Source: an uncultured Bacilli bacterium (lineage in GTDB: Bacteria; Bacillota_I; Bacilli_A; RF39; UBA660). Taken from it: DNA of 64,000 bases. The notes beneath the pieces are model-generated. The model was not told the origin of the DNA. It saw only the letters and a program-made list of their open reading frames with translations, and searched no databases. The first letter of the stretch is position 1. Each line of letters opens with the position of its first letter. The translations under genes were made by a program, and so were the position numbers. The stretch lies in assembly GCA_947589735.1 (NCBI GenBank), contig CANQCR010000005.1, positions 1 to 64,000 of the forward strand, given 5' to 3'. Below, in pieces: positions 1 through 64,000 of this stretch.

Positions 1-540
1 AAATTTGCTAAGTTAAAAGAACTTGCTAAAAATACCATTGGTTACCATAATGATAATTCTGATTTACTAATTTCTACTTATGTTTCTCTTATTAACAACT
101 TTAATGATAAAATTGATCCAATTGATAAACAAATTTCAACAATTATCAAAGAACTAAATCCTAGAATGCTATCCATTCCTGGATTAGGTGAATTATCTGC
201 TGCTTCTATTTTATCTGAATATGGAGATATTTCTAATTTCTCTAGTCCAAATAAAATGTTAGCTTTTGCCGGCCTTGAACCTAGTATTATTGAATCTGGT
301 ACATTACAATCTAACGGCAAGATGGTTAAACATGGTTCTGGTCATCTTAGATATTCTATTATGAATACTGCAATGTCCATTTTAAGATATTCACCAACTT
401 TTTATGACTACTACCTTAAGAAACGTTCTGAAGGTAAATGTCATCGCGTTGCTTTATCTCATGTTTGTAAAAAACTTATTAGAGTTATTTACTCTCTTGA
501 GAAATACAACATGGATTTTGATCCGTCTTTATTGAAATAA
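1..540 (+). CDS. IS110-family transposase, C-terminal part (cut by window edge)
   Basis: The reading frame is open from base 1, so the gene starts upstream of the window and the tracked ATG at 166 is internal. About 179 codons are visible. The segment after MLSIPGLGELSAASI is the Transposase_20 (IS116/IS110/IS902) domain: a GIG-like helix-hairpin-helix, then FAGLEPSIIESG and a basic KHGSGHLR stretch. In this family the Ser of the xxSG motif acts with the N-terminal DEDD RuvC-like domain, which lies outside the window. IS110 enzymes recombine a circular intermediate guided by an element-encoded bridge RNA (established for the family). Intactness of the element cannot be judged. Confidence 0.9.
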   Translation, partial: KFAKLKELAKNTIGYHNDNSDLLISTYVSLINNFNDKIDPIDKQISTIIKELNPRMLSIPGLGELSAASILSEYGDISNFSSPNKMLAFAGLEPSIIESGTLQSNGKMVKHGSGHLRYSIMNTAMSILRYSPTFYDYYLKKRSEGKCHRVALSHVCKKLIRVIYSLEKYNMDFDPSLLK

Positions 541-560
541 TTGATTCCTCAATTTTTCAA

Positions 561-585
561 AATTTCACTTTTGTGAAATCTTTTT
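561..585 (+). terminator. Hairpin and T-run after the IS110 transposase
   Basis: A 7-bp stem (ATTTCAC / GTGAAAT) with a short T loop is followed by CTTTTT. It lies 20 bases past the transposase stop and fits an intrinsic terminator. The rest of the gap up to 742 should hold the right end of the element (for example near the CTTGACTTC at about 628), but I cannot place the end without a second copy. Confidence 0.6.
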
Positions 586-691
586 GGCGTGGGTTTCTTT
601 CCAATTTATAACTTTCTATCAAAAATCTCTTGACTTCTAATAGTTAGTCACCTTCTTTAATATCTTGTCTCGTTATTTTCTTTTTATACTT

Positions 692-718
692 TTAAAATAA
701 CGGATATTATGTTATAAT
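692..718 (+). promoter_or_regulatory. Probable promoter of ppaC
   Basis: A consensus TATAAT at 713-718 sits 25 bases before the ppaC start, with a GAGGTGATG ribosome site between. No good -35 hexamer is visible at 17 bases, so the call rests on the -10 box. Confidence 0.5.
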
Positions 719-742
719 TATTAAACTAAATGAGGTGATGAA

Positions 743-2368
743 ATGAAAGCAACATTTGTTTTTGGACACAAAAAACCCGATACGGATTCCGTTTGTAGCT
801 CAATTGCGCTCGCTTATTTAAAAAATCAGATGGGTGATAACGCTATTCCAAGAGTTATTGGTGAAATTAATAATGAAACAAAGTTTGTACTCGATTATTT
901 CAATGTTCCGGAACCTCATTATTTAAATGATGTTCGCTTACAAATAAAAGATTTAAACTATGGTAAAGGATTATATTGTAACGAAAATGTTTCTTTATAT
1001 TACATTATTGAATATTTAAAAGAAAATCATTTAAGTTCCATTCCGATTGTTGATGATCATCGTAAATATTTAGGTTTAGTTTCAATGAAAAATATTGCCA
1101 ATAGCCTAATCAGTTGGGATTATGATGTCCTAGATACTTCTTATGACAATATTATCAACACTTTAAATGGTGAAAGTATCCTTAAGTTTGATGATGAAAT
1201 AACTGATGGTTCTATTTTAGTAGCTTCATATCGCAGCACTACTTTTATCAAGAGTGTCGACATTGATGCGCATTCGGTTTTAATTGTTGGCGATAGACAT
1301 TCTATTATTGAGTTTGCTGTTAATAAAGGTGCAAAGTTAATCATTATTACCGGTAATAATCTTATTAAAGAAGAACACATTGAAATTGCAAGACGTAATC
1401 ACGTTAATATCATTAGAACGCCCCTTCGGACATTTAATGTCGTTAAAGTAATTGGTATGTGTAATTACGCTAAAACCTTACTTGAAAAAGAAAATGTATC
1501 TTATTTTAGCGAACTTGATTATGTTAGAGATTTTATTGATGAACATAATCGGTTACGCCATAAAGTATATCCTATTGTTAATCGTCATAATGATTGCCTT
1601 GGCGTTATTCAGCCATCCGATGTTAATAATAAAGTTCGAAAGAAAGTGTTCCTAGTTGATCATAATGAAAAAGAACAAAGTGTTGATGGCCTCGATGATG
1701 CAGAGATTGTTGGCATTGTTGATCATCATAAATTAGGAACCATCGGTACTTCACAACCAATTAACTTTCGAACGATGACGGTCGGTTGTACATCAACTAT
1801 TATTGCGCATTTATATAAGGAAAATCATATTGAAATACCAAAACACATCGCTGGGTTAATGTTATCAGCCATTGTCTCTGATACCTTATTATTTAAGTCG
1901 CCAACCACGAGTGATGAAGACATTAACACGGCTTACCGGTTAGCTAAAATAGCTAATATTGATATTCAAGAATACGCCTTAAAAATGTTTAAAGCCGGTT
2001 CTTCAATTAAAGGTAAAACAATGCAAGAAATATTATTTGCCGACTTTAAAGATTATAACGAGGGTGATTATAAACTTGGTATCGCACAAATTAATACCCT
2101 TAATATTGATGAAATTAAAGCTAGAGAAGATGAACTTATCGATGTTATTGAAAAAGAAGCTAGGTTACAAGACTTTGATATTTTAGCTTTCTTTATCACA
2201 GATATTATCAATGAAGCATCTTATTTATACTACTCTTTAAAAAGTAAAAATATCTTAGAAAAAGCTTTTCTTATTGATGAATTACATCAAGGTTATTATC
2301 TTGCTAATATTGTTTCCCGTAAGAAACAAATCTTACCTAATATTTTAAATATTATTGATGAAAAATAA
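743..2368 (+). CDS. ppaC: Family II manganese-dependent inorganic pyrophosphatase with CBS and DRTGG domains
   Basis: Hydrolyses pyrophosphate to phosphate in the cytoplasm. At 541 residues it is much longer than a plain family II enzyme (about 310), because a regulatory insert separates the DHH motifs. The N-terminus has GHKKPDTDS; residues about 70-120 and 245-295 look like CBS halves (HLSSIPIVDDHRKYLGLVS, VYPIVNRHNDCLGVI), with a DRTGG-like section between them; the DHH motif is IVGIVDHHKLG, followed by the DHHA2 region. CBS-type enzymes are inhibited or activated by adenine nucleotides (family knowledge). It is one of the few left-arm genes on the plus strand, against the replication-linked orientation. 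GAGGTGATG precedes the start. Confidence 0.95.
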   Translation: MKATFVFGHKKPDTDSVCSSIALAYLKNQMGDNAIPRVIGEINNETKFVLDYFNVPEPHYLNDVRLQIKDLNYGKGLYCNENVSLYYIIEYLKENHLSSIPIVDDHRKYLGLVSMKNIANSLISWDYDVLDTSYDNIINTLNGESILKFDDEITDGSILVASYRSTTFIKSVDIDAHSVLIVGDRHSIIEFAVNKGAKLIIITGNNLIKEEHIEIARRNHVNIIRTPLRTFNVVKVIGMCNYAKTLLEKENVSYFSELDYVRDFIDEHNRLRHKVYPIVNRHNDCLGVIQPSDVNNKVRKKVFLVDHNEKEQSVDGLDDAEIVGIVDHHKLGTIGTSQPINFRTMTVGCTSTIIAHLYKENHIEIPKHIAGLMLSAIVSDTLLFKSPTTSDEDINTAYRLAKIANIDIQEYALKMFKAGSSIKGKTMQEILFADFKDYNEGDYKLGIAQINTLNIDEIKAREDELIDVIEKEARLQDFDILAFFITDIINEASYLYYSLKSKNILEKAFLIDELHQGYYLANIVSRKKQILPNILNIIDEK

Positions 2369-2399
2369 AAGATATTCAAATAAGCTGAATATCTTTTTT
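2368..2399. terminator. Bidirectional terminator between ppaC and mfd
   Basis: GATATTCA and TGAATATC form a stem flanked by AAA on the left and TTTTTTT on the right, so it can end transcription from both convergent genes. Confidence 0.8.
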
Positions 2400-5300
2400 T
2401 ATTTTTTAAGAGAAGCTTTGATTATTGCTAATAGGTCTAGTAAATAATAAATATAGTGTTTATCAAGATTAATTGTATCTAAGGTAATAATAAGTTCCTT
2501 GTTTTTCATACCAAACCTAAATTTGCGTGTTAAACTACATACTTCCATAAACAATTTATCACCATCAATGTTATCAGATATCAAAACAGGTAGCGTAATG
2601 GCAATAAAGTTTTTCGTTTGATTAACTTTTTTGATACCTAAATCAGAAGCTAGATGTTCAAATAATTCTTCATGCATATAAATAATAACATCTTCACTTA
2701 AAGTGCCAAAGCGATCTTCTAATTCTTCTTTAACCTTTTGAAGCCTTTCTTTAGAATCAATTTGATTAATCTTTTGATGAATTTCAATTTTAAGGTCCGT
2801 GGCATCAACATAAGCATCATCAATACTTGTTGCTACTTCAACTAGAGGTTGTGTTTCATTTACCTCTTCTTCTTGATGAGGAATACCTTTTAGTTTATCA
2901 ACCTCTTCATTTAACATTTTAAGGAATAATTCTACACCGACAGTATCGATAAAGCCTGCTTGTTCACTACCTAAAATGTCTCCTGCACCTCTTATAGATA
3001 AATCACGCATAGCAATGGCAAAACCACTACCTAATTCCGTAAACTCTTTTATGACATTTAATCTTTTTGTTGCCACATCAGTTAAAGAACGGCCTTTTTT
3101 ATACATTAAATAGCAATAAGCGATTTTATCACTACGACCTACCCGGCCTCTTATTTGGTATAACTGTGATAATCCAAAACGATCAGCATCCATAATAATT
3201 AAGGTGTTAACGCTTGGTATATCAATACCTGTTTCAATAATGGTCGTACAAAGTAAGATGTCATATTCGCCATTTTGAAATTGCATCATAACATCTTCTA
3301 GGTCATTTTTATTCATCTGTCCATGCGCACAGACAATCTTAGTTTCAGGAACTAAAGCACTTATCTCCCTTGCTTTCGATTCCATATCTTCAATATGATT
3401 ATAAAGAATAAAAACTTGTCCCTTACGCGATAATTCCTTATAAATCGCATCCTTTATAACTTGTTTATTTTCTTCTAAAACATAAGTTTGAACAGGGTAA
3501 CGATTGTTTGGTGGTGTTTCAATTAAAGATAAACTACGCACTCCCGCAATCGACATTTGTAAGGTTCTAGGAATTGGGGTTGCACTTAAAGTTAAAACAT
3601 CAATATTGGCTTTATATTGTTTAATTTTTTCTTTATGTTTAACGCCAAAACGTTGTTCTTCATCAATGATAAGTAATCCTAAAGATTTAAACTTAACATC
3701 ATCACTTAATAAACGATGCGTTCCAATTAATAAATCAATTTTACCTTCACTTAAACGTTTAATAATATCTTTTTGTCTTTTAGGAGAAATAAAGCGATTA
3801 ATAACCTCAATTTCAACATCAAAGCCCTTAAAACGTTCAATAGCGTTATTATAGTGTTGCGTTGATAAAATGGTTGTAGGACATAAGAAAGCAACTTGTT
3901 TACCTGATAAAATAGCTTTGAAGATAGCTCTAAACGCCACTTCGGTCTTACCATAACCAACATCGCCGCATAAAAGACGGTCCATTGGGGTACTTTTTTC
4001 CATATCATGTTTTACTTCTTCAATTACTCTTAATTGATCTGGCGTTTCATCATAGATGAAGTTCTTTTCAAATTCCAGCTGAACATCATCATCTTTTAAG
4101 AAAGCAAACCCTTTGGTACTTTCTCTTAAGGCGTATAGTTTTAGTAAATCACCAGCAATGTTTTCGATTTTAGCGCGAACCCGCATCTTCGTTTTTTGCC
4201 ATTCCGTACCCCCTAATTTATTTAGTTTAGGAATAGCGCCATCGCTAGCAGAATATTTTGTTATTAATTCTAGTCTTTCAACGGGAATATAAAGCCGGTC
4301 TCCACCCTTATATTCTAATTGTAAATAGTCTTTTTTAAGGCCATTTTTCGTTAAGGTTTTAATCCCACAATAAATACCAATACCATGGACATTATGGACA
4401 ATATAATCGCCTATTTCTAATTTATTGATATCTCTTACTTTTGTACCAATCTTAAAATTAGTTTTATATACAGCATTAACACTTTTCTTATTAAATAATT
4501 CTTTCTCACTGACAACGACATATTTACCGATAATGTAGCCGGATGTAATATTTTTAATAATGACATTTATTTTATTATCGACAATGGCATCTTCATTAGT
4601 AAAAATAACCTCATCATCATCTAAATCATTCAATAATTTATTAACTTTATAACGACTAGATAAACAGATTATAACTGTATCATTATTTTTTAAATATGTC
4701 TTTAAACGAGCTTTAATATCATTACTAGTACCCGTAAAATTATCTAACTCTGATACTTTATAAGTATAACTATCTTCTTTAGATACTCCATTATCAAACG
4801 TCATTAAATAATAAATATTGGGATATTTTATGAGCTCTAATTCACTCATATAACGGGTATTTTTAGGTAATTCATTAGAAATGGTATATTCCATCATTTC
4901 ATTTGTTAAAAGCTCATATGAGGCTAGAATAGAGGTATAATCATTGATATATATATCCCCACCATCAATATAATCAGCAATGGTAACAGGGTCTAGATAT
5001 TTAACAATATCCCGGTGAGGAAGATCTTCACTAATAGCTTCATCTATAACAAACTCAGTATTAGGAACAATTGTTACTTCATCTAACTTTTTAATTGTTA
5101 ACTGGGTATCAACATTAAACTCTCTAATACTGTCGATGGTATCGCCCCAATATTCAATCCGCACGGGATTATTACAATTTAATGGAAAAACATCTATAAC
5201 AAAACCCCGAGCAGCCATTTCTCCAGTTTTATTAACAATATTTTCTTTTGTATAACCTAAATTATATAGTTTTTGAACTAGTTTTTCTTGATCATAATCA

Positions 5301-5686
5301 TTATTAACCTTTAAATTGATAATACTATCAAAATAATTCTTTTTAGGTGGAAGGAAACGTAAAAAGCCCATTAAATTAGTTACAATAATTTTTTTAGATT
5401 CTTGTAATTGATTTAAAGTTTCCAAACGAGTAATTTTAAGTTCTGGTGAGATAGCTAAAGCTTCACTAGTTAAAAAATCATCCATTGGAAATAATAAGAT
5501 ATCTTCCGTATAATTAGCTAGAATTTGATAGAAATGATTAGCTTCATATAAGGAGTTAGTAAGGAAAATAACGGATTTTGAAGACACGCAAAAACGATTA
5601 AAAACATAAAGAGCTTTTAATTCATCAGTTAAACCAATAATGGTATGAGCTTCATTATCTTTTAATAAATCCTTAAAAAATGACAT
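2399..5686 (-). CDS. mfd: Transcription-repair coupling factor (Mfd)
   Basis: ATP-driven translocase that removes RNA polymerase stalled at DNA lesions and recruits UvrA. At 1095 residues it is close to family length. Visible in order: an N-terminal UvrB-homology module, a CarD-like RNA polymerase interaction domain (YLQLEYKGGDRLYIPVERL), the Walker A motif GDVGYGKTEVA, the DEEQRFG helicase box, LSATPIPRTL, the motif VI region QIRGRVGR, and the C-terminal TRCF domain. AAGGAGG precedes the ATG. It follows pth as in B. subtilis and probably shares its transcript (30-base gap). Its UvrB partner is encoded at 50.1 kb. Confidence 0.97.
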   Translation of the reverse strand: MSFFKDLLKDNEAHTIIGLTDELKALYVFNRFCVSSKSVIFLTNSLYEANHFYQILANYTEDILLFPMDDFLTSEALAISPELKITRLETLNQLQESKKIIVTNLMGFLRFLPPKKNYFDSIINLKVNNDYDQEKLVQKLYNLGYTKENIVNKTGEMAARGFVIDVFPLNCNNPVRIEYWGDTIDSIREFNVDTQLTIKKLDEVTIVPNTEFVIDEAISEDLPHRDIVKYLDPVTIADYIDGGDIYINDYTSILASYELLTNEMMEYTISNELPKNTRYMSELELIKYPNIYYLMTFDNGVSKEDSYTYKVSELDNFTGTSNDIKARLKTYLKNNDTVIICLSSRYKVNKLLNDLDDDEVIFTNEDAIVDNKINVIIKNITSGYIIGKYVVVSEKELFNKKSVNAVYKTNFKIGTKVRDINKLEIGDYIVHNVHGIGIYCGIKTLTKNGLKKDYLQLEYKGGDRLYIPVERLELITKYSASDGAIPKLNKLGGTEWQKTKMRVRAKIENIAGDLLKLYALRESTKGFAFLKDDDVQLEFEKNFIYDETPDQLRVIEEVKHDMEKSTPMDRLLCGDVGYGKTEVAFRAIFKAILSGKQVAFLCPTTILSTQHYNNAIERFKGFDVEIEVINRFISPKRQKDIIKRLSEGKIDLLIGTHRLLSDDVKFKSLGLLIIDEEQRFGVKHKEKIKQYKANIDVLTLSATPIPRTLQMSIAGVRSLSLIETPPNNRYPVQTYVLEENKQVIKDAIYKELSRKGQVFILYNHIEDMESKAREISALVPETKIVCAHGQMNKNDLEDVMMQFQNGEYDILLCTTIIETGIDIPSVNTLIIMDADRFGLSQLYQIRGRVGRSDKIAYCYLMYKKGRSLTDVATKRLNVIKEFTELGSGFAIAMRDLSIRGAGDILGSEQAGFIDTVGVELFLKMLNEEVDKLKGIPHQEEEVNETQPLVEVATSIDDAYVDATDLKIEIHQKINQIDSKERLQKVKEELEDRFGTLSEDVIIYMHEELFEHLASDLGIKKVNQTKNFIAITLPVLISDNIDGDKLFMEVCSLTRKFRFGMKNKELIITLDTINLDKHYIYYLLDLLAIIKASLKK

Positions 5687-5715
5687 TGAATCCTCCTTAA
5701 AAAGCTATTATGGCA

Positions 5716-6276
5716 TCATTTTTTATTATATTTGTTCATTAAATTATCGAAAGTTAAAGTTTGATAATCTTTAAAGATAGGAACAACCTGGTCAAGCACG
5801 GTATCAAGTTTAGCTTGTTCCTCTAAACTAAATTTACCCAAAACATAGTCCTTGGTGTCAAGACCTTTATCATTAGATATACCGATTTTCATTCTTTTAT
5901 AGTTATTGGTATTTAGATTTAAAGCAATATTTTTAAGACCATTATGTCCACCAGTCCCACCTTGATAACGAAGGCGAAAAGTACCGATTGGAGTATCAAG
6001 ATCATCATGAATAATAAAGATATCATTGATATCAATCTTAAAAAAATTGACAAAATCTCGGATAACCTCACCAGATAAATTCATATATTTACCTGGTTTT
6101 AAAAGGATATATTTCTCTCCCTCATAGATAGCTTCAGCATAGCTGCCACTAAACTTTGTCTTATTAAATGTTACACCTAAATAGTTAGCTATTTTATCAA
6201 GAGCCATAAAGCCAACATTATGACGGGTATGTTCATATTCTTTTCCGGGATTACCCAATCCTACTATTAATCTCAT
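5716..6276 (-). CDS. pth: Peptidyl-tRNA hydrolase
   Basis: Releases tRNA from peptidyl-tRNAs that dropped off the ribosome. The N-terminus MRLIVGLGNPGKEYEHTRHNVG carries the family signature, with the catalytic His in TRHNVG; IIHDDLD and GGTGGHNGLK are also typical. I start it at the ATG at 6276 because AAGGAAAG lies about 8 bases upstream; the tracked start is a GTG overlapping the rsmI stop with no space for a ribosome site. It is 186 residues, usual for the family. Confidence 0.96.
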   Translation of the reverse strand: MRLIVGLGNPGKEYEHTRHNVGFMALDKIANYLGVTFNKTKFSGSYAEAIYEGEKYILLKPGKYMNLSGEVIRDFVNFFKIDINDIFIIHDDLDTPIGTFRLRYQGGTGGHNGLKNIALNLNTNNYKRMKIGISNDKGLDTKDYVLGKFSLEEQAKLDTVLDQVVPIFKDYQTLTFDNLMNKYNKK

Positions 6277-6281
6277 TATTA

Positions 6282-7127
6282 TCACTTTCCTTGATATTTA
6301 ATATATTCATCATATACTTCACTTTTTTTAAGATGCCGTTCTTTAGCAACTAATTTAATTGCATCTTTGCTATTATAGCCTTCATCTAAATATAAATTAA
6401 TGTGATCAATTAAAGACATCGTAAAAGTTTTAACCTCACTATTACCTTCTAAAACCACAACTAATTCCCCTTTAAAGGTGTAATTTGCTTTAATAATTTC
6501 TTCAATTGTTCCACGATAAACTTCTTCGTATTTTTTAGTTATTTCCCGGGAAATAGCTATTTTTCGATGTGGTCCAAAAACTTCCATAAAGTCCTTTAAT
6601 GTATCGTTGATACGATGGGGAGCTTCATAAAAAATAAGGGTTGCTTTTTCATCTTTTAAAGCTTCTAACTCCTTAAGACGAAGAGATGCCTTACTATTTA
6701 AGAAGCCATAAAACATAAAAGGTTTAGGATTAAGACCCGACATAATTAAAGCAGGAATTAAGGCATTAGCGCCTGGTAAGCCAACGACATTGTATCCTTC
6801 TTCTATAGCAAAACGAGCTAATTCGAATCCGGGATCACTTATAACAGGCGTTCCCCGGTCACTTACAAGACCGACATTAAGGCCATCACGTAAGTATTCT
6901 AATAATTTATCTTTATTAGTTACTTCGTTATGATCGTGATTAGATATCATTTTTTTAGAAATATCTAAATACTTTAAAAGTTTACCTGTTTCTCTTGTAT
7001 CTTCACAAAATAAAACATCAACTTCTTTTAATGTTTGAACACTCCGATAAGTCAAATCATCCATATTGCCAATCGGGGTGGGAATTAAATATAGTGTTGG
7101 TGTTTTATCATAACTTTTTTGCGACAT
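6282..7127 (-). CDS. rsmI: 16S rRNA (cytidine-1402-2'-O)-methyltransferase RsmI
   Basis: SAM-dependent methylase of the 30S decoding region (B. subtilis YabC/YraL type). The start LYLIPTPIGNMDDLTYRSV, VGLVSDRGTPVISDPG and GLPGANALIPAL are diagnostic for the tetrapyrrole-methylase fold. It is 281 residues, usual length. GAGGTGATTAA precedes the ATG. It sits between the TrmN6-like methylase and pth, and its stop is a few bases from the pth start, so co-transcription is likely. A perfect Noc-type palindrome lies inside its coding sequence (separate entry). Confidence 0.95.
   Translation of the reverse strand: MSQKSYDKTPTLYLIPTPIGNMDDLTYRSVQTLKEVDVLFCEDTRETGKLLKYLDISKKMISNHDHNEVTNKDKLLEYLRDGLNVGLVSDRGTPVISDPGFELARFAIEEGYNVVGLPGANALIPALIMSGLNPKPFMFYGFLNSKASLRLKELEALKDEKATLIFYEAPHRINDTLKDFMEVFGPHRKIAISREITKKYEEVYRGTIEEIIKANYTFKGELVVVLEGNSEVKTFTMSLIDHINLYLDEGYNSKDAIKLVAKERHLKKSEVYDEYIKYQGK
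6541..6554. promoter_or_regulatory. Perfect 14-bp Noc-binding-type palindrome inside rsmI
   Basis: ATTTCCCGGGAAAT matches the known B. subtilis Noc binding sequence at all 14 positions. A six-base C/G core is unlikely by chance in such AT-rich DNA. The window encodes a Noc homologue at 32.4 kb, which makes function plausible. It lies in the reading frame of rsmI, as many chromosomal Noc sites do. Confidence 0.7.
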
Positions 7128-7136
7128 TTAATCACC

Positions 7137-7862
7137 TCAATTATTTTCAAACATTTTTTTAATTTCATCGGTATATTCACCATTAGCTGTATGAGAATAT
7201 AATGGTGGATATATTTTAAGATCAGCCCGACCATTTTTACGTCCTTCAATCAAAAGAATATTAGCTTCAGAATCAGGATGTGGATAAACAAGGCGCATCC
7301 TTTTAGGTTCAATATTATTTTTCCGCATTAAAGTAATTATATCAATCAATCGATTAGGGCGATGAACTAGCGCAAGTGTGCCATTATTTGTAAGTAAATA
7401 TTTAGCAATCGTCATAATTTGTTCTAAAGTTAAAGCTTTTTCATGACGCGCTAAAGTCTTATAATCATTATCATTAACATTAGAGTCTTTTTGATACTTA
7501 AAAAAGGGCGGATTACACGTAATAAGATCAAAACTACAACTATCATACTTGCGGTAGACTTCATTAATATCGCCATTAATAAGCGTAATTTGCTTATCTA
7601 AATGATTCATTTTAACACTTTCACACCCTAAATCAAAAACATCTTTTTGAATTTCAACCCCGACGATATCAGCTTTTGTTTTTGTAGATAAAATAAGGGG
7701 TATCGGCGCATTACCACAACCGATATCCATTACCTTTTTAGTATCTTTAGTTAAACTTACAAAATTAGGAAGCAAGACTGAATCCAAAGAAAAATTAAAC
7801 ATATCTGTATCCTGAACGATATATAAGTCTTTATATCCTAATAAATAATTAGTTACTTTCAT
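7137..7862 (-). CDS. tRNA1(Val) A37 N6-methyltransferase-like protein (TrmN6/YabB family)
   Basis: SAM-dependent N6-adenine methylase fold: KVMDIGCGNAPIPLIL is the SAM-binding loop and ITCNPPFF is the NPPF/Y catalytic motif typical of N6-adenine methylases. The equivalent B. subtilis gene at this position is yabB. I choose the ATG at 7862 because AAGGACG lies 5-6 bases upstream; the tracked start is a TTG inside ricT. The start overlaps the end of ricT by 14 bases, indicating translational coupling. The exact tRNA substrate is inferred from the family. Confidence 0.88.
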   Translation of the reverse strand: MKVTNYLLGYKDLYIVQDTDMFNFSLDSVLLPNFVSLTKDTKKVMDIGCGNAPIPLILSTKTKADIVGVEIQKDVFDLGCESVKMNHLDKQITLINGDINEVYRKYDSCSFDLITCNPPFFKYQKDSNVNDNDYKTLARHEKALTLEQIMTIAKYLLTNNGTLALVHRPNRLIDIITLMRKNNIEPKRMRLVYPHPDSEANILLIEGRKNGRADLKIYPPLYSHTANGEYTDEIKKMFENN

Positions 7863-8646
7863 CTTCGTCCTTTTTAAACTCAACAATGCCTACATCAGGA
7901 ATATTTACTTTATAGGTTCTGGCTAAGACATCAACACTAATAACTTTGCCCTCACCTTTTTCGGTCTTAATTTTTTTATTCATTTGAGGCATACCTTTAC
8001 CACATTCTTTATAACATTCATTTTCATATTTTAAACAACATAATAAACGACCACAAATACCATTAATTTTCGATGGATTTAAAGCAATATTCTGGGTTTT
8101 AGCCATATTGATAGATATAGAATCAAAATCGTTCATAAACTTAGAACAGCATAATGGACAGCCACATTGACCATAGCCACCTGTCTCTTTAGCGCGATCC
8201 CTTACGCCAATTTGTCTTAATTCAATTCTTGTCTTATAAATATTAGCTAAATCTTTAGCTAAAGAACGAAAATCAATACGGTTATCGGCCATAAAACGGA
8301 AGAATAATTGACTCCGATTATGGGTAAATGATGCATCAATAATATACATATTTAAATTGTACTTTGAAGCTAATTCCCGAGCTTTAATAAGCGCCTTTCT
8401 AGCATCTTCAACATTCTTTTTATTTTTCTTTACGTCATCAGCCGTTGCCAGTCTTAAAATAGGATTTAATGGTGCGACTAAAGTATCTTCGCTAATTTCC
8501 CGAAGTTCCACCGCTACTGTTCCAAATTGTAAGCCTCGTTCGGTTTCAACAATGACATTATCACCTATTTTTAGACTTAAATCATTAGGTGAGAAATTAT
8601 ATACTTTACCTTTGTTTTTAAAGGTAATTCCTACTACTTTAAGCAT
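7849..8646 (-). CDS. ricT: RicT/YaaT-type PSP1 domain protein
   Basis: In B. subtilis RicT forms a complex with RicA and RicF that carries iron-sulfur clusters, stimulates RNase Y mRNA processing and affects the Spo0A phosphorelay and competence. The PSP1 domain is followed by a Cys-rich region (GGYGQCGCPLCCSKF and GRLLCCLKYENECY) that fits cluster binding. The start MLKVVGITF at 8646 has GAGGTG five bases upstream; the tracked GTG start is rejected. It begins directly after the holB stop. yabA, which follows in Bacillus, is missing here. RicA and RicF are not in the window. Confidence 0.93.
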   Translation of the reverse strand: MLKVVGITFKNKGKVYNFSPNDLSLKIGDNVIVETERGLQFGTVAVELREISEDTLVAPLNPILRLATADDVKKNKKNVEDARKALIKARELASKYNLNMYIIDASFTHNRSQLFFRFMADNRIDFRSLAKDLANIYKTRIELRQIGVRDRAKETGGYGQCGCPLCCSKFMNDFDSISINMAKTQNIALNPSKINGICGRLLCCLKYENECYKECGKGMPQMNKKIKTEKGEGKVISVDVLARTYKVNIPDVGIVEFKKDEDESN

Positions 8647-8647
8647 T

Positions 8648-9598
8648 TTACACCTCACTTAGTAGAATAACTAATTTATCCATTAATAGATTAGCATTCA
8701 AATTATATTTTATATTTGTTTTTAAACTAGTTAAGATTTTTATCTTATTAGAAACTTTAACAACATCATTAAGTTTGGTAACTTCGTTAATTTGCGTTAG
8801 ATAGTCATCAAAATATTCTAAAGGCATGTCCAACAATTTATTTAAAACATCTTTATAATACAATACAAATAGTTCAAAAGCAACTGCTAACTTTTTACGA
8901 TCATTAAATGTTTCTAAAAAGCCTTTCGTCCGATAAACTAAAGCATCTTCTTTTCTTTTTTCTAAAAAAGATACATAACTTGTAACATCTTCAAGATATT
9001 TTAAACCGACATCACCAGTAAAGTTAGTATATGATTCGCTATCACTATATAGATAATTGCCAATTTTTTCAATCGTTGAACCATTTTTTATAACATTCTT
9101 TTTAAAGGATAAAATTTGGCAGCGTGAGACAATTGTATCTAATAGTTGATACATATTATCCGTAAGTAAAATAGCAATAATTCCTTCTGGTGGCTCTTCT
9201 AGAAACTTAAGAAGCGAATTAGCTGCTGATGCATTAAGTTTCTCGGCTTCCGATATAATATATATTCTTTTATTACCAGTTAAAGATTTATTGTTAAACT
9301 CTCGTTGTAATTCTTCTAATTGTTCTTTTTTAATCCATTCACCAATGGGTTTTATTAGTTTTATCTCTAAGGAATTGTTCGTTTCAATCTTATGACATTC
9401 TAGGCAATCATTACAGTTTTCATTGTTAGTATAATTATGAGGACACAACAAAAACTTAGCAAAAGCTAAGGCCATATCTAATCCTTTCGCATATCCATTT
9501 AATTCAAATAGATAGGCGTGGGAATATTTATCTTTGTTTATCGCATTTTTTAAAACACGATAAACAATCGGTTGTTCTTCTTTAAAATCATCCAACAT
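8648..9598 (-). CDS. holB: DNA polymerase III delta-prime subunit
   Basis: Clamp-loader subunit that works with DnaX (tau/gamma), encoded 1.2 kb upstream on the same strand. It has a C4 zinc module (CPHN...CNDCLECHKIE), an AAA+ core and the sensor segment TIVSRCQ. The P-loop position (ELNGYAKGLDMAL) lacks the canonical GxxGxGK(T/S), as is usual for delta-prime, which does not hydrolyse ATP. 316 residues is ordinary length. AGGTG precedes the ATG. Confidence 0.93.
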   Translation of the reverse strand: MLDDFKEEQPIVYRVLKNAINKDKYSHAYLFELNGYAKGLDMALAFAKFLLCPHNYTNNENCNDCLECHKIETNNSLEIKLIKPIGEWIKKEQLEELQREFNNKSLTGNKRIYIISEAEKLNASAANSLLKFLEEPPEGIIAILLTDNMYQLLDTIVSRCQILSFKKNVIKNGSTIEKIGNYLYSDSESYTNFTGDVGLKYLEDVTSYVSFLEKRKEDALVYRTKGFLETFNDRKKLAVAFELFVLYYKDVLNKLLDMPLEYFDDYLTQINEVTKLNDVVKVSNKIKILTSLKTNIKYNLNANLLMDKLVILLSEV

Positions 9599-9625
9599 AT
9601 TACACCTACTATATCAAACATATGT

Positions 9626-9811
9626 TCAAAAACCAAACATCAGTAGCATTATTAAACTAAGTAATCCTGGTACGCCAAAGATACTAACATAACCAATTGT
9701 TAAAAAGTTAAGAGGTATCAAAAGATTAAGAGGCGAAGATAAAACATTATAACCATATATAAAAAGGGTCGCTACAAGTAGTCTTTTTATAATTTTAAAC
9801 ACTTTAGACAT
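9626..9811 (-). CDS. Small BofA-like membrane protein
   Basis: 61 residues with two hydrophobic segments (about 10-25 and 33-60). The C-terminal half LNFLTIGYVSIFGVPGLL resembles the conserved end of BofA, the inhibitor of pro-sigma-K processing, and the gene lies just after recR as bofA does in B. subtilis. GGTGATG precedes the ATG. In Bacillus the protein holds back the SpoIVFB protease during sporulation; nothing else in this window speaks for sporulation, so the role here is open. The yaaL gene normally between recR and bofA is absent. Confidence 0.72.
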   Translation of the reverse strand: MSKVFKIIKRLLVATLFIYGYNVLSSPLNLLIPLNFLTIGYVSIFGVPGLLSLIMLLMFGF

Positions 9812-9854
9812 ATCATCACCACTATAATAATATGTCTAAAGCGTTTATTAAGAA

Positions 9855-10463
9855 CTAGTTATCATCAATAACTTGCTTACGATTTTCTAAAGCTAATTCA
9901 AGGGTTAAGGAATCAACATAGTCGATTTCTGTACCAAGTGGAACCCCATGCGCTATTTTAGATACTAAAACATCGGTATCACGTAATATTTTTGATATGT
10001 ATAGTGACGTTGTCTCCCCTTCAATGCTTGGTTTAACAGCGAGAATAACTTCTTTTATCTTTTCTTTTTTTATGCGATCAATTAATTTATCTAAATTGAT
10101 ATCTTCAGGATTAATACCATCTAATGGTGAGATTAAACCAGAAATGACGTGATAATAACCATTATATGTGCCAATTTTTTCAAATAAGGCAATACTTTTA
10201 GGATCTTCAACAACACATAATAAACTAGCATCCCGATTCTTGTCTTTGCATATTTCGCATAGATCATCTTCAGCTAAATTATTACACCTTGAGCACCTTT
10301 TAACTTTCGTTTTTGTATCACTAATGGACTTAGAGAATTGTTTTATAACGTCTTCATCTAAATCAAGGGTAGCTAAGGCATAGCGTTCAGCTGTTTTCTC
10401 ACCAATGCCAGGTAATTTTTTAAAGCATTCAATTAAGTTTTGAATAGTGTGAGGATAATGCAT
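9855..10463 (-). CDS. recR: Recombination mediator protein RecR
   Basis: Acts with RecF and RecO in loading RecA on gapped DNA. It has the HhH segment KKLPGIGEKTAERYA, a C4 zinc finger (CSRCNNLAEDDLCEIC) and a Toprim domain (LCVVEDPKSIALFEK...YHVISGLISPLDG). 202 residues, family length. Its ATG overlaps the ybaB stop by one base (TAATG), so it is translationally coupled. Confidence 0.96.
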   Translation of the reverse strand: MHYPHTIQNLIECFKKLPGIGEKTAERYALATLDLDEDVIKQFSKSISDTKTKVKRCSRCNNLAEDDLCEICKDKNRDASLLCVVEDPKSIALFEKIGTYNGYYHVISGLISPLDGINPEDINLDKLIDRIKKEKIKEVILAVKPSIEGETTSLYISKILRDTDVLVSKIAHGVPLGTEIDYVDSLTLELALENRKQVIDDN

Positions 10464-10768
10464 TAAAATAAACCTGGAATGTTTGGCATACCTTTTGTAA
10501 AGGCACCCATTGTTTCTTCTGTTTCTTTATCAATTTGTTTGATGGCATCAGTTAAAGCTACTACTATCATATCTTCTAACATTTCAATATCGTCTTTTTC
10601 TAATTTTTCAGCATCAATTTTGACACTTTTAACATCTTTTTTTCCATTCATTACAACTGTTACTAATGAGCTTTTACCCGTAAACTCCTTATTATTAAGT
10701 TCTTCTTGAGCAGCTGTCATATCACGTTGTAATTTTTGGACTTGTTTCATCATTGCTTGCATATTCAT
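10463..10768 (-). CDS. YbaB/EbfC nucleoid-associated protein
   Basis: Small dimeric DNA-binding protein usually placed between dnaX and recR (yaaK in B. subtilis). 101 residues: an N-terminal coiled-coil-forming helix (MQAMMKQVQKLQRDMTAAQEEL), the core VVMNGKKDVKSVKID, and a flexible end GMPNIPGLF. AAGGA precedes the ATG. Its biological role is poorly defined in all species. Confidence 0.93.
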   Translation of the reverse strand: MNMQAMMKQVQKLQRDMTAAQEELNNKEFTGKSSLVTVVMNGKKDVKSVKIDAEKLEKDDIEMLEDMIVVALTDAIKQIDKETEETMGAFTKGMPNIPGLF

Positions 10769-10783
10769 ATATATTCCTTCTTT

Positions 10784-12505
10784 CTAATTTTCATATTCGA
10801 TAATGTCATCAAACATTTCGGCTATTTCATTTTTCTCTTCAGGTGCTTCCGTACTATTTTCTTTAAAAATATCATCTAAAGAAATTGTTTCTTCTTCATA
10901 AACATATTTTTCTTTATGTTTATTATAATCATCTTTAATAAAGTTCCAATCATTTAAATCAATAGCAATTGGATAATAAGTTTCATAGAAGCATTGTTCA
11001 AATAACTCTTGAATTTCAATTAAATTATTATTAAATGTTTCAGCCATTAATTCTGTTTTATACATAAACATCAAATAGTTATCACTGACAGCCTTTAATT
11101 CGCCATCTTTGATTAAAGAAACGAGTTGACTAAAGTCTGGCATTGATAGAAAATCATTTAATTCTTCTAATTTAGCAGTAACACGTTTACGTTCCGTTTG
11201 CGAAAACTTACATAAAGCATTGTTAATTCTAATTTTCTTTAAAGTGGCCAATTTTTCATTATCTTGTGTTTCTTCTTTAGGCACTTTTTCTTCTTTTTCA
11301 CTTGTTTTGTTTGGCTTTTCTTCTTGTTCAACTACTTTTCTATCGCTTGACTCTTCATCTTCAGTTGGTTGCTCTTTTGTTTCCACTTTCGGTTCAACTA
11401 CAGCTTGTTCAAGTGATTTTGTTTGTTCCGTAACTTGTTTATTAGTACCTAACATTTTGATAAGTTCAATTTCTAATAATAATTTATTATCACTAGTATT
11501 GCGCATATCATTTATCAAAGAAGATAAGGCCTTGATGTAATTATAAATGTCATCTTCAACATTTAATGTCTTTATTTGTTGGTAAAGATTAGTTTCGCGT
11601 GAAACTAAAGATGGAGCGTGTAAATAAATTAAGCCATCTTTAAGTGTACTAATCAATTCTTGAACAATTTTAATCATGTTTTTACCATTCTGATCATAAT
11701 TTTCTAATTGTTCTAAAATACCAACTAAATCTTTATTTAACATTTTAAGAATAAAGTTATCTGTTTCTTCTTTTAATAAAGTACCATTAATATCATGAAT
11801 GTCTTTAATTTGAATTTTTTTATCACTATAAGCTAAAGTTTGATCTAATAAACTTATAGAATCACGCATTCCTCCATCAGATAATTTAGCTATTTCTTCT
11901 AAAGCATCATCATCGATGTTTATTTTTTCTTTTTTAACAATAAATTTAAGTCTTTCAACAATTTTATCAACACTGATTCTTTGATAATCAAAACGTTGAC
12001 AACGCGATAAAATCGTCATGGGTATTTTTTGAGGTTCGGTTGTAGCAAATATAAAGATGACATGGCTTGGGGGTTCTTCTAATGTTTTTAATAAAGCATT
12101 AAAAGCCGCACCCGATAACATATGAACTTCATCAATAATATAAATCTTATATTTACTATTGGCAGGTACTAAAGTGATTTTATTACGTATTTCTCTAATT
12201 TCATCAACGCCATTGTTAGAGGCAGCATCGATTTCAATAATATCAATATTTTGATTGGTATTAGCTTGTTCACATGAAACACATTTTTCACAAGGTTCAA
12301 GATCTTTTAAATTATGGCAATTTAAAATTTTAGCAAATATTTTGGCAATACTTGTCTTTCCTGTACCTCTGGGGCCACAAAACAGATAAGCGTGACTTAC
12401 CATATCATTTTTAATGGAGTTTTGTAAGGTTTTAACAATAACATCTTGACCGACAACATCATTAAATGTTTTTGGCCGATATTTTCGATATAAAGCTTGA
12501 TACAT
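10784..12505 (-). CDS. dnaX: DNA polymerase III subunits gamma and tau
   Basis: Clamp-loader ATPase. MYQALYRKYRPKTFNDVVGQ is the typical start; Walker A is GPRGTGKTSIAK, a C4 zinc module follows (CHN...CEKCVSCEQA), then DEVHML (Walker B) and LSRCQRF. Residues about 370-430 form a charged Glu/Lys/Thr-rich linker, and the C-terminal tau-specific part follows. 573 residues matches a tau-length protein. A stretch of the coding region holds a degenerate parS (11591-11606). A TATAAT just upstream suggests its own promoter besides read-through from tadA. Confidence 0.96.
   Translation of the reverse strand: MYQALYRKYRPKTFNDVVGQDVIVKTLQNSIKNDMVSHAYLFCGPRGTGKTSIAKIFAKILNCHNLKDLEPCEKCVSCEQANTNQNIDIIEIDAASNNGVDEIREIRNKITLVPANSKYKIYIIDEVHMLSGAAFNALLKTLEEPPSHVIFIFATTEPQKIPMTILSRCQRFDYQRISVDKIVERLKFIVKKEKINIDDDALEEIAKLSDGGMRDSISLLDQTLAYSDKKIQIKDIHDINGTLLKEETDNFILKMLNKDLVGILEQLENYDQNGKNMIKIVQELISTLKDGLIYLHAPSLVSRETNLYQQIKTLNVEDDIYNYIKALSSLINDMRNTSDNKLLLEIELIKMLGTNKQVTEQTKSLEQAVVEPKVETKEQPTEDEESSDRKVVEQEEKPNKTSEKEEKVPKEETQDNEKLATLKKIRINNALCKFSQTERKRVTAKLEELNDFLSMPDFSQLVSLIKDGELKAVSDNYLMFMYKTELMAETFNNNLIEIQELFEQCFYETYYPIAIDLNDWNFIKDDYNKHKEKYVYEEETISLDDIFKENSTEAPEEKNEIAEMFDDIIEYEN
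11591..11606. promoter_or_regulatory. Degenerate parS-like palindrome inside dnaX
   Basis: AGTTTCGCGTGAAACT differs from the parS consensus TGTTTCACGTGAAACA at three positions, two of them the outermost bases; the inner 14 bases differ at one. It lies 1.4 kb from a better parS. Binding is plausible but not certain. Confidence 0.5.
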
Positions 12506-12548
12506 TTCATCACCTTCTGCCTACTTATATTATACACTTTTATAGGTT

Positions 12549-12570
12549 AAAAAAAAAGAGACTACCTCTT
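12549..12570 (-). terminator. Weak terminator or attenuator after tadA
   Basis: On the minus strand AAGAG-GTAGT-CTCTT is followed by a run of T, overlapping the tadA stop codon. The five-bp stem is short, so partial read-through into dnaX is likely. Confidence 0.45.
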
Positions 12571-13014
12571 ATCTGCAAAGATTTTTTTAAGGATTTTCAT
12601 CATCTCTTTTTCAAGATTTTCATCATCTATTTTAATAGCTGTTACGTGATGATTATGTTTAGGATTAGAGAGAATATTTTCAATACTATTAACGCCACCA
12701 AACTTAGCATTATCGATAAGATAATAGACATTTTTTAAACGAGCTTGAATTAAAGCTCCAGCACACATAATACAAGGTTCCATTGTAACATACATATCAC
12801 AATCATTAAGGCGCCAATCATTTAAATAAGAACTAGCTTCTTCAATAGCAATAATTTCTGCATGTTTTGTCGCACATTTTGCTTGTTCTTTTAAGTTATG
12901 AGCTTTTGCAATAACCTTATTATTTTTAACGATAACAGCACCAATTGGTATTTCACCTTCTTGATGAGCTAATATAGCTTCATCCATCGCTATTTTTAAA
13001 TATTCTTGATTCAT
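12562..13014 (-). CDS. tadA: tRNA-specific adenosine deaminase
   Basis: Converts A34 to inosine in tRNA-Arg(ACG). Zinc deaminase motifs are both present: KHAEIIAIEEA (HAE) and MEPCIMCAGAL (PCxxC). 150 residues, family length. It lies upstream of dnaX as in B. subtilis; here the SRP RNA gene is upstream of tadA rather than between tadA and dnaX. GGTGAT lies just before the ATG. Confidence 0.95.
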   Translation of the reverse strand: MNQEYLKIAMDEAILAHQEGEIPIGAVIVKNNKVIAKAHNLKEQAKCATKHAEIIAIEEASSYLNDWRLNDCDMYVTMEPCIMCAGALIQARLKNVYYLIDNAKFGGVNSIENILSNPKHNHHVTAIKIDDENLEKEMMKILKKIFADKR

Positions 13015-13025
13015 CCTATCACCAA

Positions 13026-13041
13026 CGTTTCACGTGAAACA
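13026..13041. promoter_or_regulatory. parS centromere site
   Basis: CGTTTCACGTGAAACA matches the 16-bp parS consensus TGTTTCACGTGAAACA at 15 positions; the inner 14 bases form a perfect palindrome. It lies between the SRP RNA gene and tadA, about 9 kb from the origin, where ParB (Spo0J) sites cluster in Firmicutes. No canonical parB is in the window. Confidence 0.88.
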
Positions 13042-13048
13042 AAAAAAA

Positions 13049-13123
13049 GAGGTGCACACAATTAGGAACTCTTAAGGCTGCTGTTTTCCAACTCTGACCT
13101 GGTTCAAGTATAAATGTTGCACC
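13049..13123 (-). ncRNA. ffs: Small signal recognition particle RNA (4.5S type)
   Basis: Read on the minus strand, ACCAGGTCAG, a GGAA tetraloop closed by GTT/AAC, and AGCAGCC reproduce the conserved domain IV that binds Ffh. The ends GGTGCA and TGCACC pair, giving an elongated hairpin of about 75 nt, followed by eight T. It directs nascent membrane and secreted proteins to the translocon with Ffh and FtsY. This is the short bacterial form without the Alu domain found in Bacillus scRNA. It lies between gyrA and tadA. The exact 5' and 3' ends are estimates. Confidence 0.93.
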
Positions 13124-13129
13124 AATTAA

Positions 13130-13158
13130 AGTTTATCTTATTTGTATTTAAAAAACAA
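13130..13158 (-). promoter_or_regulatory. Promoter of the SRP RNA gene
   Basis: On the minus strand TTGTTT (13153-13158), a 17-base spacer and TAAACT (13130-13135) are positioned so that transcription would begin at the GG of the SRP RNA terminal stem. The hexamers are moderate matches. Confidence 0.5.
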
Positions 13159-13180
13159 GTCTTTTTTATATAAAATTAAA

Positions 13181-13211
13181 AAAGTAAGTAAACTTTGTGT
13201 CTACTTACTTT
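13181..13211 (-). terminator. Terminator after gyrA
   Basis: AAAGTAAGTA and TACTTACTTT form a 10-bp stem around an 11-base loop directly after the gyrA stop, followed by further T residues on the minus strand. Confidence 0.75.
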
Positions 13212-13216
13212 TGTTA

Positions 13217-15775
13217 TTATTCTTCTTCACTAGAAGTTTCATCAGGTGTTTCATTTAACTCTTCAGTATTCTCTTCTGTTTCTTCTTCAGGATCTAATAC
13301 GGTAATAGTACTTACCTTTTGTTCATCTTTTAAGTTAATTAACTTAACACCTTGAGCAACGCGACCAATTGTTGAAATTTGTGTTAGTGAAAGACGAATA
13401 ATCATACCACTATCGGTAATAAGAATTAAATCTTCACTGCCATCAACAATCTTGAAGGAAACGATATTACCATTCTTTTCAGTAACATTAAGAGCTTTTA
13501 CACCTTTACTACCACGATGGGTCATTCGATATTGATCTATTTTAGTCTTTTTACCATAACCTTTTTCAGTTACAACTAAAACTTCATCTTTATCACTAGC
13601 AAACTCCATACCAACAGCATAGCCATCGCCAACATCAATACCCCGAACACCGGCAGCTGTTCGACCCATTATTCTAATTTCTTTCTCATTAAAACGAATA
13701 ATACGACCATTTGATGAAGCAATTAAGATTTCGGCATTACCTTCTGTTATTTTAGCTGAAATTAATTCATCGTTTTCTTTTAAGGTAATAGCTATCTTAC
13801 CATTAGTACGAATGTTTTCAAACTCACTAATATTAGTACGTTTAATAATACCTTTCTTCGTACATAAAACGACATAAGCTGGAACATCTTTTGGTGTAGC
13901 TTTTAACATTACATTAACACGTTCGTCTTTTTCTAATGGAAGTAAATTAATAATTGGTAAACCTTTAGATTGACGACTATAAAGTGGTACTTCATAACCT
14001 TTCATACGATATACTTTACCTTTATTAGTAAAGAATAAAATGTAATCATGGGTGGTCATATAAAGAATATTTTGAACGAAATCTTCTTCATTCGTAGCCA
14101 TTCCTTTAATACCTACCCCACCCCGTTTTTGGGCTTTATAAGTATCACTTTCAACACGTTTAATATAGCCTTTTTCGGTTAAGGTAACAACTAATTCTTC
14201 CGTTGGAATAAGTGATTCATCATCGATATAATCAATTGCTGTCATATCGATTGATGTTCTTCTTTCATCAGCATATTTATTCTTGATTTCAAGTAATTCT
14301 TGTTTAATTATTTCAAGAACTTTTTGTTCACTAGCTAAAATACTATTTAATTCATCAATTAATTTAATTAAATTAGCTAATTCTTCTTCAATCTTACTAC
14401 GTTCTAGACCTGTTAAACGTCGTAATTTAAGTTCAAGAATACTATCAGCTTGAATTTCAGTTAAATCAAAATTACTGATTAACGCTTCTTTAGCAATTTG
14501 ATCCGTTTCAGAATCACGAATAATTTTGATTACAGCATCAATATTATCAAGAGCTATTTTATAACCTTCTAGAATATGAACTCTTGCTTGTGATTTTTTA
14601 AGATCAAAACGGGTTCTTCTAATAATAACTTCTTTTTGATGGTCAATATATTTAGAAATAATACTTGTTAATGGTAAGGTCTTTGGAGTACCATTATCTA
14701 GCATTAAGAAGATAATACCATAATTTACTTGGAAAGAAGTATGTTTATATAAGTTATTTAAAATAACTTGAGCATTGGCATCTTTCTTTAAAGTAATGGT
14801 AATTTTAACACCATCTTTTAAATCAGTATGATAATCTGATATACCATCAATAATTTTGTTGTGAACAAGTTCAGCAACTTTATCTTTTAAATCTTGAGTA
14901 TTGACGCCATATGGAACTTCACTAATAACAATTTGTGTATGGTTAGCATGTTCTTCAATGGTTGCCCGGCTTCTTATTGTAATACTACCGCGTCCGGTTT
15001 CATAGGCTCTTCTTATACCTGAATTACCTAGGATGACACCACCAGTTGGAAAATCAGGACCTTTAATATATTGCATTAATCCAGCGGTATCAATATCGGG
15101 ATTATCAATATAAGCAACACAACCATCAATGACTTCACCTAAATTATGAGGTGGTATATTAGTGGCCATACCAACAGCAATACCCATTGATCCATTAACT
15201 AAAACGTTTGGAAAACGGCTAGGTAAAACCTTAGGTTCTTTACTTGTAACATCAAAGTTATCATCCATATCAACTGTATCTTTATTGATATCTCTTAATA
15301 ATTCAAGGGATATTTTAGATAATCTGGCTTCCGTGTAACGATAAGCAGCAGCGCCATCACCTTCGATATTACCAAAATTTCCGTGACCATCAACTAACAT
15401 ATAACGTTGACTGAAATCTTGAGCTAATCTTACCATTGCTTCATAGATACTAGAATCGCCATGAGGATGATAATGACCCATAACATAACCAACGGTTGTA
15501 GCTGATTTTTTATGAGGTTTATCAGGAGTATTACCCTCTTCGTACATTGACCATAAAATACGACGATGAACAGGCTTTAAACCATCTCTTAAGTCTGGAA
15601 TGGCACGAGATGTAATAACACTCATTGAATAGTCAAGGAAAGAATCTTTTACTTCATCAACAATATTATTTTCAGCTAAAGAATCACGTTCGTGAAAAGT
15701 ATCTTGAAAATCATTATTATCACTAGTGTTTTGAATTGTTTCTTGATTTTGTTCTTCAATATTATTTTCTTCCAC
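13217..15775 (-). CDS. gyrA: DNA gyrase subunit A
   Basis: Breakage-reunion subunit of gyrase, which introduces negative supercoils. The quinolone-determining region reads [19 protein letters not shown], keeping Ser and the acidic residue typical of sensitive enzymes; the catalytic Tyr is in the [10 protein letters not shown] block. The C-terminal beta-pinwheel repeats and the GyrA box ([10 protein letters not shown]) are present, ending in an acidic Glu/Thr tail. 852 residues. The start is GTG with AGGAGGTGAG four bases upstream. It lies 12 bases after gyrB, so the two are co-transcribed. Confidence 0.97.
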
Positions 15776-15787
15776 TTAACTCACCTC

Positions 15788-17707
15788 CTAAATATCTAGG
15801 TTTTTAACCTTAATAGCATTTTCTTCAATAAACTTACGGCGTGGTTCAACCTCATCACCCATAAGTTTCTCAAATATAGCATCAGCAGCGACACAATCAT
15901 CAACTGTTATTCTTCTTAAAACACGTTTATTAATATCCATAGTTGTCTCATTTAACTCTTCAGCGTCCATCTCACCTAAACCTTTCATTCGAGCAATTTC
16001 AGCACGAGCTCGAACGTTTTCCGGTAAAGTTGCTAAATAGTCATCTTTTTCTTTCTCATCTAGGACATATTTTCGCGTTTTTCCGTGCATAATACGGAAT
16101 AATGGTGGTTGGGCAGCATAGACATGCCCCTTCTCCACAATTGGTCTAAAAAAGCGATAAAATAAGGTTAAAAGAAGAACTCTGATGTGTGATCCATCGA
16201 CATCGGCATCGGTCATGATGATAATTTTGTCATATCTTAATTTATCAAGATTAAACTCTTCACCAATACCAGTACCAAAGGCCGTAATAATCGTTCTAAT
16301 TTCTTCATTACCTAAAGCCCGATCAAGACGATTCTTTTCAACATTAAGAATTTTACCACGCAAAGGTAAAATAGCTTGTGTCATCGAATCACGACCCTTT
16401 TTCGCACTACCACCGGCTGAATCTCCCTCGACAATAAAGATTTCTGATACTTTTGGATCTTTACTCTTACAATCAGACAATTTACCAAAGAAGTTCGTAA
16501 CAGCTAAATCACTTTTACGCGTAATTTCTCTAGCCTTACGAGCAGCATTACGAGCCCGACATGCTAAAATAGATTTTTCAATAATAGCTCTAGCATCTTC
16601 AGGATTTTCTAGTAAGAATTTTTCAAATCCCTCACTAAAGACATTATCAGCTAATTTACGTACTTCTGAGTTACCTAAACGTCCCTTTGTTTGACCTTCA
16701 AATTGGGGATTTGGATGCTTACAAGAAATGATCATTGTAAGACCTTCTTTAACATCATCACCCGTTAAAGATTCATCTTTTTCTTTTAAAATACCAGATT
16801 TTCTAGCATAATTATTAATAACTCTCGTTAAAGCTCTTTTAACACCCTCTTCGTGCGTACCACCATCGTGCGTATTAATATTATTAACGAAAGAATAGAT
16901 ATTTTCATTGTAGCCAGTATTATATTGCATAGCTACTTCAAACATAACATCATCTTCCATACCTTCAAGATGAATAATACTCTCATGAACTGGTGTCTTA
17001 CCTTGATTGATAAAGCGAACGTATTCTGAGATACCACCTTCGTACATAAAGGTCTCACCGGTTGTATCTTCATCATCACGGTCATCTCTTAAAGTAATTT
17101 TTAGGCCACGATTTAAGAAAGCTAGTTCTCTTGTTCTAACTTTTAAGGTATTATAATCATAAATATCGGTATCAAAAATATCAGGATCTGGTTTAAAAGT
17201 AACAACGGTTCCGGTTCGATTTTCTTCACACTCACCGATGACCTTTAAAGGCTCTTTCGTGTGTCCACCATCTTCAAAACGAACATAATAAATTTTACCA
17301 TTTTTATAGACACGAACTTCAACCCATTTCGATAAGGCATTAACAACTGATGCACCTACACCATGTAAGCCACCAGATACTTTGTATCCGCCACCACCGA
17401 ATTTACCACCGGCGTGTAAGACGGTATAAACAGTTTCAACAGTGGATATTTTGGTCTTAGGGTGAATATCAACTGGAATACCTCTTCCGTCATCACGAAC
17501 GGTAATAGAATTATCCTTATTAATAATAATTTCAATATTGTTACAAAAGCCGGCTAAAGACTCATCAATAGCGTTATCAACAATCTCCCATACAAGATGG
17601 TGTAAGCCCTTAACATCCGTGGTACCAATATACATACCTGGTCTTTTTCTTACAGCCTCTAAGCCCTCTAATACTTGAATATCCGAAGCATCATAATGTT
17701 CATTCAT
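15788..17707 (-). CDS. gyrB: DNA gyrase subunit B
   Basis: ATPase subunit of gyrase. GHKL motifs are clear: [22 protein letters not shown] and [14 protein letters not shown]. The Toprim domain has [14 protein letters not shown] and DADVDGSHI, and the C-terminus carries the [12 protein letters not shown]-type segment. 639 residues, normal for Bacillota. GAGGTGAAAG precedes the ATG. Its first codons overlap the end of recF by 8 bases, a coupled arrangement seen in this gene order. Confidence 0.97.
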
Positions 17708-18830
17708 TTTCTTTCACCTCTTTGATTTTAATTAACTTACCATCAAGAACCTGAAATAATTTAGCTTTTTTAATTAATTTTTCATCTAAATTATTAAGAT
17801 CTGTCGTAGTAATAATGGTTTGAATATTTTTACTTATATATTTTAGTAAGTTATTTTTTTTATCATCTGATAATTCACTAAAAACATCATCTAAAAGTAA
17901 GATAGGTGTACTTTCTTTATACTTTTTAAATATTTCAATTTCTGATAGTTTAAGACATAATATTGCTAAGCGTTGTTGACCTTGAGATCCATAAGCTTTT
18001 AAATTACTCTCACCAAGTAAAAACTCAAAATCATCTTTATGGGGACCAAAGTTTGTTGAACACATCTTAATATCATAATTTAAATGATCTTGATAAAACT
18101 TTCGTAAATAATTTTTAGCTTTATCATCATCTTTTAAATCAATATTTAAACTTGGTACATAATGAAGATTAAAGCCATCTAGACCCATAATATCCTGATA
18201 GATTTTCTCACAATAAGCATTAACTTTTTCAATATATTTAAAGCGCATTTTCATTAGGATAATTGCTTTATCTATTAAATAATTAGTAAGTATTTCAAAG
18301 TAATTCATATCTATATTTTGATTAATATTAGCTTTTTTTAAATACTCATTACGCATTTTAAGAAGCTTATTATAATCATTTAAAATAATAAAATAATTAC
18401 TATATAATTGTGATAATTCAAGATTGAAATACTTTCTTCGCCCTTGCGGAGATCCTTTTAGTAATTCTAAATCATCAGGATAAAAAATAATAATATTCAT
18501 ATTAGAGATATAATCGCTAACTTTCTTGATGTAACTGTTATCTATCTTTAATATTTTATTATTATTTTCAATCGTTACGCTTAGATCAATATCTAAACTA
18601 CCTTTATTGATACTTCCATTTATAATAGCCCTTTTTTCATCATTTCTAATTAAACTATTATCGATGAAAGAACGATGTGATTTAGTAATACCTAAAACAT
18701 ATATGCTTTCTAAGAGATTAGTCTTACCTTGAGCGTTATCGCCATAGATAATATTTATGCCCTTGTAAAAACGGGTTCGTAAATGTTTATAATTTCTAAA
18801 ATTAATGAGCTCTATTTTTTTTAAAATCAT
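17700..18830 (-). CDS. recF: DNA replication and repair protein RecF
   Basis: SMC-like ATPase that with RecO and RecR loads RecA at gaps. Walker A is [14 protein letters not shown], the signature is [18 protein letters not shown], and Walker B is [17 protein letters not shown]. 376 residues, normal length. GAGG lies about 7 bases before the ATG. A separate promoter is likely, since a terminator ends the comK message just upstream. Confidence 0.96.
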
Positions 18831-18908
18831 CTTATACCTCGTTTTTTTGACTTAAAATTGTCTATTTTTAATAATTAGTAAAATCTAATACTCCTATACA
18901 CACATAAT

Positions 18909-18917
18909 ATTATATCA
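18909..18917 (-). promoter_or_regulatory. Extended -10 promoter for recF-gyrB-gyrA
   Basis: On the minus strand TGATATAAT is an extended -10 element about 80 bases upstream of recF and just past the comK terminator. I see no convincing -35. Confidence 0.5.
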
Positions 18918-18938
18918 TAAAATAAGCCTTAAAAAAAG

Positions 18939-18956
18939 AAAAAAGCTAATTTTTAG
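18939..18956 (-). terminator. Terminator at the end of comK
   Basis: A short stem (GGCTAA / TTAGCT) with an AAA loop overlaps the comK stop and is followed by TTTTTTC on the minus strand. Confidence 0.6.
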
Positions 18957-19401
18957 CCTTTTTCTTATCATTTAATTTGGATTTTAACATTGTCGCACGA
19001 TAATATTGATTATCTAAAGAATATAAGGATATATCAAATGTTATTTTTTGATCATTTATGAATGTTACATCACACCCTAATTGATTTTTATGATAACTTT
19101 TTATGTTATTCAAAGCTAGCCAACAATTATTTTGATTGCGAATGGATGCGGTCGGAAAAAAGATTAAGTCCCTACTCTCTTCAATAATAATCGGACATTT
19201 TGATTTAATACCCGTTAAGTATTTCGTCCCCTCACATCTTCCTTCATAAGAACTACCATAAGATTTACAATTCTTATCTATTATTTTCTTACTACTTTTA
19301 GAAACTAGATATTCTTCCTCCTTTTCATATACTCTAGATATATTATCGCCTTCTGGAACAATCGCAATCGTATCGATATTAATCTCATAATCATCGATCA
19401 T
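18946..19401 (-). CDS. comK: ComK-family competence transcription factor
   Basis: ComK is the master activator of competence genes in Bacillus, binding A/T boxes as paired dimers. The match is clear: YEINIDTIAIVPEG at the start, then IIDKNCKSYGSSYEGRCEGT (Bacillus IVDRSCRFFGSSYAGR), CPIIIEESRDLIFFPTAS and the YRATMLKSKL end. I use the ATG at 19401 because AAGGGGG lies about 8 bases upstream; the tracked start adds 19 unsupported residues. At 151 residues it lacks roughly the last 35 residues of Bacillus ComK. It sits between dnaN and recF, where Bacillota usually have the small S4 protein YaaA, which is absent. Confidence 0.87.
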   Translation of the reverse strand: MIDDYEINIDTIAIVPEGDNISRVYEKEEEYLVSKSSKKIIDKNCKSYGSSYEGRCEGTKYLTGIKSKCPIIIEESRDLIFFPTASIRNQNNCWLALNNIKSYHKNQLGCDVTFINDQKITFDISLYSLDNQYYRATMLKSKLNDKKKAKN

Positions 19402-19503
19402 AATAATCCCCCTTCTAGTTCCGAAGAACACGTCTCTTATACACCTTTTTATTGTCAAAAATTATCAAAATATGTCATAATTCTACAAAAATCGACAATA
19501 ATT

Positions 19504-19532
19504 AAAAAAAGAACATAAATTAATATGTTCTT
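19504..19532 (-). terminator. Terminator after dnaN
   Basis: AAGAACAT and ATGTTCTT form an 8-bp stem followed by a T run on the minus strand. It overlaps the last dnaN codons and separates dnaA-dnaN from comK, so comK needs its own promoter. Confidence 0.8.
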
Positions 19533-20641
19533 ATTGGTAAAATTAATTGAATTAAATTACTTTCATCCGCATCATTAATAATAATTGGTTTTATCTCGCC
19601 ATTAAACTTTAAATCAATATTTTCACTATCAAAAACTCTTATAGCGTCCATCATATATTTAGCTGAAAAAGCAATTTTAATATTATTTTTAACTTTATCT
19701 AATAGTTCAACTTTCTCTTCAACATTACCAATTTCAGGAATATTTGATGAAAGAATTAAGAAATTATCTTTTGTCTCTAATTTGATAATATTCTTTTCTT
19801 CTTCATTAGTAAGAAGTGAAGCGCGGTCAATGGCCGTATAAAACTTATCTAAGTTTACTTTAACAGTTAGTGTGAACTCTTCAGGAATTAATTTAGAAGT
19901 ATCAGGATAAGTACCATTAATTAATCTTGTCATTAACGTTATGGTATTAAACTTAAAGACAACTTTATTAGCAAAAATATGTAGTTCTAAAGATTCATCA
20001 TCATTTGTTAACAATTTAATAACTTCCATTAAATTACGAGCCGGAATAATAATATCCGTGTCTTCAATATCTAATTTATCCATCGCAAGTTCTTTTGAAG
20101 CTAAACGATATGAATCAGTAGCCGTAAAAATTAACTTTTTATCTCTTATTTTTAAATTAATACCCGTTAAAACAGGTCGTGATTCTTGGGTTGAAGTAGC
20201 AAAAATCGTTTGATTAATCGTCTTTTTAAATAATCCTTGATTTAAAATAACAGGTTTTTGACTAAACTCTAAATCAAGATTAGGAAATTCACTAACATTA
20301 TTACAATTTAATTTAAATGATGATGTTGGTGTCGTAATTAGTATTTGAGCATCAATAACTTCTTCAATATTAATTACTTCATTACCTAATTTTCTTACAA
20401 TATCATATATATATTTACCAGCAACAACAATTTCACCTAATTCATCAATGCTGTCGATATCACTAGCATCAATAAATGTTTTAATAGCTATTTCATTATC
20501 CGTACTTAATAAATATAATCCTTCTTTTTTAAGATCAAACTTAATACAGTTTAAAATAGGTATAAGGTTTTTACTTGATATTCCTTTAATAACATAATTT
20601 AAATGTTCCATTAATATTTTTTGTTGAATCTTTATTTTCAT
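19520..20641 (-). CDS. dnaN: DNA polymerase III beta subunit (sliding clamp)
   Basis: Ring-shaped processivity clamp. The three repeated clamp folds are seen in full length (373 residues), with the typical LIPILNCIKFDLKKEGLYL, RPVLTGINL and a C-terminal LILPIRTY (usual end PxR). GGAGGAATT precedes the ATG. It follows dnaA after 139 bases, which hold further DnaA boxes. Confidence 0.97.
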   Translation of the reverse strand: MKIKIQQKILMEHLNYVIKGISSKNLIPILNCIKFDLKKEGLYLLSTDNEIAIKTFIDASDIDSIDELGEIVVAGKYIYDIVRKLGNEVINIEEVIDAQILITTPTSSFKLNCNNVSEFPNLDLEFSQKPVILNQGLFKKTINQTIFATSTQESRPVLTGINLKIRDKKLIFTATDSYRLASKELAMDKLDIEDTDIIIPARNLMEVIKLLTNDDESLELHIFANKVVFKFNTITLMTRLINGTYPDTSKLIPEEFTLTVKVNLDKFYTAIDRASLLTNEEEKNIIKLETKDNFLILSSNIPEIGNVEEKVELLDKVKNNIKIAFSAKYMMDAIRVFDSENIDLKFNGEIKPIIINDADESNLIQLILPIRTY

Positions 20642-20739
20642 AATTCCTCCATTTATTATTATTTATATATTATCTTTATTATTAATGTGTATTGTGTTGA
20701 TAATTTCACTTTTTTGTTTAAAAATAATAGTAAAATATA

Positions 20740-20759
20740 TGTGCATAAAATGTGCATTA
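20740..20759 (-). other. DnaA boxes between dnaA and dnaN
   Basis: On the minus strand TTATGCACA (20740-20748) matches the dominant box of the main cluster, and TAATGCACA (20751-20759) is a one-base variant. They may belong to a bipartite origin or to autoregulation of dnaN. Confidence 0.7.
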
Positions 20760-20780
20760 TTTTAAAGTTATTAACATCCC

Positions 20781-22127
20781 CTATTTTATTCGATTAATTA
20801 TTTTCTGAATCTCATTGTTTAAAGCTTCATCTTTTAAGATTTCATTTTTAATTTTATTAACAGCGTGCATAACGGTTGTATGGTTTTTACCACCAAACTC
20901 AATCCCTATTTTAGTTAAGTTTTCTTCTAGATAAACTCTACATATATACATCGCAATCATTCTTGGAATGGCAATCTCACTTGTTTTTTTCTTACTTTTT
21001 AAGTCTTCGGGACTAATTTTATAATTGTCACTTACTAATTGAATAACTTGATCAATTTTGTTTTTAGCAACAACTCTGACACTAAAGTGATCTTGCAAAG
21101 CTTCAACAGCTAAATCTAGGGTTATGTCTTCCCCACCCATACAAGCGGAATAAGCATATACTCTAACAATAGCTCCTTCAAGTGTTCTAATGTCACCTGC
21201 ACAATTACTAGCAATATACTCTTTAACGTCTTCAGGAAAATCATTACTAATCCCCTGTTGTTCTAGTTTTTTATTTAAGATATTCATCCTTAGTTCAAAT
21301 TCTGGTGGTAAAATATCAACTTGAAGGCCCCCTTTAAAGCGGGTTTTTAAACGCTCTTCTAACTTTTTAATATCTTCGGGAGAACGATCAGATGAGATAA
21401 TTATCTGTTTTCTATTATTATATAGTTCATTAAAGGTGTTAAAAAACTCTTGTTGAGCAAATACGGATGTGACAATATTTTGAATATCATCAATAATTAA
21501 AACATCGACATCGCGGTATTTATCTTTAAACTCTCTTACTGCTTCTTTGTTATCACCATTATTATTTTTTCTGCACATTTCGACGAATTCATCGACAAAC
21601 TTATCACATGGAATATATAACACGCGTTTATTACTGTTTTGAACAATATAGTTACCAATAGCGTGCATCAAATGTGTTTTACCTAGTCCACTTGATCCAT
21701 AAATAAAGAATGGATTATACATATTACCTGGTTGTTCAGCAACAGCTAACGCACTAACAGCAGCAAACTTATTACTATTACCAACAATAAAAGTATCAAA
21801 GTTATAGTCAGGATTTAAACCAGATTTAAATTTTTCATTAACCCCTATTTCATTCGTATCAATGACGATATTTGATGTTAATTCATCTTCTGTACAAAAC
21901 TCGAATTTAAAATTGGTTCCCGTTAACTCTGTGAAGTTTTCTTCAATTAAATCAATGTAGTGATCAGCAAGTTGTTTTTTATGTACAATGGTTGGAACAG
22001 ATATTTTAGCTAAATTATTATCCAAAGATATCAATTTAGCTTCTTTAAACCAAGTTTCATATGAGATATCATTCATTTGTCCTTTTATTTTTTCTAAAAA
22101 GGAGTTCCAAATACTTTCTAAGTCCAT
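20781..22127 (-). CDS. dnaA: Chromosomal replication initiator DnaA
   Basis: AAA+ initiator that melts the origin. Domain I is at the start (WNSFLEKIKGQMNDISYETWF); Walker A is GSSGLGKTHLMHA; Walker B is VLIIDDIQN; the domain IV DNA-binding signature is EFGGKNHTTVMHAV. Domain II is short, giving 448 residues. AGGTGAGGT lies just upstream of the ATG. It is transcribed away from the box cluster. Confidence 0.98.
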   Translation of the reverse strand: MDLESIWNSFLEKIKGQMNDISYETWFKEAKLISLDNNLAKISVPTIVHKKQLADHYIDLIEENFTELTGTNFKFEFCTEDELTSNIVIDTNEIGVNEKFKSGLNPDYNFDTFIVGNSNKFAAVSALAVAEQPGNMYNPFFIYGSSGLGKTHLMHAIGNYIVQNSNKRVLYIPCDKFVDEFVEMCRKNNNGDNKEAVREFKDKYRDVDVLIIDDIQNIVTSVFAQQEFFNTFNELYNNRKQIIISSDRSPEDIKKLEERLKTRFKGGLQVDILPPEFELRMNILNKKLEQQGISNDFPEDVKEYIASNCAGDIRTLEGAIVRVYAYSACMGGEDITLDLAVEALQDHFSVRVVAKNKIDQVIQLVSDNYKISPEDLKSKKKTSEIAIPRMIAMYICRVYLEENLTKIGIEFGGKNHTTVMHAVNKIKNEILKDEALNNEIQKIINRIK

Positions 22128-22454
22128 ACCTCACCTACTTTTCCACGTTTAATCTACCTATATTCTACACTATTTAACTTCAAAATTAAAGCAAAAGTGG
22201 ACAAATAATTATAAAAAAAGTTATTAACAATTTATGCACATTAGTTAGGTTTTATTATATAACATATTTTTTAGTTATGCACAAAAATGTTCATATGTAA
22301 TTCACACTTAAAAACTAATGTGTTTAAATTATGCACATTTAATGTTTATAACTTATAAAAGTATTATAAAATAAGCTTTTATAGTTAAAAAGAAAGTGCA
22401 TAACTATGTTTTTTTATAATTGACACTTTTAATTCGTCTTTTCTTAAAAAAGGT
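22128..22454. other. Replication origin (oriC) with DnaA-box cluster
   Basis: This is part of the largest gene-free stretch of the window (22128-22523) and lies between the divergent dnaA and rpmH. TTATGCACA occurs at 22232-22240, 22275-22283 and 22329-22337 on the plus strand; TTATGCACT occurs at 22395-22403 on the minus strand; TAATTCACA at 22298-22306 is a weaker match. Nearly pure A/T runs around 22247-22272 could be the unwinding element. Gene orientation switches here: mostly minus strand to the left, mostly plus to the right, as expected for diverging forks. Confidence 0.88.
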
Positions 22455-22483
22455 TTGACAAAAGGTAAAAAAACATATATAAT
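22455..22483 (+). promoter_or_regulatory. Consensus sigma-A promoter of rpmH
   Basis: TTGACA (22455-22460), a 17-base spacer and TATAAT (22478-22483): both hexamers and the spacing are perfect. Strong expression is expected for a ribosomal protein gene. Confidence 0.93.
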
Positions 22484-22523
22484 CATAAAGCAAGCAGGAA
22501 ACGAATATATTGGAGGTGTTAAA

Positions 22524-22646
22524 ATGAAAAGAACTTATCAACCTAATAATCATAGAAAAAGTAAAAAAATGGGATTTATGGCTCGTATGAAAACTGATGT
22601 TATTAAAAATAGAAGAAAAAAAGGACGCAAAGTTTTATCTCATTAA
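22524..22646 (+). CDS. rpmH: 50S ribosomal protein L34
   Basis: 40 residues, very basic, starting [18 protein letters not shown] as in all L34 proteins and ending KKGRKVLSH. The tracked ORF begins 23 codons too early; the ATG at 22524 has GGAGGTG six bases upstream and follows the consensus promoter. It is slightly shorter than the usual 44 residues. It heads the conserved rpmH-rnpA-yidC-jag cluster. Confidence 0.97.
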
Positions 22647-22650
22647 TTTA

Positions 22651-22675
22651 CCACTGAATCGTCAGTGGCTTTTTT
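22651..22675 (+). terminator. Hairpin between rpmH and rnpA
   Basis: CCACTGA-ATCG-TCAGTGG followed by CTTTTTT. It is strong enough to stop most transcripts and would lower rnpA expression relative to rpmH. Confidence 0.75.
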
Positions 22676-22693
22676 GTATAAGGAATGATTTTT

Positions 22694-23044
22694 ATGAAGA
22701 AAAAAAATATTGTCAAAGAATCTTTTACCTTTAATCGCATTATTAAAGATAATGTGCCATATAAATATAAGGATTACATTATATATATAGAAAGGGTAGA
22801 TCAAGAAGATTATAAGTTTGGTTTGTCCGTCGGTAAAAAAGTTGGAAATGCGGTTACACGTAATCGAATTAAGCGCCAGCTTAGATCTATCATTGATAAA
22901 AAAGACTATCAAAATAACTTCAATTGTATTATAATAGTAGGCAGAGGTGTCTTAATGCGTACTTTTAAAGATATGGAAGATAATCTTTTTAAAGCTTTTG
23001 ATTCCTTAAATATATATAAGGAGGAATATAATGAAGAAAAATAA
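22694..23044 (+). CDS. rnpA: Ribonuclease P protein component
   Basis: Protein subunit that helps the RNase P ribozyme cut tRNA 5' leaders. It has FTFNRIIKD, FGLSVGKKVGNAVTRNRIKRQLR (the RNR signature) and IIIVGRGV. I prefer the ATG at 22694, since the AAGGA box abuts the tracked ATG at 22685 and is properly spaced only for the later one. It overlaps yidC by 14 bases. Confidence 0.95.
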   Translation: MKKKNIVKESFTFNRIIKDNVPYKYKDYIIYIERVDQEDYKFGLSVGKKVGNAVTRNRIKRQLRSIIDKKDYQNNFNCIIIVGRGVLMRTFKDMEDNLFKAFDSLNIYKEEYNEEK

Positions 23045-24035
23045 TAGGGGAAAAATTGTTATCCTATTAGTAATGCTATTTCTCTTAACAGGTTGTACGA
23101 AAAACCTAACTGGTGCGGATGGTAAACCCGTTCAAAATAAAGAAACTGGTCAAGTTTTACCATCAAATATTATGTGTGCGCCAACTGATGAAGATAATTT
23201 AGAGTTATACCATCAAACGAGAAAAGATTTAGAAACTAAGTATGAAAAACAACTAGAAGATGGCGATATTAGTAAAAAAGAATATCAAAAGAAAATTGAT
23301 AGTCTCGTAGATGTTGATAAATTAGTTTCATGTGATAAGTTTACCGTTACAACTGGTGGTTATGAGGGACTATGGAATACTATTTTTGTTAAACCTTTAA
23401 CTTGGATTATTATCAAAATAGGGCAGTTAGTTAAAAATTATGGTTTAGCTATTATTGTTACAACACTATTAATTCGTGGTATTATGTACCCATTAACTTT
23501 AAAGACAGCTAAACAATCAGAAAACTTAAAGAAGGCTAATCCGGAATTACAAAAACTAGAAAAAAAATATGCTAATCGCAAAGATGAACAAGCTATGATG
23601 CAAAAGAGTACTGAGATGATGCAAATTTATAAAAAGTATAACATCAACCCATTATCTGGTTGTATCTTCGGTATTATTCAAATACCATTATTCTTTGCAT
23701 TCTATGAATCATTATATAGATTACCAGTTTTATTTGAAGATACATTCTTAAGTTTATCAATGTCGACAGCGCCTTTAAAAGCAATGGAAGCAGGACACTT
23801 TATATATCTAGTATTACCAGTTCTTGTTTTCTTATCAACGTATTTTTCATTTAAATTAAATAGTGGCGCTAGTATGAATGCTGAACAAGCTAAACAAATG
23901 AAATATATGATGATATTTATGAATGTAATGATTGTTGTTATGTCATTCACGATGTCAACGGCTATCATTATTTACTGGATTACCAACAGTACATTTACCA
24001 TTATTCAAAATTTAATCGTTAAAAGGAGTAAGTAA
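23031..24035 (+). CDS. yidC: YidC/Oxa1-type membrane protein insertase (lipoprotein)
   Basis: Inserts and folds membrane proteins. The N-terminus has a lipoprotein signal with lipobox LLTGC (Cys at about residue 22), processed by the Lgt encoded at 52.6 kb and by a signal peptidase II. The first conserved membrane segment is followed by the RGIMYPLTLKTAKQSENLK region, with the substrate-groove Arg in LLIRGIMYP, and further hydrophobic segments follow. 334 residues. GGAGGAAT precedes the ATG. Between signal and core there is a charged segment of about 60 residues. Confidence 0.95.
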   Translation: MKKNNRGKIVILLVMLFLLTGCTKNLTGADGKPVQNKETGQVLPSNIMCAPTDEDNLELYHQTRKDLETKYEKQLEDGDISKKEYQKKIDSLVDVDKLVSCDKFTVTTGGYEGLWNTIFVKPLTWIIIKIGQLVKNYGLAIIVTTLLIRGIMYPLTLKTAKQSENLKKANPELQKLEKKYANRKDEQAMMQKSTEMMQIYKKYNINPLSGCIFGIIQIPLFFAFYESLYRLPVLFEDTFLSLSMSTAPLKAMEAGHFIYLVLPVLVFLSTYFSFKLNSGASMNAEQAKQMKYMMIFMNVMIVVMSFTMSTAIIIYWITNSTFTIIQNLIVKRSK

Positions 24036-24036
24036 G

Positions 24037-24633
24037 ATGATTAAAGTATATAAATATGAAGGAAAAGATGAAGAGGAATGTTTGACTAGTTGTATCGAAG
24101 AACTTGATACTTATGCTTGTGATTTATTTGTTGTTAATCATGAAGAAGAGGATAAGTTTTGGATTGAAGTTGTCAAAAAAGAAGATATTACGGCTTTTAT
24201 AAAGGAATATTTAAAAGAAGTTTTAACGAAGATGAATGTTGAAATTAATCTTGAAGTAAGAGAAGATGAAAATATCTTTAGTGTCACTATGGTATCTAAC
24301 AATAATCCTGTTTTAATTGGTAAGGAAGGTAAAAACTTAAATGCCTTACAATTTCTATTAAGACAAGCTTTAACTAATCAAACCGGATTAGATATTAAAG
24401 TTAATCTTGATGCTTCAAATTATCGCGCTAAAAGAGTTAAAAACTTTGAATATCAAATTAAAAATATTGTTAGAGAAGTTCAAAAGACTAAAACTGATAC
24501 TAAGTTAGATCCAATGAACTCATATCAAAGACGAATTGTTCACTCCCTTTTAAGTAACTTTAGTAATGTTACAACGGAAAGTGTAGGGGAAGAACCAAAT
24601 CGTTGTGTCGTTATTAAATATATAGGAGACTAA
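24037..24633 (+). CDS. khpB: RNA-binding protein Jag/KhpB
   Basis: Three parts: an N-terminal Jag_N segment (KVYKYEGKDEEECLTSCIEEL), a KH domain with NPVLIGKEGKNLNALQFLL, and an R3H domain (MNSYQRRIVHSLLSN). KhpB with KhpA binds RNA and influences cell elongation in streptococci. Position after yidC is conserved. It begins one base after the yidC stop, with AAGGAG inside the end of yidC. Confidence 0.94.
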   Translation: MIKVYKYEGKDEEECLTSCIEELDTYACDLFVVNHEEEDKFWIEVVKKEDITAFIKEYLKEVLTKMNVEINLEVREDENIFSVTMVSNNNPVLIGKEGKNLNALQFLLRQALTNQTGLDIKVNLDASNYRAKRVKNFEYQIKNIVREVQKTKTDTKLDPMNSYQRRIVHSLLSNFSNVTTESVGEEPNRCVVIKYIGD

Positions 24634-24654
24634 TTAAAAGTTAGTCTCTTTTTT
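24626..24654 (+). terminator. Terminator of the rpmH-jag cluster
   Basis: GAGACTAA and TTAGTCTC form an 8-bp stem with a 7-base loop and a T6 run, overlapping the khpB stop. Confidence 0.88.
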
Positions 24655-24772
24655 CTTGCAATTTTTTATAATTAATAATAAAATATGCAGATATGTACGA
24701 AGGTATTTAATTTTATTTTATGCAAAAATTTGAATTTAAAAAAATGATAAAAATATATAAGGAGAAATAGTT

Positions 24773-25654
24773 ATGAACTATTTAAGTAGACAAAACTTAC
24801 CTAATATTGTTAGGACATTTCAAAAGACTAAAAAGTTACCATCTGATTTAGTATCATATCAAAAAGTATTAACGATTGCGTGTAGTCATACAAATTATTC
24901 TATTACTATGAATGAAGTTATATTAGCGCTTGCTTTTGCTTTAAAGGATGATAAAGTGATAGAAAAATATTTTGTTACCTATGCAGAAATATTTCATAAT
25001 GATTATTTCACGATTGAAAATGAAAGATTACAAGGTTCCCGAAAAGAAAATTTTGATATAAATAATCCCTTACTTTTAAAAATTTTAAGTTATATAAAAA
25101 AAAGATTTATAGAAGATTATCCCTTTTTTGGTGATGGGTATTTAGTTTACTTTATTAATATGATTCATACTTTATCGACTGATTTTAGTGATTCTTTAAA
25201 AAAAAGCTTAATGCCATATCGATCAGAAGCTCCAAACGCTGGAGTTATTAATAGTAGTATGAAATATTTAATAATGATGATTTTAGACGGTAAATTAACT
25301 AAAAAGGATATAATGAATCTTAAAAATATTAATTTTGAAATAGGACTGTTATTAGAAAATAATTTTTTACTTCTTCGTTCATTAGGTCCTAAAGAAAAAC
25401 GAGTAACATCGACGCGTCTTCGTAATCTCGTTGTTGAATTTGCTAGTTATTTATTAGAATATCTATTATTAGAACAAGATATTAGTAAATATTATACCTT
25501 TCCTAGTTTGTTAGAAATAGCGACTAAAGAGCCAAAAGATTTATTTTTTAAAAAATTTGATGATATAACAGTTTCAAATCGTAATGCTTTTTTTGATACA
25601 TATATATCATCATTACAATTTGAAAAAAGTAAGAAATATGTTTATTCTAATTAA
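24773..25654 (+). CDS. Unknown protein, member 1 of a tandem paralogue pair
   Basis: I do not recognise a family. It is 293 residues, predicted mainly helical, with no signal peptide or clear membrane segment. It shares with the next gene the start MNYLSR.NLP, a segment H(T)xY(S/T)xxM..V.LALA, LSTDFS near the middle, and (F)A(S/G)YLL.YLLL near the end, so the two are tandem duplicates. AAGGAGA precedes the ATG. Divergence is high, so the duplication is old. Function cannot be inferred from context: it lies between the rpmH cluster and an HD phosphohydrolase. Confidence 0.8.
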   Translation: MNYLSRQNLPNIVRTFQKTKKLPSDLVSYQKVLTIACSHTNYSITMNEVILALAFALKDDKVIEKYFVTYAEIFHNDYFTIENERLQGSRKENFDINNPLLLKILSYIKKRFIEDYPFFGDGYLVYFINMIHTLSTDFSDSLKKSLMPYRSEAPNAGVINSSMKYLIMMILDGKLTKKDIMNLKNINFEIGLLLENNFLLLRSLGPKEKRVTSTRLRNLVVEFASYLLEYLLLEQDISKYYTFPSLLEIATKEPKDLFFKKFDDITVSNRNAFFDTYISSLQFEKSKKYVYSN

Positions 25655-25688
25655 TAAAAAATAATATTAATTAAATATTGTTATTTTG

Positions 25689-25697
25689 TGTTATAAT
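25689..25697 (+). promoter_or_regulatory. Extended -10 promoter before the second paralogue
   Basis: TGTTATAAT is a complete extended -10 box 26 bases before the start codon, with an AGGAGG ribosome site between. There is no clear -35. Confidence 0.6.
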
Positions 25698-25722
25698 ATC
25701 TTATATGTACAGGAGGTTTTAT

Positions 25723-26670
25723 ATGAATTATTTAAGTAAAAAATATTTACCGGAGACATTTCTTAATTTTAAACTTTTTAATCTTTTACCGGTTAAATTA
25801 GAAAAATATCGTGGGGTTTTAGAAATTACTTTTGATCATACCCAATATACGCCTAGTATGCGTTCTGTTGTTTTAGCGCTTGCTCTAGCTAATCATGATA
25901 ATGCTGTTTTACGTGATTATTTTGAAAGGGAATATTATAATTTTATTGATGATAAAGGGTTACCATCAAAAGATGTATATCAAAATGTAACTGAGTATTA
26001 TCATCAAATATATGATACAAGAATGGAACATTTTGACTTTGATGCCCCATTATTTAAGCAAATCCTTTGTTATGCGAAAATACCTTTTTCGGAATGGAAA
26101 GAACATTTTAACAATAGCTATATGGAAACATTTAAAGACATAATTATTGTTTTATCAACTGATTTTTCTAAGTTAGATCAAAACACCAATCTTTCTCGTG
26201 CTTTAATGGAAAATCGTGCTGTCGATGAAACAATTAACTCACTTCTTTTTATGATTGCTAATAGTCATCTTAGTAAAGAAGATGTTGCTGAAATTAGTAG
26301 GATTAATCCTTGGATAGGAAAATTATTAATGTCTAATATTGATGTTCTTTTAAGCTTTAAAAATCTTGATAATAAAGGTAAGGCTCATTTTACGCCTCTT
26401 CATATGAAGATGAACTTTGCAGGATACTTACTATCTTATTTACTTTTAAATGTTTCAGAAGAAGAATATGGTATTTTTGAAGATGTTATGTTAAAAGAAT
26501 TACCAGCTAAAAAAGATCAAGATGCTTTTTTAAGTTCTTTCTTACACTTATATTCTAGTGTAGATAAGAAAAATGCTATTATAAAAGAAATGGTTGATAA
26601 ATATCGTAAATCTAATTTAACGACTGAAAAAGATAAACAATATGTTTTTGATACCAAACCAAACGATTAA
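25723..26670 (+). CDS. Unknown protein, member 2 of a tandem paralogue pair
   Basis: 315 residues from the ATG at 25723, chosen because AGGAGG is correctly placed before it and the tracked earlier start overlaps the promoter. It is a paralogue of the gene before it (MNYLSKKYLP, DHTQYTPSM, LSTDFSKL, NFAGYLLSYLLL). It is helical, without signal peptide, and has a Lys-rich end. It has its own -10 box, so the pair may be expressed separately. It is followed after 10 bases by the HD phosphohydrolase and may be in one message with it and pta. No function can be assigned. Confidence 0.8.
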   Translation: MNYLSKKYLPETFLNFKLFNLLPVKLEKYRGVLEITFDHTQYTPSMRSVVLALALANHDNAVLRDYFEREYYNFIDDKGLPSKDVYQNVTEYYHQIYDTRMEHFDFDAPLFKQILCYAKIPFSEWKEHFNNSYMETFKDIIIVLSTDFSKLDQNTNLSRALMENRAVDETINSLLFMIANSHLSKEDVAEISRINPWIGKLLMSNIDVLLSFKNLDNKGKAHFTPLHMKMNFAGYLLSYLLLNVSEEEYGIFEDVMLKELPAKKDQDAFLSSFLHLYSSVDKKNAIIKEMVDKYRKSNLTTEKDKQYVFDTKPND

Positions 26671-26680
26671 AGGTGATGTA

Positions 26681-27292
26681 ATGAAATCGCAAGATTTAGC
26701 TTTTCTATATAAAATTAATGATTTACAAAAAACAAAAAGGTATGGTCATTATCCCGCTTTTTGGGAAAGTACATCAGAACATACTTTTAAAGTAGTTTTG
26801 ATAGCCGATTATTTTTATCATAAATTAAATCTTAATCTTGATTACCAAAAATGTATTGAACTTGCTTTATACCATGATTTTGGTGAGATGAATATGGAAG
26901 AGGATATTGATATTGCGGAGGCTACAAAAGCGGATAATAAAAAGAGAAAAGATGAGATAGAATCAGCAACAATTGCTAATCTTTCAAAGCTCTATAACCG
27001 CTTGATAGCTAATTATTTTGAAGAATATGAATTAGGTGAAAGTAGGGAAGCTAAGTTTATTAAAGCTTGTGATAAAATTGATGGTTTGATTCATCCCCTT
27101 ACGGTGGATGCTGAAATTATGAATCATGAAATATATGCGACATTTGCTGATAAAGCGTTCATTAATTTTCCAGAGTTAATGCCATTTTATCGTGAGATTA
27201 AAGAAACTATGCATCAACGTTTCGATGAACTAGGTTTTGTTTGGAAAGATGAATATGATGCGGTTTTTAAAGAAAAAAAGGGAGAGATATAA
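26681..27292 (+). CDS. HD-domain phosphohydrolase, YfbR 5'-deoxynucleotidase-like
   Basis: Metal-dependent HD fold. The motif pattern H..HD..D is seen in SEHTFKVVLIA, LALYHDFGEMNMEEDI and ACDKIDGL. YfbR-type enzymes dephosphorylate deoxynucleoside 5'-monophosphates (family knowledge); the exact substrate is not shown here. The ATG at 26681 has AAAGGTGATG just upstream and is preferred over the tracked start inside the previous gene. Its stop overlaps the pta start (TAATG). Confidence 0.82.
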   Translation: MKSQDLAFLYKINDLQKTKRYGHYPAFWESTSEHTFKVVLIADYFYHKLNLNLDYQKCIELALYHDFGEMNMEEDIDIAEATKADNKKRKDEIESATIANLSKLYNRLIANYFEEYELGESREAKFIKACDKIDGLIHPLTVDAEIMNHEIYATFADKAFINFPELMPFYREIKETMHQRFDELGFVWKDEYDAVFKEKKGEI

Positions 27293-28266
27293 TGGAGTTT
27301 ATTGAAACAATTAAAGATAGGGTTAAAGGTACTAATAAAAGAATTGTTTTACCAGAGACAATGGATGAACGTGTTTTAAAAGCCGCGCGTAAAGCTACTG
27401 ATGAAAGCTTGGCTAAAATTATTTTAATTGGTAAACCAAAAATATCAATAGATCTTACCAATATTGATATTATTGATCCTAATGAAGATTCTTTAACGGA
27501 TAAATTAGCTGAAGCATTATACGAGTTACGAAAAGAAAAAGGTATGACGCTTGAAGAAGCTCATAACTTATTAATAACTGATTATATGTATTATGCATGT
27601 ATGCTAGTTAAATGTGGTTATGCCGATGGCGTTGTAAGTGGTGCTTGCCATTCAACAGCTAATACTTTAAGGCCAGCTCTTCAAATAATTAAAACAAAAC
27701 CGGATACTAAACTTGTATCGGCTTTCTTTTTGGTTTGTGTACCGGATTGTACTTATGGTTATAATGGTGTTTTTATTTTCGCCGATGCTGGTTTAGTTCA
27801 AAATCCTAGTCAAGAAGAACTTGCCTATATTGCGGGTATGAGTGCGCAAACCTTTAATCTTTTAACAAATCAAGAACCAATGGTGGCGATGCTTTCCCAT
27901 TCAACTAAAGGTAGTGCTAGTCATCCTGATGTTGATAAAGTGGTCGAAGCAGTAAAAATAGCGCAAAACCTTTATCCACAATATCAAATAGATGGTGAGC
28001 TTCAACTAGATGCGGCGATTGTTCCAGAAGTTGCTCGAATAAAAGCTCCTGATAGTCATATTGCTGGTAAAGCTAATGTTTTAGTTTTTCCTGACTTAGA
28101 TTCCGGCAATATCGGTTATAAATTAGTTGAACGTTTAGCTAAAGCTAAAGCTTATGGTCCAATTACCCAGGGTATAGCGCGTCCAATTAATGATTTATCA
28201 AGAGGATGTTCCGTTGATGATATTGTTGGGGTAATTGCTATAACAGCTCTTCAAGTTCAAAAGTAG
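27292..28266 (+). CDS. pta: Phosphate acetyltransferase
   Basis: Interconverts acetyl-CoA and acetyl phosphate, part of the acetate/ATP-generating route of fermenters. 324 residues with the PTA_PTB fold: RIVLPETMDERVLKAA, YADGVVSGACHSTANTLRPAL, MLSHSTKGSA, DGELQLDAA and NVLVFPDLDSGNIGYKL. The partner acetate kinase is not in the window. The one-base overlap with the HD gene suggests coupling. Confidence 0.95.
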   Translation: MEFIETIKDRVKGTNKRIVLPETMDERVLKAARKATDESLAKIILIGKPKISIDLTNIDIIDPNEDSLTDKLAEALYELRKEKGMTLEEAHNLLITDYMYYACMLVKCGYADGVVSGACHSTANTLRPALQIIKTKPDTKLVSAFFLVCVPDCTYGYNGVFIFADAGLVQNPSQEELAYIAGMSAQTFNLLTNQEPMVAMLSHSTKGSASHPDVDKVVEAVKIAQNLYPQYQIDGELQLDAAIVPEVARIKAPDSHIAGKANVLVFPDLDSGNIGYKLVERLAKAKAYGPITQGIARPINDLSRGCSVDDIVGVIAITALQVQK

Positions 28267-28273
28267 GTGAGGT

Positions 28274-29629
28274 ATGGAAGATACAATTGCAGCTATTGCT
28301 ACATCTTTAGGTGTCGGCGCTATTTCGATTATCAGAGTAAGTGGTAATGACGCTATTAAAATTGTTAATAATTTATTTAAAGGTAAAGATTTAACAAAAG
28401 TTAGTAGTCATACAATTAATTATGGTCATATTCTTGATCAAGATAAAATTGTTGATGAGGTTTTAGTATCCGTTATGCGCGCACCTAAAACGTTTACACG
28501 AGAAGATGTCGTTGAAATAAATGTTCATGGTGGGATTGCTACGACTAATAAAGTATTAGAACTATTACTTACGAATGGATGTCGTTTAGCCGAACCTGGT
28601 GAGTTTACTAAAAGAGCTTTCTTAAATGGTCGAATTGACCTTGTTGAAGCTGAAGGCGTAATGGATTTAATCAATGCTAAAACTGATAAAGCTCGGGATT
28701 TAGCTATTAATCAAGTAAGTGGTTCGGTATCTAATTTAATTAAAGAATTACGCCAAAGTTTAGTTGAAATTCTTGCTAATATCGAAGTTAATATCGATTA
28801 TCCTGAATATGAAGATATCGAAGTAATGACGATTGAAATGATTAAAGATAAGCTTAAAATGATTAAACAAAAAATTAAAGAAATATTAGATAAATCCCAA
28901 AATGGTAAAATTGTTAAAGATGGCATTAAAACCGTTATTATTGGACGACCTAATGTTGGTAAAAGTAGTATTTTAAATCGTCTTTTAGAAGAAGATAAAG
29001 CTATTGTTACTGATGTAGCGGGAACAACGAGGGATATTGTTGAAGGGCGGATAACTATTGATGGTATCGTTTTAAATATTATTGATACCGCCGGTATTCG
29101 TAAGACCGATGATTTAGTTGAAAGTATTGGTGTTAAAAAGAGTTTATCACTCATTGATGAAGCTGATTTGATTTTATTTGTTTTAAATAATAATGAATCT
29201 TTAACTAAAGAGGATGAAGAGATTCTTAAAAAGATTAAAAAGCATAATAGTATTGTTATCATCAATAAAATTGATTTAGCTAATAAAATTAACATTGACG
29301 CTATTGATAACGACAATATTGTTATGTTATCAGCCTTAAATAATGAAGGAATTAATGATTTAAAGGCGACGATTAAGAAAATGTTTAATCTAGAGCAAAT
29401 TGAACAAGAGGATTATACCTATCTTAGTAGCGCTAGAAGTATTGCTTTATTAAAACAAGCTTCAAAAGCTTTAGATAATGTTGAAGAAGGCGTTAATAAT
29501 AATATGCCAATTGATATGGTTGAGATTGATCTTAAAGATGCTTGGAACTTATTAGGTGAAATTATTGGTGCTAATTATAGTGAAGAACTAATTGATCAAT
29601 TATTTAGTCAATTTTGTTTAGGAAAATAG
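28274..29629 (+). CDS. mnmE: tRNA modification GTPase MnmE
   Basis: With MnmG it installs (carboxymethyl)aminomethyl at U34 of tRNAs. The N-terminal tetrahydrofolate-binding domain starts DTIAAIATSLGVGAISIIRVSG; the G domain has GRPNVGKSS, GTTRD, DTAGIR and NKID; the C-terminal CLGK motif holds the conserved Cys. 451 residues. It starts 7 bases after pta, preceded by AGGTGAGGT. Confidence 0.97.
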   Translation: MEDTIAAIATSLGVGAISIIRVSGNDAIKIVNNLFKGKDLTKVSSHTINYGHILDQDKIVDEVLVSVMRAPKTFTREDVVEINVHGGIATTNKVLELLLTNGCRLAEPGEFTKRAFLNGRIDLVEAEGVMDLINAKTDKARDLAINQVSGSVSNLIKELRQSLVEILANIEVNIDYPEYEDIEVMTIEMIKDKLKMIKQKIKEILDKSQNGKIVKDGIKTVIIGRPNVGKSSILNRLLEEDKAIVTDVAGTTRDIVEGRITIDGIVLNIIDTAGIRKTDDLVESIGVKKSLSLIDEADLILFVLNNNESLTKEDEEILKKIKKHNSIVIINKIDLANKINIDAIDNDNIVMLSALNNEGINDLKATIKKMFNLEQIEQEDYTYLSSARSIALLKQASKALDNVEEGVNNNMPIDMVEIDLKDAWNLLGEIIGANYSEELIDQLFSQFCLGK

Positions 29630-29649
29630 GGGAGTAATCCTCTTTTTTT
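29628..29649 (+). terminator. Terminator after mnmE
   Basis: AGGGGA-GTAA-TCCTCT with a following T7 run, overlapping the mnmE stop region. Confidence 0.65.
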
Positions 29650-29719
29650 GTGAAAAAATTATTGTTTAATTATCAAAAAGATAGTATACTATCAAAGGAA
29701 GTTCAAAGAGGTGAGGTCA

Positions 29720-31591
29720 ATGTACGAAATTATTGTTGTAGGTGGTGGTCACGCCGGATGTGAGGCCTCACTTGCTAGTGCTAGAAAAGGACATAAGACT
29801 TTATTAATAACGGGTAATATTAAAAATATTGCTGATATGCCATGCAACCCATCCATTGGTGGTAGTGCAAAAGGTATTGTGGTAAGAGAAATTGATGCCT
29901 TAGGTGGCGAAATGGGTAAAAATGCTGATAAAAGTCTCTTACAAATAAAAATGTTAAATAGCGCTAAAGGACCGGCTGTTCAAGCCTTGCGTGCTCAAGC
30001 AGATAAAATAACTTATCCTAAAGAAATGTTAAAAACTTTAAAAAGTACACCTAACTTAGAAATAAGAGAAGCGATGGTGGAAGATTTAATTGTCACGGAT
30101 GGTGTAATCGGTGGTGTATGTTTAGCTGATGGAGAGAAAATTACTTCTAAAGCTGTTATTCTAACGACAGGAACATATTTAAAAGCCGATATTTTAGTGG
30201 GTGATACAAGAACGCGTCAAGGTCCTCATGGTGAGAAACCAAGTAATTTTTTAAGCGATAAATTAAAAGAATATGGATTCAATGTTATTCGCCTTAAAAC
30301 TGGTACGCCACAACGAATTGATAGAAGTTCGATTGATTTTTCTAAAACAAAAGTTGAAGAAGGCGATCAGACTTATCATACTTTCAGTTTTGATATGGTG
30401 CCTCAATATGAAATTGATAAGCAAGTTCCATGTCATTTGATTTATACAACCGAAGAAACGAAAAAGATTATTTTAGATAACTTAAATAAATCAAGTATGT
30501 ATGGAGGACTATCAGATATTAAAGGTGTTGGTCCAAGATATTGCCCATCCATTGAAGATAAAATGGTTCGTTTTAAAGATAAAGAGAAGCATCAATTGTT
30601 TTTGGAACCAGAAAGTTTATATTATGATGATATCTATGTTCAAGGATTTTCAACGAGTATGCCAAAAGACATCCAAGATAAAATGGTTCATAGCTTACCA
30701 GGATTAGAACATGCTAAAATATTAAAATATGCTTATGCTATCGAATATGATGCAATTGATTCTCGTCAGTTAAAACAAAGTTTAGAGACTAAAGTTATTG
30801 AAAATCTTTATACTGCTGGTCAAATAAATGGTACAAGTGGCTATGAAGAAGCAGCTTGTCAAGGTTTAATGGCGGGTATAAATGCAAGTTTGAAACTAGA
30901 GGGTAAGGAACCACTCATTTTAAAACGAAATGAAGCATATATCGGAGTTTTGATTGATGATCTTGTAACTAAAGGCATTATTGACCCATACCGTTTATTA
31001 ACCTCTCGAGCTGAATATCGCCTATTATTACGTAGTGATAACGCTGATATGCGTTTAACGGATTATGGATATAAGATTGGTTTAATAAGTGAAGATAGAT
31101 ATGCTCGTTTTAAAGAAAAAATGGAGCAAATTAAAGAGTTAGAAGAAACATTAAAGAATAATAAAATTACTCCAACTGAAGAAACAAATAAGTATTTAGA
31201 AACTATTCCAACAACACCATTAAAAGATGGTATAACATTGTATGATTTTCTAAAACGACCAGAAATAACTTTCGAACATGTGAAACATTTTATTTCCCTA
31301 AATTATTCCGATGTTGTTTTAGAACAAATATTAATTAATACTAAGTATGAGGGTTATATTGTTAAAGCTAATAAAGAAGCTTTAAAAATGGTTGACTTAG
31401 ATAATAAAAAAATACCAGATGATATTGATTATGACAAAATTCATAACCTTGCAAGTGAAGCTAAACAAAAATTAAAACAGATAAGACCTACTTCTATTGG
31501 TCAAGCAATTCGTATTAGTGGTGTTAATCCAGCTGATATTTCCCTAATTATGGTTTATTTAAAAAAGGAGTACTTCTATGAATCAAAGTGA
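29720..31591 (+). CDS. mnmG: tRNA uridine-5-carboxymethylaminomethyl synthesis enzyme MnmG (GidA)
   Basis: FAD-dependent partner of MnmE. The Rossmann motif VGGGHAGCEAS is at the start; also typical are NPSIGGSAKGIVVREIDALGG, the Cys-containing GPRYCPSIEDK and YTAGQINGTSGYEEAACQG. The ATG at 29720 is correct; the tracked GTG lies within the GAGGTGAGGT ribosome site. 623 residues. It overlaps rsmG by 14 bases. Confidence 0.97.
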   Translation: MYEIIVVGGGHAGCEASLASARKGHKTLLITGNIKNIADMPCNPSIGGSAKGIVVREIDALGGEMGKNADKSLLQIKMLNSAKGPAVQALRAQADKITYPKEMLKTLKSTPNLEIREAMVEDLIVTDGVIGGVCLADGEKITSKAVILTTGTYLKADILVGDTRTRQGPHGEKPSNFLSDKLKEYGFNVIRLKTGTPQRIDRSSIDFSKTKVEEGDQTYHTFSFDMVPQYEIDKQVPCHLIYTTEETKKIILDNLNKSSMYGGLSDIKGVGPRYCPSIEDKMVRFKDKEKHQLFLEPESLYYDDIYVQGFSTSMPKDIQDKMVHSLPGLEHAKILKYAYAIEYDAIDSRQLKQSLETKVIENLYTAGQINGTSGYEEAACQGLMAGINASLKLEGKEPLILKRNEAYIGVLIDDLVTKGIIDPYRLLTSRAEYRLLLRSDNADMRLTDYGYKIGLISEDRYARFKEKMEQIKELEETLKNNKITPTEETNKYLETIPTTPLKDGITLYDFLKRPEITFEHVKHFISLNYSDVVLEQILINTKYEGYIVKANKEALKMVDLDNKKIPDDIDYDKIHNLASEAKQKLKQIRPTSIGQAIRISGVNPADISLIMVYLKKEYFYESK

Positions 31592-32279
31592 TTTTATTAA
31601 AGAAGTAGATGCATTAGGAATAAAATTAACGGATAAGCAACTAAACCAATTAAATCTTTATTATGAATTACTAGTAGAATATAATAAAAAAATGAACTTA
31701 ACCGGTATAACCATTAAAGAAGATGTTTATTTAAAACATTTCTATGATAGTTTAACAATTGTTAAGGCGATAAATCTTAATGAAGTAGATACCTTATGCG
31801 ATATTGGAAGTGGTGCTGGATTGCCGGGAATAGTTTTAAAGATTGTATTTCCCAACTTAAAAGTATTACTTATAGACTCCTTAAATAAAAGGGTTGAATT
31901 CTTAAAAATTGTTATTTCCAAACTCGGTTTAACAAATATTGAAGCCCTTCATTATCGAATTGAGGAATATGGTATTAAAAACCGGGAAATATTTGATGTC
32001 GTAACAGCAAGAGCTGTAGCTGGAACCAATATTTTGTTAGAATATGCCGCATCATTAGTTAAAAAGAATGGCTATTTTATCCCTTTAAAAGGTCATAAGG
32101 AAGATATAACATTATATGAAAAAGCTTGTCAAAAACTCGGTTTAAAGTTGGATGAAGAAATATCCTTTTTATTGCCCGTTGAAAATAGTGAGCGAACTAT
32201 TTTCAAGTTTAAAAAGGTATCATCAACGCCACAAAAGTATCCGCGGAAGAATAGTGAAATAAAAAAGCGTCCATTATAA
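31578..32279 (+). CDS. rsmG: 16S rRNA (guanine-527-N7)-methyltransferase RsmG
   Basis: SAM-dependent methylase with CDIGSGAGLPGIVLKI as the cofactor loop and VTARAVAGTNILLEYA. 233 residues, family length, with a basic C-terminal tail. It is coupled to mnmG by a 14-base overlap; AAAGGAG precedes the ATG. In Bacillus the next gene is noc, as here. Confidence 0.96.
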   Translation: MNQSDFIKEVDALGIKLTDKQLNQLNLYYELLVEYNKKMNLTGITIKEDVYLKHFYDSLTIVKAINLNEVDTLCDIGSGAGLPGIVLKIVFPNLKVLLIDSLNKRVEFLKIVISKLGLTNIEALHYRIEEYGIKNREIFDVVTARAVAGTNILLEYAASLVKKNGYFIPLKGHKEDITLYEKACQKLGLKLDEEISFLLPVENSERTIFKFKKVSSTPQKYPRKNSEIKKRPL

Positions 32280-32294
32280 AAATGGACTTTTTTT
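32269..32294 (+). terminator. Terminator of mnmG-rsmG
   Basis: GTCCATT and AATGGAC form a stem that contains the rsmG stop in its loop, followed by T7. It separates noc from rsmG. Confidence 0.85.
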
Positions 32295-32306
32295 ATTTAA
32301 TTTATT

Positions 32307-32350
32307 ATTTCCCAAAAAATATTGTATTATTTCCCGAAATATATTATAAT
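32307..32350 (+). promoter_or_regulatory. noc promoter with overlapping Noc-type half-sites
   Basis: TTGTAT (32322-32327), a 17-base spacer and TATAAT (32345-32350) form a promoter. ATTTCCCGAAAT (32329-32340) lies inside the spacer, and ATTTCCCAAAAAAT (32307-32320) lies just upstream. Both begin with the ATTTCCC half of the Noc site, exactly 22 bases (two helical turns) apart. Autorepression by Noc is a natural inference, not shown. Confidence 0.6.
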
Positions 32351-32378
32351 TATTGATAGAATAGAAGTGAGGTTGGAA

Positions 32379-34994
32379 ATGAACGATACGCGAAATAAAA
32401 TCGTTGAGTTAAATTTGAATGATATACTTCCTAATCGTTTTCAGCCTCGAATCCAATTTAATGAGGAAGCGATTATTGGATTATCAGATTCAATTCGCGA
32501 GCATGGTGTTTTAGAACCAATCATTGTACGACCAATTGGCGATAAATATGAAATAGTAGCAGGCGAAAGAAGATATAAAGCCTGTGTTTTAGCGAATTTA
32601 GAAACAATTCCTGCTAGAATTATTGATATGAGTGATCATGATAGTGTTGAAATAGCTTTGATTGAAAATGTTCAACGTCGTGATTTAACACCAATTGAAG
32701 AAGCTTTATCTTATAATCGTATCCTTGATATGGGTTATTTAACACAGGAACAATTAGCTCGTAAATTAGGTAAAAGTCAATCAACTATCGCTAATAAGAA
32801 ACGTCTTTTAAACTTGTGCGATGAGGTTCAATCTGCTTTAGTTGAGGAAAAAATTTCGGAAAGACATGCTAGATCTTTACTTAAACTTAGTAACGCTAAT
32901 GCTCAAAAAAGAATGTTAAATCGGATTATTGATGAACGTTTAACTGTAAGACGCTTAGATGAAGAAATTGAAAAAGAATTAGCATTAATGACGCCGGAAG
33001 AACAATTAGAAGAAGTGGCTAATGCTCTACTTAATGTAGAAGACGATGTTCAAGAAGATTCAATTATCGATATTTCAAACTTATTTGATGATGATATTAA
33101 GCCAATTGAATCTTTAGATAAACCAACAACTTCAATGTCATCTAGTCCAGCTATTTCTGAAATTAATACTAATGTTTCTAACAATATTGAAAGTGCTCCA
33201 ACACCTACATTAGAAACATCAATTAATCCAGCATCAGCACCAATGAATAGTGAAACGGAAAGTGTTCCAACACCAAGTCCACATATTGAGCCTCTACCAA
33301 GCTTAATGCCTACTATTCATCAGTTTGTAGAAACAATAGCTCCGGAATCAATGGATAATCCAATCATGACAAACGAGACAACAACATCTATTTCACCAAC
33401 CCCAGAAATGCCAGTAGTTGAACCAAGTCCAATGACGATGGCGCCAGAATTAACTAGTGAACCAATTACTAATGATGTGTCATCTCCATCAATTACTGAG
33501 GTGAATAGATTTAATAAATTTATTGCTCCAGAATACAAGAATGAAGATCCTGATAATAAACTAGATCCATTAATAGCGCCAGTAATAGAAAATCCTAATG
33601 GAACTAGTGAACCAAGTGTTGAACCTATTGCGCCACCAGATAATCTTACCCCAACAACGATGTTTTCAAACTTAATGAATAATAATCCGGTGCAAGAGAG
33701 TGAAAATGTTCCTATTAATCAAGATGATTTAAACAATTTCTTAGATCCATCTATTATTGATGGTCAAAAACAGGAAGTGCCTGAAAATATTGATATTATC
33801 GATGCTTCCGTATTTGCTAGGTTCTTAGATCCTGATTATGATATAAACAGTATAGATAATGAAGAAAAAGAGGAGGTTAAACCTATGTCATTTGCTCAAT
33901 ATTTAAATAATGATAACAGTAATGATCAAGTTCAAACGACGCCAATGACGCCATCACCAAGTGCTCCAGATATGCTAGCACCACAAGGAACCCCATCATC
34001 AATGCCAGATATGTTAGCGCCACAGAGTCAACCAAGTGCGCCAACAGGTTTTGATATGCCAAAACCAGACTTAATGGCAACGATGGATTCTAATTATAAT
34101 CCAACAGCAATGCCACAAGCACCAGCAGTACCGGACATGTTAGCACCAGCGGAAACGCAAGCTCCAGATATGCTAGCACCACAAGAAATCCCATCACCAA
34201 TGCCAGATATGTTAGCGCCACAGAGTCAACCAAGTGCGCCAACAGGTTTTGATATGCCAAAACCAGACTTAATGGCAACGATGGATTCTAATTATAATCC
34301 AACAGCAATGCCACAAGCACCAGCAGTACCGGACATGTTAGCACCAGCGGAAACGCAAGCTCCAGATATGCTAGCACCACAAGAAATCCCATCACCAATG
34401 CCAGATATGTTAGCGCCACAAAGCGCACAACAAAGTTTGAATCCAAGTATGGGCGTTGGAGGATCAACTTTAACTCCTGATACTTCTTTTGGTTTAGCGC
34501 CTGAAGTAGAAACACCAACAGAAACGCCACTTACTGAAAGTTATCAAGTACCACAAGAAACAAATCAACCTGGCTTTGTTATGGCTACAAGTGATCAACC
34601 AAATTATAATATGCCATCAACACCAGTGATGGATACAAATACAAATGCTTTATTCCAACCGCCAGCTCCAGAAGAACAAGCTCCTGTAGAAACTCCAGCT
34701 CCAGTTGTGGATTTACCACCAGCCGAGACGGAGATAACAGCTGAGCCAACTGACGAAGACATAAGCCGTTCACAAGCGGAAATTCAGCCAATTATTGTTA
34801 CTGATTATGAGAAACAATATGATCCTTTATTACCTGATAATCCAGCTAATATGGAGCCAAAAGTTGATTTACGCCAAGTTATTGATATGATAAGATCATT
34901 AAGTAATCAAATTGAAGATTTAGGCTTTAAAATTGATACCGAAGAGGTTGATTTTGATGATTCTTATAAAGTAACTTTTGTGATTGAAAAATAA
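32379..34994 (+). CDS. noc: Noc-like nucleoid occlusion protein (ParB family) with giant repetitive linker
   Basis: 871 residues; Bacillus Noc has about 280. Residues 1-230 are a ParB/Noc module: NRFQPR, the CTP-binding motifs GERRYKA (62-68) and ENVQRRDL (97-104), and an HTH at about 121-145 reading GKSQSTIANKKRLL. It keeps the Gln and Lys of the Noc recognition helix (Bacillus GQSTIANKLRLL). The last 43 residues (IRSLSNQIEDLGFKIDTEE) resemble the Noc C-terminal dimerisation domain. Between lie about 600 residues rich in Pro, Met, Ala, Ser and Asp, including a 66-residue duplication. The ATG at 32379 has GTGAGG upstream; the tracked start coincides with the -35 box. The N-terminal membrane-binding helix of Bacillus Noc is missing. 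It follows rsmG as noc does; no soj/spo0J follows. Confidence 0.85.
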   Translation: MNDTRNKIVELNLNDILPNRFQPRIQFNEEAIIGLSDSIREHGVLEPIIVRPIGDKYEIVAGERRYKACVLANLETIPARIIDMSDHDSVEIALIENVQRRDLTPIEEALSYNRILDMGYLTQEQLARKLGKSQSTIANKKRLLNLCDEVQSALVEEKISERHARSLLKLSNANAQKRMLNRIIDERLTVRRLDEEIEKELALMTPEEQLEEVANALLNVEDDVQEDSIIDISNLFDDDIKPIESLDKPTTSMSSSPAISEINTNVSNNIESAPTPTLETSINPASAPMNSETESVPTPSPHIEPLPSLMPTIHQFVETIAPESMDNPIMTNETTTSISPTPEMPVVEPSPMTMAPELTSEPITNDVSSPSITEVNRFNKFIAPEYKNEDPDNKLDPLIAPVIENPNGTSEPSVEPIAPPDNLTPTTMFSNLMNNNPVQESENVPINQDDLNNFLDPSIIDGQKQEVPENIDIIDASVFARFLDPDYDINSIDNEEKEEVKPMSFAQYLNNDNSNDQVQTTPMTPSPSAPDMLAPQGTPSSMPDMLAPQSQPSAPTGFDMPKPDLMATMDSNYNPTAMPQAPAVPDMLAPAETQAPDMLAPQEIPSPMPDMLAPQSQPSAPTGFDMPKPDLMATMDSNYNPTAMPQAPAVPDMLAPAETQAPDMLAPQEIPSPMPDMLAPQSAQQSLNPSMGVGGSTLTPDTSFGLAPEVETPTETPLTESYQVPQETNQPGFVMATSDQPNYNMPSTPVMDTNTNALFQPPAPEEQAPVETPAPVVDLPPAETEITAEPTDEDISRSQAEIQPIIVTDYEKQYDPLLPDNPANMEPKVDLRQVIDMIRSLSNQIEDLGFKIDTEEVDFDDSYKVTFVIEK
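33963..34420 (+). repeat. 198-bp direct repeat inside noc (two full copies and a partial third)
   Basis: GCTCCAGATATGCTAGCACC recurs at 33963, 34161 and 34359, an exact 198-base (66-codon) period. Copies 1 and 2 are nearly identical in DNA; the third stops after about 60 bases. The protein unit contains three MPDMLAP-type heptads. Near-identity at the DNA level points to recent duplication and to length instability. Confidence 0.93.
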
Positions 34995-35214
34995 AATAAA
35001 CATTGATTTTTTGCCAAGTAGTGTTGGTAGACAATAAATATAATTATAGAGGATGATGAAAATCATCCTTTTATAATGCCCTTGCCAAGAATATTTTAGA
35101 TAAAAATGACTAAGATACTCATGAACTACTAGTAGATAGATTTATATTTTAGGGTGTTCAAAATAATGTAAAAAGAACTAATGTTTATAATATTACTAAA
35201 AGAGAAAAAAATTA
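34995..35214. other. Gene-free stretch after noc
   Basis: Apart from the terminator-like hairpin at 35050 I see no supported gene. A short frame (DTHELLVDRFIF, about 35114-35149) vaguely recalls the C-terminal end of serine recombinases, but it is too short to call a remnant. Confidence 0.4.
35050..35073 (+). terminator. Terminator-like hairpin after noc
   Basis: AGGATGAT-GAAA-ATCATCCT is a perfect 8-bp stem with a GAAA loop, followed by TTTTAT. It lies 55 bases after the noc stop. Confidence 0.65.
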
Positions 35215-35243
35215 TTGTAATATGAACATATGTTTGATATAAT
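35215..35243 (+). promoter_or_regulatory. Promoter of the BRO gene
   Basis: TTGTAA (35215-35220), a 17-base spacer and TATAAT (35238-35243), followed by an AAAGGAGGT ribosome site before the ATG at 35267. Confidence 0.7.
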
Positions 35244-35266
35244 ATGTATAGCAAAGGAGGTATCTT

Positions 35267-36121
35267 ATGAATCAAGATAAAATGCATTTAATAAATAAAA
35301 TATTTAATAATGAAACCATTAGAACTGTTTGGGATAAGGAACAAGAAAAATACTTTATAAGTATTGTCGATATAGTTGGCGTTGTTTCAGAAAGTGATAA
35401 TCCACAAACATACTGGAGGGTGCTCAAAAAGAGACTTAAAGATGAAGGAAATGAAACCGTTACAAATTGTAACGCTTTGAAACTTAGAGCTAAAGATGGT
35501 AAATATCGTTTAACTGATGTTGTTGATATTGAAGGAATGTTTAGAATCATTGAATCAATTCCTAGTAAGAATGCGGAACCAATAAAGCAATGGCTTGCAA
35601 AATTAGGCAGAGAAAGAATTGATGAAACATTTGATCCTTCGCTAGCAGCCCAAAGAGCGATAGACTTATATAGATCTAAAGGTTATGATGAAAAATGGAT
35701 TGCAAAAAGAATTAAAGGTATTCAAGATAGAAAGCAACTTACTGATGTATGGAAAGATGGAGGTATAACTGAATCAAAAGAATATGTGATTCTAACAAAT
35801 GAAATTTATAAAGAATGGTCTGGCATGACTGCAAAAGAGTATAAATCATTTAAAGGACTTAGGAAAGAATCACTCCGAGATAATATGTCTGATGTTGAAG
35901 TTGCACTTGCAGATTTAGGAGAAATAGCAACAAGAGAAATTGCTAAAAAGAAAAATCCAAAAGGTTTAAATGAAAATATTGAAGTAGCAAGACGTGGTGG
36001 CAAAATTGCTGGCAATACAAGAAAAGACTTAGAACACGAAATAGGTGAGAGTGTTGTTACTAGTAATAATGCATTAAACTACGAATATGTAGATAAAAAA
36101 GAAATTGAAATGAAAAATTAA
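35267..36121 (+). CDS. BRO-N domain protein (phage antirepressor or DinD-like)
   Basis: 284 residues. The N-terminal third (IRTVWDKEQEKYFISIVDIVGVVSES, then YRLTDVVDIEGMFRIIESI) is a Bro-N DNA-binding domain as in phage antirepressors. The C-terminal half (YKSFKGLRKESLRDNMSDVEVALADLGEIATREIA) resembles the DinD-type extension seen in chromosomal BRO proteins. Such genes are often mobile-element cargo; no integrase or phage gene lies near it. It stands where soj/spo0J would follow noc, and has its own promoter. The function of this subclass is not established. Confidence 0.8.
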   Translation: MNQDKMHLINKIFNNETIRTVWDKEQEKYFISIVDIVGVVSESDNPQTYWRVLKKRLKDEGNETVTNCNALKLRAKDGKYRLTDVVDIEGMFRIIESIPSKNAEPIKQWLAKLGRERIDETFDPSLAAQRAIDLYRSKGYDEKWIAKRIKGIQDRKQLTDVWKDGGITESKEYVILTNEIYKEWSGMTAKEYKSFKGLRKESLRDNMSDVEVALADLGEIATREIAKKKNPKGLNENIEVARRGGKIAGNTRKDLEHEIGESVVTSNNALNYEYVDKKEIEMKN

Positions 36122-36323
36122 TTACTTTCTAGCATAATAATTTTTAAGATATAAAAGTTATTACACCTAACCATGATAACTTTAAACTAGAAATTAGTTG
36201 CATAATGATTATTGCTAGGTGGAGATAACTATTGTGTGATTTAGCGTATAAGTTAATAAAAAATAATAATGGCTATTTAAATAAAAGCACCATATTTAGT
36301 AAATTTAAGATATAATTATTTAT
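36122..36323. other. Gene-free stretch between BRO gene and corA
   Basis: I find no supported open frame. One inverted repeat, AAAGTTAT / ATAACTTT at about 36155-36185, is present. The stretch ends in the long hairpin described next. Confidence 0.4.
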
Positions 36324-36389
36324 AGACATAAGTTTTGATCCTTTCAATGTTTTAAGGTAATTACATTGTATCAAACTTATGTCTTTTTT
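36324..36389 (+). terminator. Long hairpin with T-run between BRO gene and corA
   Basis: AGACATAAGTTTTGAT pairs with ATCAAACTTATGTCT (15 bp with one bulge); an inner CAATGT/ACATTG stem extends it. A TTTTTT run follows on the plus strand and overlaps the corA stop. It would end plus-strand transcripts about 200 bases past the BRO gene. It is longer than usual terminators and could be the 3' end of a small RNA. Confidence 0.6.
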
Positions 36390-37269
36390 ATATAATTTTC
36401 TTGTTTTTAAAAATAATCAAAAAAATACCAATTACAACTAAACAAGTAACAATAACAATAGGATAAGTGTACTCATAATTTACTTCTGGCATATATTTTA
36501 AGTTCATACCATACCAACTAGTTATAAGTGTTAATGGTAAAAATATAGATGTAATAACAGTTAAAACTTTAATTACTCTATTTTGATAATAATCTAGGTA
36601 TGATTGATATATTTCTCTTAAATGAATAGTATTTTGAATCAGATATTCTGTTTGTTTAGCTAATCTTTCCAAAATGCTTATATCATGATTTAAAAAAGGG
36701 AAACTCTTTTTATTAGCTATAATAGATATAAAACTACTTATATATTCATAATAACGTTTAAGATTTACTAATTCTCTTTTTGTATTAAAAATAACGCGAT
36801 TTAAATTTTTATATATTTCTTTTTCAAAAAGTTCTTGTTCGATATTAACGATTTTATTTTCAATATATTCTAATTTATTAAAGCTATTATCAACAATTTC
36901 TTTAATAAAAGAACTAAAATAATGATCAGTAGTATAATCACTAGTAATATTGGAAATAATTTTTTCAAATAGTTCATTTACTTTATTCTTTTCATCAATA
37001 TTTATAATAATAAATAAGTTATTTGAAAGAATAATGCCTACTTTAGAAATAATTTTCCCAATATCATTAATAGATCGTATATTAAGAAGACCAAAATAAT
37101 ATTTAGAATCTTTTTCTAAAAGGTTAAAATCACCATTACTATTAAGACATTTATTTAATAGAGCTTGGTTATTATTTAAATCTTTAATGGATATTAAACC
37201 AATATACTTTTGATGTTTGCTATATTTTTGAAATGGTATAAGACCTTTTCTTGTCAATGTACAAATCAT
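36388..37269 (-). CDS. corA: CorA-family divalent cation transporter
   Basis: Forms pentameric Mg2+ (or Co2+/Ni2+) channels. The C-terminus has two membrane helices with the YGMN motif between them (LTLITSWYGMNLKYMPEV), then a short Lys-rich cytoplasmic end. The long N-terminal part is the cytoplasmic funnel with extended helices. 293 residues, slightly short. AAAGGTGAT precedes the ATG. It is encoded against the leading-strand direction. Confidence 0.92.
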   Translation of the reverse strand: MICTLTRKGLIPFQKYSKHQKYIGLISIKDLNNNQALLNKCLNSNGDFNLLEKDSKYYFGLLNIRSINDIGKIISKVGIILSNNLFIIINIDEKNKVNELFEKIISNITSDYTTDHYFSSFIKEIVDNSFNKLEYIENKIVNIEQELFEKEIYKNLNRVIFNTKRELVNLKRYYEYISSFISIIANKKSFPFLNHDISILERLAKQTEYLIQNTIHLREIYQSYLDYYQNRVIKVLTVITSIFLPLTLITSWYGMNLKYMPEVNYEYTYPIVIVTCLVVIGIFLIIFKNKKII

Positions 37270-37410
37270 TTGATCACCTTTTGATTATTATACCCCAAAA
37301 TAGTCTTTTTCTTCGCTTTAAGAGGCTTAAAATGATATTAATGATAAAATATACATTTAAACTATTTTTAACGATTATATGGCGTTTAAAATAGTATTTT
37401 TTAAGGCAAC

Positions 37411-37438
37411 AAAAAGGGATAGAAAATTAATTCTATCC
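37411..37438 (-). terminator. Terminator of the Cys-rich protein gene
   Basis: GGATAGAA and TTCTATCC form a stem with a TTAATT loop followed by CTTTTTG on the minus strand, directly after the stop codon. Confidence 0.82.
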
Positions 37439-37439
37439 T

Positions 37440-40400
37440 TTAATTTCTTGGACAACCAACGAAATTACCATTTTTATCTGGTTTAACATAAGCTAGGGCT
37501 CTTGATCTAGCTGTTGAGTTATGTCCTACACAGCTACCCTCTAACCTTGTTCCACCGTGATCATTTTTAAATGTATCATTAGCTAACAATGATAAGAATC
37601 TACTAGCACAATATTTATAAACATCTTGTCCTTCGATACTTGTATCAGTTGTTGCATTTAAGCCACTATAATTAACACAATAGTATCCAATATAACCAGG
37701 AAGATTACTAATATTTTCTATGTCGTTATCATTATCAAACATCCGCATTTCTGTGTATGGATCAGCAGCATTGTATGTTCCTGATGCAGATCTTGCTTGA
37801 CGATTTAATTCTCTAATATAGCGAATATTAGTTGTATTTAATTCAAGAGAATACATTGGTTCTTTTCGGTAGATGTCTTCACTTAATACATCTTCTACTT
37901 CAGAATCTGTAAGTTTAGCCCAGTTACGACCTCTTATACGGCCTGTTCCTAAAATACCAGGGAAGGCATTATCAACAACGTTTTTATTTGGCGTGATATT
38001 GGTTGAAGAGATTAAATCAATAACTCTAAAGACAACATCAATATCTCTAATATAACGTCTTCTATTATATGGATTATCTGGATCATCGTTAGGATCAGGG
38101 TCACCAGATTCAACTTTATCATCATCTTTTGGATCACAATATGCTGGAGAATCATCGGTTAAAACTAAATTACCCATTGAATCTTCTTCATATTTACAAT
38201 CGTTACCGAATAATTCATTAATAATTCTAAATGGACAACCATATTTTAATTTTGTTGAACCAAAGACTTTTTGTAGTAACATATCAAAGTGGGTTTCAGC
38301 TATAGCTCCATTATTTTCTTCTTCGTCACCAAAATCTTTAGTTGATATACCAGCTTTACCATTTATATTAGTTTTAGTACCTAAATGGTCAAATGTTAGT
38401 TTTAACAAGCCATCAAATTTTCCATCGCCGTTACCATTTTTATCTACCCAATCAGCACCATATGTACCATTTGGAGTCATAAAGGCGGTTGGAAGACCAT
38501 AACCTAACCATTTATACCAAGGAAGACCTTTAGATCCGGCTGGTTTTTTAACAATATCTTGTTTAGCTTCTGGTTCACCTGTTGACTTATTACCATACCA
38601 GTTTAATGGGTCATGGTAAACAATATTATATGTTGCATAAGTTGTTAGATCATCTGGAGTTAAATATTTGTCACAGTTAGGGTCGTTATTACCACATGTT
38701 ACCCCAACGATATCTTGAGTTTGAACAGGGTGAAGCCAATCGATACTAACATCATGATTTACATCGGAATATTGATATTCTTCTAGTGGATCAACATAGT
38801 CGATTTGTGTAGTATTACGATCGCCAACTTGGGCAGTCTCAATCCAATCATCGACGCTATAATCAACTCTAATATTACTACAGTTTGGTTTATATTGTGA
38901 GCCATCAGCGAGTAATATATTATCTTGACGAACAACACACTTCTTAGTGAATGTAATTGTACCTAAAACATTATTTTTAGTATCACGTTTTAAGCCCCAT
39001 TTGAAGATAGTACCAGCTCTAATAGCAGGATTATCACTATCATCTGTTCCTGTTCCTACTTCACCTGGAAGAGAGAACTTAACTTGTTCACTACAATATA
39101 AGTTACAAACATCGTTGCCAGAACCTACTTTTTTAGCCCAGCTTCCAACAATACCTGTTTGATTTCCATTTGCATCAAGGTTAGTATAAGCAAATCCTTT
39201 TTGCCAACATTTTATAGCCTCTTCGTTATTTTCCCCAAAAACATAGTCTTCTAAAACAATATTTTTATTTTCTGATTCACAGGTGTTATCAATATCTTCG
39301 TTAGCTGGACAATTTATGATTTCTTCACATCTTGGACCATCACGACCAACAACTGTCCACCAACGTTCTAGTAATAATAACGTATCTTGACCTGCTTTAT
39401 CTGTACCATAAAACTTACTTACTGCATTGTGTAACCAGTTGAAATACTCTTTATAGTCGGCTTGTAATGCTGCATCAGTTTCTCGATTTTTATAAGCGAT
39501 TTTGTGAACGCGGTTAACATTATCTTGAACACATTGAACAATAGGGCATCCTGTTCCGCCATTTGAGGTATATTCAGGATAGAAATATGGATTTAAACGT
39601 CGTTGTGTTTTCATATAAATAGTGTGAAATTCTGATTGCTCATAATTAGCTTCTGTTATCATTTGCTCGCCCTTAACATCATCTTTAGACCAAGCAATTA
39701 AAGCTTCTTCATAACTACCATAGCGTTCATCTTTAGAAATGGTACATCTATCACCAGGGTTTTTACCGCAGGCATCATATATTGCTCTTGCTTTTTGACC
39801 ACAAGTAATTTTAGATCCGCAGTTGAAGCCTTTGTTTTCTGTGTGGTCATATAAGAATTTTGCTTGTTCGTAAGTATAGTGTTTAACGAACCAAAGTCTT
39901 TCATCGCCCCAAGCACTGAAATCTTTTTCTAGAGAGTCATATAAATCTTTATCTCCTCGTTGTAAAGATTTTTGAAGGGCTGTTGCACATGGGTCAGGTG
40001 TGAACCAAAAGTTTAAAAGACTAATGGTATCTTTTCTTTGGTAGAATTTCTTTAAAGTAGAGCTTGCTATTGAAGATCCAATAGGCAATTTTGGAGAAAG
40101 ACTATCAGGGTCTTCACTACTCCATCTGTCATCGTCGCCGTCCCCTACAGGCCATGATTTTTCTTGAGCAGCTGTTGATAGATTAATATTCCATCCTTTT
40201 TGAGGTCCTACGGAAGCAAGTATATAGTTACAAGCTGTTGGAGGATTATATGGATCGTGAGAATAATATCCAAATTGTTCACCAACACCATTATCACACA
40301 TCCACATTACTTCTGTAACTGATCCGGCCATATATAAAGTCCTATTGTTTTGATTCCAAGTTCGTAATACTAAATCTTGTTCAAATAAGATGAAAGTATT

Positions 40401-41210
40401 TTGAACTGACCAGTATGGTAGGGCGGCTGCGTCAATTTGTTTTTTACCATCTGTTCTACCAGCAACCCAACCATAACCATAGAAAGAACGTGTGAATATA
40501 TTATTGAATACTGTATAGTTTGGTACAGGATAATTTTTACAATAACTAGAATCCTTATCTGGTTGTTGTTGACAGTTAAGATATTTAATTATCGCAAAGT
40601 TCATATTTTGTGGTTGATACCAAGAAGCTGTATCTGTGATCCATCTATCACTCCACTCTTCGTACCAATCCCAAGCACCCAAAGGAAGTCCTAAGACATC
40701 CATTTTTAAATATGGACCTTTGGTAGTTACGCCGTATAAACCATTACTTGAACTACTTCCTTTAAGATCGTTTTTACCAAGTATTTCTAGTTTAGTAGGT
40801 TTATTGTTATTTCCACCATTACCATTACCTGTTGTAAAATAGGCGGTATTACCTTCGTTTCCAAGGCCTTCATCTTTAGCACTTTTCCACCAATAATCAT
40901 ATGAAACTGATGGAAGTGTTCCACTACCAGAAACTTCGTCAAGTTTCCCATCCTTGTTACTATCTGTTTCTCTCCGGCACATTTCTCCAGTTGCGGGGTC
41001 GTAGTTACAACGTTTACCAGTTTCTTTATCTACGATGGTTATTCGAAAGCCAAGTCCAAATCCGGTACACCAACCAGTTTTACAACTATTATCCGTCTGT
41101 CCGGTACCTCCACCTCCGTGATCATCAGATGCATTTAACTGAGTCGTATTAACCAAAAACAGTAGTGCGAAACACATTGTATAAATAAGATATTTTAATT
41201 TCTTTTTCAT
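37440..41210 (-). CDS. Very large Cys-rich secreted protein of unknown function
   Basis: 1256 residues from the ATG at 41210, which has GGGTGAT correctly placed; the tracked start is 12 bases earlier. MKKKLKYLIYTMCFALLFLVNTTQLNAS is a signal peptide with a cleavage site near residue 28. The mature part contains about 32 Cys by my count, many Trp, Tyr and Asn, and two Asp-rich loops like Ca-binding repeats (DSNKDGKLDE and DKNGNGDGKFDG). No C-terminal membrane segment or sorting signal is seen, so it is probably released or bound non-covalently. I do not recognise any domain. It is divergent from the next operon and on the lagging strand. Confidence 0.75.
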   Translation of the reverse strand: MKKKLKYLIYTMCFALLFLVNTTQLNASDDHGGGGTGQTDNSCKTGWCTGFGLGFRITIVDKETGKRCNYDPATGEMCRRETDSNKDGKLDEVSGSGTLPSVSYDYWWKSAKDEGLGNEGNTAYFTTGNGNGGNNNKPTKLEILGKNDLKGSSSSNGLYGVTTKGPYLKMDVLGLPLGAWDWYEEWSDRWITDTASWYQPQNMNFAIIKYLNCQQQPDKDSSYCKNYPVPNYTVFNNIFTRSFYGYGWVAGRTDGKKQIDAAALPYWSVQNTFILFEQDLVLRTWNQNNRTLYMAGSVTEVMWMCDNGVGEQFGYYSHDPYNPPTACNYILASVGPQKGWNINLSTAAQEKSWPVGDGDDDRWSSEDPDSLSPKLPIGSSIASSTLKKFYQRKDTISLLNFWFTPDPCATALQKSLQRGDKDLYDSLEKDFSAWGDERLWFVKHYTYEQAKFLYDHTENKGFNCGSKITCGQKARAIYDACGKNPGDRCTISKDERYGSYEEALIAWSKDDVKGEQMITEANYEQSEFHTIYMKTQRRLNPYFYPEYTSNGGTGCPIVQCVQDNVNRVHKIAYKNRETDAALQADYKEYFNWLHNAVSKFYGTDKAGQDTLLLLERWWTVVGRDGPRCEEIINCPANEDIDNTCESENKNIVLEDYVFGENNEEAIKCWQKGFAYTNLDANGNQTGIVGSWAKKVGSGNDVCNLYCSEQVKFSLPGEVGTGTDDSDNPAIRAGTIFKWGLKRDTKNNVLGTITFTKKCVVRQDNILLADGSQYKPNCSNIRVDYSVDDWIETAQVGDRNTTQIDYVDPLEEYQYSDVNHDVSIDWLHPVQTQDIVGVTCGNNDPNCDKYLTPDDLTTYATYNIVYHDPLNWYGNKSTGEPEAKQDIVKKPAGSKGLPWYKWLGYGLPTAFMTPNGTYGADWVDKNGNGDGKFDGLLKLTFDHLGTKTNINGKAGISTKDFGDEEENNGAIAETHFDMLLQKVFGSTKLKYGCPFRIINELFGNDCKYEEDSMGNLVLTDDSPAYCDPKDDDKVESGDPDPNDDPDNPYNRRRYIRDIDVVFRVIDLISSTNITPNKNVVDNAFPGILGTGRIRGRNWAKLTDSEVEDVLSEDIYRKEPMYSLELNTTNIRYIRELNRQARSASGTYNAADPYTEMRMFDNDNDIENISNLPGYIGYYCVNYSGLNATTDTSIEGQDVYKYCASRFLSLLANDTFKNDHGGTRLEGSCVGHNSTARSRALAYVKPDKNGNFVGCPRN

Positions 41211-41331
41211 TTTATCACCCATCTTATATCCTCTATTATTAATTATTTATACACTACGGTATACTAATAAAATTGTATCAAAAAATAAGGGTAATGTAAA
41301 TACCATATTTGAAAGATATATTAATTTGAGT

Positions 41332-41360
41332 TTGACAATTTTAATTAATCAATATATACT
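41332..41360 (+). promoter_or_regulatory. Near-consensus promoter of the second paralogue pair
   Basis: TTGACA (41332-41337), a 17-base spacer and TATACT (41355-41360), then an AGAGGGGG ribosome site before the ATG at 41389. Confidence 0.88.
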
Positions 41361-41388
41361 AGTAAACCGTTAAAAAGAGGGGGATAAT

Positions 41389-42579
41389 ATGCCAGGATAT
41401 ATTGAAAGATTTATAGCTTATATTGATAAAGAAACCAAAAAATTACAAGAAAACATCTTAAAACAAGCTCTAATAGATGGACGACAGGAGTTAACAGCAT
41501 CGGATGATGAGGCCATCGATTACATAACCCAAATGGAAAATATCAAACGTCAGCTTTTAGCGCCAACATCTGAGTGGCCACTATTAGGAGAAGTATTCAT
41601 TCAATTTGATGAATTATCCACTATGATGAGTAAAGCTGGCTTAAAAATGCGTGATAAATTAGAAATTGTTATCCATTTATTAAGAAAAAACTTGGCAACT
41701 GAGATTGCCACAGGAGATTGTGTTGGTTTTGATGAAAGGTTAGTTTCTAGACACGAGTTTAAATATTTAACTAAAGATGAGGTATACGATATTCTTTATG
41801 ATAAAAAATATGGGAAATATATTAAAGGATACATGTCAATAGACGATAAACTTACCAAAGAAGAAGAACGAAAAGTTCAAGAATTAAAAGATGTGATTGA
41901 CTCTTATCCTGTTGATATCAAAGATGTTGCCGCAAAACACGTTTTATTAAAAGAACATCTTTTTGATAAATGGCCTCTTATTGATGAAGATGATATCGCT
42001 GTTGTTGTTTCTATTCTCTCATCTTTTGGCTTACATGAAGATATCTGTGCGTCACTAGGGTTTAGTTTAAGAAAGCAAATTACAAAAAGAGAAAAGGAAA
42101 AAGAAAGAGCTAATTTAAGCCAACCGAAGTATGTTTATAAATATCAAGAGGGGTTATCAGACCGAGAGTATAAAAGATTAAATCGAGCTTTAAGGCCATA
42201 TTTTGATTTAAATAGTATGGTTGCATCTCACCCTTTATCACTAAAAGAGCAAATTACGTGTACGAAGATACTTATGGATATGTTACTGGATGATGCGACA
42301 ATCATTGCTATTTTAAATCAAATTAATCGTCTTGGTTTAAAAGACAATCATCCAATAAAAAGATATCTTGAATTATACGATAAACTTATTTATTATCGTG
42401 GTGAGGATGGAATTGATGCTTTAATAACGGAATTAGAACAAACTTTTAAACAGTCATTTATGGCTGATAGTGAAGAGTATGAGATTATTAAATGTGTGCT
42501 TGATGATGATCTTAATAAGGCCTTAACATTAATTCCTCACACTTATGATTATGAAAGATTTAAAGCGAGGGAATTATAA
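41389..42579 (+). CDS. Unknown cytoplasmic protein, member 1 of the second paralogue pair
   Basis: 396 residues, charged and mainly helical, with no signal or membrane segment. Family not recognised. The C-terminal about 150 residues match the next gene: YKRLNRALRPYFDLNSM, then YLELYDKLIYYRG, then EQTFKQSFMADSEEYE and a DYERFK end. The N-terminal parts correspond more weakly (KLEIVIHLLRKNLATEIATGD versus ADIIFEVMKRNIAIGIL). A near-consensus promoter suggests solid expression. The next gene starts one base after its stop, so the two are made together and may form a complex (inference). Confidence 0.82.
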   Translation: MPGYIERFIAYIDKETKKLQENILKQALIDGRQELTASDDEAIDYITQMENIKRQLLAPTSEWPLLGEVFIQFDELSTMMSKAGLKMRDKLEIVIHLLRKNLATEIATGDCVGFDERLVSRHEFKYLTKDEVYDILYDKKYGKYIKGYMSIDDKLTKEEERKVQELKDVIDSYPVDIKDVAAKHVLLKEHLFDKWPLIDEDDIAVVVSILSSFGLHEDICASLGFSLRKQITKREKEKERANLSQPKYVYKYQEGLSDREYKRLNRALRPYFDLNSMVASHPLSLKEQITCTKILMDMLLDDATIIAILNQINRLGLKDNHPIKRYLELYDKLIYYRGEDGIDALITELEQTFKQSFMADSEEYEIIKCVLDDDLNKALTLIPHTYDYERFKAREL

Positions 42580-42580
42580 G

Positions 42581-43795
42581 ATGTCAAAGCAATCCCGGAA
42601 TTTAAAAAAATTGTGTGATAAATTAGAAGAACTGGGTAATCATTATATTGCTAAGTGTAGCCCTATTAATGGTCATAATGAACAATTAACAACCAAGGAG
42701 TTAGAAATTGCTCTTAATATGGGATCATTTTATACATGGCTTCAAAATTATGATGTGTTTAAAAAGGCTAAGATGTTATATCATCGTTTTGATCTTTTGG
42801 ATGCTTATGTTAATGCTTTTGGTTTTAGTCCTGTAGAAAAGGCTGATATCATTTTCGAAGTTATGAAAAGAAACATAGCAATAGGTATATTGAAATTTGA
42901 TGCTAAATCAGTAGATCAAAAGCGAAAATCACCATTAAATTATGAAAGATTAATGGAACAATTCCGCCGACCTTCTAAAAACTATATGCAAAGTTTTGAA
43001 CGGGTTTTTCTAGCAACCATTGAAGAATCTTTAGATAATAATTTCTTAGCATTAGGAGGAACATCAATATCTCATTTTGACAATTTAAAACAGCTTCATA
43101 ATCTTTTAAACGAACGTCTTTTTACTAATAACGATATGAACGATAAAGATGTTGGTGTTATAATGAAAGCCTTAGAGCCTTACTTTTTAGACCAAACACT
43201 TGTAGGAATTAAACTTTATCTTCAAAATAAGTTAGCTAATCAGGAAAAGATAAGGGAAGAAGACATAAAAAAAGAAGCCCTAAGACTTCATATATATCTT
43301 GAAAGAGAGACAATACAATCCAAACTAGTGCCTAGCTCTAAAGTTATGAGTAAAAAAGAGTATAATGCCTTATATCATGAATTATTAAGTTATTTTGATT
43401 TTGATAATATGCGCGCTATAAGGTATTTAAAAATGAATGAAATAATGCGTTGCCTTATTATATTAAGACAATTATCCTTTAACGATGATGTTATTAATCT
43501 TTTTTTAGCAACAATAGATACATATAATCAAAAAAGTGGCGAACATGCTATTATTCGCTATATGGATTTAAAAGAAAAACTACAGTATTATAAGGATACT
43601 CCGGAAGTAGTAGATCTTTTAAAAGAGGTAGAAGAAGCTTTTCAGCGAACTTTTATGGCCTCTTGTGATGATTATGAGTTTTTAAAACAATATCTTGATA
43701 TGGAACTTAATCTTGCCTTAGACCATCTCAAAGACAATTATTCTTATGAACATCAAAAGGTTTTAACTATTAAACCAAAAGAAAAGGACAATTAG
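42581..43795 (+). CDS. Unknown cytoplasmic protein, member 2 of the second paralogue pair
   Basis: 404 residues from the ATG at 42581; the tracked earlier start lies inside the previous gene. A paralogue of that gene, with the shared C-terminal pattern YNALYHELLSYFDFDNM, YMDLKEKLQYYKD and EEAFQRTFMASCDDYEFLK. Charged and helical, no targeting signals. GAGGGAA lies upstream. It ends in a terminator shared with the convergent nucleotidase gene. No function can be assigned. Confidence 0.82.
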   Translation: MSKQSRNLKKLCDKLEELGNHYIAKCSPINGHNEQLTTKELEIALNMGSFYTWLQNYDVFKKAKMLYHRFDLLDAYVNAFGFSPVEKADIIFEVMKRNIAIGILKFDAKSVDQKRKSPLNYERLMEQFRRPSKNYMQSFERVFLATIEESLDNNFLALGGTSISHFDNLKQLHNLLNERLFTNNDMNDKDVGVIMKALEPYFLDQTLVGIKLYLQNKLANQEKIREEDIKKEALRLHIYLERETIQSKLVPSSKVMSKKEYNALYHELLSYFDFDNMRAIRYLKMNEIMRCLIILRQLSFNDDVINLFLATIDTYNQKSGEHAIIRYMDLKEKLQYYKDTPEVVDLLKEVEEAFQRTFMASCDDYEFLKQYLDMELNLALDHLKDNYSYEHQKVLTIKPKEKDN

Positions 43796-43802
43796 TCCTT
43801 TT
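43782..43802. terminator. Bidirectional terminator between convergent genes
   Basis: AAAAGGAC-AATTA-GTCCTTTT with A-rich left and T-rich right flanks. It overlaps the stop codons of both genes, whose ends themselves overlap by four bases. Confidence 0.82.
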
Positions 43803-44403
43803 TTTCAATATTATGAACTTTCGCATAGACGTCATACCAACTATAACATCTTGTAATATTTTTATTATGGCACTTTTTATTATATCCGGCATTGAAACAG
43901 ATAACTGGTATTTTTTCTGATAACTTATCAATATTTTTAGGATTATCTTCAATCATAAGATCAATCTTTTGTTTTAAACAAGTATCAAGCTTATCTTCAT
44001 TAGAAAAGAAAATATTATCATAAGCGATATGATGCTTGTCTAACCATTCTAAAGTTATTTTCTTATTTTCTTTAAATGATAGTATTTCAACACCTTCAGC
44101 AAAGAAATTACCCCGAGCTGTTACTATATATATTTCGTGTCTTTCTTTTTTTAACTTTTTAATAACTTCACTAGCGAAAGGTCGAGGCTTTATCATAATG
44201 GTGTATTTTTTAAAGTATTTTTTCCAGAAAAGTAAATCGAGTTTATCATCAACACCAAAAATATCGGCTGATTCATAGGCTTCCGGATTAATAATTTGTT
44301 TATCTAATGTTTGATAATAAAATCTACTACCATAGTCTAGTATCCATTTTTCAATATCCGTTAGTACACCATCGATATCAATTCCAATACGCATTTTTAT
44401 CAT
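43792..44403 (-). CDS. HAD-superfamily 5'(3')-deoxyribonucleotidase-like protein
   Basis: HAD phosphatase: IGIDIDGVLTD carries the catalytic DxD, IVTARG is motif II, and LMIEDNP is motif IV. Overall it fits the NT5C group (YqfW-like), which removes phosphate from (deoxy)nucleotides. 203 residues. Start choice is uncertain: the ATG at 44403 has GAAAG near it; the one at 44394 is closer to the conserved core but has no ribosome site. Encoded on the lagging strand. Confidence 0.82.
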   Translation of the reverse strand: MIKMRIGIDIDGVLTDIEKWILDYGSRFYYQTLDKQIINPEAYESADIFGVDDKLDLLFWKKYFKKYTIMIKPRPFASEVIKKLKKERHEIYIVTARGNFFAEGVEILSFKENKKITLEWLDKHHIAYDNIFFSNEDKLDTCLKQKIDLMIEDNPKNIDKLSEKIPVICFNAGYNKKCHNKNITRCYSWYDVYAKVHNIEKKD

Positions 44404-44452
44404 CTAACTTTCTATTTTAAACGTATCATATTTTAACATTATTTTCAAGGTG

Positions 44453-44461
44453 TGTTATAAT
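44453..44461 (+). promoter_or_regulatory. Extended -10 promoter of the GNAT cluster
   Basis: TGTTATAAT is an extended -10 box 22 bases before the chosen ATG at 44483. It also shows that the tracked start at 44450 is too early. Confidence 0.6.
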
Positions 44462-44482
44462 TTAGATGGGGGTATTGGGTGC

Positions 44483-45076
44483 ATGGATGAATATGATGGC
44501 ATAGGAAGTGTCTATTTTGAATTAGCTCTTAAAAAGAAAATACTTTTAGACGCTATAAAAGATAAAAGTGTTGATATTTTACTTGCTAAAAGAAAGATTA
44601 AAGAAATAGAAAGTGGTATGCAAGATATAAAAACGGGTGCCTTTTTTACTAAAGAACCTCTTATAAGTGATGATGTAATTGACATTAGAACACCATATCT
44701 TAGTATGGGTATATATTATATTTGTTTGCATGATCAAAAAGAAGTTATTGGCCTCATCGATTATCGTGGCTACCATAAAAGTAATTTAGGTGATGTTGGG
44801 TTATATATTAATGAAGAGTATCAACACCAAGGCTATGGTAAAAGAGCATTGACGTTATTTAGCTATTTTGCGTATAGCGGTAATATTGATGATTTTCGTA
44901 CTTATATTTATGAAGATAATTTAGCTTCTATTCATCTCGTTACATCGTTAGGCGGTAAACTTGTAAACAAAGGCGTGCACGAAGGAAAGACAATATTAAT
45001 TTTTGATATTGCTACCACGCCACAAGTTAAAGGCAAAGAAAAAAAGATTGGGGAGATTCATAGTGATAACAATTAG
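44483..45076 (+). CDS. GNAT-family N-acetyltransferase
   Basis: 197 residues. The C-terminal part has the acetyl-CoA-binding pattern of GNAT enzymes: VGLYINEEYQHQGYGKRAL (Q/RxxGxG/A type) and YEDNLASIHLVTSLGGK. The N-terminal about 70 residues are a helical segment (LALKKKILLDAIKDKSVDILL) of unknown role. The substrate is unknown. It overlaps the next GNAT gene by 14 bases, which suggests coupled translation. Confidence 0.8.
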   Translation: MDEYDGIGSVYFELALKKKILLDAIKDKSVDILLAKRKIKEIESGMQDIKTGAFFTKEPLISDDVIDIRTPYLSMGIYYICLHDQKEVIGLIDYRGYHKSNLGDVGLYINEEYQHQGYGKRALTLFSYFAYSGNIDDFRTYIYEDNLASIHLVTSLGGKLVNKGVHEGKTILIFDIATTPQVKGKEKKIGEIHSDNN

Positions 45077-45491
45077 AAAATATCAAGATAATGATTATGA
45101 TGCTGTAAATGAAATATTGAAACAGGCTTTTAATGTATCAAAAGCCCACAATCAAGATGCTAATAATTTAGAGTATGTAGCTTTAAAGGATGATGATATT
45201 CTTGGATATTTTATCATCCGTACTTGTCATGACATTATTATAAATAAAGATTATGCTTATCTTGAATATGTATGTGTTAAAGAAGAATATCAAAATCAAG
45301 GTATAGCTAGTGAAATGATGCGTTATGCGATTAGTGAAGGTAAACTTATGCATCTTTCTTATTTTGAATTAACATCTAATTATACGCGTAAAAGTGCTCA
45401 CCATGTTTATGAGAAATTAGGGTTTGTTAAAAGAGATACCTATGTTTATTCTTTATCTTTGGAGGGTGATAAAAATGTATCAAATGAGTGA
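45063..45491 (+). CDS. GNAT-family N-acetyltransferase (second)
   Basis: 142 residues from a GTG at 45063, chosen because GGGGAG lies about 7 bases upstream and the protein then begins ITIRKYQDNDYDAV, the usual beta-1 of a GNAT. The CoA motif is VCVKEEYQNQGIASEMM, followed by SAHHVYEKLGFVKRD. Resembles small stand-alone acetyltransferases; substrate not predictable. It overlaps genes on both sides. Confidence 0.85.
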   Translation: MITIRKYQDNDYDAVNEILKQAFNVSKAHNQDANNLEYVALKDDDILGYFIIRTCHDIIINKDYAYLEYVCVKEEYQNQGIASEMMRYAISEGKLMHLSYFELTSNYTRKSAHHVYEKLGFVKRDTYVYSLSLEGDKNVSNE

Positions 45492-45828
45492 TGTGACTAA
45501 GGCAAGTCTTAATAATCTTTTTTCTAGAGGTATGGGGATGAGTCTAGATGCGTTTAGTGAGTTAACAATTGAAGAGCAAGAAGCTCTTTTCACTCAACAT
45601 CGTCAACATCGTGCTCCTAAAAAGACGATTAAAATGCGTATTGGTTCGGGTGAGACAGCGATGACATTAAATGTTCAAAGTGGCACAAAAGTTATGCTTA
45701 CTGGTGGGACTATTATTAGAGCTGGCGCTAACCCTGAAAGTGAGAGATTGCGAGTTAATCGTCGTATTGATAAAATACTTACTACACAGAAAGAAAAATC
45801 AAAAAGTTTACTTAAAAAGTATCATTAG
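45475..45828 (+). CDS. Unknown small basic protein
   Basis: 117 residues from the ATG at 45475, preceded by GGAGGGTGAT. The tracked earlier start lies inside the previous GNAT gene. No family recognised. It has a helical N-terminus (VTKASLNNLFSRGMGMSLDAF), a middle with beta-like KTIKMRIGSGETAMTLNV, and a very basic end (SKSLLKKYH). No membrane or export signal. Coupled by overlap to the acetyltransferase. Confidence 0.7.
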   Translation: MYQMSDVTKASLNNLFSRGMGMSLDAFSELTIEEQEALFTQHRQHRAPKKTIKMRIGSGETAMTLNVQSGTKVMLTGGTIIRAGANPESERLRVNRRIDKILTTQKEKSKSLLKKYH

Positions 45829-45840
45829 ATGATTTTTTTG

Positions 45841-45889
45841 TTAAATCACCATATGAGTAATACTGCATATGATACAAAGGGTGATTTAA
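45841..45889 (+). promoter_or_regulatory. Inverted repeat that can hide the SDR ribosome site
   Basis: TTAAATCACC (45841-45850) is the exact complement of GGTGATTTAA (45880-45889). The right arm contains the GGGTGAT ribosome site and the A of the start codon. Two CATATG palindromes inside the loop (about 45850 and 45866) can pair with each other and lengthen the stem. In RNA this would block initiation, so structure-dependent control is plausible. Confidence 0.55.
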
Positions 45890-46809
45890 TGAACTTTGAT
45901 TATCGTTATGGAAATACATGGTATAACTATTATAATCCAGTTGGAATTAAGAGTATAGAGTATGAAATAATGGCTCCTCCGCAAGAGCAAAAGAACCAAC
46001 CTGGACTTGAATATCTTATGAATCCTCGACCAATTTTTGATAATCCTAATTATAAAGGTAGTGGCAAACTAAAAGATAAGGTTGCTATAATAACGGGTGG
46101 TGATAGTGGTTTAGGTCGAGCTGCCGCTGTCGCTTTTGCTAAAGAAGGAGCTAAAGTAGTTATTCCTTATTATAATGAGCATATTGATGCCGAAGAAACA
46201 AAAAAATATATTGAAAGTTTAGATGGTGAGTGTCTTCTTTTAAGCGGTGATATTACTGATGAATCTTTTTGTAAGAAAATAGTTGATGAAACGTTAAAAC
46301 GTTTTGGTAAAATCGATATTCTTGTTAACAATGCCGGTGTGCAATATCAACAAGATGAGTTAACGTCTATTAGTGATGAACAATTCGATTGGACAATGAA
46401 AGTTAATGTTTATGGAATGTTTTATCTAACGAAAGAAGTTTTGCCACACTTAAAAAGTGGGGCTTCCATAATTAATTTAACATCTGTTACAACCTTTTAT
46501 GGTGAACCACAACTAATTGATTATGTAACTACTAAAGGAGCTATTGTTGGTTTTACGCGTTCGTTAGCTCGTAACTTAGCTTTAAAAAATATTCGTGTTA
46601 ATGCTATAGCGCCGGGATTCTTTTGGACTCCTCTTCAACCTGCCTGTTGGGAGGAAGATAAAATACCATCACTTGGTAGTGATGCGGCTATGGCAAGGGG
46701 AGCGATGCCTTATGAATTAGCCCCTACTTTTGTCTTTTTAGCCAGTGATGATTCAAGTTATATGACAGGGCAAGTTATTCATAACAATGGTGGTCAAATA
46801 ATGGGATAA
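45889..46809 (+). CDS. Short-chain dehydrogenase/reductase of the YhdF/YdaD general-stress type
   Basis: 306 residues from the ATG at 45889. The N-terminal extension (QPGLEYLMNPRPIF then YKGSGKLKDK) before the Rossmann fold is typical of the B. subtilis YhdF/YdaD/YhxC group. The cofactor loop is TGGDSGLGRAAAVAF; NNAG is present; the catalytic Ser is in NLTSV and the YxxxK in DYVTTKGA. Probably reduces or oxidises small alcohols, aldehydes or sugars; the substrate is not determined. Confidence 0.88.
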   Translation: MNFDYRYGNTWYNYYNPVGIKSIEYEIMAPPQEQKNQPGLEYLMNPRPIFDNPNYKGSGKLKDKVAIITGGDSGLGRAAAVAFAKEGAKVVIPYYNEHIDAEETKKYIESLDGECLLLSGDITDESFCKKIVDETLKRFGKIDILVNNAGVQYQQDELTSISDEQFDWTMKVNVYGMFYLTKEVLPHLKSGASIINLTSVTTFYGEPQLIDYVTTKGAIVGFTRSLARNLALKNIRVNAIAPGFFWTPLQPACWEEDKIPSLGSDAAMARGAMPYELAPTFVFLASDDSSYMTGQVIHNNGGQIMG

Positions 46810-46835
46810 AATACTTTTATAGAGTATTTTATTTT
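46808..46835 (+). terminator. Terminator after the SDR gene
   Basis: AAAATACT and AGTATTTT form a stem with a 7-base loop, followed by ATTTTG. The stop codon of the SDR is inside the left arm. Confidence 0.6.
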
Positions 46836-46836
46836 G

Positions 46837-46865
46837 TTGAAATAAGGTAGCATTTATAATATAAT
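46837..46865 (+). promoter_or_regulatory. Promoter of the surface-protein/glycosidase pair
   Basis: TTGAAA (46837-46842), exactly 17 bases, then TATAAT (46860-46865), 28 bases before the start codon. Confidence 0.82.
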
Positions 46866-46893
46866 ACTGAATAGTAGAGTTGAGGTAAGTAGG

Positions 46894-48087
46894 ATGAAGT
46901 TTGATTTTCGAAAAGTATTTGTTATCGTTAGTGCTATTTTTCTAAGTTTTATGGTGAGCTTTTATGGTTACCGTTTAGTTCATTTTTATCTTAAGGAAAA
47001 AGAGAAAGATACAACAACTTATACAATGATTGCGTATTTAACTAAAGAAGAAAACCTCATTAATAATAAATTAATTAAAGAGGAAAATAGATATTATTTC
47101 CCAAAAGATGCCGAGAATAATTATTTATATTTTAGTGGTTTAATGTACCGAATTCTTTATATGGATGATAAGACTATTTATGCGATTACTGATGAAGTTA
47201 TTACTAAATTAAAATACGGCATAACAAGTGATTATAATAGTTCTAATGTTAAAGTATGGTTAAATGAAGTCTTTTTAAATAATCTTAATAAAGAGTATTT
47301 AAATAGTGATGAAGTAAGACTTATAAATAAGGAGTTATATCAAAAAATTGGCGCTAAAGAAAGCCCTATTGTAGACCATGATATGTGGGTTTTAGATAAT
47401 GATGAGGGGCTTGTTTTAACTTCTACGGGTGAACTTATGAAACCAACTAATTATGAAGATTTCTTGGGTATTAAACCCTTAATTGAATTAAATGGTACTA
47501 AAAAATATATTACGGGTAAAGGTAGTATTGAAGAACCTTATTTATTTGAAGAAAGAGGCGCTAGTACTTTAAATGATTTATATGTAGGAGATTATTTGAT
47601 ATATAATGGTATGACTTTCCGCCTTATTGAAAAGAATGATGGTAGTGTTAAAGTTTTAAGCGTTGATAAATTAGATAAGCAATTAGCTTTTTCTGACAAA
47701 AGTAATGTTTATCAAACAAATAATAAAAAAGCTTTAGGTTATTATTTAAATAATACTTATCTAGATTTATTAAATAAAGATGATCTCATTTTAACTAAAT
47801 GGTATACTGGTGATTATCATTTTGATTATAAAGAAACTTTAAGTAGTAGTCTTAACGCTTATGTTGGTTTATTAAAAATTGGTGATTATTTTATTATGGA
47901 TTCTTTAAATAGTTACTTATTAACAAGAAGCGGTAATTATGTTTATACTATTAATAGCGAAGGTGGTTTATCCCTTACCTCTCCAACTAAAGTGCTTGAT
48001 ATTTATCCCGTTTTAACTTTAAAGAGTGATTTAAATGTCGGTAGTGGTTTAGGATATATGGATAATCCTTATGTAGTAGGTGAGTAA
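46894..48087 (+). CDS. Membrane-anchored extracellular protein with two similar domains
   Basis: 397 residues. One N-terminal membrane helix (VFVIVSAIFLSFMVSFYGYRLV) acts as uncleaved anchor, the rest being outside. The outer part contains two related units of about 170 residues, each with a YFSGLMYRILYMDD / LIYNGMTFRLIEKNDG segment and ending in a GxGxxxxPY motif (GKGSIEEPYLF and GSGLGYMDNPYVV). This repeat type is common in surface proteins of gut Bacillota; I do not know its ligand. The next gene begins right at its stop, so the two are co-expressed. Confidence 0.75.
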   Translation: MKFDFRKVFVIVSAIFLSFMVSFYGYRLVHFYLKEKEKDTTTYTMIAYLTKEENLINNKLIKEENRYYFPKDAENNYLYFSGLMYRILYMDDKTIYAITDEVITKLKYGITSDYNSSNVKVWLNEVFLNNLNKEYLNSDEVRLINKELYQKIGAKESPIVDHDMWVLDNDEGLVLTSTGELMKPTNYEDFLGIKPLIELNGTKKYITGKGSIEEPYLFEERGASTLNDLYVGDYLIYNGMTFRLIEKNDGSVKVLSVDKLDKQLAFSDKSNVYQTNNKKALGYYLNNTYLDLLNKDDLILTKWYTGDYHFDYKETLSSSLNAYVGLLKIGDYFIMDSLNSYLLTRSGNYVYTINSEGGLSLTSPTKVLDIYPVLTLKSDLNVGSGLGYMDNPYVVGE

Positions 48088-49191
48088 ATGATTAAAAAGA
48101 AAATAAAAAAAGAAGATAATATTGATACGCCTTTAAATACTACAGAAGCTAGCGTTAAGGAAGATAAAAAAATAAAAAAGAAAATACCGCTTTGGATTGT
48201 TATTATTATGGCCATTTTAGATTTAGGGGCTATTGGGTGTTTAGTATTAGCATATGGACCTAATGAAGATTTTAAAGAGTTTCTTATCACAACCGCGATG
48301 TCAACAATGAATCATAAATATTTAGCGCGGATGATTTATGATGAAGAGACGATTAACCAAGTTTTAAGAGAAAATACGATAGTTGAAATTGATGAAGTGA
48401 CTAACCCTGATGAAATTACTATTGGTAGCTATGAAACACAAAATTATGAATCAAAATATGAAGAACAAATCTTAAAGAAAGATCCTAATAATGATGTTTA
48501 TAAAATTTTAAAGATTAAAGAAAACAATAATACTTATTATATTGCTGTTATCTATGATCCAGCCAGAATAAGTTTAGCTTTCTCATCCACTCCGGGTGTT
48601 AGAGGTGAAAAAATAAAGACTATTGCTAAAAGAAATAATGCACTGTTAGCTATTAATGCAAGCGGTTTTGAAGATCCTAAGGGTGAAGGTAATGGCGCTA
48701 ATGCTACTGGCGTTGTTATTCATAATGGCAAGGTTGTTTATAGAGGACGCCCTAATCATTGGGGTGGCGGTTTAGTTGGTTTTGATAAAAATTATAAACT
48801 TGTCTTAACGAAAAAGAGTGCAGAAGTAGCTATTAAAAATGGCATGTGGGATGCCGTTCAGTTTGGACCATTCTTAATCGTTAATGGTAAAGAGGCTTCT
48901 ATTAAAGGTAGTGGCGGGGGTGTTCACCCTAGAACGATTATTGCTCAACGTCGTGATGGTATTGTTCTTTTTATCATTATTGATGGAACCGGTGTTAAAA
49001 AAGGATATCGGGGTGGTGCTAGTTTTAAAGAAGTAATTAAGGTTTTAAAACGTTATAAAGTTTATAATGCTTCTAATCTAGATGGTGGTGCTTCTAGTAT
49101 TTTAGTTGAAAAAGATAAAATTGTTAATAATCCGGTGGGTTATTCAGCAACAGGTGAGAGATTTCACCCTAATGCTTGGATAGTAAAATAG
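48088..49191 (+). CDS. Phosphodiester glycosidase family (NAGPA domain) membrane protein
   Basis: 367 residues. A Lys-rich cytoplasmic start and one membrane helix (IPLWIVIIMAILDLGAIGCLVLA) precede an extracellular NAGPA-type domain: ALLAINASGF, VVIHNGKVVYRG, FGPFLIVNGK, HPRTIIAQ and NLDGGASSILV are its hallmarks. Related proteins uncover GlcNAc-1-phosphodiesters or act on wall or exopolysaccharide phosphodiesters (family knowledge); the substrate here is unknown. It follows the previous gene with no gap. Confidence 0.87.
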   Translation: MIKKKIKKEDNIDTPLNTTEASVKEDKKIKKKIPLWIVIIMAILDLGAIGCLVLAYGPNEDFKEFLITTAMSTMNHKYLARMIYDEETINQVLRENTIVEIDEVTNPDEITIGSYETQNYESKYEEQILKKDPNNDVYKILKIKENNNTYYIAVIYDPARISLAFSSTPGVRGEKIKTIAKRNNALLAINASGFEDPKGEGNGANATGVVIHNGKVVYRGRPNHWGGGLVGFDKNYKLVLTKKSAEVAIKNGMWDAVQFGPFLIVNGKEASIKGSGGGVHPRTIIAQRRDGIVLFIIIDGTGVKKGYRGGASFKEVIKVLKRYKVYNASNLDGGASSILVEKDKIVNNPVGYSATGERFHPNAWIVK

Positions 49192-49298
49192 GTGCATTTA
49201 GCTTATATAATTTATATATATTTGATAATCATTTATGAAATAATACCTTTTAAAATCATAAAATTAATGGTATACTTTTATAAGAGAGGAGTGTGCAT

Positions 49299-50003
49299 AT
49301 GAGTCGTGCGGAATTAAAAAAGAACGCTAAAGCATCTTTAAAAGGAAATTATGGTCAAGCCATTTTGTTGATGCTTTTAACAATGGCTATTCCTGTTTCT
49401 ATTTCTTTAGTAGGTTGTTCAGTTATGGGACTCGATTTTTCAGCTAATGGCTTTGATGTTGTTAAGTTTGGTAGTGATTGGTTAATCCTAGAACTTATCA
49501 TTTATATAGTAACTTCAGCTATAGCTTTAGGTATGGTAAACTTTTTCTTAAAAATATCTCGTAATAAGGAAGCATCTGTTGGTGACTTGTTTAGTAAGGT
49601 AAATCTTTTCTTCCTATATATAGGAACAAGTTTTATTACCGGTATCATTATTGGTTTAGGAATGATTTTACTTGTTGTTCCTGGTGTGATTGCAACTCTT
49701 AATTATGCTTTAGTAGACTATATTTTAATTGATAATCCAGAATTAGGTATTGTTGGAAGTATAAAGAAGAGTAAAGAAATGATGAAAGGTCATCGTGTTG
49801 AATTATTTGTTTTAGTTTTAAGTTTCATTGGTTGGACTATTCTTGCTAGCCTTACTTTTGGTCTTTTACTTTTCTGGTTAATCCCTTATATGAATGTTAC
49901 AATGGCTAACTTCTATAATAAATTAAGAGGACCAGTTGAAGAAGAGGTTGAAGAGGAAAAAGAAGAAGAACCAGAAATCTTAGATGAAGATGTCGAAATA
50001 TAA
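49299..50003 (+). CDS. DUF975-like integral membrane protein
   Basis: 234 residues with about five hydrophobic segments. The start SRAELKKNAKASLKGNYGQAILL is typical of DUF975 proteins, and DLFSKVNLFFLY, LDNPELGIVGSIKKSKEMMKGHRVELF and the Glu-rich tail also fit. The ATG at 49299 has AGGAG seven bases upstream; the tracked GTG is rejected. A TGGTATACT extended -10 lies about 24 bases upstream. The family has no established function. Confidence 0.8.
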   Translation: MSRAELKKNAKASLKGNYGQAILLMLLTMAIPVSISLVGCSVMGLDFSANGFDVVKFGSDWLILELIIYIVTSAIALGMVNFFLKISRNKEASVGDLFSKVNLFFLYIGTSFITGIIIGLGMILLVVPGVIATLNYALVDYILIDNPELGIVGSIKKSKEMMKGHRVELFVLVLSFIGWTILASLTFGLLLFWLIPYMNVTMANFYNKLRGPVEEEVEEEKEEEPEILDEDVEI

Positions 50004-50026
50004 GGTAATTTAATTACCTTTTTTTG
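50002..50026 (+). terminator. Terminator after the DUF975-like gene
   Basis: AAGGTAA and TTACCTT form a stem followed by TTTTT, directly after the stop codon. Confidence 0.75.
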
Positions 50027-50107
50027 ATGCTTAAAAAGGATTTTAACATCCTTGTTTTATATTAGAAATAGTGATAAAATAAGCACAACAATGAGAGGAG
50101 GATTAAG

Positions 50108-52057
50108 ATGTTTGAGTTAGTTTCTGAATACACGCCATCTGGTGATCAACCTAAGGCTATTGAAAAATTAGTTGAAGGTATTAAAGAAGGTAAGAAAGAT
50201 CAAGTTTTACTTGGCGCCACTGGTACTGGTAAAACATTTACGATTGCAAATGTTATTAAAGAAGTTAATAAGCCAACCTTAGTCCTTGCTCATAATAAAA
50301 CTTTAGCGGGTCAATTATATGGTGAGTTTAAAGAGTTATTTCCTCATAATCATGTTGAATATTTTGTATCTTATTATGATTATTATCAACCGGAAGCATA
50401 TGTTGCTAAAACGGATACTTATATTGAAAAAGATGCGGCTATCAATGATGAGATTGATGAGTTAAGACATTCCGCAACGGGCGCTTTACTTGATAATAAA
50501 GATGTCATTGTTATCGCTAGTGTTTCTTGCATTTATGGTATTGGTGATATTGATGATTACCGGGATAAAATGCTTGTTTTAAGATGTGGTGAGACGGTTG
50601 AAAGAGATGCGATTATTGAACGTTTAATTGAGATGCTTTATGAGCGCAATAATATGGACTTTAAACGGGGTACTTTTCGAGCTAAAGGGGATGTTTTAGA
50701 AATAATTCCTGTTAACCAGCATAGTAAAGGTGTTAGAGTTGAATTCTTTGGTGATGAGATTGACCGCATTTCTGAGTTTGATGTTGTAACGGGTGCTATC
50801 TTAACGAATAAACAGACGATATCCATCTTCCCAGCTAGTCACTTTGTGACATCAGAAGAAAAATTAAATCAAGCTTGTGATAATATTGAAAAAGAATTAG
50901 AAGAACGTTTAGAATATTTTAAAAAAGAAAATAAATTGCTTGAATATCAACGCTTGGAAGAACGGACTAAGTATGACCTTGAAATGCTAAGAGAAACAGG
51001 CTTTTGCCGGGGTGTCGAAAATTACTCTCGGCATTTAGCTTTAAGAGGTCCAGGAGAGACGCCAACGACTTTAATGGACTTTTTTGGTGATGATTTCCTT
51101 TTAGTTATCGATGAATCACATGTTACAATTCCTCAAGTACGTGGTATGTATAATGGTGATAGGGCTCGTAAAGAAGTTTTAGTTGAATATGGCTTTCGTC
51201 TTCCTAGTGCTTTGGATAATCGCCCTTTAAAGTTTGATGAGTTTGAAGCTAAAAAAGGTCAAACGATATATATATCAGCAACCCCAGGCGATTATGAACT
51301 TGCCAAGACTCACCATGAAGTTGTTGAACAGATTATTCGTCCAACCGGTTTATTAGATCCTAAAATTAGTATTCATCCAACGAAGAATCAAATTGATGAT
51401 TTATTAGAGAATATCAATGAATGTATTGAAAAGAAAGCCCGTGTTTTAATAACGACTTTAACCATTCGTATGGCCGAAGAATTAACTAATTATCTAAAGA
51501 AAGCGGATATTAAAGTAGCTTACTTACATAATGAGATTAAAACATTAGAACGAATGGAAATTATTCATGACTTAAGAACCGGTAAATATGATGTTTTAGT
51601 TGGTATTAACTTATTAAGAGAAGGATTAGATATTCCAGAAGTTGAATTAATTGCGATAATGGATGCGGATAAACAAGGTTTCTTAAGAAGTGAGCGAAGC
51701 TTAATTCAGACCATCGGTCGGGCCGCTCGTAATGCGAATGGTCATGTTATTATGTATGCTGATGAAATTAGTGAATCAATGGATTTAGCTATTAAGGAGA
51801 CGAACCGAAGAAGAGAAATCCAAGAAGCATATAATACGGAACATGGTATCACGCCTAAGACGATTATTAAAGCCATTCGGGAAGTTATATCTAATAATAA
51901 AAATGTTACTAAGAAAAAACGTGAGAAATTATCTAAACATGAAAAGATTGACTTAATGGCTCAAATTGAAGCCGAAATGCATGAAGCAGCTAAAAACTTA
52001 GACTTTGAGCGCGCTATGGAATTAAGAGATGCTCTATTTGAAATTCGTAGTGAATAG
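50108..52057 (+). CDS. uvrB: Excinuclease ABC subunit B
   Basis: Damage-verifying helicase-like subunit of nucleotide excision repair. [18 protein letters not shown], Walker [10 protein letters not shown], the beta-hairpin region [28 protein letters not shown], and the C-terminal UvrC-binding UVR motif ([26 protein letters not shown]) are all present. 649 residues. GAGAGGAGG precedes the ATG. uvrA does not follow in this window. Confidence 0.98.
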
Positions 52058-52094
52058 TTTAAAAATTAAGGCGAAAACAAAGTAAAAATCAAAG

Positions 52095-52120
52095 CGGTAA
52101 GAGTGAAATCTTACCGTTTT
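52095..52120 (+). terminator. Terminator after uvrB
   Basis: CGGTAAGA-GTGAAA-TCTTACCG is an 8-bp stem followed by TTTTG, about 40 bases past the uvrB stop. Confidence 0.7.
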
Positions 52121-52126
52121 GAATAT

Positions 52127-52155
52127 TTGAAATAGCTATAGAATAGTGTTATAAT
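52127..52155 (+). promoter_or_regulatory. Promoter of the yvlD-lgt-yvcK-whiA operon
   Basis: TTGAAA (52127-52132), a 17-base spacer and TATAAT (52150-52155) with an upstream TG making an extended -10. Confidence 0.82.
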
Positions 52156-52171
52156 GAATCAAGGAGAAATT

Positions 52172-52606
52172 ATGAAAAAAGAAGAAATAACAACAGAAAG
52201 AAAATGGAACAAACGTGAAAGTATTAGCCGTTCTTTGGATATTTTTATTCATCTTGTTGGCTATACTTTAGTTTTAATTACAGTATCAATGATTTTTAAC
52301 GATACGGTATTCGTCAAAAACATTTATTGGGGCTTTTTAGCTGTTTTAATTATTTTTGTTTTAAATCGGACGATAAAGCCTGTTTTAACATGGTTGACAA
52401 TTCCTTTAACAGCGATGACTTTAGGATTGTTTTATCCTTTGATTAATGCTTTTATTTTAAAGTTATCCGATTGGATTTTACAATCTAATTTTAATGTTCA
52501 TGGCGTATGGATGTTAATCATTGTATCAGTTGTTATATCAATTATGAATGCTATTATGGATAACTGGATTATCGATGGCATTTTAAAAGGAGGTAAGCGC
52601 AAATGA
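52172..52606 (+). CDS. YvlD-like small membrane protein (phage holin IV superfamily)
   Basis: 144 residues with four predicted membrane helices after a charged start. Such proteins are grouped with four-helix holins, but chromosomal members like B. subtilis YvlD are linked to envelope stress rather than phage lysis. The ATG at 52172 has AAGGAGA four bases upstream; the tracked start lies in the promoter. As in Bacillus it lies upstream of lgt, though hprK, usually between them, is missing. It overlaps lgt by four bases (ATGA). Confidence 0.78.
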   Translation: MKKEEITTERKWNKRESISRSLDIFIHLVGYTLVLITVSMIFNDTVFVKNIYWGFLAVLIIFVLNRTIKPVLTWLTIPLTAMTLGLFYPLINAFILKLSDWILQSNFNVHGVWMLIIVSVVISIMNAIMDNWIIDGILKGGKRK

Positions 52607-53418
52607 GTCCTGTTGCTTTTCATATTTTTGGTTTAACAGTATATTGGTACTCATTATGCATTCTTACAGCCTTTTTTATTGGCTTTTTCCTTGTTTATTT
52701 AGAGATTAAAAGACATCCTAATATTAAAAAAGAATTTTTATATGACTATTTCTTTTATTTAGTACCAATTGTTATTGTTGGCGCTAGACTATATTATGTT
52801 ATCTTTGAGTGGAATGCATATAAGAATAATATTATGCAAGTATTTGCAATTTGGAATGGTGGCCTTGCTATTCATGGCGGGGTTATTGCGGGGTTAATAT
52901 TTACCATTTTCTATACGCGTAAGCATCATATCAATACTTTTAGATTTATGGATATAGTTGCTCCATCGCTCGTTTTAGGTCAAGCAATTGGCCGGTGGGG
53001 AAACTTCTTTAATCAAGAAGCTTTTGGACCCGTTATTTCTTTAGCTAAGTTAAAATCCTTACCCATCCCAAGGTTTGTTATTGATGGCATGAATATTGGT
53101 GGTGTGTATCATCATCCAACTTTCTTTTATGAATCAATGACTTGTCTTTTATGTTTTACTATTTTAATAATTTTATGTAAAAAATATAAAAAGCTTAAAG
53201 TTGGTACTCTAAGTGGCATTTATTTTATCATCTATGGCGTGGAACGCTTCTTTGTCGAGGGGCTTAGAACCGATAGTCTAATGTTAGGACCTATTAAAGT
53301 AGCGCAGTTAGTATCAGTTATTATGGTAATAGCGGGTATTATCTTTATCATCGTATCTTTAAAAAAAGGTGTCTTATATTTAGAACCTGAAGAAAAAGGA
53401 AGGAAGATGAAAGCATAA
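52603..53418 (+). CDS. lgt: Prolipoprotein diacylglyceryl transferase
   Basis: Membrane enzyme that attaches diacylglycerol to the lipobox Cys of lipoproteins such as the YidC encoded here. Seven membrane segments; the signature GQAIGRWGNFFNQEAFG with the essential Arg and Asn, and YGVERFFVEGLRTDSL. 271 residues. Coupled to the previous gene by ATGA and to the next by TAATG. Confidence 0.96.
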   Translation: MSPVAFHIFGLTVYWYSLCILTAFFIGFFLVYLEIKRHPNIKKEFLYDYFFYLVPIVIVGARLYYVIFEWNAYKNNIMQVFAIWNGGLAIHGGVIAGLIFTIFYTRKHHINTFRFMDIVAPSLVLGQAIGRWGNFFNQEAFGPVISLAKLKSLPIPRFVIDGMNIGGVYHHPTFFYESMTCLLCFTILIILCKKYKKLKVGTLSGIYFIIYGVERFFVEGLRTDSLMLGPIKVAQLVSVIMVIAGIIFIIVSLKKGVLYLEPEEKGRKMKA

Positions 53419-54365
53419 TGAAAAAAGTTGTCGTTTTAGGAGGAGGAACAGGGTCTTCAACCCTACTTAGAGGCTTAAAACAGTTCCCTATTGATCTAAC
53501 GGCCATTGTATCTGTTTGTGATGATGGCGGTGGGACTGGTGTTTTAAGAGAAGAGTTTAATATCCCAGCTGTTGGCGATATCAGAAGAGTTTTAGTGGCT
53601 CTATCAGAGACGGAGCCTTTAGTTATGGACCTTTTTAATTATCGTTTTAATACGACAAGTGATTTAGAGGGTCAGACCGTTGGCAATATTTTACTTACAG
53701 CTTGCGCTAAAATAAGTGGTAACTTATCTGATGGTATTGAAGCCTTAAGTAAAGTTATGAACTTAAAAGGTAAAGTGGTTCCACTAACAGAAGATAATGT
53801 CATTTTAATGGCCGATATGAAAGATGGCAGCGTTGTTGAAGGGGAACACAATATTACTTTGTGTAAGAAAGGTGTCAAAAAAGTTTATTATAAAGAGTCA
53901 CCCACTCCAACTAAAGAAGCTATCGAAGCTTTAAAAAGTGCTGATTTAATCATTCTTAGTATGGGTAGCTTGTTTACAAGTATTATTCCTAATCTAATTT
54001 GTGATGATATCATTAAGGCTATCGATGAGAGCCAAGCCAAAGTAATGTATGCTTGCAATATGATGACGCAGCCAGGGGAAACTGATGGCTTTACAGTATC
54101 TGACCATATTAAATTATTAAATGGTTATTTAGGTAAGCATAAAATCGATGTCGTAGTTGCCAATAGTGGTGAAATTGGACCAGAGATAGCTCATAAGTAT
54201 GAAACATTAGAACAAAAAGATGCCGTTCTTTTTGATGAAGATGAAGTAAAGAAAATAGTTAAAGACATCATCAGTGATAACTTCTTTATTATCAATAATA
54301 ATTTAATTCGTCATGATGCGATGAAGTTAAGTTTGCAGATTTTCTCATACTTATTAAAGGACTAG
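53418..54365 (+). CDS. yvcK: YvcK/CofD-like gluconeogenesis factor
   Basis: Nucleotide-sugar (UDP-GlcNAc)-binding protein that in B. subtilis supports growth on gluconeogenic sources and cell wall synthesis. KVVVLGGGTGSSTLLRGLK and VCDDGGGTGVLREEFNIPAVGDIRR are the CofD/YvcK signature, with MTQPGETDGFTVSDH further on. 315 residues. Placed before whiA as in most Bacillota; the usual upstream rapZ (yvcJ) is absent. Confidence 0.93.
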   Translation: MKKVVVLGGGTGSSTLLRGLKQFPIDLTAIVSVCDDGGGTGVLREEFNIPAVGDIRRVLVALSETEPLVMDLFNYRFNTTSDLEGQTVGNILLTACAKISGNLSDGIEALSKVMNLKGKVVPLTEDNVILMADMKDGSVVEGEHNITLCKKGVKKVYYKESPTPTKEAIEALKSADLIILSMGSLFTSIIPNLICDDIIKAIDESQAKVMYACNMMTQPGETDGFTVSDHIKLLNGYLGKHKIDVVVANSGEIGPEIAHKYETLEQKDAVLFDEDEVKKIVKDIISDNFFIINNNLIRHDAMKLSLQIFSYLLKD

Positions 54366-54371
54366 ATATTT

Positions 54372-55295
54372 ATGTCATTTACAAGTGATATTAAAAATGA
54401 AGTAAGTAAGTTAAACCATGAACGCACGGAAATGATTGCTGAATTATCTGTTATTTTAAGAAATAGTGCCATTATTACTGATACTATTAAAATAACTACG
54501 GAAAATGCTAGTGTCGCTAGGTATGTTTTTTCATCAATCAAAGAAATGTATGATGTTTCTCCTAAGATAACTGTAAGGCATGGTTATAACTATATGAAAA
54601 GTTATCTCTATATCTTAGAGATAACTCGGAAAGTTAAAGATATTATCAATGATTTAAGCCTTGATACGAATATTCCAAGAGATTATATTCTTGATGATGA
54701 TTTATCGAAACGAGCTTATTTAAGAGGATTATTTATAGCCTGTGGTAGTATTAATGACCCCAAAAAGTCACGTTATCATTTAGAGTTTTTTGTTGATAAC
54801 TTAGAATATGCTAAGTTTATTAGTAAGTTATTAAATGAATACTATTTAAATAGCAAAGTTTTAAAACGGGATAATAAGTATATGATCTATGTTAAAGAAG
54901 CCGAAAAAATAGGGGATTTTCTTCGAATGATGAACGCTATTAATGCGTTATTCTACTTTGAAGATATTCGTATCTATAGGGATCATAAGAATATGACGAA
55001 TCGTCTTAATAATTGTGAACAAGCCAATGTCGATAAAATTATTGAAACAGCGACGAAACAGGTAAGAGATATTGAGGTGATTGAAGCTGAAGGTGGACTA
55101 GATCTTTTAGATGAAAAAGAAAGATTAGTTGCCACTTACCGTTTAAAATACCCCGAAGCTTCGTTAGTTGAATTAAGTGAAATTATTAGTATTGAAACTG
55201 ATACGAAAATTACTAAATCAGGTTTGTATCATCGCTTTAATAAAATAAAAGCGTTAGCTGAAAGAATTAGAAATAAAAAAGAAAGAAACAAGTAA
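54372..55295 (+). CDS. whiA: DNA-binding protein WhiA
   Basis: Two parts: an N-terminal degenerate LAGLIDADG endonuclease fold (SFTSDIKNEVSKL at the start, RAYLRGLFIACGSINDP in the middle) and a C-terminal helix-turn-helix (YPEASLVELSEII). In B. subtilis WhiA influences cell division and chromosome segregation. 307 residues. It ends the yvlD-lgt-yvcK-whiA operon. Confidence 0.95.
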   Translation: MSFTSDIKNEVSKLNHERTEMIAELSVILRNSAIITDTIKITTENASVARYVFSSIKEMYDVSPKITVRHGYNYMKSYLYILEITRKVKDIINDLSLDTNIPRDYILDDDLSKRAYLRGLFIACGSINDPKKSRYHLEFFVDNLEYAKFISKLLNEYYLNSKVLKRDNKYMIYVKEAEKIGDFLRMMNAINALFYFEDIRIYRDHKNMTNRLNNCEQANVDKIIETATKQVRDIEVIEAEGGLDLLDEKERLVATYRLKYPEASLVELSEIISIETDTKITKSGLYHRFNKIKALAERIRNKKERNK

Positions 55296-55340
55296 CTAAT
55301 ATATCTCGCAAAAAAGTTACTTGTTTTTTTTTTTTTTTTG
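55287..55340 (+). terminator. Strong terminator after whiA with a 16-T tract
   Basis: AACAAGTAACT and AGTTACTTGTT form an 11-bp stem with a 17-base loop; it runs directly into 16 consecutive T (55324-55339), much longer than other terminators of the window. Confidence 0.85.
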
Positions 55341-55350
55341 TTGATATAAT
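55321..55350 (+). promoter_or_regulatory. Candidate adhesin promoter with a homopolymer spacer
   Basis: TATAAT at 55345-55350 lies 91 bases before the adhesin start. At the -35 distance TTGTTT (55321-55326) is present, and the 18-base spacer is almost wholly the T16 tract. The -35 match is weak. The TTGATA at 55341 could serve as the -35 of another start, so the promoter is not settled. Confidence 0.4.
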
Positions 55351-55441
55351 GATTTAGAAAAGGATAGATAAAGATAGTAATGTCCAAATATTGAATCTAT
55401 TTTAAATATAAAAAGAATTATTAAGAAAAGTAGGAGAAGTT

Positions 55442-58400
55442 ATGAATAACATTAAGAAAATATCTTTAAAAATATTGGTGTTAACGATATGTATTTCTTT
55501 AGCTGTTATAAGCTTTGGCAATAAAAGTTTATTGACGATGATGGGATTTATCAATAATAAATCTTATAGTTCATCTAATTTTAATCGTATTTCTGATCCT
55601 AGTACGATGGATTCATATCAAAATCTTTTACTTAGTGATGCGGATGGTTCAAGATATGCTGGCCGTATTTGGTCTGATAAGTCTGTTTTTACTAATGATT
55701 TAACTTTAGATATGGCAACTGACGGATATGACGGTAAAGTCAAACTTAATACCGATTTTTTAAATGTTTTCTCAGCTTTAGGATCTAGTCAGGCTTGGAT
55801 AGGTTTACCACCAACTAAAACCGTTATTGTTATAGATAATTCTGGTTCGATGTATTCTAATAATAAAACAGATTGGTCTAAAACCCGTATGGATAAAACC
55901 GTTAGCGCTGTTAACGAATCTATTGATAAGTTAATGCGCGCTGGCGCTTTTAATGAAGTGTCTGTTGTTCTTTTTGGTAACAGTGGTAAAAATGGAGTAA
56001 AAGATGGTGATTATCATACAGCAACAACTATTGTTCCAATGGGGCATTATGAGGTAAGTGATGATGAAGAACAACCATATCATTATCTTGATGCCGGCTG
56101 GGCAGAAGCAGGGGTTACTGATTACACCCAGTTTAGTGAACCTATCAAAGATCCAAGTCATGCTAATACTGCTGGTGGCTTTGTTTTTGTTGATAAAAGG
56201 TATGTCAATGATACTTTTAAAGTTGATGAGAATATACGACTTACTGATAATGGTATAAAAAGATATGATACATATCGTAATGGAACAACGAATATTAATG
56301 CTGGTACTTATGCGGCATTTAAAGCTTTATTACAAGAGGAAACTAAAGTTAAGGTTGCGGGAATTACCTTTAATTATATTCCTTCCGTTGTTGTATTATC
56401 TGATGGTGCAGCTACCGATATGTTGGAGGGATCATGGTCTAATCCTACCCTACAAGCTATGGGCTTTACAAATGATCGAGGTAATAAAAAAGCTAGTTAT
56501 ATCAAGGCGTTTGAAGATCCACAAGGAACCTGGACATGGGATTGGAATATGTACATTGATTTAATAGAAAAAGATGGAGTTCCAACATTAGAACAAATTG
56601 GTTATGGAGATGGAACATTAACAGATGGCCATATTAAAGACTCTAACCCTGGTGCTGTAGGTGAACAAAAGTTAAAAGAGTTTGCTAATGAGGTAAGATC
56701 TTCACAAGCAGCGATTATATTAACAACAATTTTAAATGGTTCATATATGAGAGCTCAGGTAGAAAAAAAGTTTGGAGGAAATTGTAAATTTTATACAGTT
56801 TCTGTTGATATGAATAATCCAGAAGAAGTAAAACTACCTGATCCAGAAGAATGGTTTAGTGGTACAGCTAATTATACTATAAATACTAGTTCAGTACTTA
56901 TGAACCCCAACGATTATTTTAATACTGATTGGTTAAAAGAAAAGGGTTATATCAAACAAGATGCTGATGTAAACAATTTAAAAGATGATGATATTGTTTA
57001 TGAACCATATACGGTTGGTTATGAAATAATATCAGCCATTATTGATGCTATTAATGCTTATGATGAATTCAAAAATGATAGTAATTCCTATGATGATCGG
57101 GGAAAAATAAATAAATATGTCATTTACGATGAAGCAAAAGGCCTTTGGGATGATATGAAAGATGAAAGAGCTACTGTTAATGGTGTTGAATATGATGCAA
57201 CTGTTCCAATAGGACACAACCATTCTAATGCTTATTTTGTATCAGAAAGAAAAGATGTATCATTTGATAACTTAGATCCTGGTGATACAGCCAATAATCC
57301 TTACGGATTAAGTAATGCTGATTTAGAATATGACTATGTAACTAAATCTTATTATGCATCTAGTAAAGAAGAAGCAGCAGATAAGATTGCTGAAACATTT
57401 GATGCCATCGTTGAAGATATTGTTTCTAGTGCTTTCGAGCCCATTAGTGGTATTAATGATATTGGTATCGAAGATTCAATGACTTTTATGGATCCACTGG
57501 GACAATATATGGATGTCAAGAATAAGGCAATTACCGTTAGTGGTGAAACCTATGATATGGGTTTACTTCTTTTTGGAAAAATTCATGGTATTACAAAGAC
57601 AGCTGTATACGATTATAATTTTAATATTAAGCATCGTGGACCAAGTCATGATAGTGAAGATTTATCATTACCTTTTGAAATGGGTTGGTATAATAAAGAT
57701 GGCGAATTTTTAGGGACTAGCGGTAGCTGGGATAATGGTGATACTTATTACGTTGATAGTGAAACTGTTCGAAAGTACGTTCCAAATCTTTTAGAAGAGG
57801 GAAGTATGACTGATCAGCAAAAGAACACTATCTATACTTTGTATCGTTTTATAGAAGATAGTAGAAATGATGAAGTTCATAACCCTTGTTATAATGATAA
57901 AAAGGTCAAATATAAATTAAGTGATATTCGGATATGGGTCGAAGACACTGAAAATTTTGAAGATGAAAATAATGATGCAGCTATTGATTTAGGCTTTGAT
58001 CGCGCTATTTATGTCAATATTCCAGTAAGTGCCCTACCTATTGAAGTAGCAAATATTACGATAGGAACTGACGGGTTTGTCTCATCATACACAACTAATT
58101 TAGGTAATAAAACGATAACGACACCATTTAGACTTTTCTATGGTGTGGGTTTACAAGATTCTATTTTTACGGATGATGGCTTAAATGTAGATATGGCCAA
58201 AATTTCTCCTGAATATCTACAAAAAAATAAAATTGGCGATGTTGTTTATTTCTATTCTAACTATTATAGTAACACGTTATATAAAGATTATGTTACAGAC
58301 ACAAGCGCTGAAAGAACTAGAGGCGATGCTGTCTTATCTTTCTCACCAAATGAAACGAATCGCTTCTATATGTATCAAAATCCGCTACCTTTATATAGTT

Positions 58401-61400
58401 TAGGTGCTGATGATGGTGACCTTGAAACTAATGGAACATATAAAGATGTCCCACTACTTACGGATGATGAGTTTAATGTCTTTAAAGCTACTCATCAAAA
58501 AATAACTGATGCTCAAACATTAAGTCCTGATAAATGGTACTATGTTATACTTGATTATTACTTGCCAGGTAGAAAGGACCTTGTTCATGTTGCTGTATCA
58601 AGATTAGGTAAAGAATTTGGTTCCGGAATAGCTGGTGGAAGTATTGAGGCAGGAAACTACTTAGCTTGGTATGATGAAGTAAATGACACATGGGTTCAAT
58701 ATGACCAAGGAAAAGAAAAGCCTAGTGGTGATAATTGGGTAATTGCAACACGTCCTGGTGGTTTACGTGTTGGTGATATGGCTCAAAGTTTAAGACCAAA
58801 AACAACTAACCGAACAAGTACAGCTTATAATTATTATCTACCAACCATTAGTGCGACGACGGGAACGACGTCTAATGATAGTAATATTATCATTAATTCT
58901 TATCTAGGAAATAATGGTCGCCTTGAGGTTAACGATTCTTTGTTATTTATGACTAAAGAAGTAGAAACTAATGAGGTTGGTAAGCAAAAAATTGATAATA
59001 ATAAAGAGTTTAATTTTAGTGTTAAGTTAGATGACCATGAAGGCGATTTTGAAGCTTTAAAAATGTACAAAAATCCTTATAGTAATGAGTGGCAACTTCG
59101 TTTAAAAACTATAGATATTTTGACTGACAATGGAGGATTTTTACAAAACGCTAATAATGATTTAACTGTTTATCGTAAAAATAATGGCCGAAGTTATTAT
59201 GTTTATATTGGAACTAATAAAGCCAAAAGTGTCAGCGATGAAAATGTCTTTAGGCTATATCAAGCACCAGATAGTGAAGATTATGTTGAATTAACATTAT
59301 CAGGTATGACCACTTATGTTGAAAATCCTGACGAGATAAGTAGCAGTTTAAAGACTGATTTAAATAAATATAAAAAATATGACGATGAACATACCCTTGG
59401 ATCATTGGATTTCTGGGTAAAGAAAGCTTATTTAATCCCTGTTATTGAGGTTGAAAATGGTACATGGGATGGAACAACTTCTGGATATGACTCATTAGAT
59501 GAGTTTGTTATCGCTCATCTAAATCCATATTCATATGGCGCTAGTGAATTATCATCACCTTATGCAACCCAAACAGCCTTTTTAACCCAAAAAGTATATT
59601 TTGGGTATAGTGACGATAAAAAGCCAGGAGATAAGCCTGAAGGTTGGACCGATGATGATTGGAAAAATCAAGAAGTTAATGTTGCTCATATTACATTAAA
59701 GAATAATGAAGGCTTAATGTTCTCCGGATTAAATAGCGACTCGACATATGAAATCGAAGAACTTCTTACCGAGTCTGAACATCGCGAAGGATATTTCTTT
59801 GACCGCATCCATTTAGCGGAAAAAGATACGGCTACAATCGAGGGTACGAAGGTAATCGGTCAAGTTAACGATAATTACTTCGATGAAGTTGACTACATTA
59901 ATACTTTCTATGCCCCAGTTGATTTAACGATTCAAAAAAATGTTGTTGGAGCTTTAGCTGATCAAGAAAAGGAATGGACATTTGATATTTCTTTAACTCC
60001 TAATACCAATGTTACATTAGAAGATAGTTATGAAACTTTAAAGCATAAAGCAAATGGTGAAGATGAGACTGGTAGTATCTCTTTGATGAAGCAACCTAGT
60101 GGTAATTATACAGGTAGTGTTACTTTGAAGCATGGTGAAAAAATAACACTTAAAGGTATACCGCAAAATACGCAATATGAAGTTACGGAAACTTTAGCTA
60201 ATCGTGATGATTATGTAACAACGGCTGTTAATGCTAAAGGAACATTAGTAGATAATGAGACTAGTGTTACGTTTGAAAATGCTAAATATTCTAAACATGA
60301 TATTGTTTTATCAAAAGAAGTACTAGGTGCTTTAGGTGATCAAGAAAAAGAGTGGGCATTTAATATCAACTTTACGCCACAAGAGAATATTCCATTTGCT
60401 AAAAGTTATGCTTATCTTGGAAGCAAAGATGGAATGATGGAACTTACCGATAATCACGATGGAAGTTATACAGGAACTATTAGTCTAAAACATAATGAAA
60501 GTGTGACAATTAAAAATATTCCTGAAGGTACAAGTTATGAAATCGTGGAAAAAGATGCTAGCCAAGATGGTTATATAACTTTAAAAAATAATGAAACAGG
60601 ATTATTAAAAGATGAACCAAGTGTTAATGTTAAATTTACAAATATAAAATATTCCCGTCATCAATTAAAATTAGAAAAAATTGTAACTGGCGGTGCTGGC
60701 GATAAAGAAAAAGAATGGACCTTTAAAGTTACCTTTACGCCTGCGGAAGATGTTATATTTGATACGACTTATCATTATGTAGGCGGTCATGCTGCTAATG
60801 GTGTGACTGATCATGCTGATGGAGATTTACATTTAACGAAACAAGGAGATAGTTATACAGGAACTATTAAATTAAAACATGGTGAAAGTGTAACAATTGA
60901 AAACATTCCAGAAAGGACAAAATATAAAGTTGAAGAGGTAGAGGCTAACCAAGAAAAATATTATACGATGGCAACGCTTAATACCGAAGGAGAATTAACT
61001 AAAGATCTTGAAACGGTACGCTTTACTAATACGAAATTAAGTAAGCACGATATAACTATTTCTAAAAAAGTAACCGGTGCTTGGGCTGATGAAGAAAAAG
61101 AATGGACCTTTAAAATTATCTTAAAGCCTTTAGAGTATGTCATTTTAGATAAAGAATATCAATTTGATGGAACTAAGAGTGGAAAGATATCATTCACTAG
61201 TAATACAGATGGAACTTACACCGGAGAAGTATTACTAAAACATAATGATACGGTAACAATTAAAGGTTTACCAGAAGAAACAAAGTATAAAGTTGAAGAA
61301 GAAGAAGCTAATACTGATGGATATACAACTCGGGTAACAGGCGATGTTGAAGGTACTTTGACGTATGGAAAAGATAATCCTAGTATTTCCTTTAACAATA

Positions 61401-63058
61401 TCAAATTATCGGAACATAGTTTAACAATTTCTAAAGAAGTCCTTGGTAGTGATGGCGATCAAGACAAGGTTTGGAATTTTATAGTTAAGTTTACTCCTCA
61501 AGAGGGTGTTACACTATCGGATAGCTATCCAATTACGAGTGGTAATTTTGTATCTGAAATAGTGCCATCAAATGATGCATATATAAAGTTACAACATAAT
61601 AGTGATGGTACAAGTAGTGCCCATGTAACACTAAAACATGGTCAATCTTTGACAATTAATAATTTGCCACAAGGAACGCAGTATGAAGTGGTAGAAGAAG
61701 AAGCTAATACTGATGGATATGTTACTTGGACAACAGGCCAAGAAAAAGGCACACTTATTGATACTGATACATTTATGGTTAAGTACAATAATAAAAAGCC
61801 ATCAAAACATTCTTTAACAATATCTAAAGAAGTAGCCGGTGGAGCCGGAGATAAGAATAAAGAATGGACTTTTGAAATAACTTTAACACCGGATGATCAT
61901 ATAACATTATTAGATGAATATTTATATGATGGATCTAAAACAGGTCTAATTGCATTTGCAAAACAAAGTGACGGTAGTAGTGTTGGAACAATTACTTTAA
62001 AACATAATCAAACAGTTACTATTAATGGTTTGCCAGAAAAGACGACTTACCGTGTTAGAGAAAAAGAAGCTAATCAAGACGAATATATAACTCATGTAAC
62101 TGATGAAGATGGCATATTAAATGATGATGTAAAAGTATCATATAAGAATACAAAATTATCAAAACACAATATTATCATTAGTAAAGAAGTATTTGGTAAT
62201 TTAGGCAATAAAGAAAAAGAGTGGACGTTTAAAATAAAGCTTGTAGCGCCAAGTATCAAAAAATTAGATAAAAAATATGCCTATGTTTTGACAAAGAAAG
62301 TTGTTCAAGATGATATTGAAACTGAAGAAGTTGAAGAGGTTGAAGAACTTGAAGAAGGAACAATCGATGTCGTAGAAAAAGATGGTTATAATGAGGCTAC
62401 TATAAAATTAAAACATAATGAAAAAATAGAAATAAAGGATTTGCCAGAAGGTACGGAATATGAAGTAACCGAAGAAGAAGCTAATCAAGACGACTATGTA
62501 ACTATTACTACGGAAAACACTAAAGGAATCTTAAATGGTGATACTCCATTAGTTAAGTTTAGTAATAAAAATTATTCAAAGCATAGTATCAGTATTGAGA
62601 AAAAACTAGAAGGAACTAATGTTGAATCCGAAAGAGAATGGACCTTTAAAATTACTTTAAAACCAGATAAAGATGCCCCATTTAAAGAAGCATATGCATA
62701 TACCGGTCTTGATGAAGATGGCATAATTAATTTTACGCCAACAGATGATGAAGAAGCATATGAAGGAACAATTACCTTAAAAGGTGGCGATAAAATTGTT
62801 ATAGAAGATATACCTTATGATACTTTATATGAGGTAATTGAAGAAGAAGCTAATCAAGATAAATATCAAACAACTTATACCGACAACGAAGGAATAGTTA
62901 ATGATGATATTGTCGTAACTATAACAAATAAAAGAAATATTGAAATCCCATTAACTGGAGATCAAATAAAGAAGTTTATAATTATTTTTGAGATGGCTTT
63001 AATCACTCTTTTAAGTGGTATACTTCTATGTAGAAAATTTCTAAAGAGTAAGTGCTAG
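55442..63058 (+). CDS. Giant sortase-anchored VWA adhesin with eight Ig-like repeats
   Basis: 2538 residues. A signal sequence (residues 1-26) is followed by a von Willebrand A domain from about 125, with MIDAS residues DNSGS (132-136), a downstream Thr loop (TTNINAGTY) and LSDGAATD near 320. A long middle region of unclear fold follows. Residues about 1499-2496 hold eight repeats of about 115-140 residues of the DUF7601/Cna_B-like type, each with EKEWTF near its start and LKH(N/G)xxxTI..(I/L)P later. The end has IPLTGD (2502), a membrane helix and a basic tail: a sorting signal with Ile for Leu. Pilin- or adhesin-like role in attachment is inferred. AGGAGA precedes the ATG. Confidence 0.88.
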   Translation: MNNIKKISLKILVLTICISLAVISFGNKSLLTMMGFINNKSYSSSNFNRISDPSTMDSYQNLLLSDADGSRYAGRIWSDKSVFTNDLTLDMATDGYDGKVKLNTDFLNVFSALGSSQAWIGLPPTKTVIVIDNSGSMYSNNKTDWSKTRMDKTVSAVNESIDKLMRAGAFNEVSVVLFGNSGKNGVKDGDYHTATTIVPMGHYEVSDDEEQPYHYLDAGWAEAGVTDYTQFSEPIKDPSHANTAGGFVFVDKRYVNDTFKVDENIRLTDNGIKRYDTYRNGTTNINAGTYAAFKALLQEETKVKVAGITFNYIPSVVVLSDGAATDMLEGSWSNPTLQAMGFTNDRGNKKASYIKAFEDPQGTWTWDWNMYIDLIEKDGVPTLEQIGYGDGTLTDGHIKDSNPGAVGEQKLKEFANEVRSSQAAIILTTILNGSYMRAQVEKKFGGNCKFYTVSVDMNNPEEVKLPDPEEWFSGTANYTINTSSVLMNPNDYFNTDWLKEKGYIKQDADVNNLKDDDIVYEPYTVGYEIISAIIDAINAYDEFKNDSNSYDDRGKINKYVIYDEAKGLWDDMKDERATVNGVEYDATVPIGHNHSNAYFVSERKDVSFDNLDPGDTANNPYGLSNADLEYDYVTKSYYASSKEEAADKIAETFDAIVEDIVSSAFEPISGINDIGIEDSMTFMDPLGQYMDVKNKAITVSGETYDMGLLLFGKIHGITKTAVYDYNFNIKHRGPSHDSEDLSLPFEMGWYNKDGEFLGTSGSWDNGDTYYVDSETVRKYVPNLLEEGSMTDQQKNTIYTLYRFIEDSRNDEVHNPCYNDKKVKYKLSDIRIWVEDTENFEDENNDAAIDLGFDRAIYVNIPVSALPIEVANITIGTDGFVSSYTTNLGNKTITTPFRLFYGVGLQDSIFTDDGLNVDMAKISPEYLQKNKIGDVVYFYSNYYSNTLYKDYVTDTSAERTRGDAVLSFSPNETNRFYMYQNPLPLYSLGADDGDLETNGTYKDVPLLTDDEFNVFKATHQKITDAQTLSPDKWYYVILDYYLPGRKDLVHVAVSRLGKEFGSGIAGGSIEAGNYLAWYDEVNDTWVQYDQGKEKPSGDNWVIATRPGGLRVGDMAQSLRPKTTNRTSTAYNYYLPTISATTGTTSNDSNIIINSYLGNNGRLEVNDSLLFMTKEVETNEVGKQKIDNNKEFNFSVKLDDHEGDFEALKMYKNPYSNEWQLRLKTIDILTDNGGFLQNANNDLTVYRKNNGRSYYVYIGTNKAKSVSDENVFRLYQAPDSEDYVELTLSGMTTYVENPDEISSSLKTDLNKYKKYDDEHTLGSLDFWVKKAYLIPVIEVENGTWDGTTSGYDSLDEFVIAHLNPYSYGASELSSPYATQTAFLTQKVYFGYSDDKKPGDKPEGWTDDDWKNQEVNVAHITLKNNEGLMFSGLNSDSTYEIEELLTESEHREGYFFDRIHLAEKDTATIEGTKVIGQVNDNYFDEVDYINTFYAPVDLTIQKNVVGALADQEKEWTFDISLTPNTNVTLEDSYETLKHKANGEDETGSISLMKQPSGNYTGSVTLKHGEKITLKGIPQNTQYEVTETLANRDDYVTTAVNAKGTLVDNETSVTFENAKYSKHDIVLSKEVLGALGDQEKEWAFNINFTPQENIPFAKSYAYLGSKDGMMELTDNHDGSYTGTISLKHNESVTIKNIPEGTSYEIVEKDASQDGYITLKNNETGLLKDEPSVNVKFTNIKYSRHQLKLEKIVTGGAGDKEKEWTFKVTFTPAEDVIFDTTYHYVGGHAANGVTDHADGDLHLTKQGDSYTGTIKLKHGESVTIENIPERTKYKVEEVEANQEKYYTMATLNTEGELTKDLETVRFTNTKLSKHDITISKKVTGAWADEEKEWTFKIILKPLEYVILDKEYQFDGTKSGKISFTSNTDGTYTGEVLLKHNDTVTIKGLPEETKYKVEEEEANTDGYTTRVTGDVEGTLTYGKDNPSISFNNIKLSEHSLTISKEVLGSDGDQDKVWNFIVKFTPQEGVTLSDSYPITSGNFVSEIVPSNDAYIKLQHNSDGTSSAHVTLKHGQSLTINNLPQGTQYEVVEEEANTDGYVTWTTGQEKGTLIDTDTFMVKYNNKKPSKHSLTISKEVAGGAGDKNKEWTFEITLTPDDHITLLDEYLYDGSKTGLIAFAKQSDGSSVGTITLKHNQTVTINGLPEKTTYRVREKEANQDEYITHVTDEDGILNDDVKVSYKNTKLSKHNIIISKEVFGNLGNKEKEWTFKIKLVAPSIKKLDKKYAYVLTKKVVQDDIETEEVEEVEELEEGTIDVVEKDGYNEATIKLKHNEKIEIKDLPEGTEYEVTEEEANQDDYVTITTENTKGILNGDTPLVKFSNKNYSKHSISIEKKLEGTNVESEREWTFKITLKPDKDAPFKEAYAYTGLDEDGIINFTPTDDEEAYEGTITLKGGDKIVIEDIPYDTLYEVIEEEANQDKYQTTYTDNEGIVNDDIVVTITNKRNIEIPLTGDQIKKFIIIFEMALITLLSGILLCRKFLKSKC
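59936..62931 (+). repeat. Eight tandem protein repeats in the adhesin
   Basis: Repeat starts read KNVVGALADQEKEW, KEVLGALGDQEKEW, KIVTGGAGDKEKEW, KKVTGAWADEEKEW, KEVLGSDGDQDKVW, KEVAGGAGDKNKEW, KEVFGNLGNKEKEW and KKLEGTNVESEREW. DNA identity between units is modest, so this array is older than the noc repeat. Unit seven has an extra Glu-rich insert (TEEVEEVEELEE). Confidence 0.93.
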
Positions 63059-63101
63059 ATATTAATCAAATGATTAAAATCACACTTACTTTTATCAAAT
63101 G

Positions 63102-63130
63102 AAAAGAAAACAGTTGATGTTTTCTTTTTT
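63102..63130 (+). terminator. Terminator after the adhesin gene
   Basis: AAAAGAAAAC-AGTTGAT-GTTTTCTTTT followed by more T, about 45 bases after the stop. Confidence 0.78.
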
Positions 63131-63143
63131 ATGTTGGTTATGT

Positions 63144-63172
63144 TTGTGGAATGATAAATTTTATAGTATAAT
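63144..63172 (+). promoter_or_regulatory. Promoter of the DHH phosphoesterase gene
   Basis: TTGTGG (63144-63149), a 17-base spacer and TATAAT (63167-63172), then AAGGAGG before the ATG at 63195. Confidence 0.65.
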
Positions 63173-63194
63173 ATTAAGTGATTAAGGAGGGCCT

Positions 63195-64000
63195 ATGGAA
63201 AGTTTATTTGGACGTTTAACGGAGTTAGTTAAAGACTATAACAAAATTATTATTGCTAGTCATAAGAATCCTGATCTTGATGCTTTAGGATCAAGTTTAG
63301 GATTAAGTTCTATTTTTAATGCAATGGGTAAAAAGACATATATTTTTATTGATCCAGATAGTGATGAAAATAACAATACCGTTAAGCAAGCTTTATCATT
63401 AGTTCCTAACTTTAATTATGTAAGTGAGAAGAACTATAGTAAGTTAGTTAGTGATAAAACGTTATTAGTTGTCTTAGATGTACATCAACAAGAGCGGATT
63501 GTTTGTCCTAAATTGGTTGATGAAATATCTGATAAGGTTGTTTTAGATCATCATATTAAGATGGGTAATTATATTCGGGAAACAGAGATTTTTTATATTG
63601 ATTCATCTTTATCAAGTGTTGTTGAATTAATTGCCTTTTATAGTAAAAATATGAGTATTCCCATTAGTCCAGTAGTAGCGTCTATTATGCTTGCTGGTAT
63701 GGAAATTGATACAAATGGTTTTAATGTTAAAATAACGGAGAAAACTTTTGAAGCCGCCGCTTATCTCATCTCTTTAGGAGCAGACCCCATTGTTAAACAA
63801 AACCTTTTGAAAGAGAGTAAAGATGAGTTTTTAAGAAAAGCTGATTATATTAAGAGTAGTTATATCTATGATAAAGATATGGCTATCTGTCTTCTTTATG
63901 CGACATCCACAACCCCAGAAGAGTTAGCTGAAATAAGTGAAGAATTACTTAATTTTGATGGCGTTAAAGCTAGTTTCACTATTGGCCAATTAGGTAAAAA
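63195..64000 (+). CDS. Stand-alone GdpP-like DHH/DHHA1 phosphodiesterase, N-terminal part (cut by window edge)
   Basis: Not in the ORF track because it runs off the window; 268 codons are visible. Motifs SHKNPDLDALGSSLG, VVLDVH and VVLDHH are those of the DHH domain of GdpP, the c-di-AMP phosphodiesterase, and a DHHA1-like part follows. Full-length GdpP has two membrane helices, a PAS-like and a degenerate GGDEF domain before this point. Here the gene starts at the DHH domain, with AAGGAGG and a promoter right upstream, so no N-terminal sensor exists. It may hydrolyse c-di-AMP or pApA (NrnA-like enzymes are the alternative). Function is inferred. Confidence 0.85.
   Translation, partial: MESLFGRLTELVKDYNKIIIASHKNPDLDALGSSLGLSSIFNAMGKKTYIFIDPDSDENNNTVKQALSLVPNFNYVSEKNYSKLVSDKTLLVVLDVHQQERIVCPKLVDEISDKVVLDHHIKMGNYIRETEIFYIDSSLSSVVELIAFYSKNMSIPISPVVASIMLAGMEIDTNGFNVKITEKTFEAAAYLISLGADPIVKQNLLKESKDEFLRKADYIKSSYIYDKDMAICLLYATSTTPEELAEISEELLNFDGVKASFTIGQLGK

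Follow-up and report, generated by a model that had tools for sequence, protein, structure and literature searches.

The 14-letter palindrome inside rsmI in the window, the whole 64,000-nucleotide stretch analysed here, is, judging by its sequence, almost certainly a genuine docking site for Noc. Our best reading is that the Noc encoded in the same window partners ParB-parS close to the origin and probably regulates itself, and that it is not a dispersed, membrane-bound occluder. We consider it probable that the Noc-binding site (NBS) is genuine and acts as an origin-proximal loading site, with Noc working as an origin-proximal clamp rather than occluding division over the whole nucleoid. The 14-mer that the sequence-only reading had reported, ATTTCCCGGGAAAT, is indeed found at 6541-6554, and when the flanking T and A are included, positions 6540-6555 match the idealised 16-bp NBS, TATTTCCC-GGGAAATA (PMC7383237), at 16 of 16 positions. 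Within rsmI the site is translated as Ile-Ser-Arg-Glu-Ile (ATT TCC CGG GAA ATA).

6282 to 7127, minus strand: rsmI (TIGR00096, 265 bits).
6540 to 6555, no strand assigned: 16-bp NBS TATTTCCCGGGAAATA in rsmI, with its core at 6541-6554; at an identical position and with identical codons in 15 family genomes.

The sequence-only reading had also anticipated an excess of the 14-mer over the whole genome. Two perfect copies are present in this genome (1.44 Mb in 26 contigs), against 0.003-0.009 expected per genome under Markov models of order 1-3 (0.0001-0.0004 per 64 kb; GC content of the sampled DNA, 31%) and none for the reversed control; genome-wide enrichment did not follow, and only the rsmI copy looks conserved. 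The second copy lies on contig C16 (G000:C16) in a P-type ATPase gene, where the coding frame reads ISREI, and it may be a chance occurrence, since the nearest sister genome (G004) has the rsmI copy alone. At up to two mismatches, the genome yields five NBS matches and five control matches. It therefore holds no hidden crowd of degenerate sites, and we rejected a dispersed set of degenerate NBSs in this genome; dozens of sites, as in B. subtilis and S. aureus, were not found in it at this threshold.

Across the family, the exact site is widespread. The relatives are draft MAGs that carry the labels uncultured Bacilli, Tenericutes or Mollicutes; their titles suggest that many come from rumen or other gut-type samples. 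In a first set, a perfect copy was present in 32 of 34 genomes of the same family, compared to 1 of 23 genomes from other families of the same class. In a wider draw, perfect copies turned up in 315 of 386 family genomes (134 of 150 genera) and the reversed control in none of the 386, which agrees with the earlier proposal that the Noc recognition sequence would be conserved in this lineage. Perfect copies number 1-20 per genome across the family and 1-2 in the own genus of the window. In 785 kb of fetched family DNA, picked partly for holding sites, the motif occurred 68 times and 95 other W4-S6-W4 palindromes 0 times, and in 830 kb of noc-anchored DNA that was not picked for sites, the motif occurred 7 times versus 0 for the 95 control palindromes. 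With the family-wide control at 0 and the Markov expectation far under the observed number, we rejected a chance origin of the NBS, and these sequence comparisons support the view that the site is under selection. A perfect copy is missing from 71 of the 386 family genomes; among 12 of these that were checked, five have one-mismatch copies (three of them with several on one contig) and seven have none. In one genome with no perfect NBS, four one-mismatch copies (ATTTCCTGGGAAAT) at G019:C21:59182-59508, spaced ~105 bp apart and 22 kb from noc, form a variant array.

The rsmI copy occupies the same place in 15 genomes from six genera, in which RsmI identity falls to 55%, and its spelling is ATT TCC CGG GAA ATA in every one of them. 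An alignment of 14 non-redundant rsmI sequences contains 86 invariant residues with a synonymous choice; 12 of these use a single codon, and five of the 12 are the NBS codons, in a test that is conditioned on genomes with the site. TCC and CGG are fixed at the NBS and infrequent at other Ser and Arg columns of rsmI. Taken unconditioned, the rsmI copy is kept in 10 of 12 own-genus genomes. The encoded ISREI is part of a conserved protein motif, and it is also read at three of the five copies away from the origin, showing that coding helps to create such sites. We nevertheless find it very unlikely that the rsmI copy is a coding coincidence, in which ISREI is spelled this way by luck and only the other near-origin copies matter. 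The exact ISREI reading, and its recurrence at non-origin copies in P-type ATPase and ATP-grasp genes, speak for such a coincidence, but the five codons are identical in the 14 non-redundant genomes, TCC and CGG included, whereas other rsmI Ser and Arg codons vary, and the own-genus genome G005, whose rsmI lacks the site, instead carries a perfect NBS 179 bp upstream of noc.

A noc homologue does lie in the same window, as had been claimed, starting at 32379, 25.8 kb from the site.

32379 to 34994, plus strand: noc-type gene, 871 aa (TIGR04285, 261 bits), with the Noc structures 7ng0, 7nfu and 7ol9 as best solved relatives.
32379 to 33044, plus strand: Noc residues 1-222, CTP-binding N domain and helix-turn-helix domain, in a high-confidence model, with GERRY and ENxQR motifs.
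33045 to 34853, plus strand: Noc residues 223-825, acidic Pro/Ser/Thr-rich linker, predicted to be disordered.
34860 to 34991, plus strand: Noc residues 828-871, ParB-type C-terminal dimerisation domain (helix-strand-strand), from the structure model.

TIGR04285 is the best NCBIfam model for this protein, at a score (261 bits) that falls short of the curated cut-off of 315, as do the scores of all family members; the matched stretch stops at the linker start, and the C-terminal parts of the model are matched in relatives. Residues 1-222 match solved Noc structures best, and in the structure model ~600 residues of low confidence separate this N-terminal part from the folded C-terminal domain. 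The same build is seen in 49 relatives from named MAGs (partly overlapping genomes), and across 33 genomes the linker is acidic and 56-666 residues long. With the CTP motifs GERRY and ENxQR and the modelled C-terminal domain, Noc is predicted to be a CTP-dependent ParB-fold clamp.

Residues Q173, K179 and R201 are present in 33 of 33 family Noc proteins, while position 184 is mostly Asn and otherwise Ser, Ala, Thr, His, Asp or Lys. The Asn that the sequence-only reading had suspected at a Lys specificity position is real (QKNR in the window's Noc) and presents no difficulty, because one Lys at either 179 or 184 suffices to license NBS binding (PMC7383237) and K179 is invariant; the NBS-specific residue set (Q173, K179 and/or K184, R201) is thus in place. 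That the palindrome is bound instead by some other origin-proximal factor, unrelated to Noc, strikes us as extremely improbable. Such a factor would fit the few or no perfect copies in relatives with a canonical Noc, and class relatives of this kind have 13-24 sites at up to two mismatches versus 0-15 control matches. It would not fit the complete match to the known NBS, the Q/K/R specificity residues in all family Nocs or the half-site in the noc promoter described below.

The N-terminal membrane helix of Noc and the helix that follows it have been described previously (PMC8429893). In family Noc, just 15-19 residues precede PNRFQPR, compared to 27-31 in two canonical class relatives, leaving no room for this membrane helix; residues 1-7 are coil in the model, and we recognised no N-terminal membrane-targeting amphipathic helix. 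Two other class relatives (G056 and G040) also have short Noc N-termini, with 15-20 residues before PNRFQPR, indicating that the family is not alone in having lost the membrane helix. We relied on N-terminal length alone here, as a simple comparison of hydrophobic moments over the first 10 residues failed to distinguish the groups. The ParA-binding motif LG(R/K)GL is absent from all 33 Nocs. Fewer NBSs go together with a longer Noc (Spearman -0.46, or -0.56 with one value per genus), a link on which we did not rely, given that it weakens to r -0.35 and p 0.04 with independent contrasts.

The linker has features of its own. At 33900-34430 the window's Noc contains an internal repeat of ~80 residues (PDMLAPQ.../FDMPKPDLMATMDSNYNPTAMPQAPAVPDMLAP) that is near-identical in DNA. 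A motif resembling NPGFMDVDKIxxxAxDI...DxxxLL occurs in many of the otherwise variable family linkers (L172, L177, L183, L188, L192, L196, L202, L204 and L206) and is absent from the window's own Noc, and own-genus Nocs share PIIxTDYxKQYDPxLP before the C-terminal domain. It is possible that conserved short linker motifs of this sort bind partners.

The noc promoter contains NBS half-sites.

32306 to 32335, plus strand: tandem NBS half-sites TATTTCCC (32306-32313 and 32328-32335), candidate noc operator.
32322 to 32350, plus strand: probable noc promoter, TTGTAT-17-TATAAT, whose spacer holds the second half-site; read from sequence and conserved in the own genus.

Genomes of the own genus and of near genera carry a pair of TATTTCCC half-sites 22-23 bp apart upstream of noc, the second of them in the TTGWAT-17-TATAAT spacer; the -35 element is too weak for a consensus scan. 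Searching genomes for TATTTCCC-N13..15-TATTTCCC gave a single hit per genome in 11 genomes, in every case immediately upstream of noc, and no matches for the control. A single tandem half-site that occurs only at noc suggests autoregulation, by Noc or by another half-site-reading factor, and in the own clade we conclude that noc is probably autoregulated through these half-sites.

The positions of the sites point to the origin.

13026 to 13041, no strand assigned: parS-like site CGTTTCACGTGAAACA (1 mismatch) between tadA and gyrA, 6.5 kb from the NBS.
20781 to 22127, minus strand: dnaA (TIGR00362), taken as the oriC marker, 15.6 kb from the rsmI NBS.

The first 34 genomes hold 81 copies, 77 of them placeable, and 72 of these 77 lie inside or just beside the mfd-noc region, which has the order mfd-pth-rsmI-trmN6-ricT-holB-recR-dnaX-tadA-gyrA-gyrB-recF-dnaN-dnaA-yidC-mnmE-mnmG-rsmG-noc (some gene names by homology and position only). 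The five copies outside it are at G000:C16, G001:C8, G010:C2, G009:C2:146773 and G026:C1:104579. The family-wide search supplied 20 more regions, used in the order listed, and in these every NBS fell in the mfd-noc region. For the 44 copies that share a locus with dnaA, the distance to it is 2.4-14.5 kb (median 9.4 kb), as bounded by loci of at most 20 kb. Being few in number and close to the origin, the NBS set resembles a centromere (parS-like). Enrichment away from the terminus, as the sequence-only reading had predicted, is not what emerged: there are one to few copies per genome, nearly all within ~15 kb of dnaA, and a dispersed nucleoid-occlusion pattern like that of B. subtilis and S. 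aureus is therefore absent, with no spread of NBSs over at least the origin-proximal half of the chromosome.

In addition, the NBSs keep company with parS. The family parS cluster lies in the gyrA-tadA gap and is represented in the window by the single parS-like site, which is the sole parS match at up to one mismatch in its genome. NBS and parS alternate in arrays with units of ~79 bp (G033) and 66 bp (G015), an NBS follows parS by ~46 bp in the G025 array, and the two are neighbours in G016, G020, G023, G032 and others. Several contigs end within arrays, so that the array sizes are minimal values. G033 has two different gyrA contigs, L075 (G033:C53) and L074 (G033:C1), with differing NBS/parS arrangements, and may therefore mix two related strains. 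A bacterial small SRP RNA (RF00169, 57 bits) at 13041-13130 on the minus strand, between tadA and gyrA, abuts the parS-like site of the window. The own genome also encodes soj-parB (C5:78.8-80.6 kb), and this ParB has the ParA motif and R173. Here noc and soj-parB are ~47 kb apart; in L089 and L124 (G015 and G024) the order beside rsmG is noc-soj-parB-mscS, as in Bacillus.

One could read this arrangement as ordinary nucleoid occlusion with minimal sites, in which, given a small cell, one origin-proximal complex suffices to keep the division ring away from the origins and contacts the membrane via the linker or a partner. We think this unlikely. The NBSs of B. subtilis and S. aureus are already origin-biased (PMC5540599), Noc complexes spread over 8-10 kb, and family noc has its usual place after rsmG, followed by soj-parB in several family genomes. 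However, the 41 loci bound by Noc in S. aureus occupy an origin half of ~1.4 Mb, with just one of them more than 700 kb from the origin (PMC5540599), versus one or a few sites within ~30 kb here; moreover, family Noc has no N-terminal membrane helix, and the interleaving of NBS with parS would be left unexplained.

We favour Noc as an origin-proximal clamp. Homology and protein anatomy, set beside the observed sites, positions and conservation, suggest how binding, spreading, condensation, autoregulation and cellular role may fit together. Noc, having kept its CTP-clamp domain, NBS-reading helix and C-terminal dimer domain, would load at one or a few NBSs ~2-15 kb from dnaA and probably spread onto adjacent DNA in the manner of known ParB and Noc clamps, so that a nucleoprotein patch could form beside or inside the ParB-parS cluster. 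There it would most likely gather or condense the origin region, or couple the origin to replication start or segregation. Division occlusion over the whole nucleoid is most likely not its task, because there is no room for a membrane helix and no ParA-stimulating motif, and the disordered linker is very long. Within the own clade, attachment of Noc to the tandem half-sites in the noc promoter probably controls how much Noc is made. The chances seem to us evenly balanced that this large family has a composite centromere served by two ParB-type proteins, with ParB at parS and, at NBSs beside or alternating with parS, a Noc that has a long linker and no membrane helix, Noc having left dispersed occlusion to become a second origin-organising clamp.

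Family Noc comes closest to three known kinds of system. With the Noc-NBS occlusion systems of B. subtilis and S. aureus (PMC7383237, PMC8429893, PMC5540599) it shares the 16-bp site, residues 173, 179 and 201, the CTP motifs, the rsmG-noc gene place and the lack of a ParA motif. Unlike those systems, with dozens of sites over at least half the chromosome, the family has one or a few at the origin, its Noc offers no room for an amphipathic N-terminal helix and carries a linker of 56-666 residues, and the own clade has a tandem half-site candidate operator at noc. The family also differs from class relatives with a canonical Noc: its genomes hold a small number of perfect sites, nearly all of them at the origin. 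In the single-contig class relative G056, the sites listed at up to two mismatches range from 8.6 kb to 2.47 Mb. The likeness to ParABS (Spo0J/ParB-parS) lies in few sites clustered ~9 kb from dnaA, in arrays, in NBSs interleaved with parS and in a shared ParB fold, CTP motifs and C-terminal dimer domain, whereas family Noc is predicted to read NBS and not parS, has no ParA motif and coexists with a separate soj-parB in the same genome. KorB/VirB-type proteins are likewise ParB-fold DNA-binding proteins without a ParA motif, and KorB is a clamp that also regulates transcription; the candidate operator in noc's own promoter recalls this, with a regulatory role here read from sequence alone, while family Noc differs in being chromosomal, origin-linked and, as predicted, NBS-specific. 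We found no report in the open-access literature of origin-restricted NBSs, of a linker of this kind in Noc or of an autoregulated noc gene. The system makes it possible to separate what Noc function owes to site distribution and what to the membrane helix, and to ask what purpose a second origin clamp serves, and the alternating NBS/parS arrays lend themselves naturally to studying how a single DNA segment is shared by two sliding clamps. Noc is considered a descendant of ParB that shifted from the origin to chromosome-wide sites; in this family of at least 150 genera, Noc keeps its own DNA code, yet its sites are at the origin, often in register with parS.
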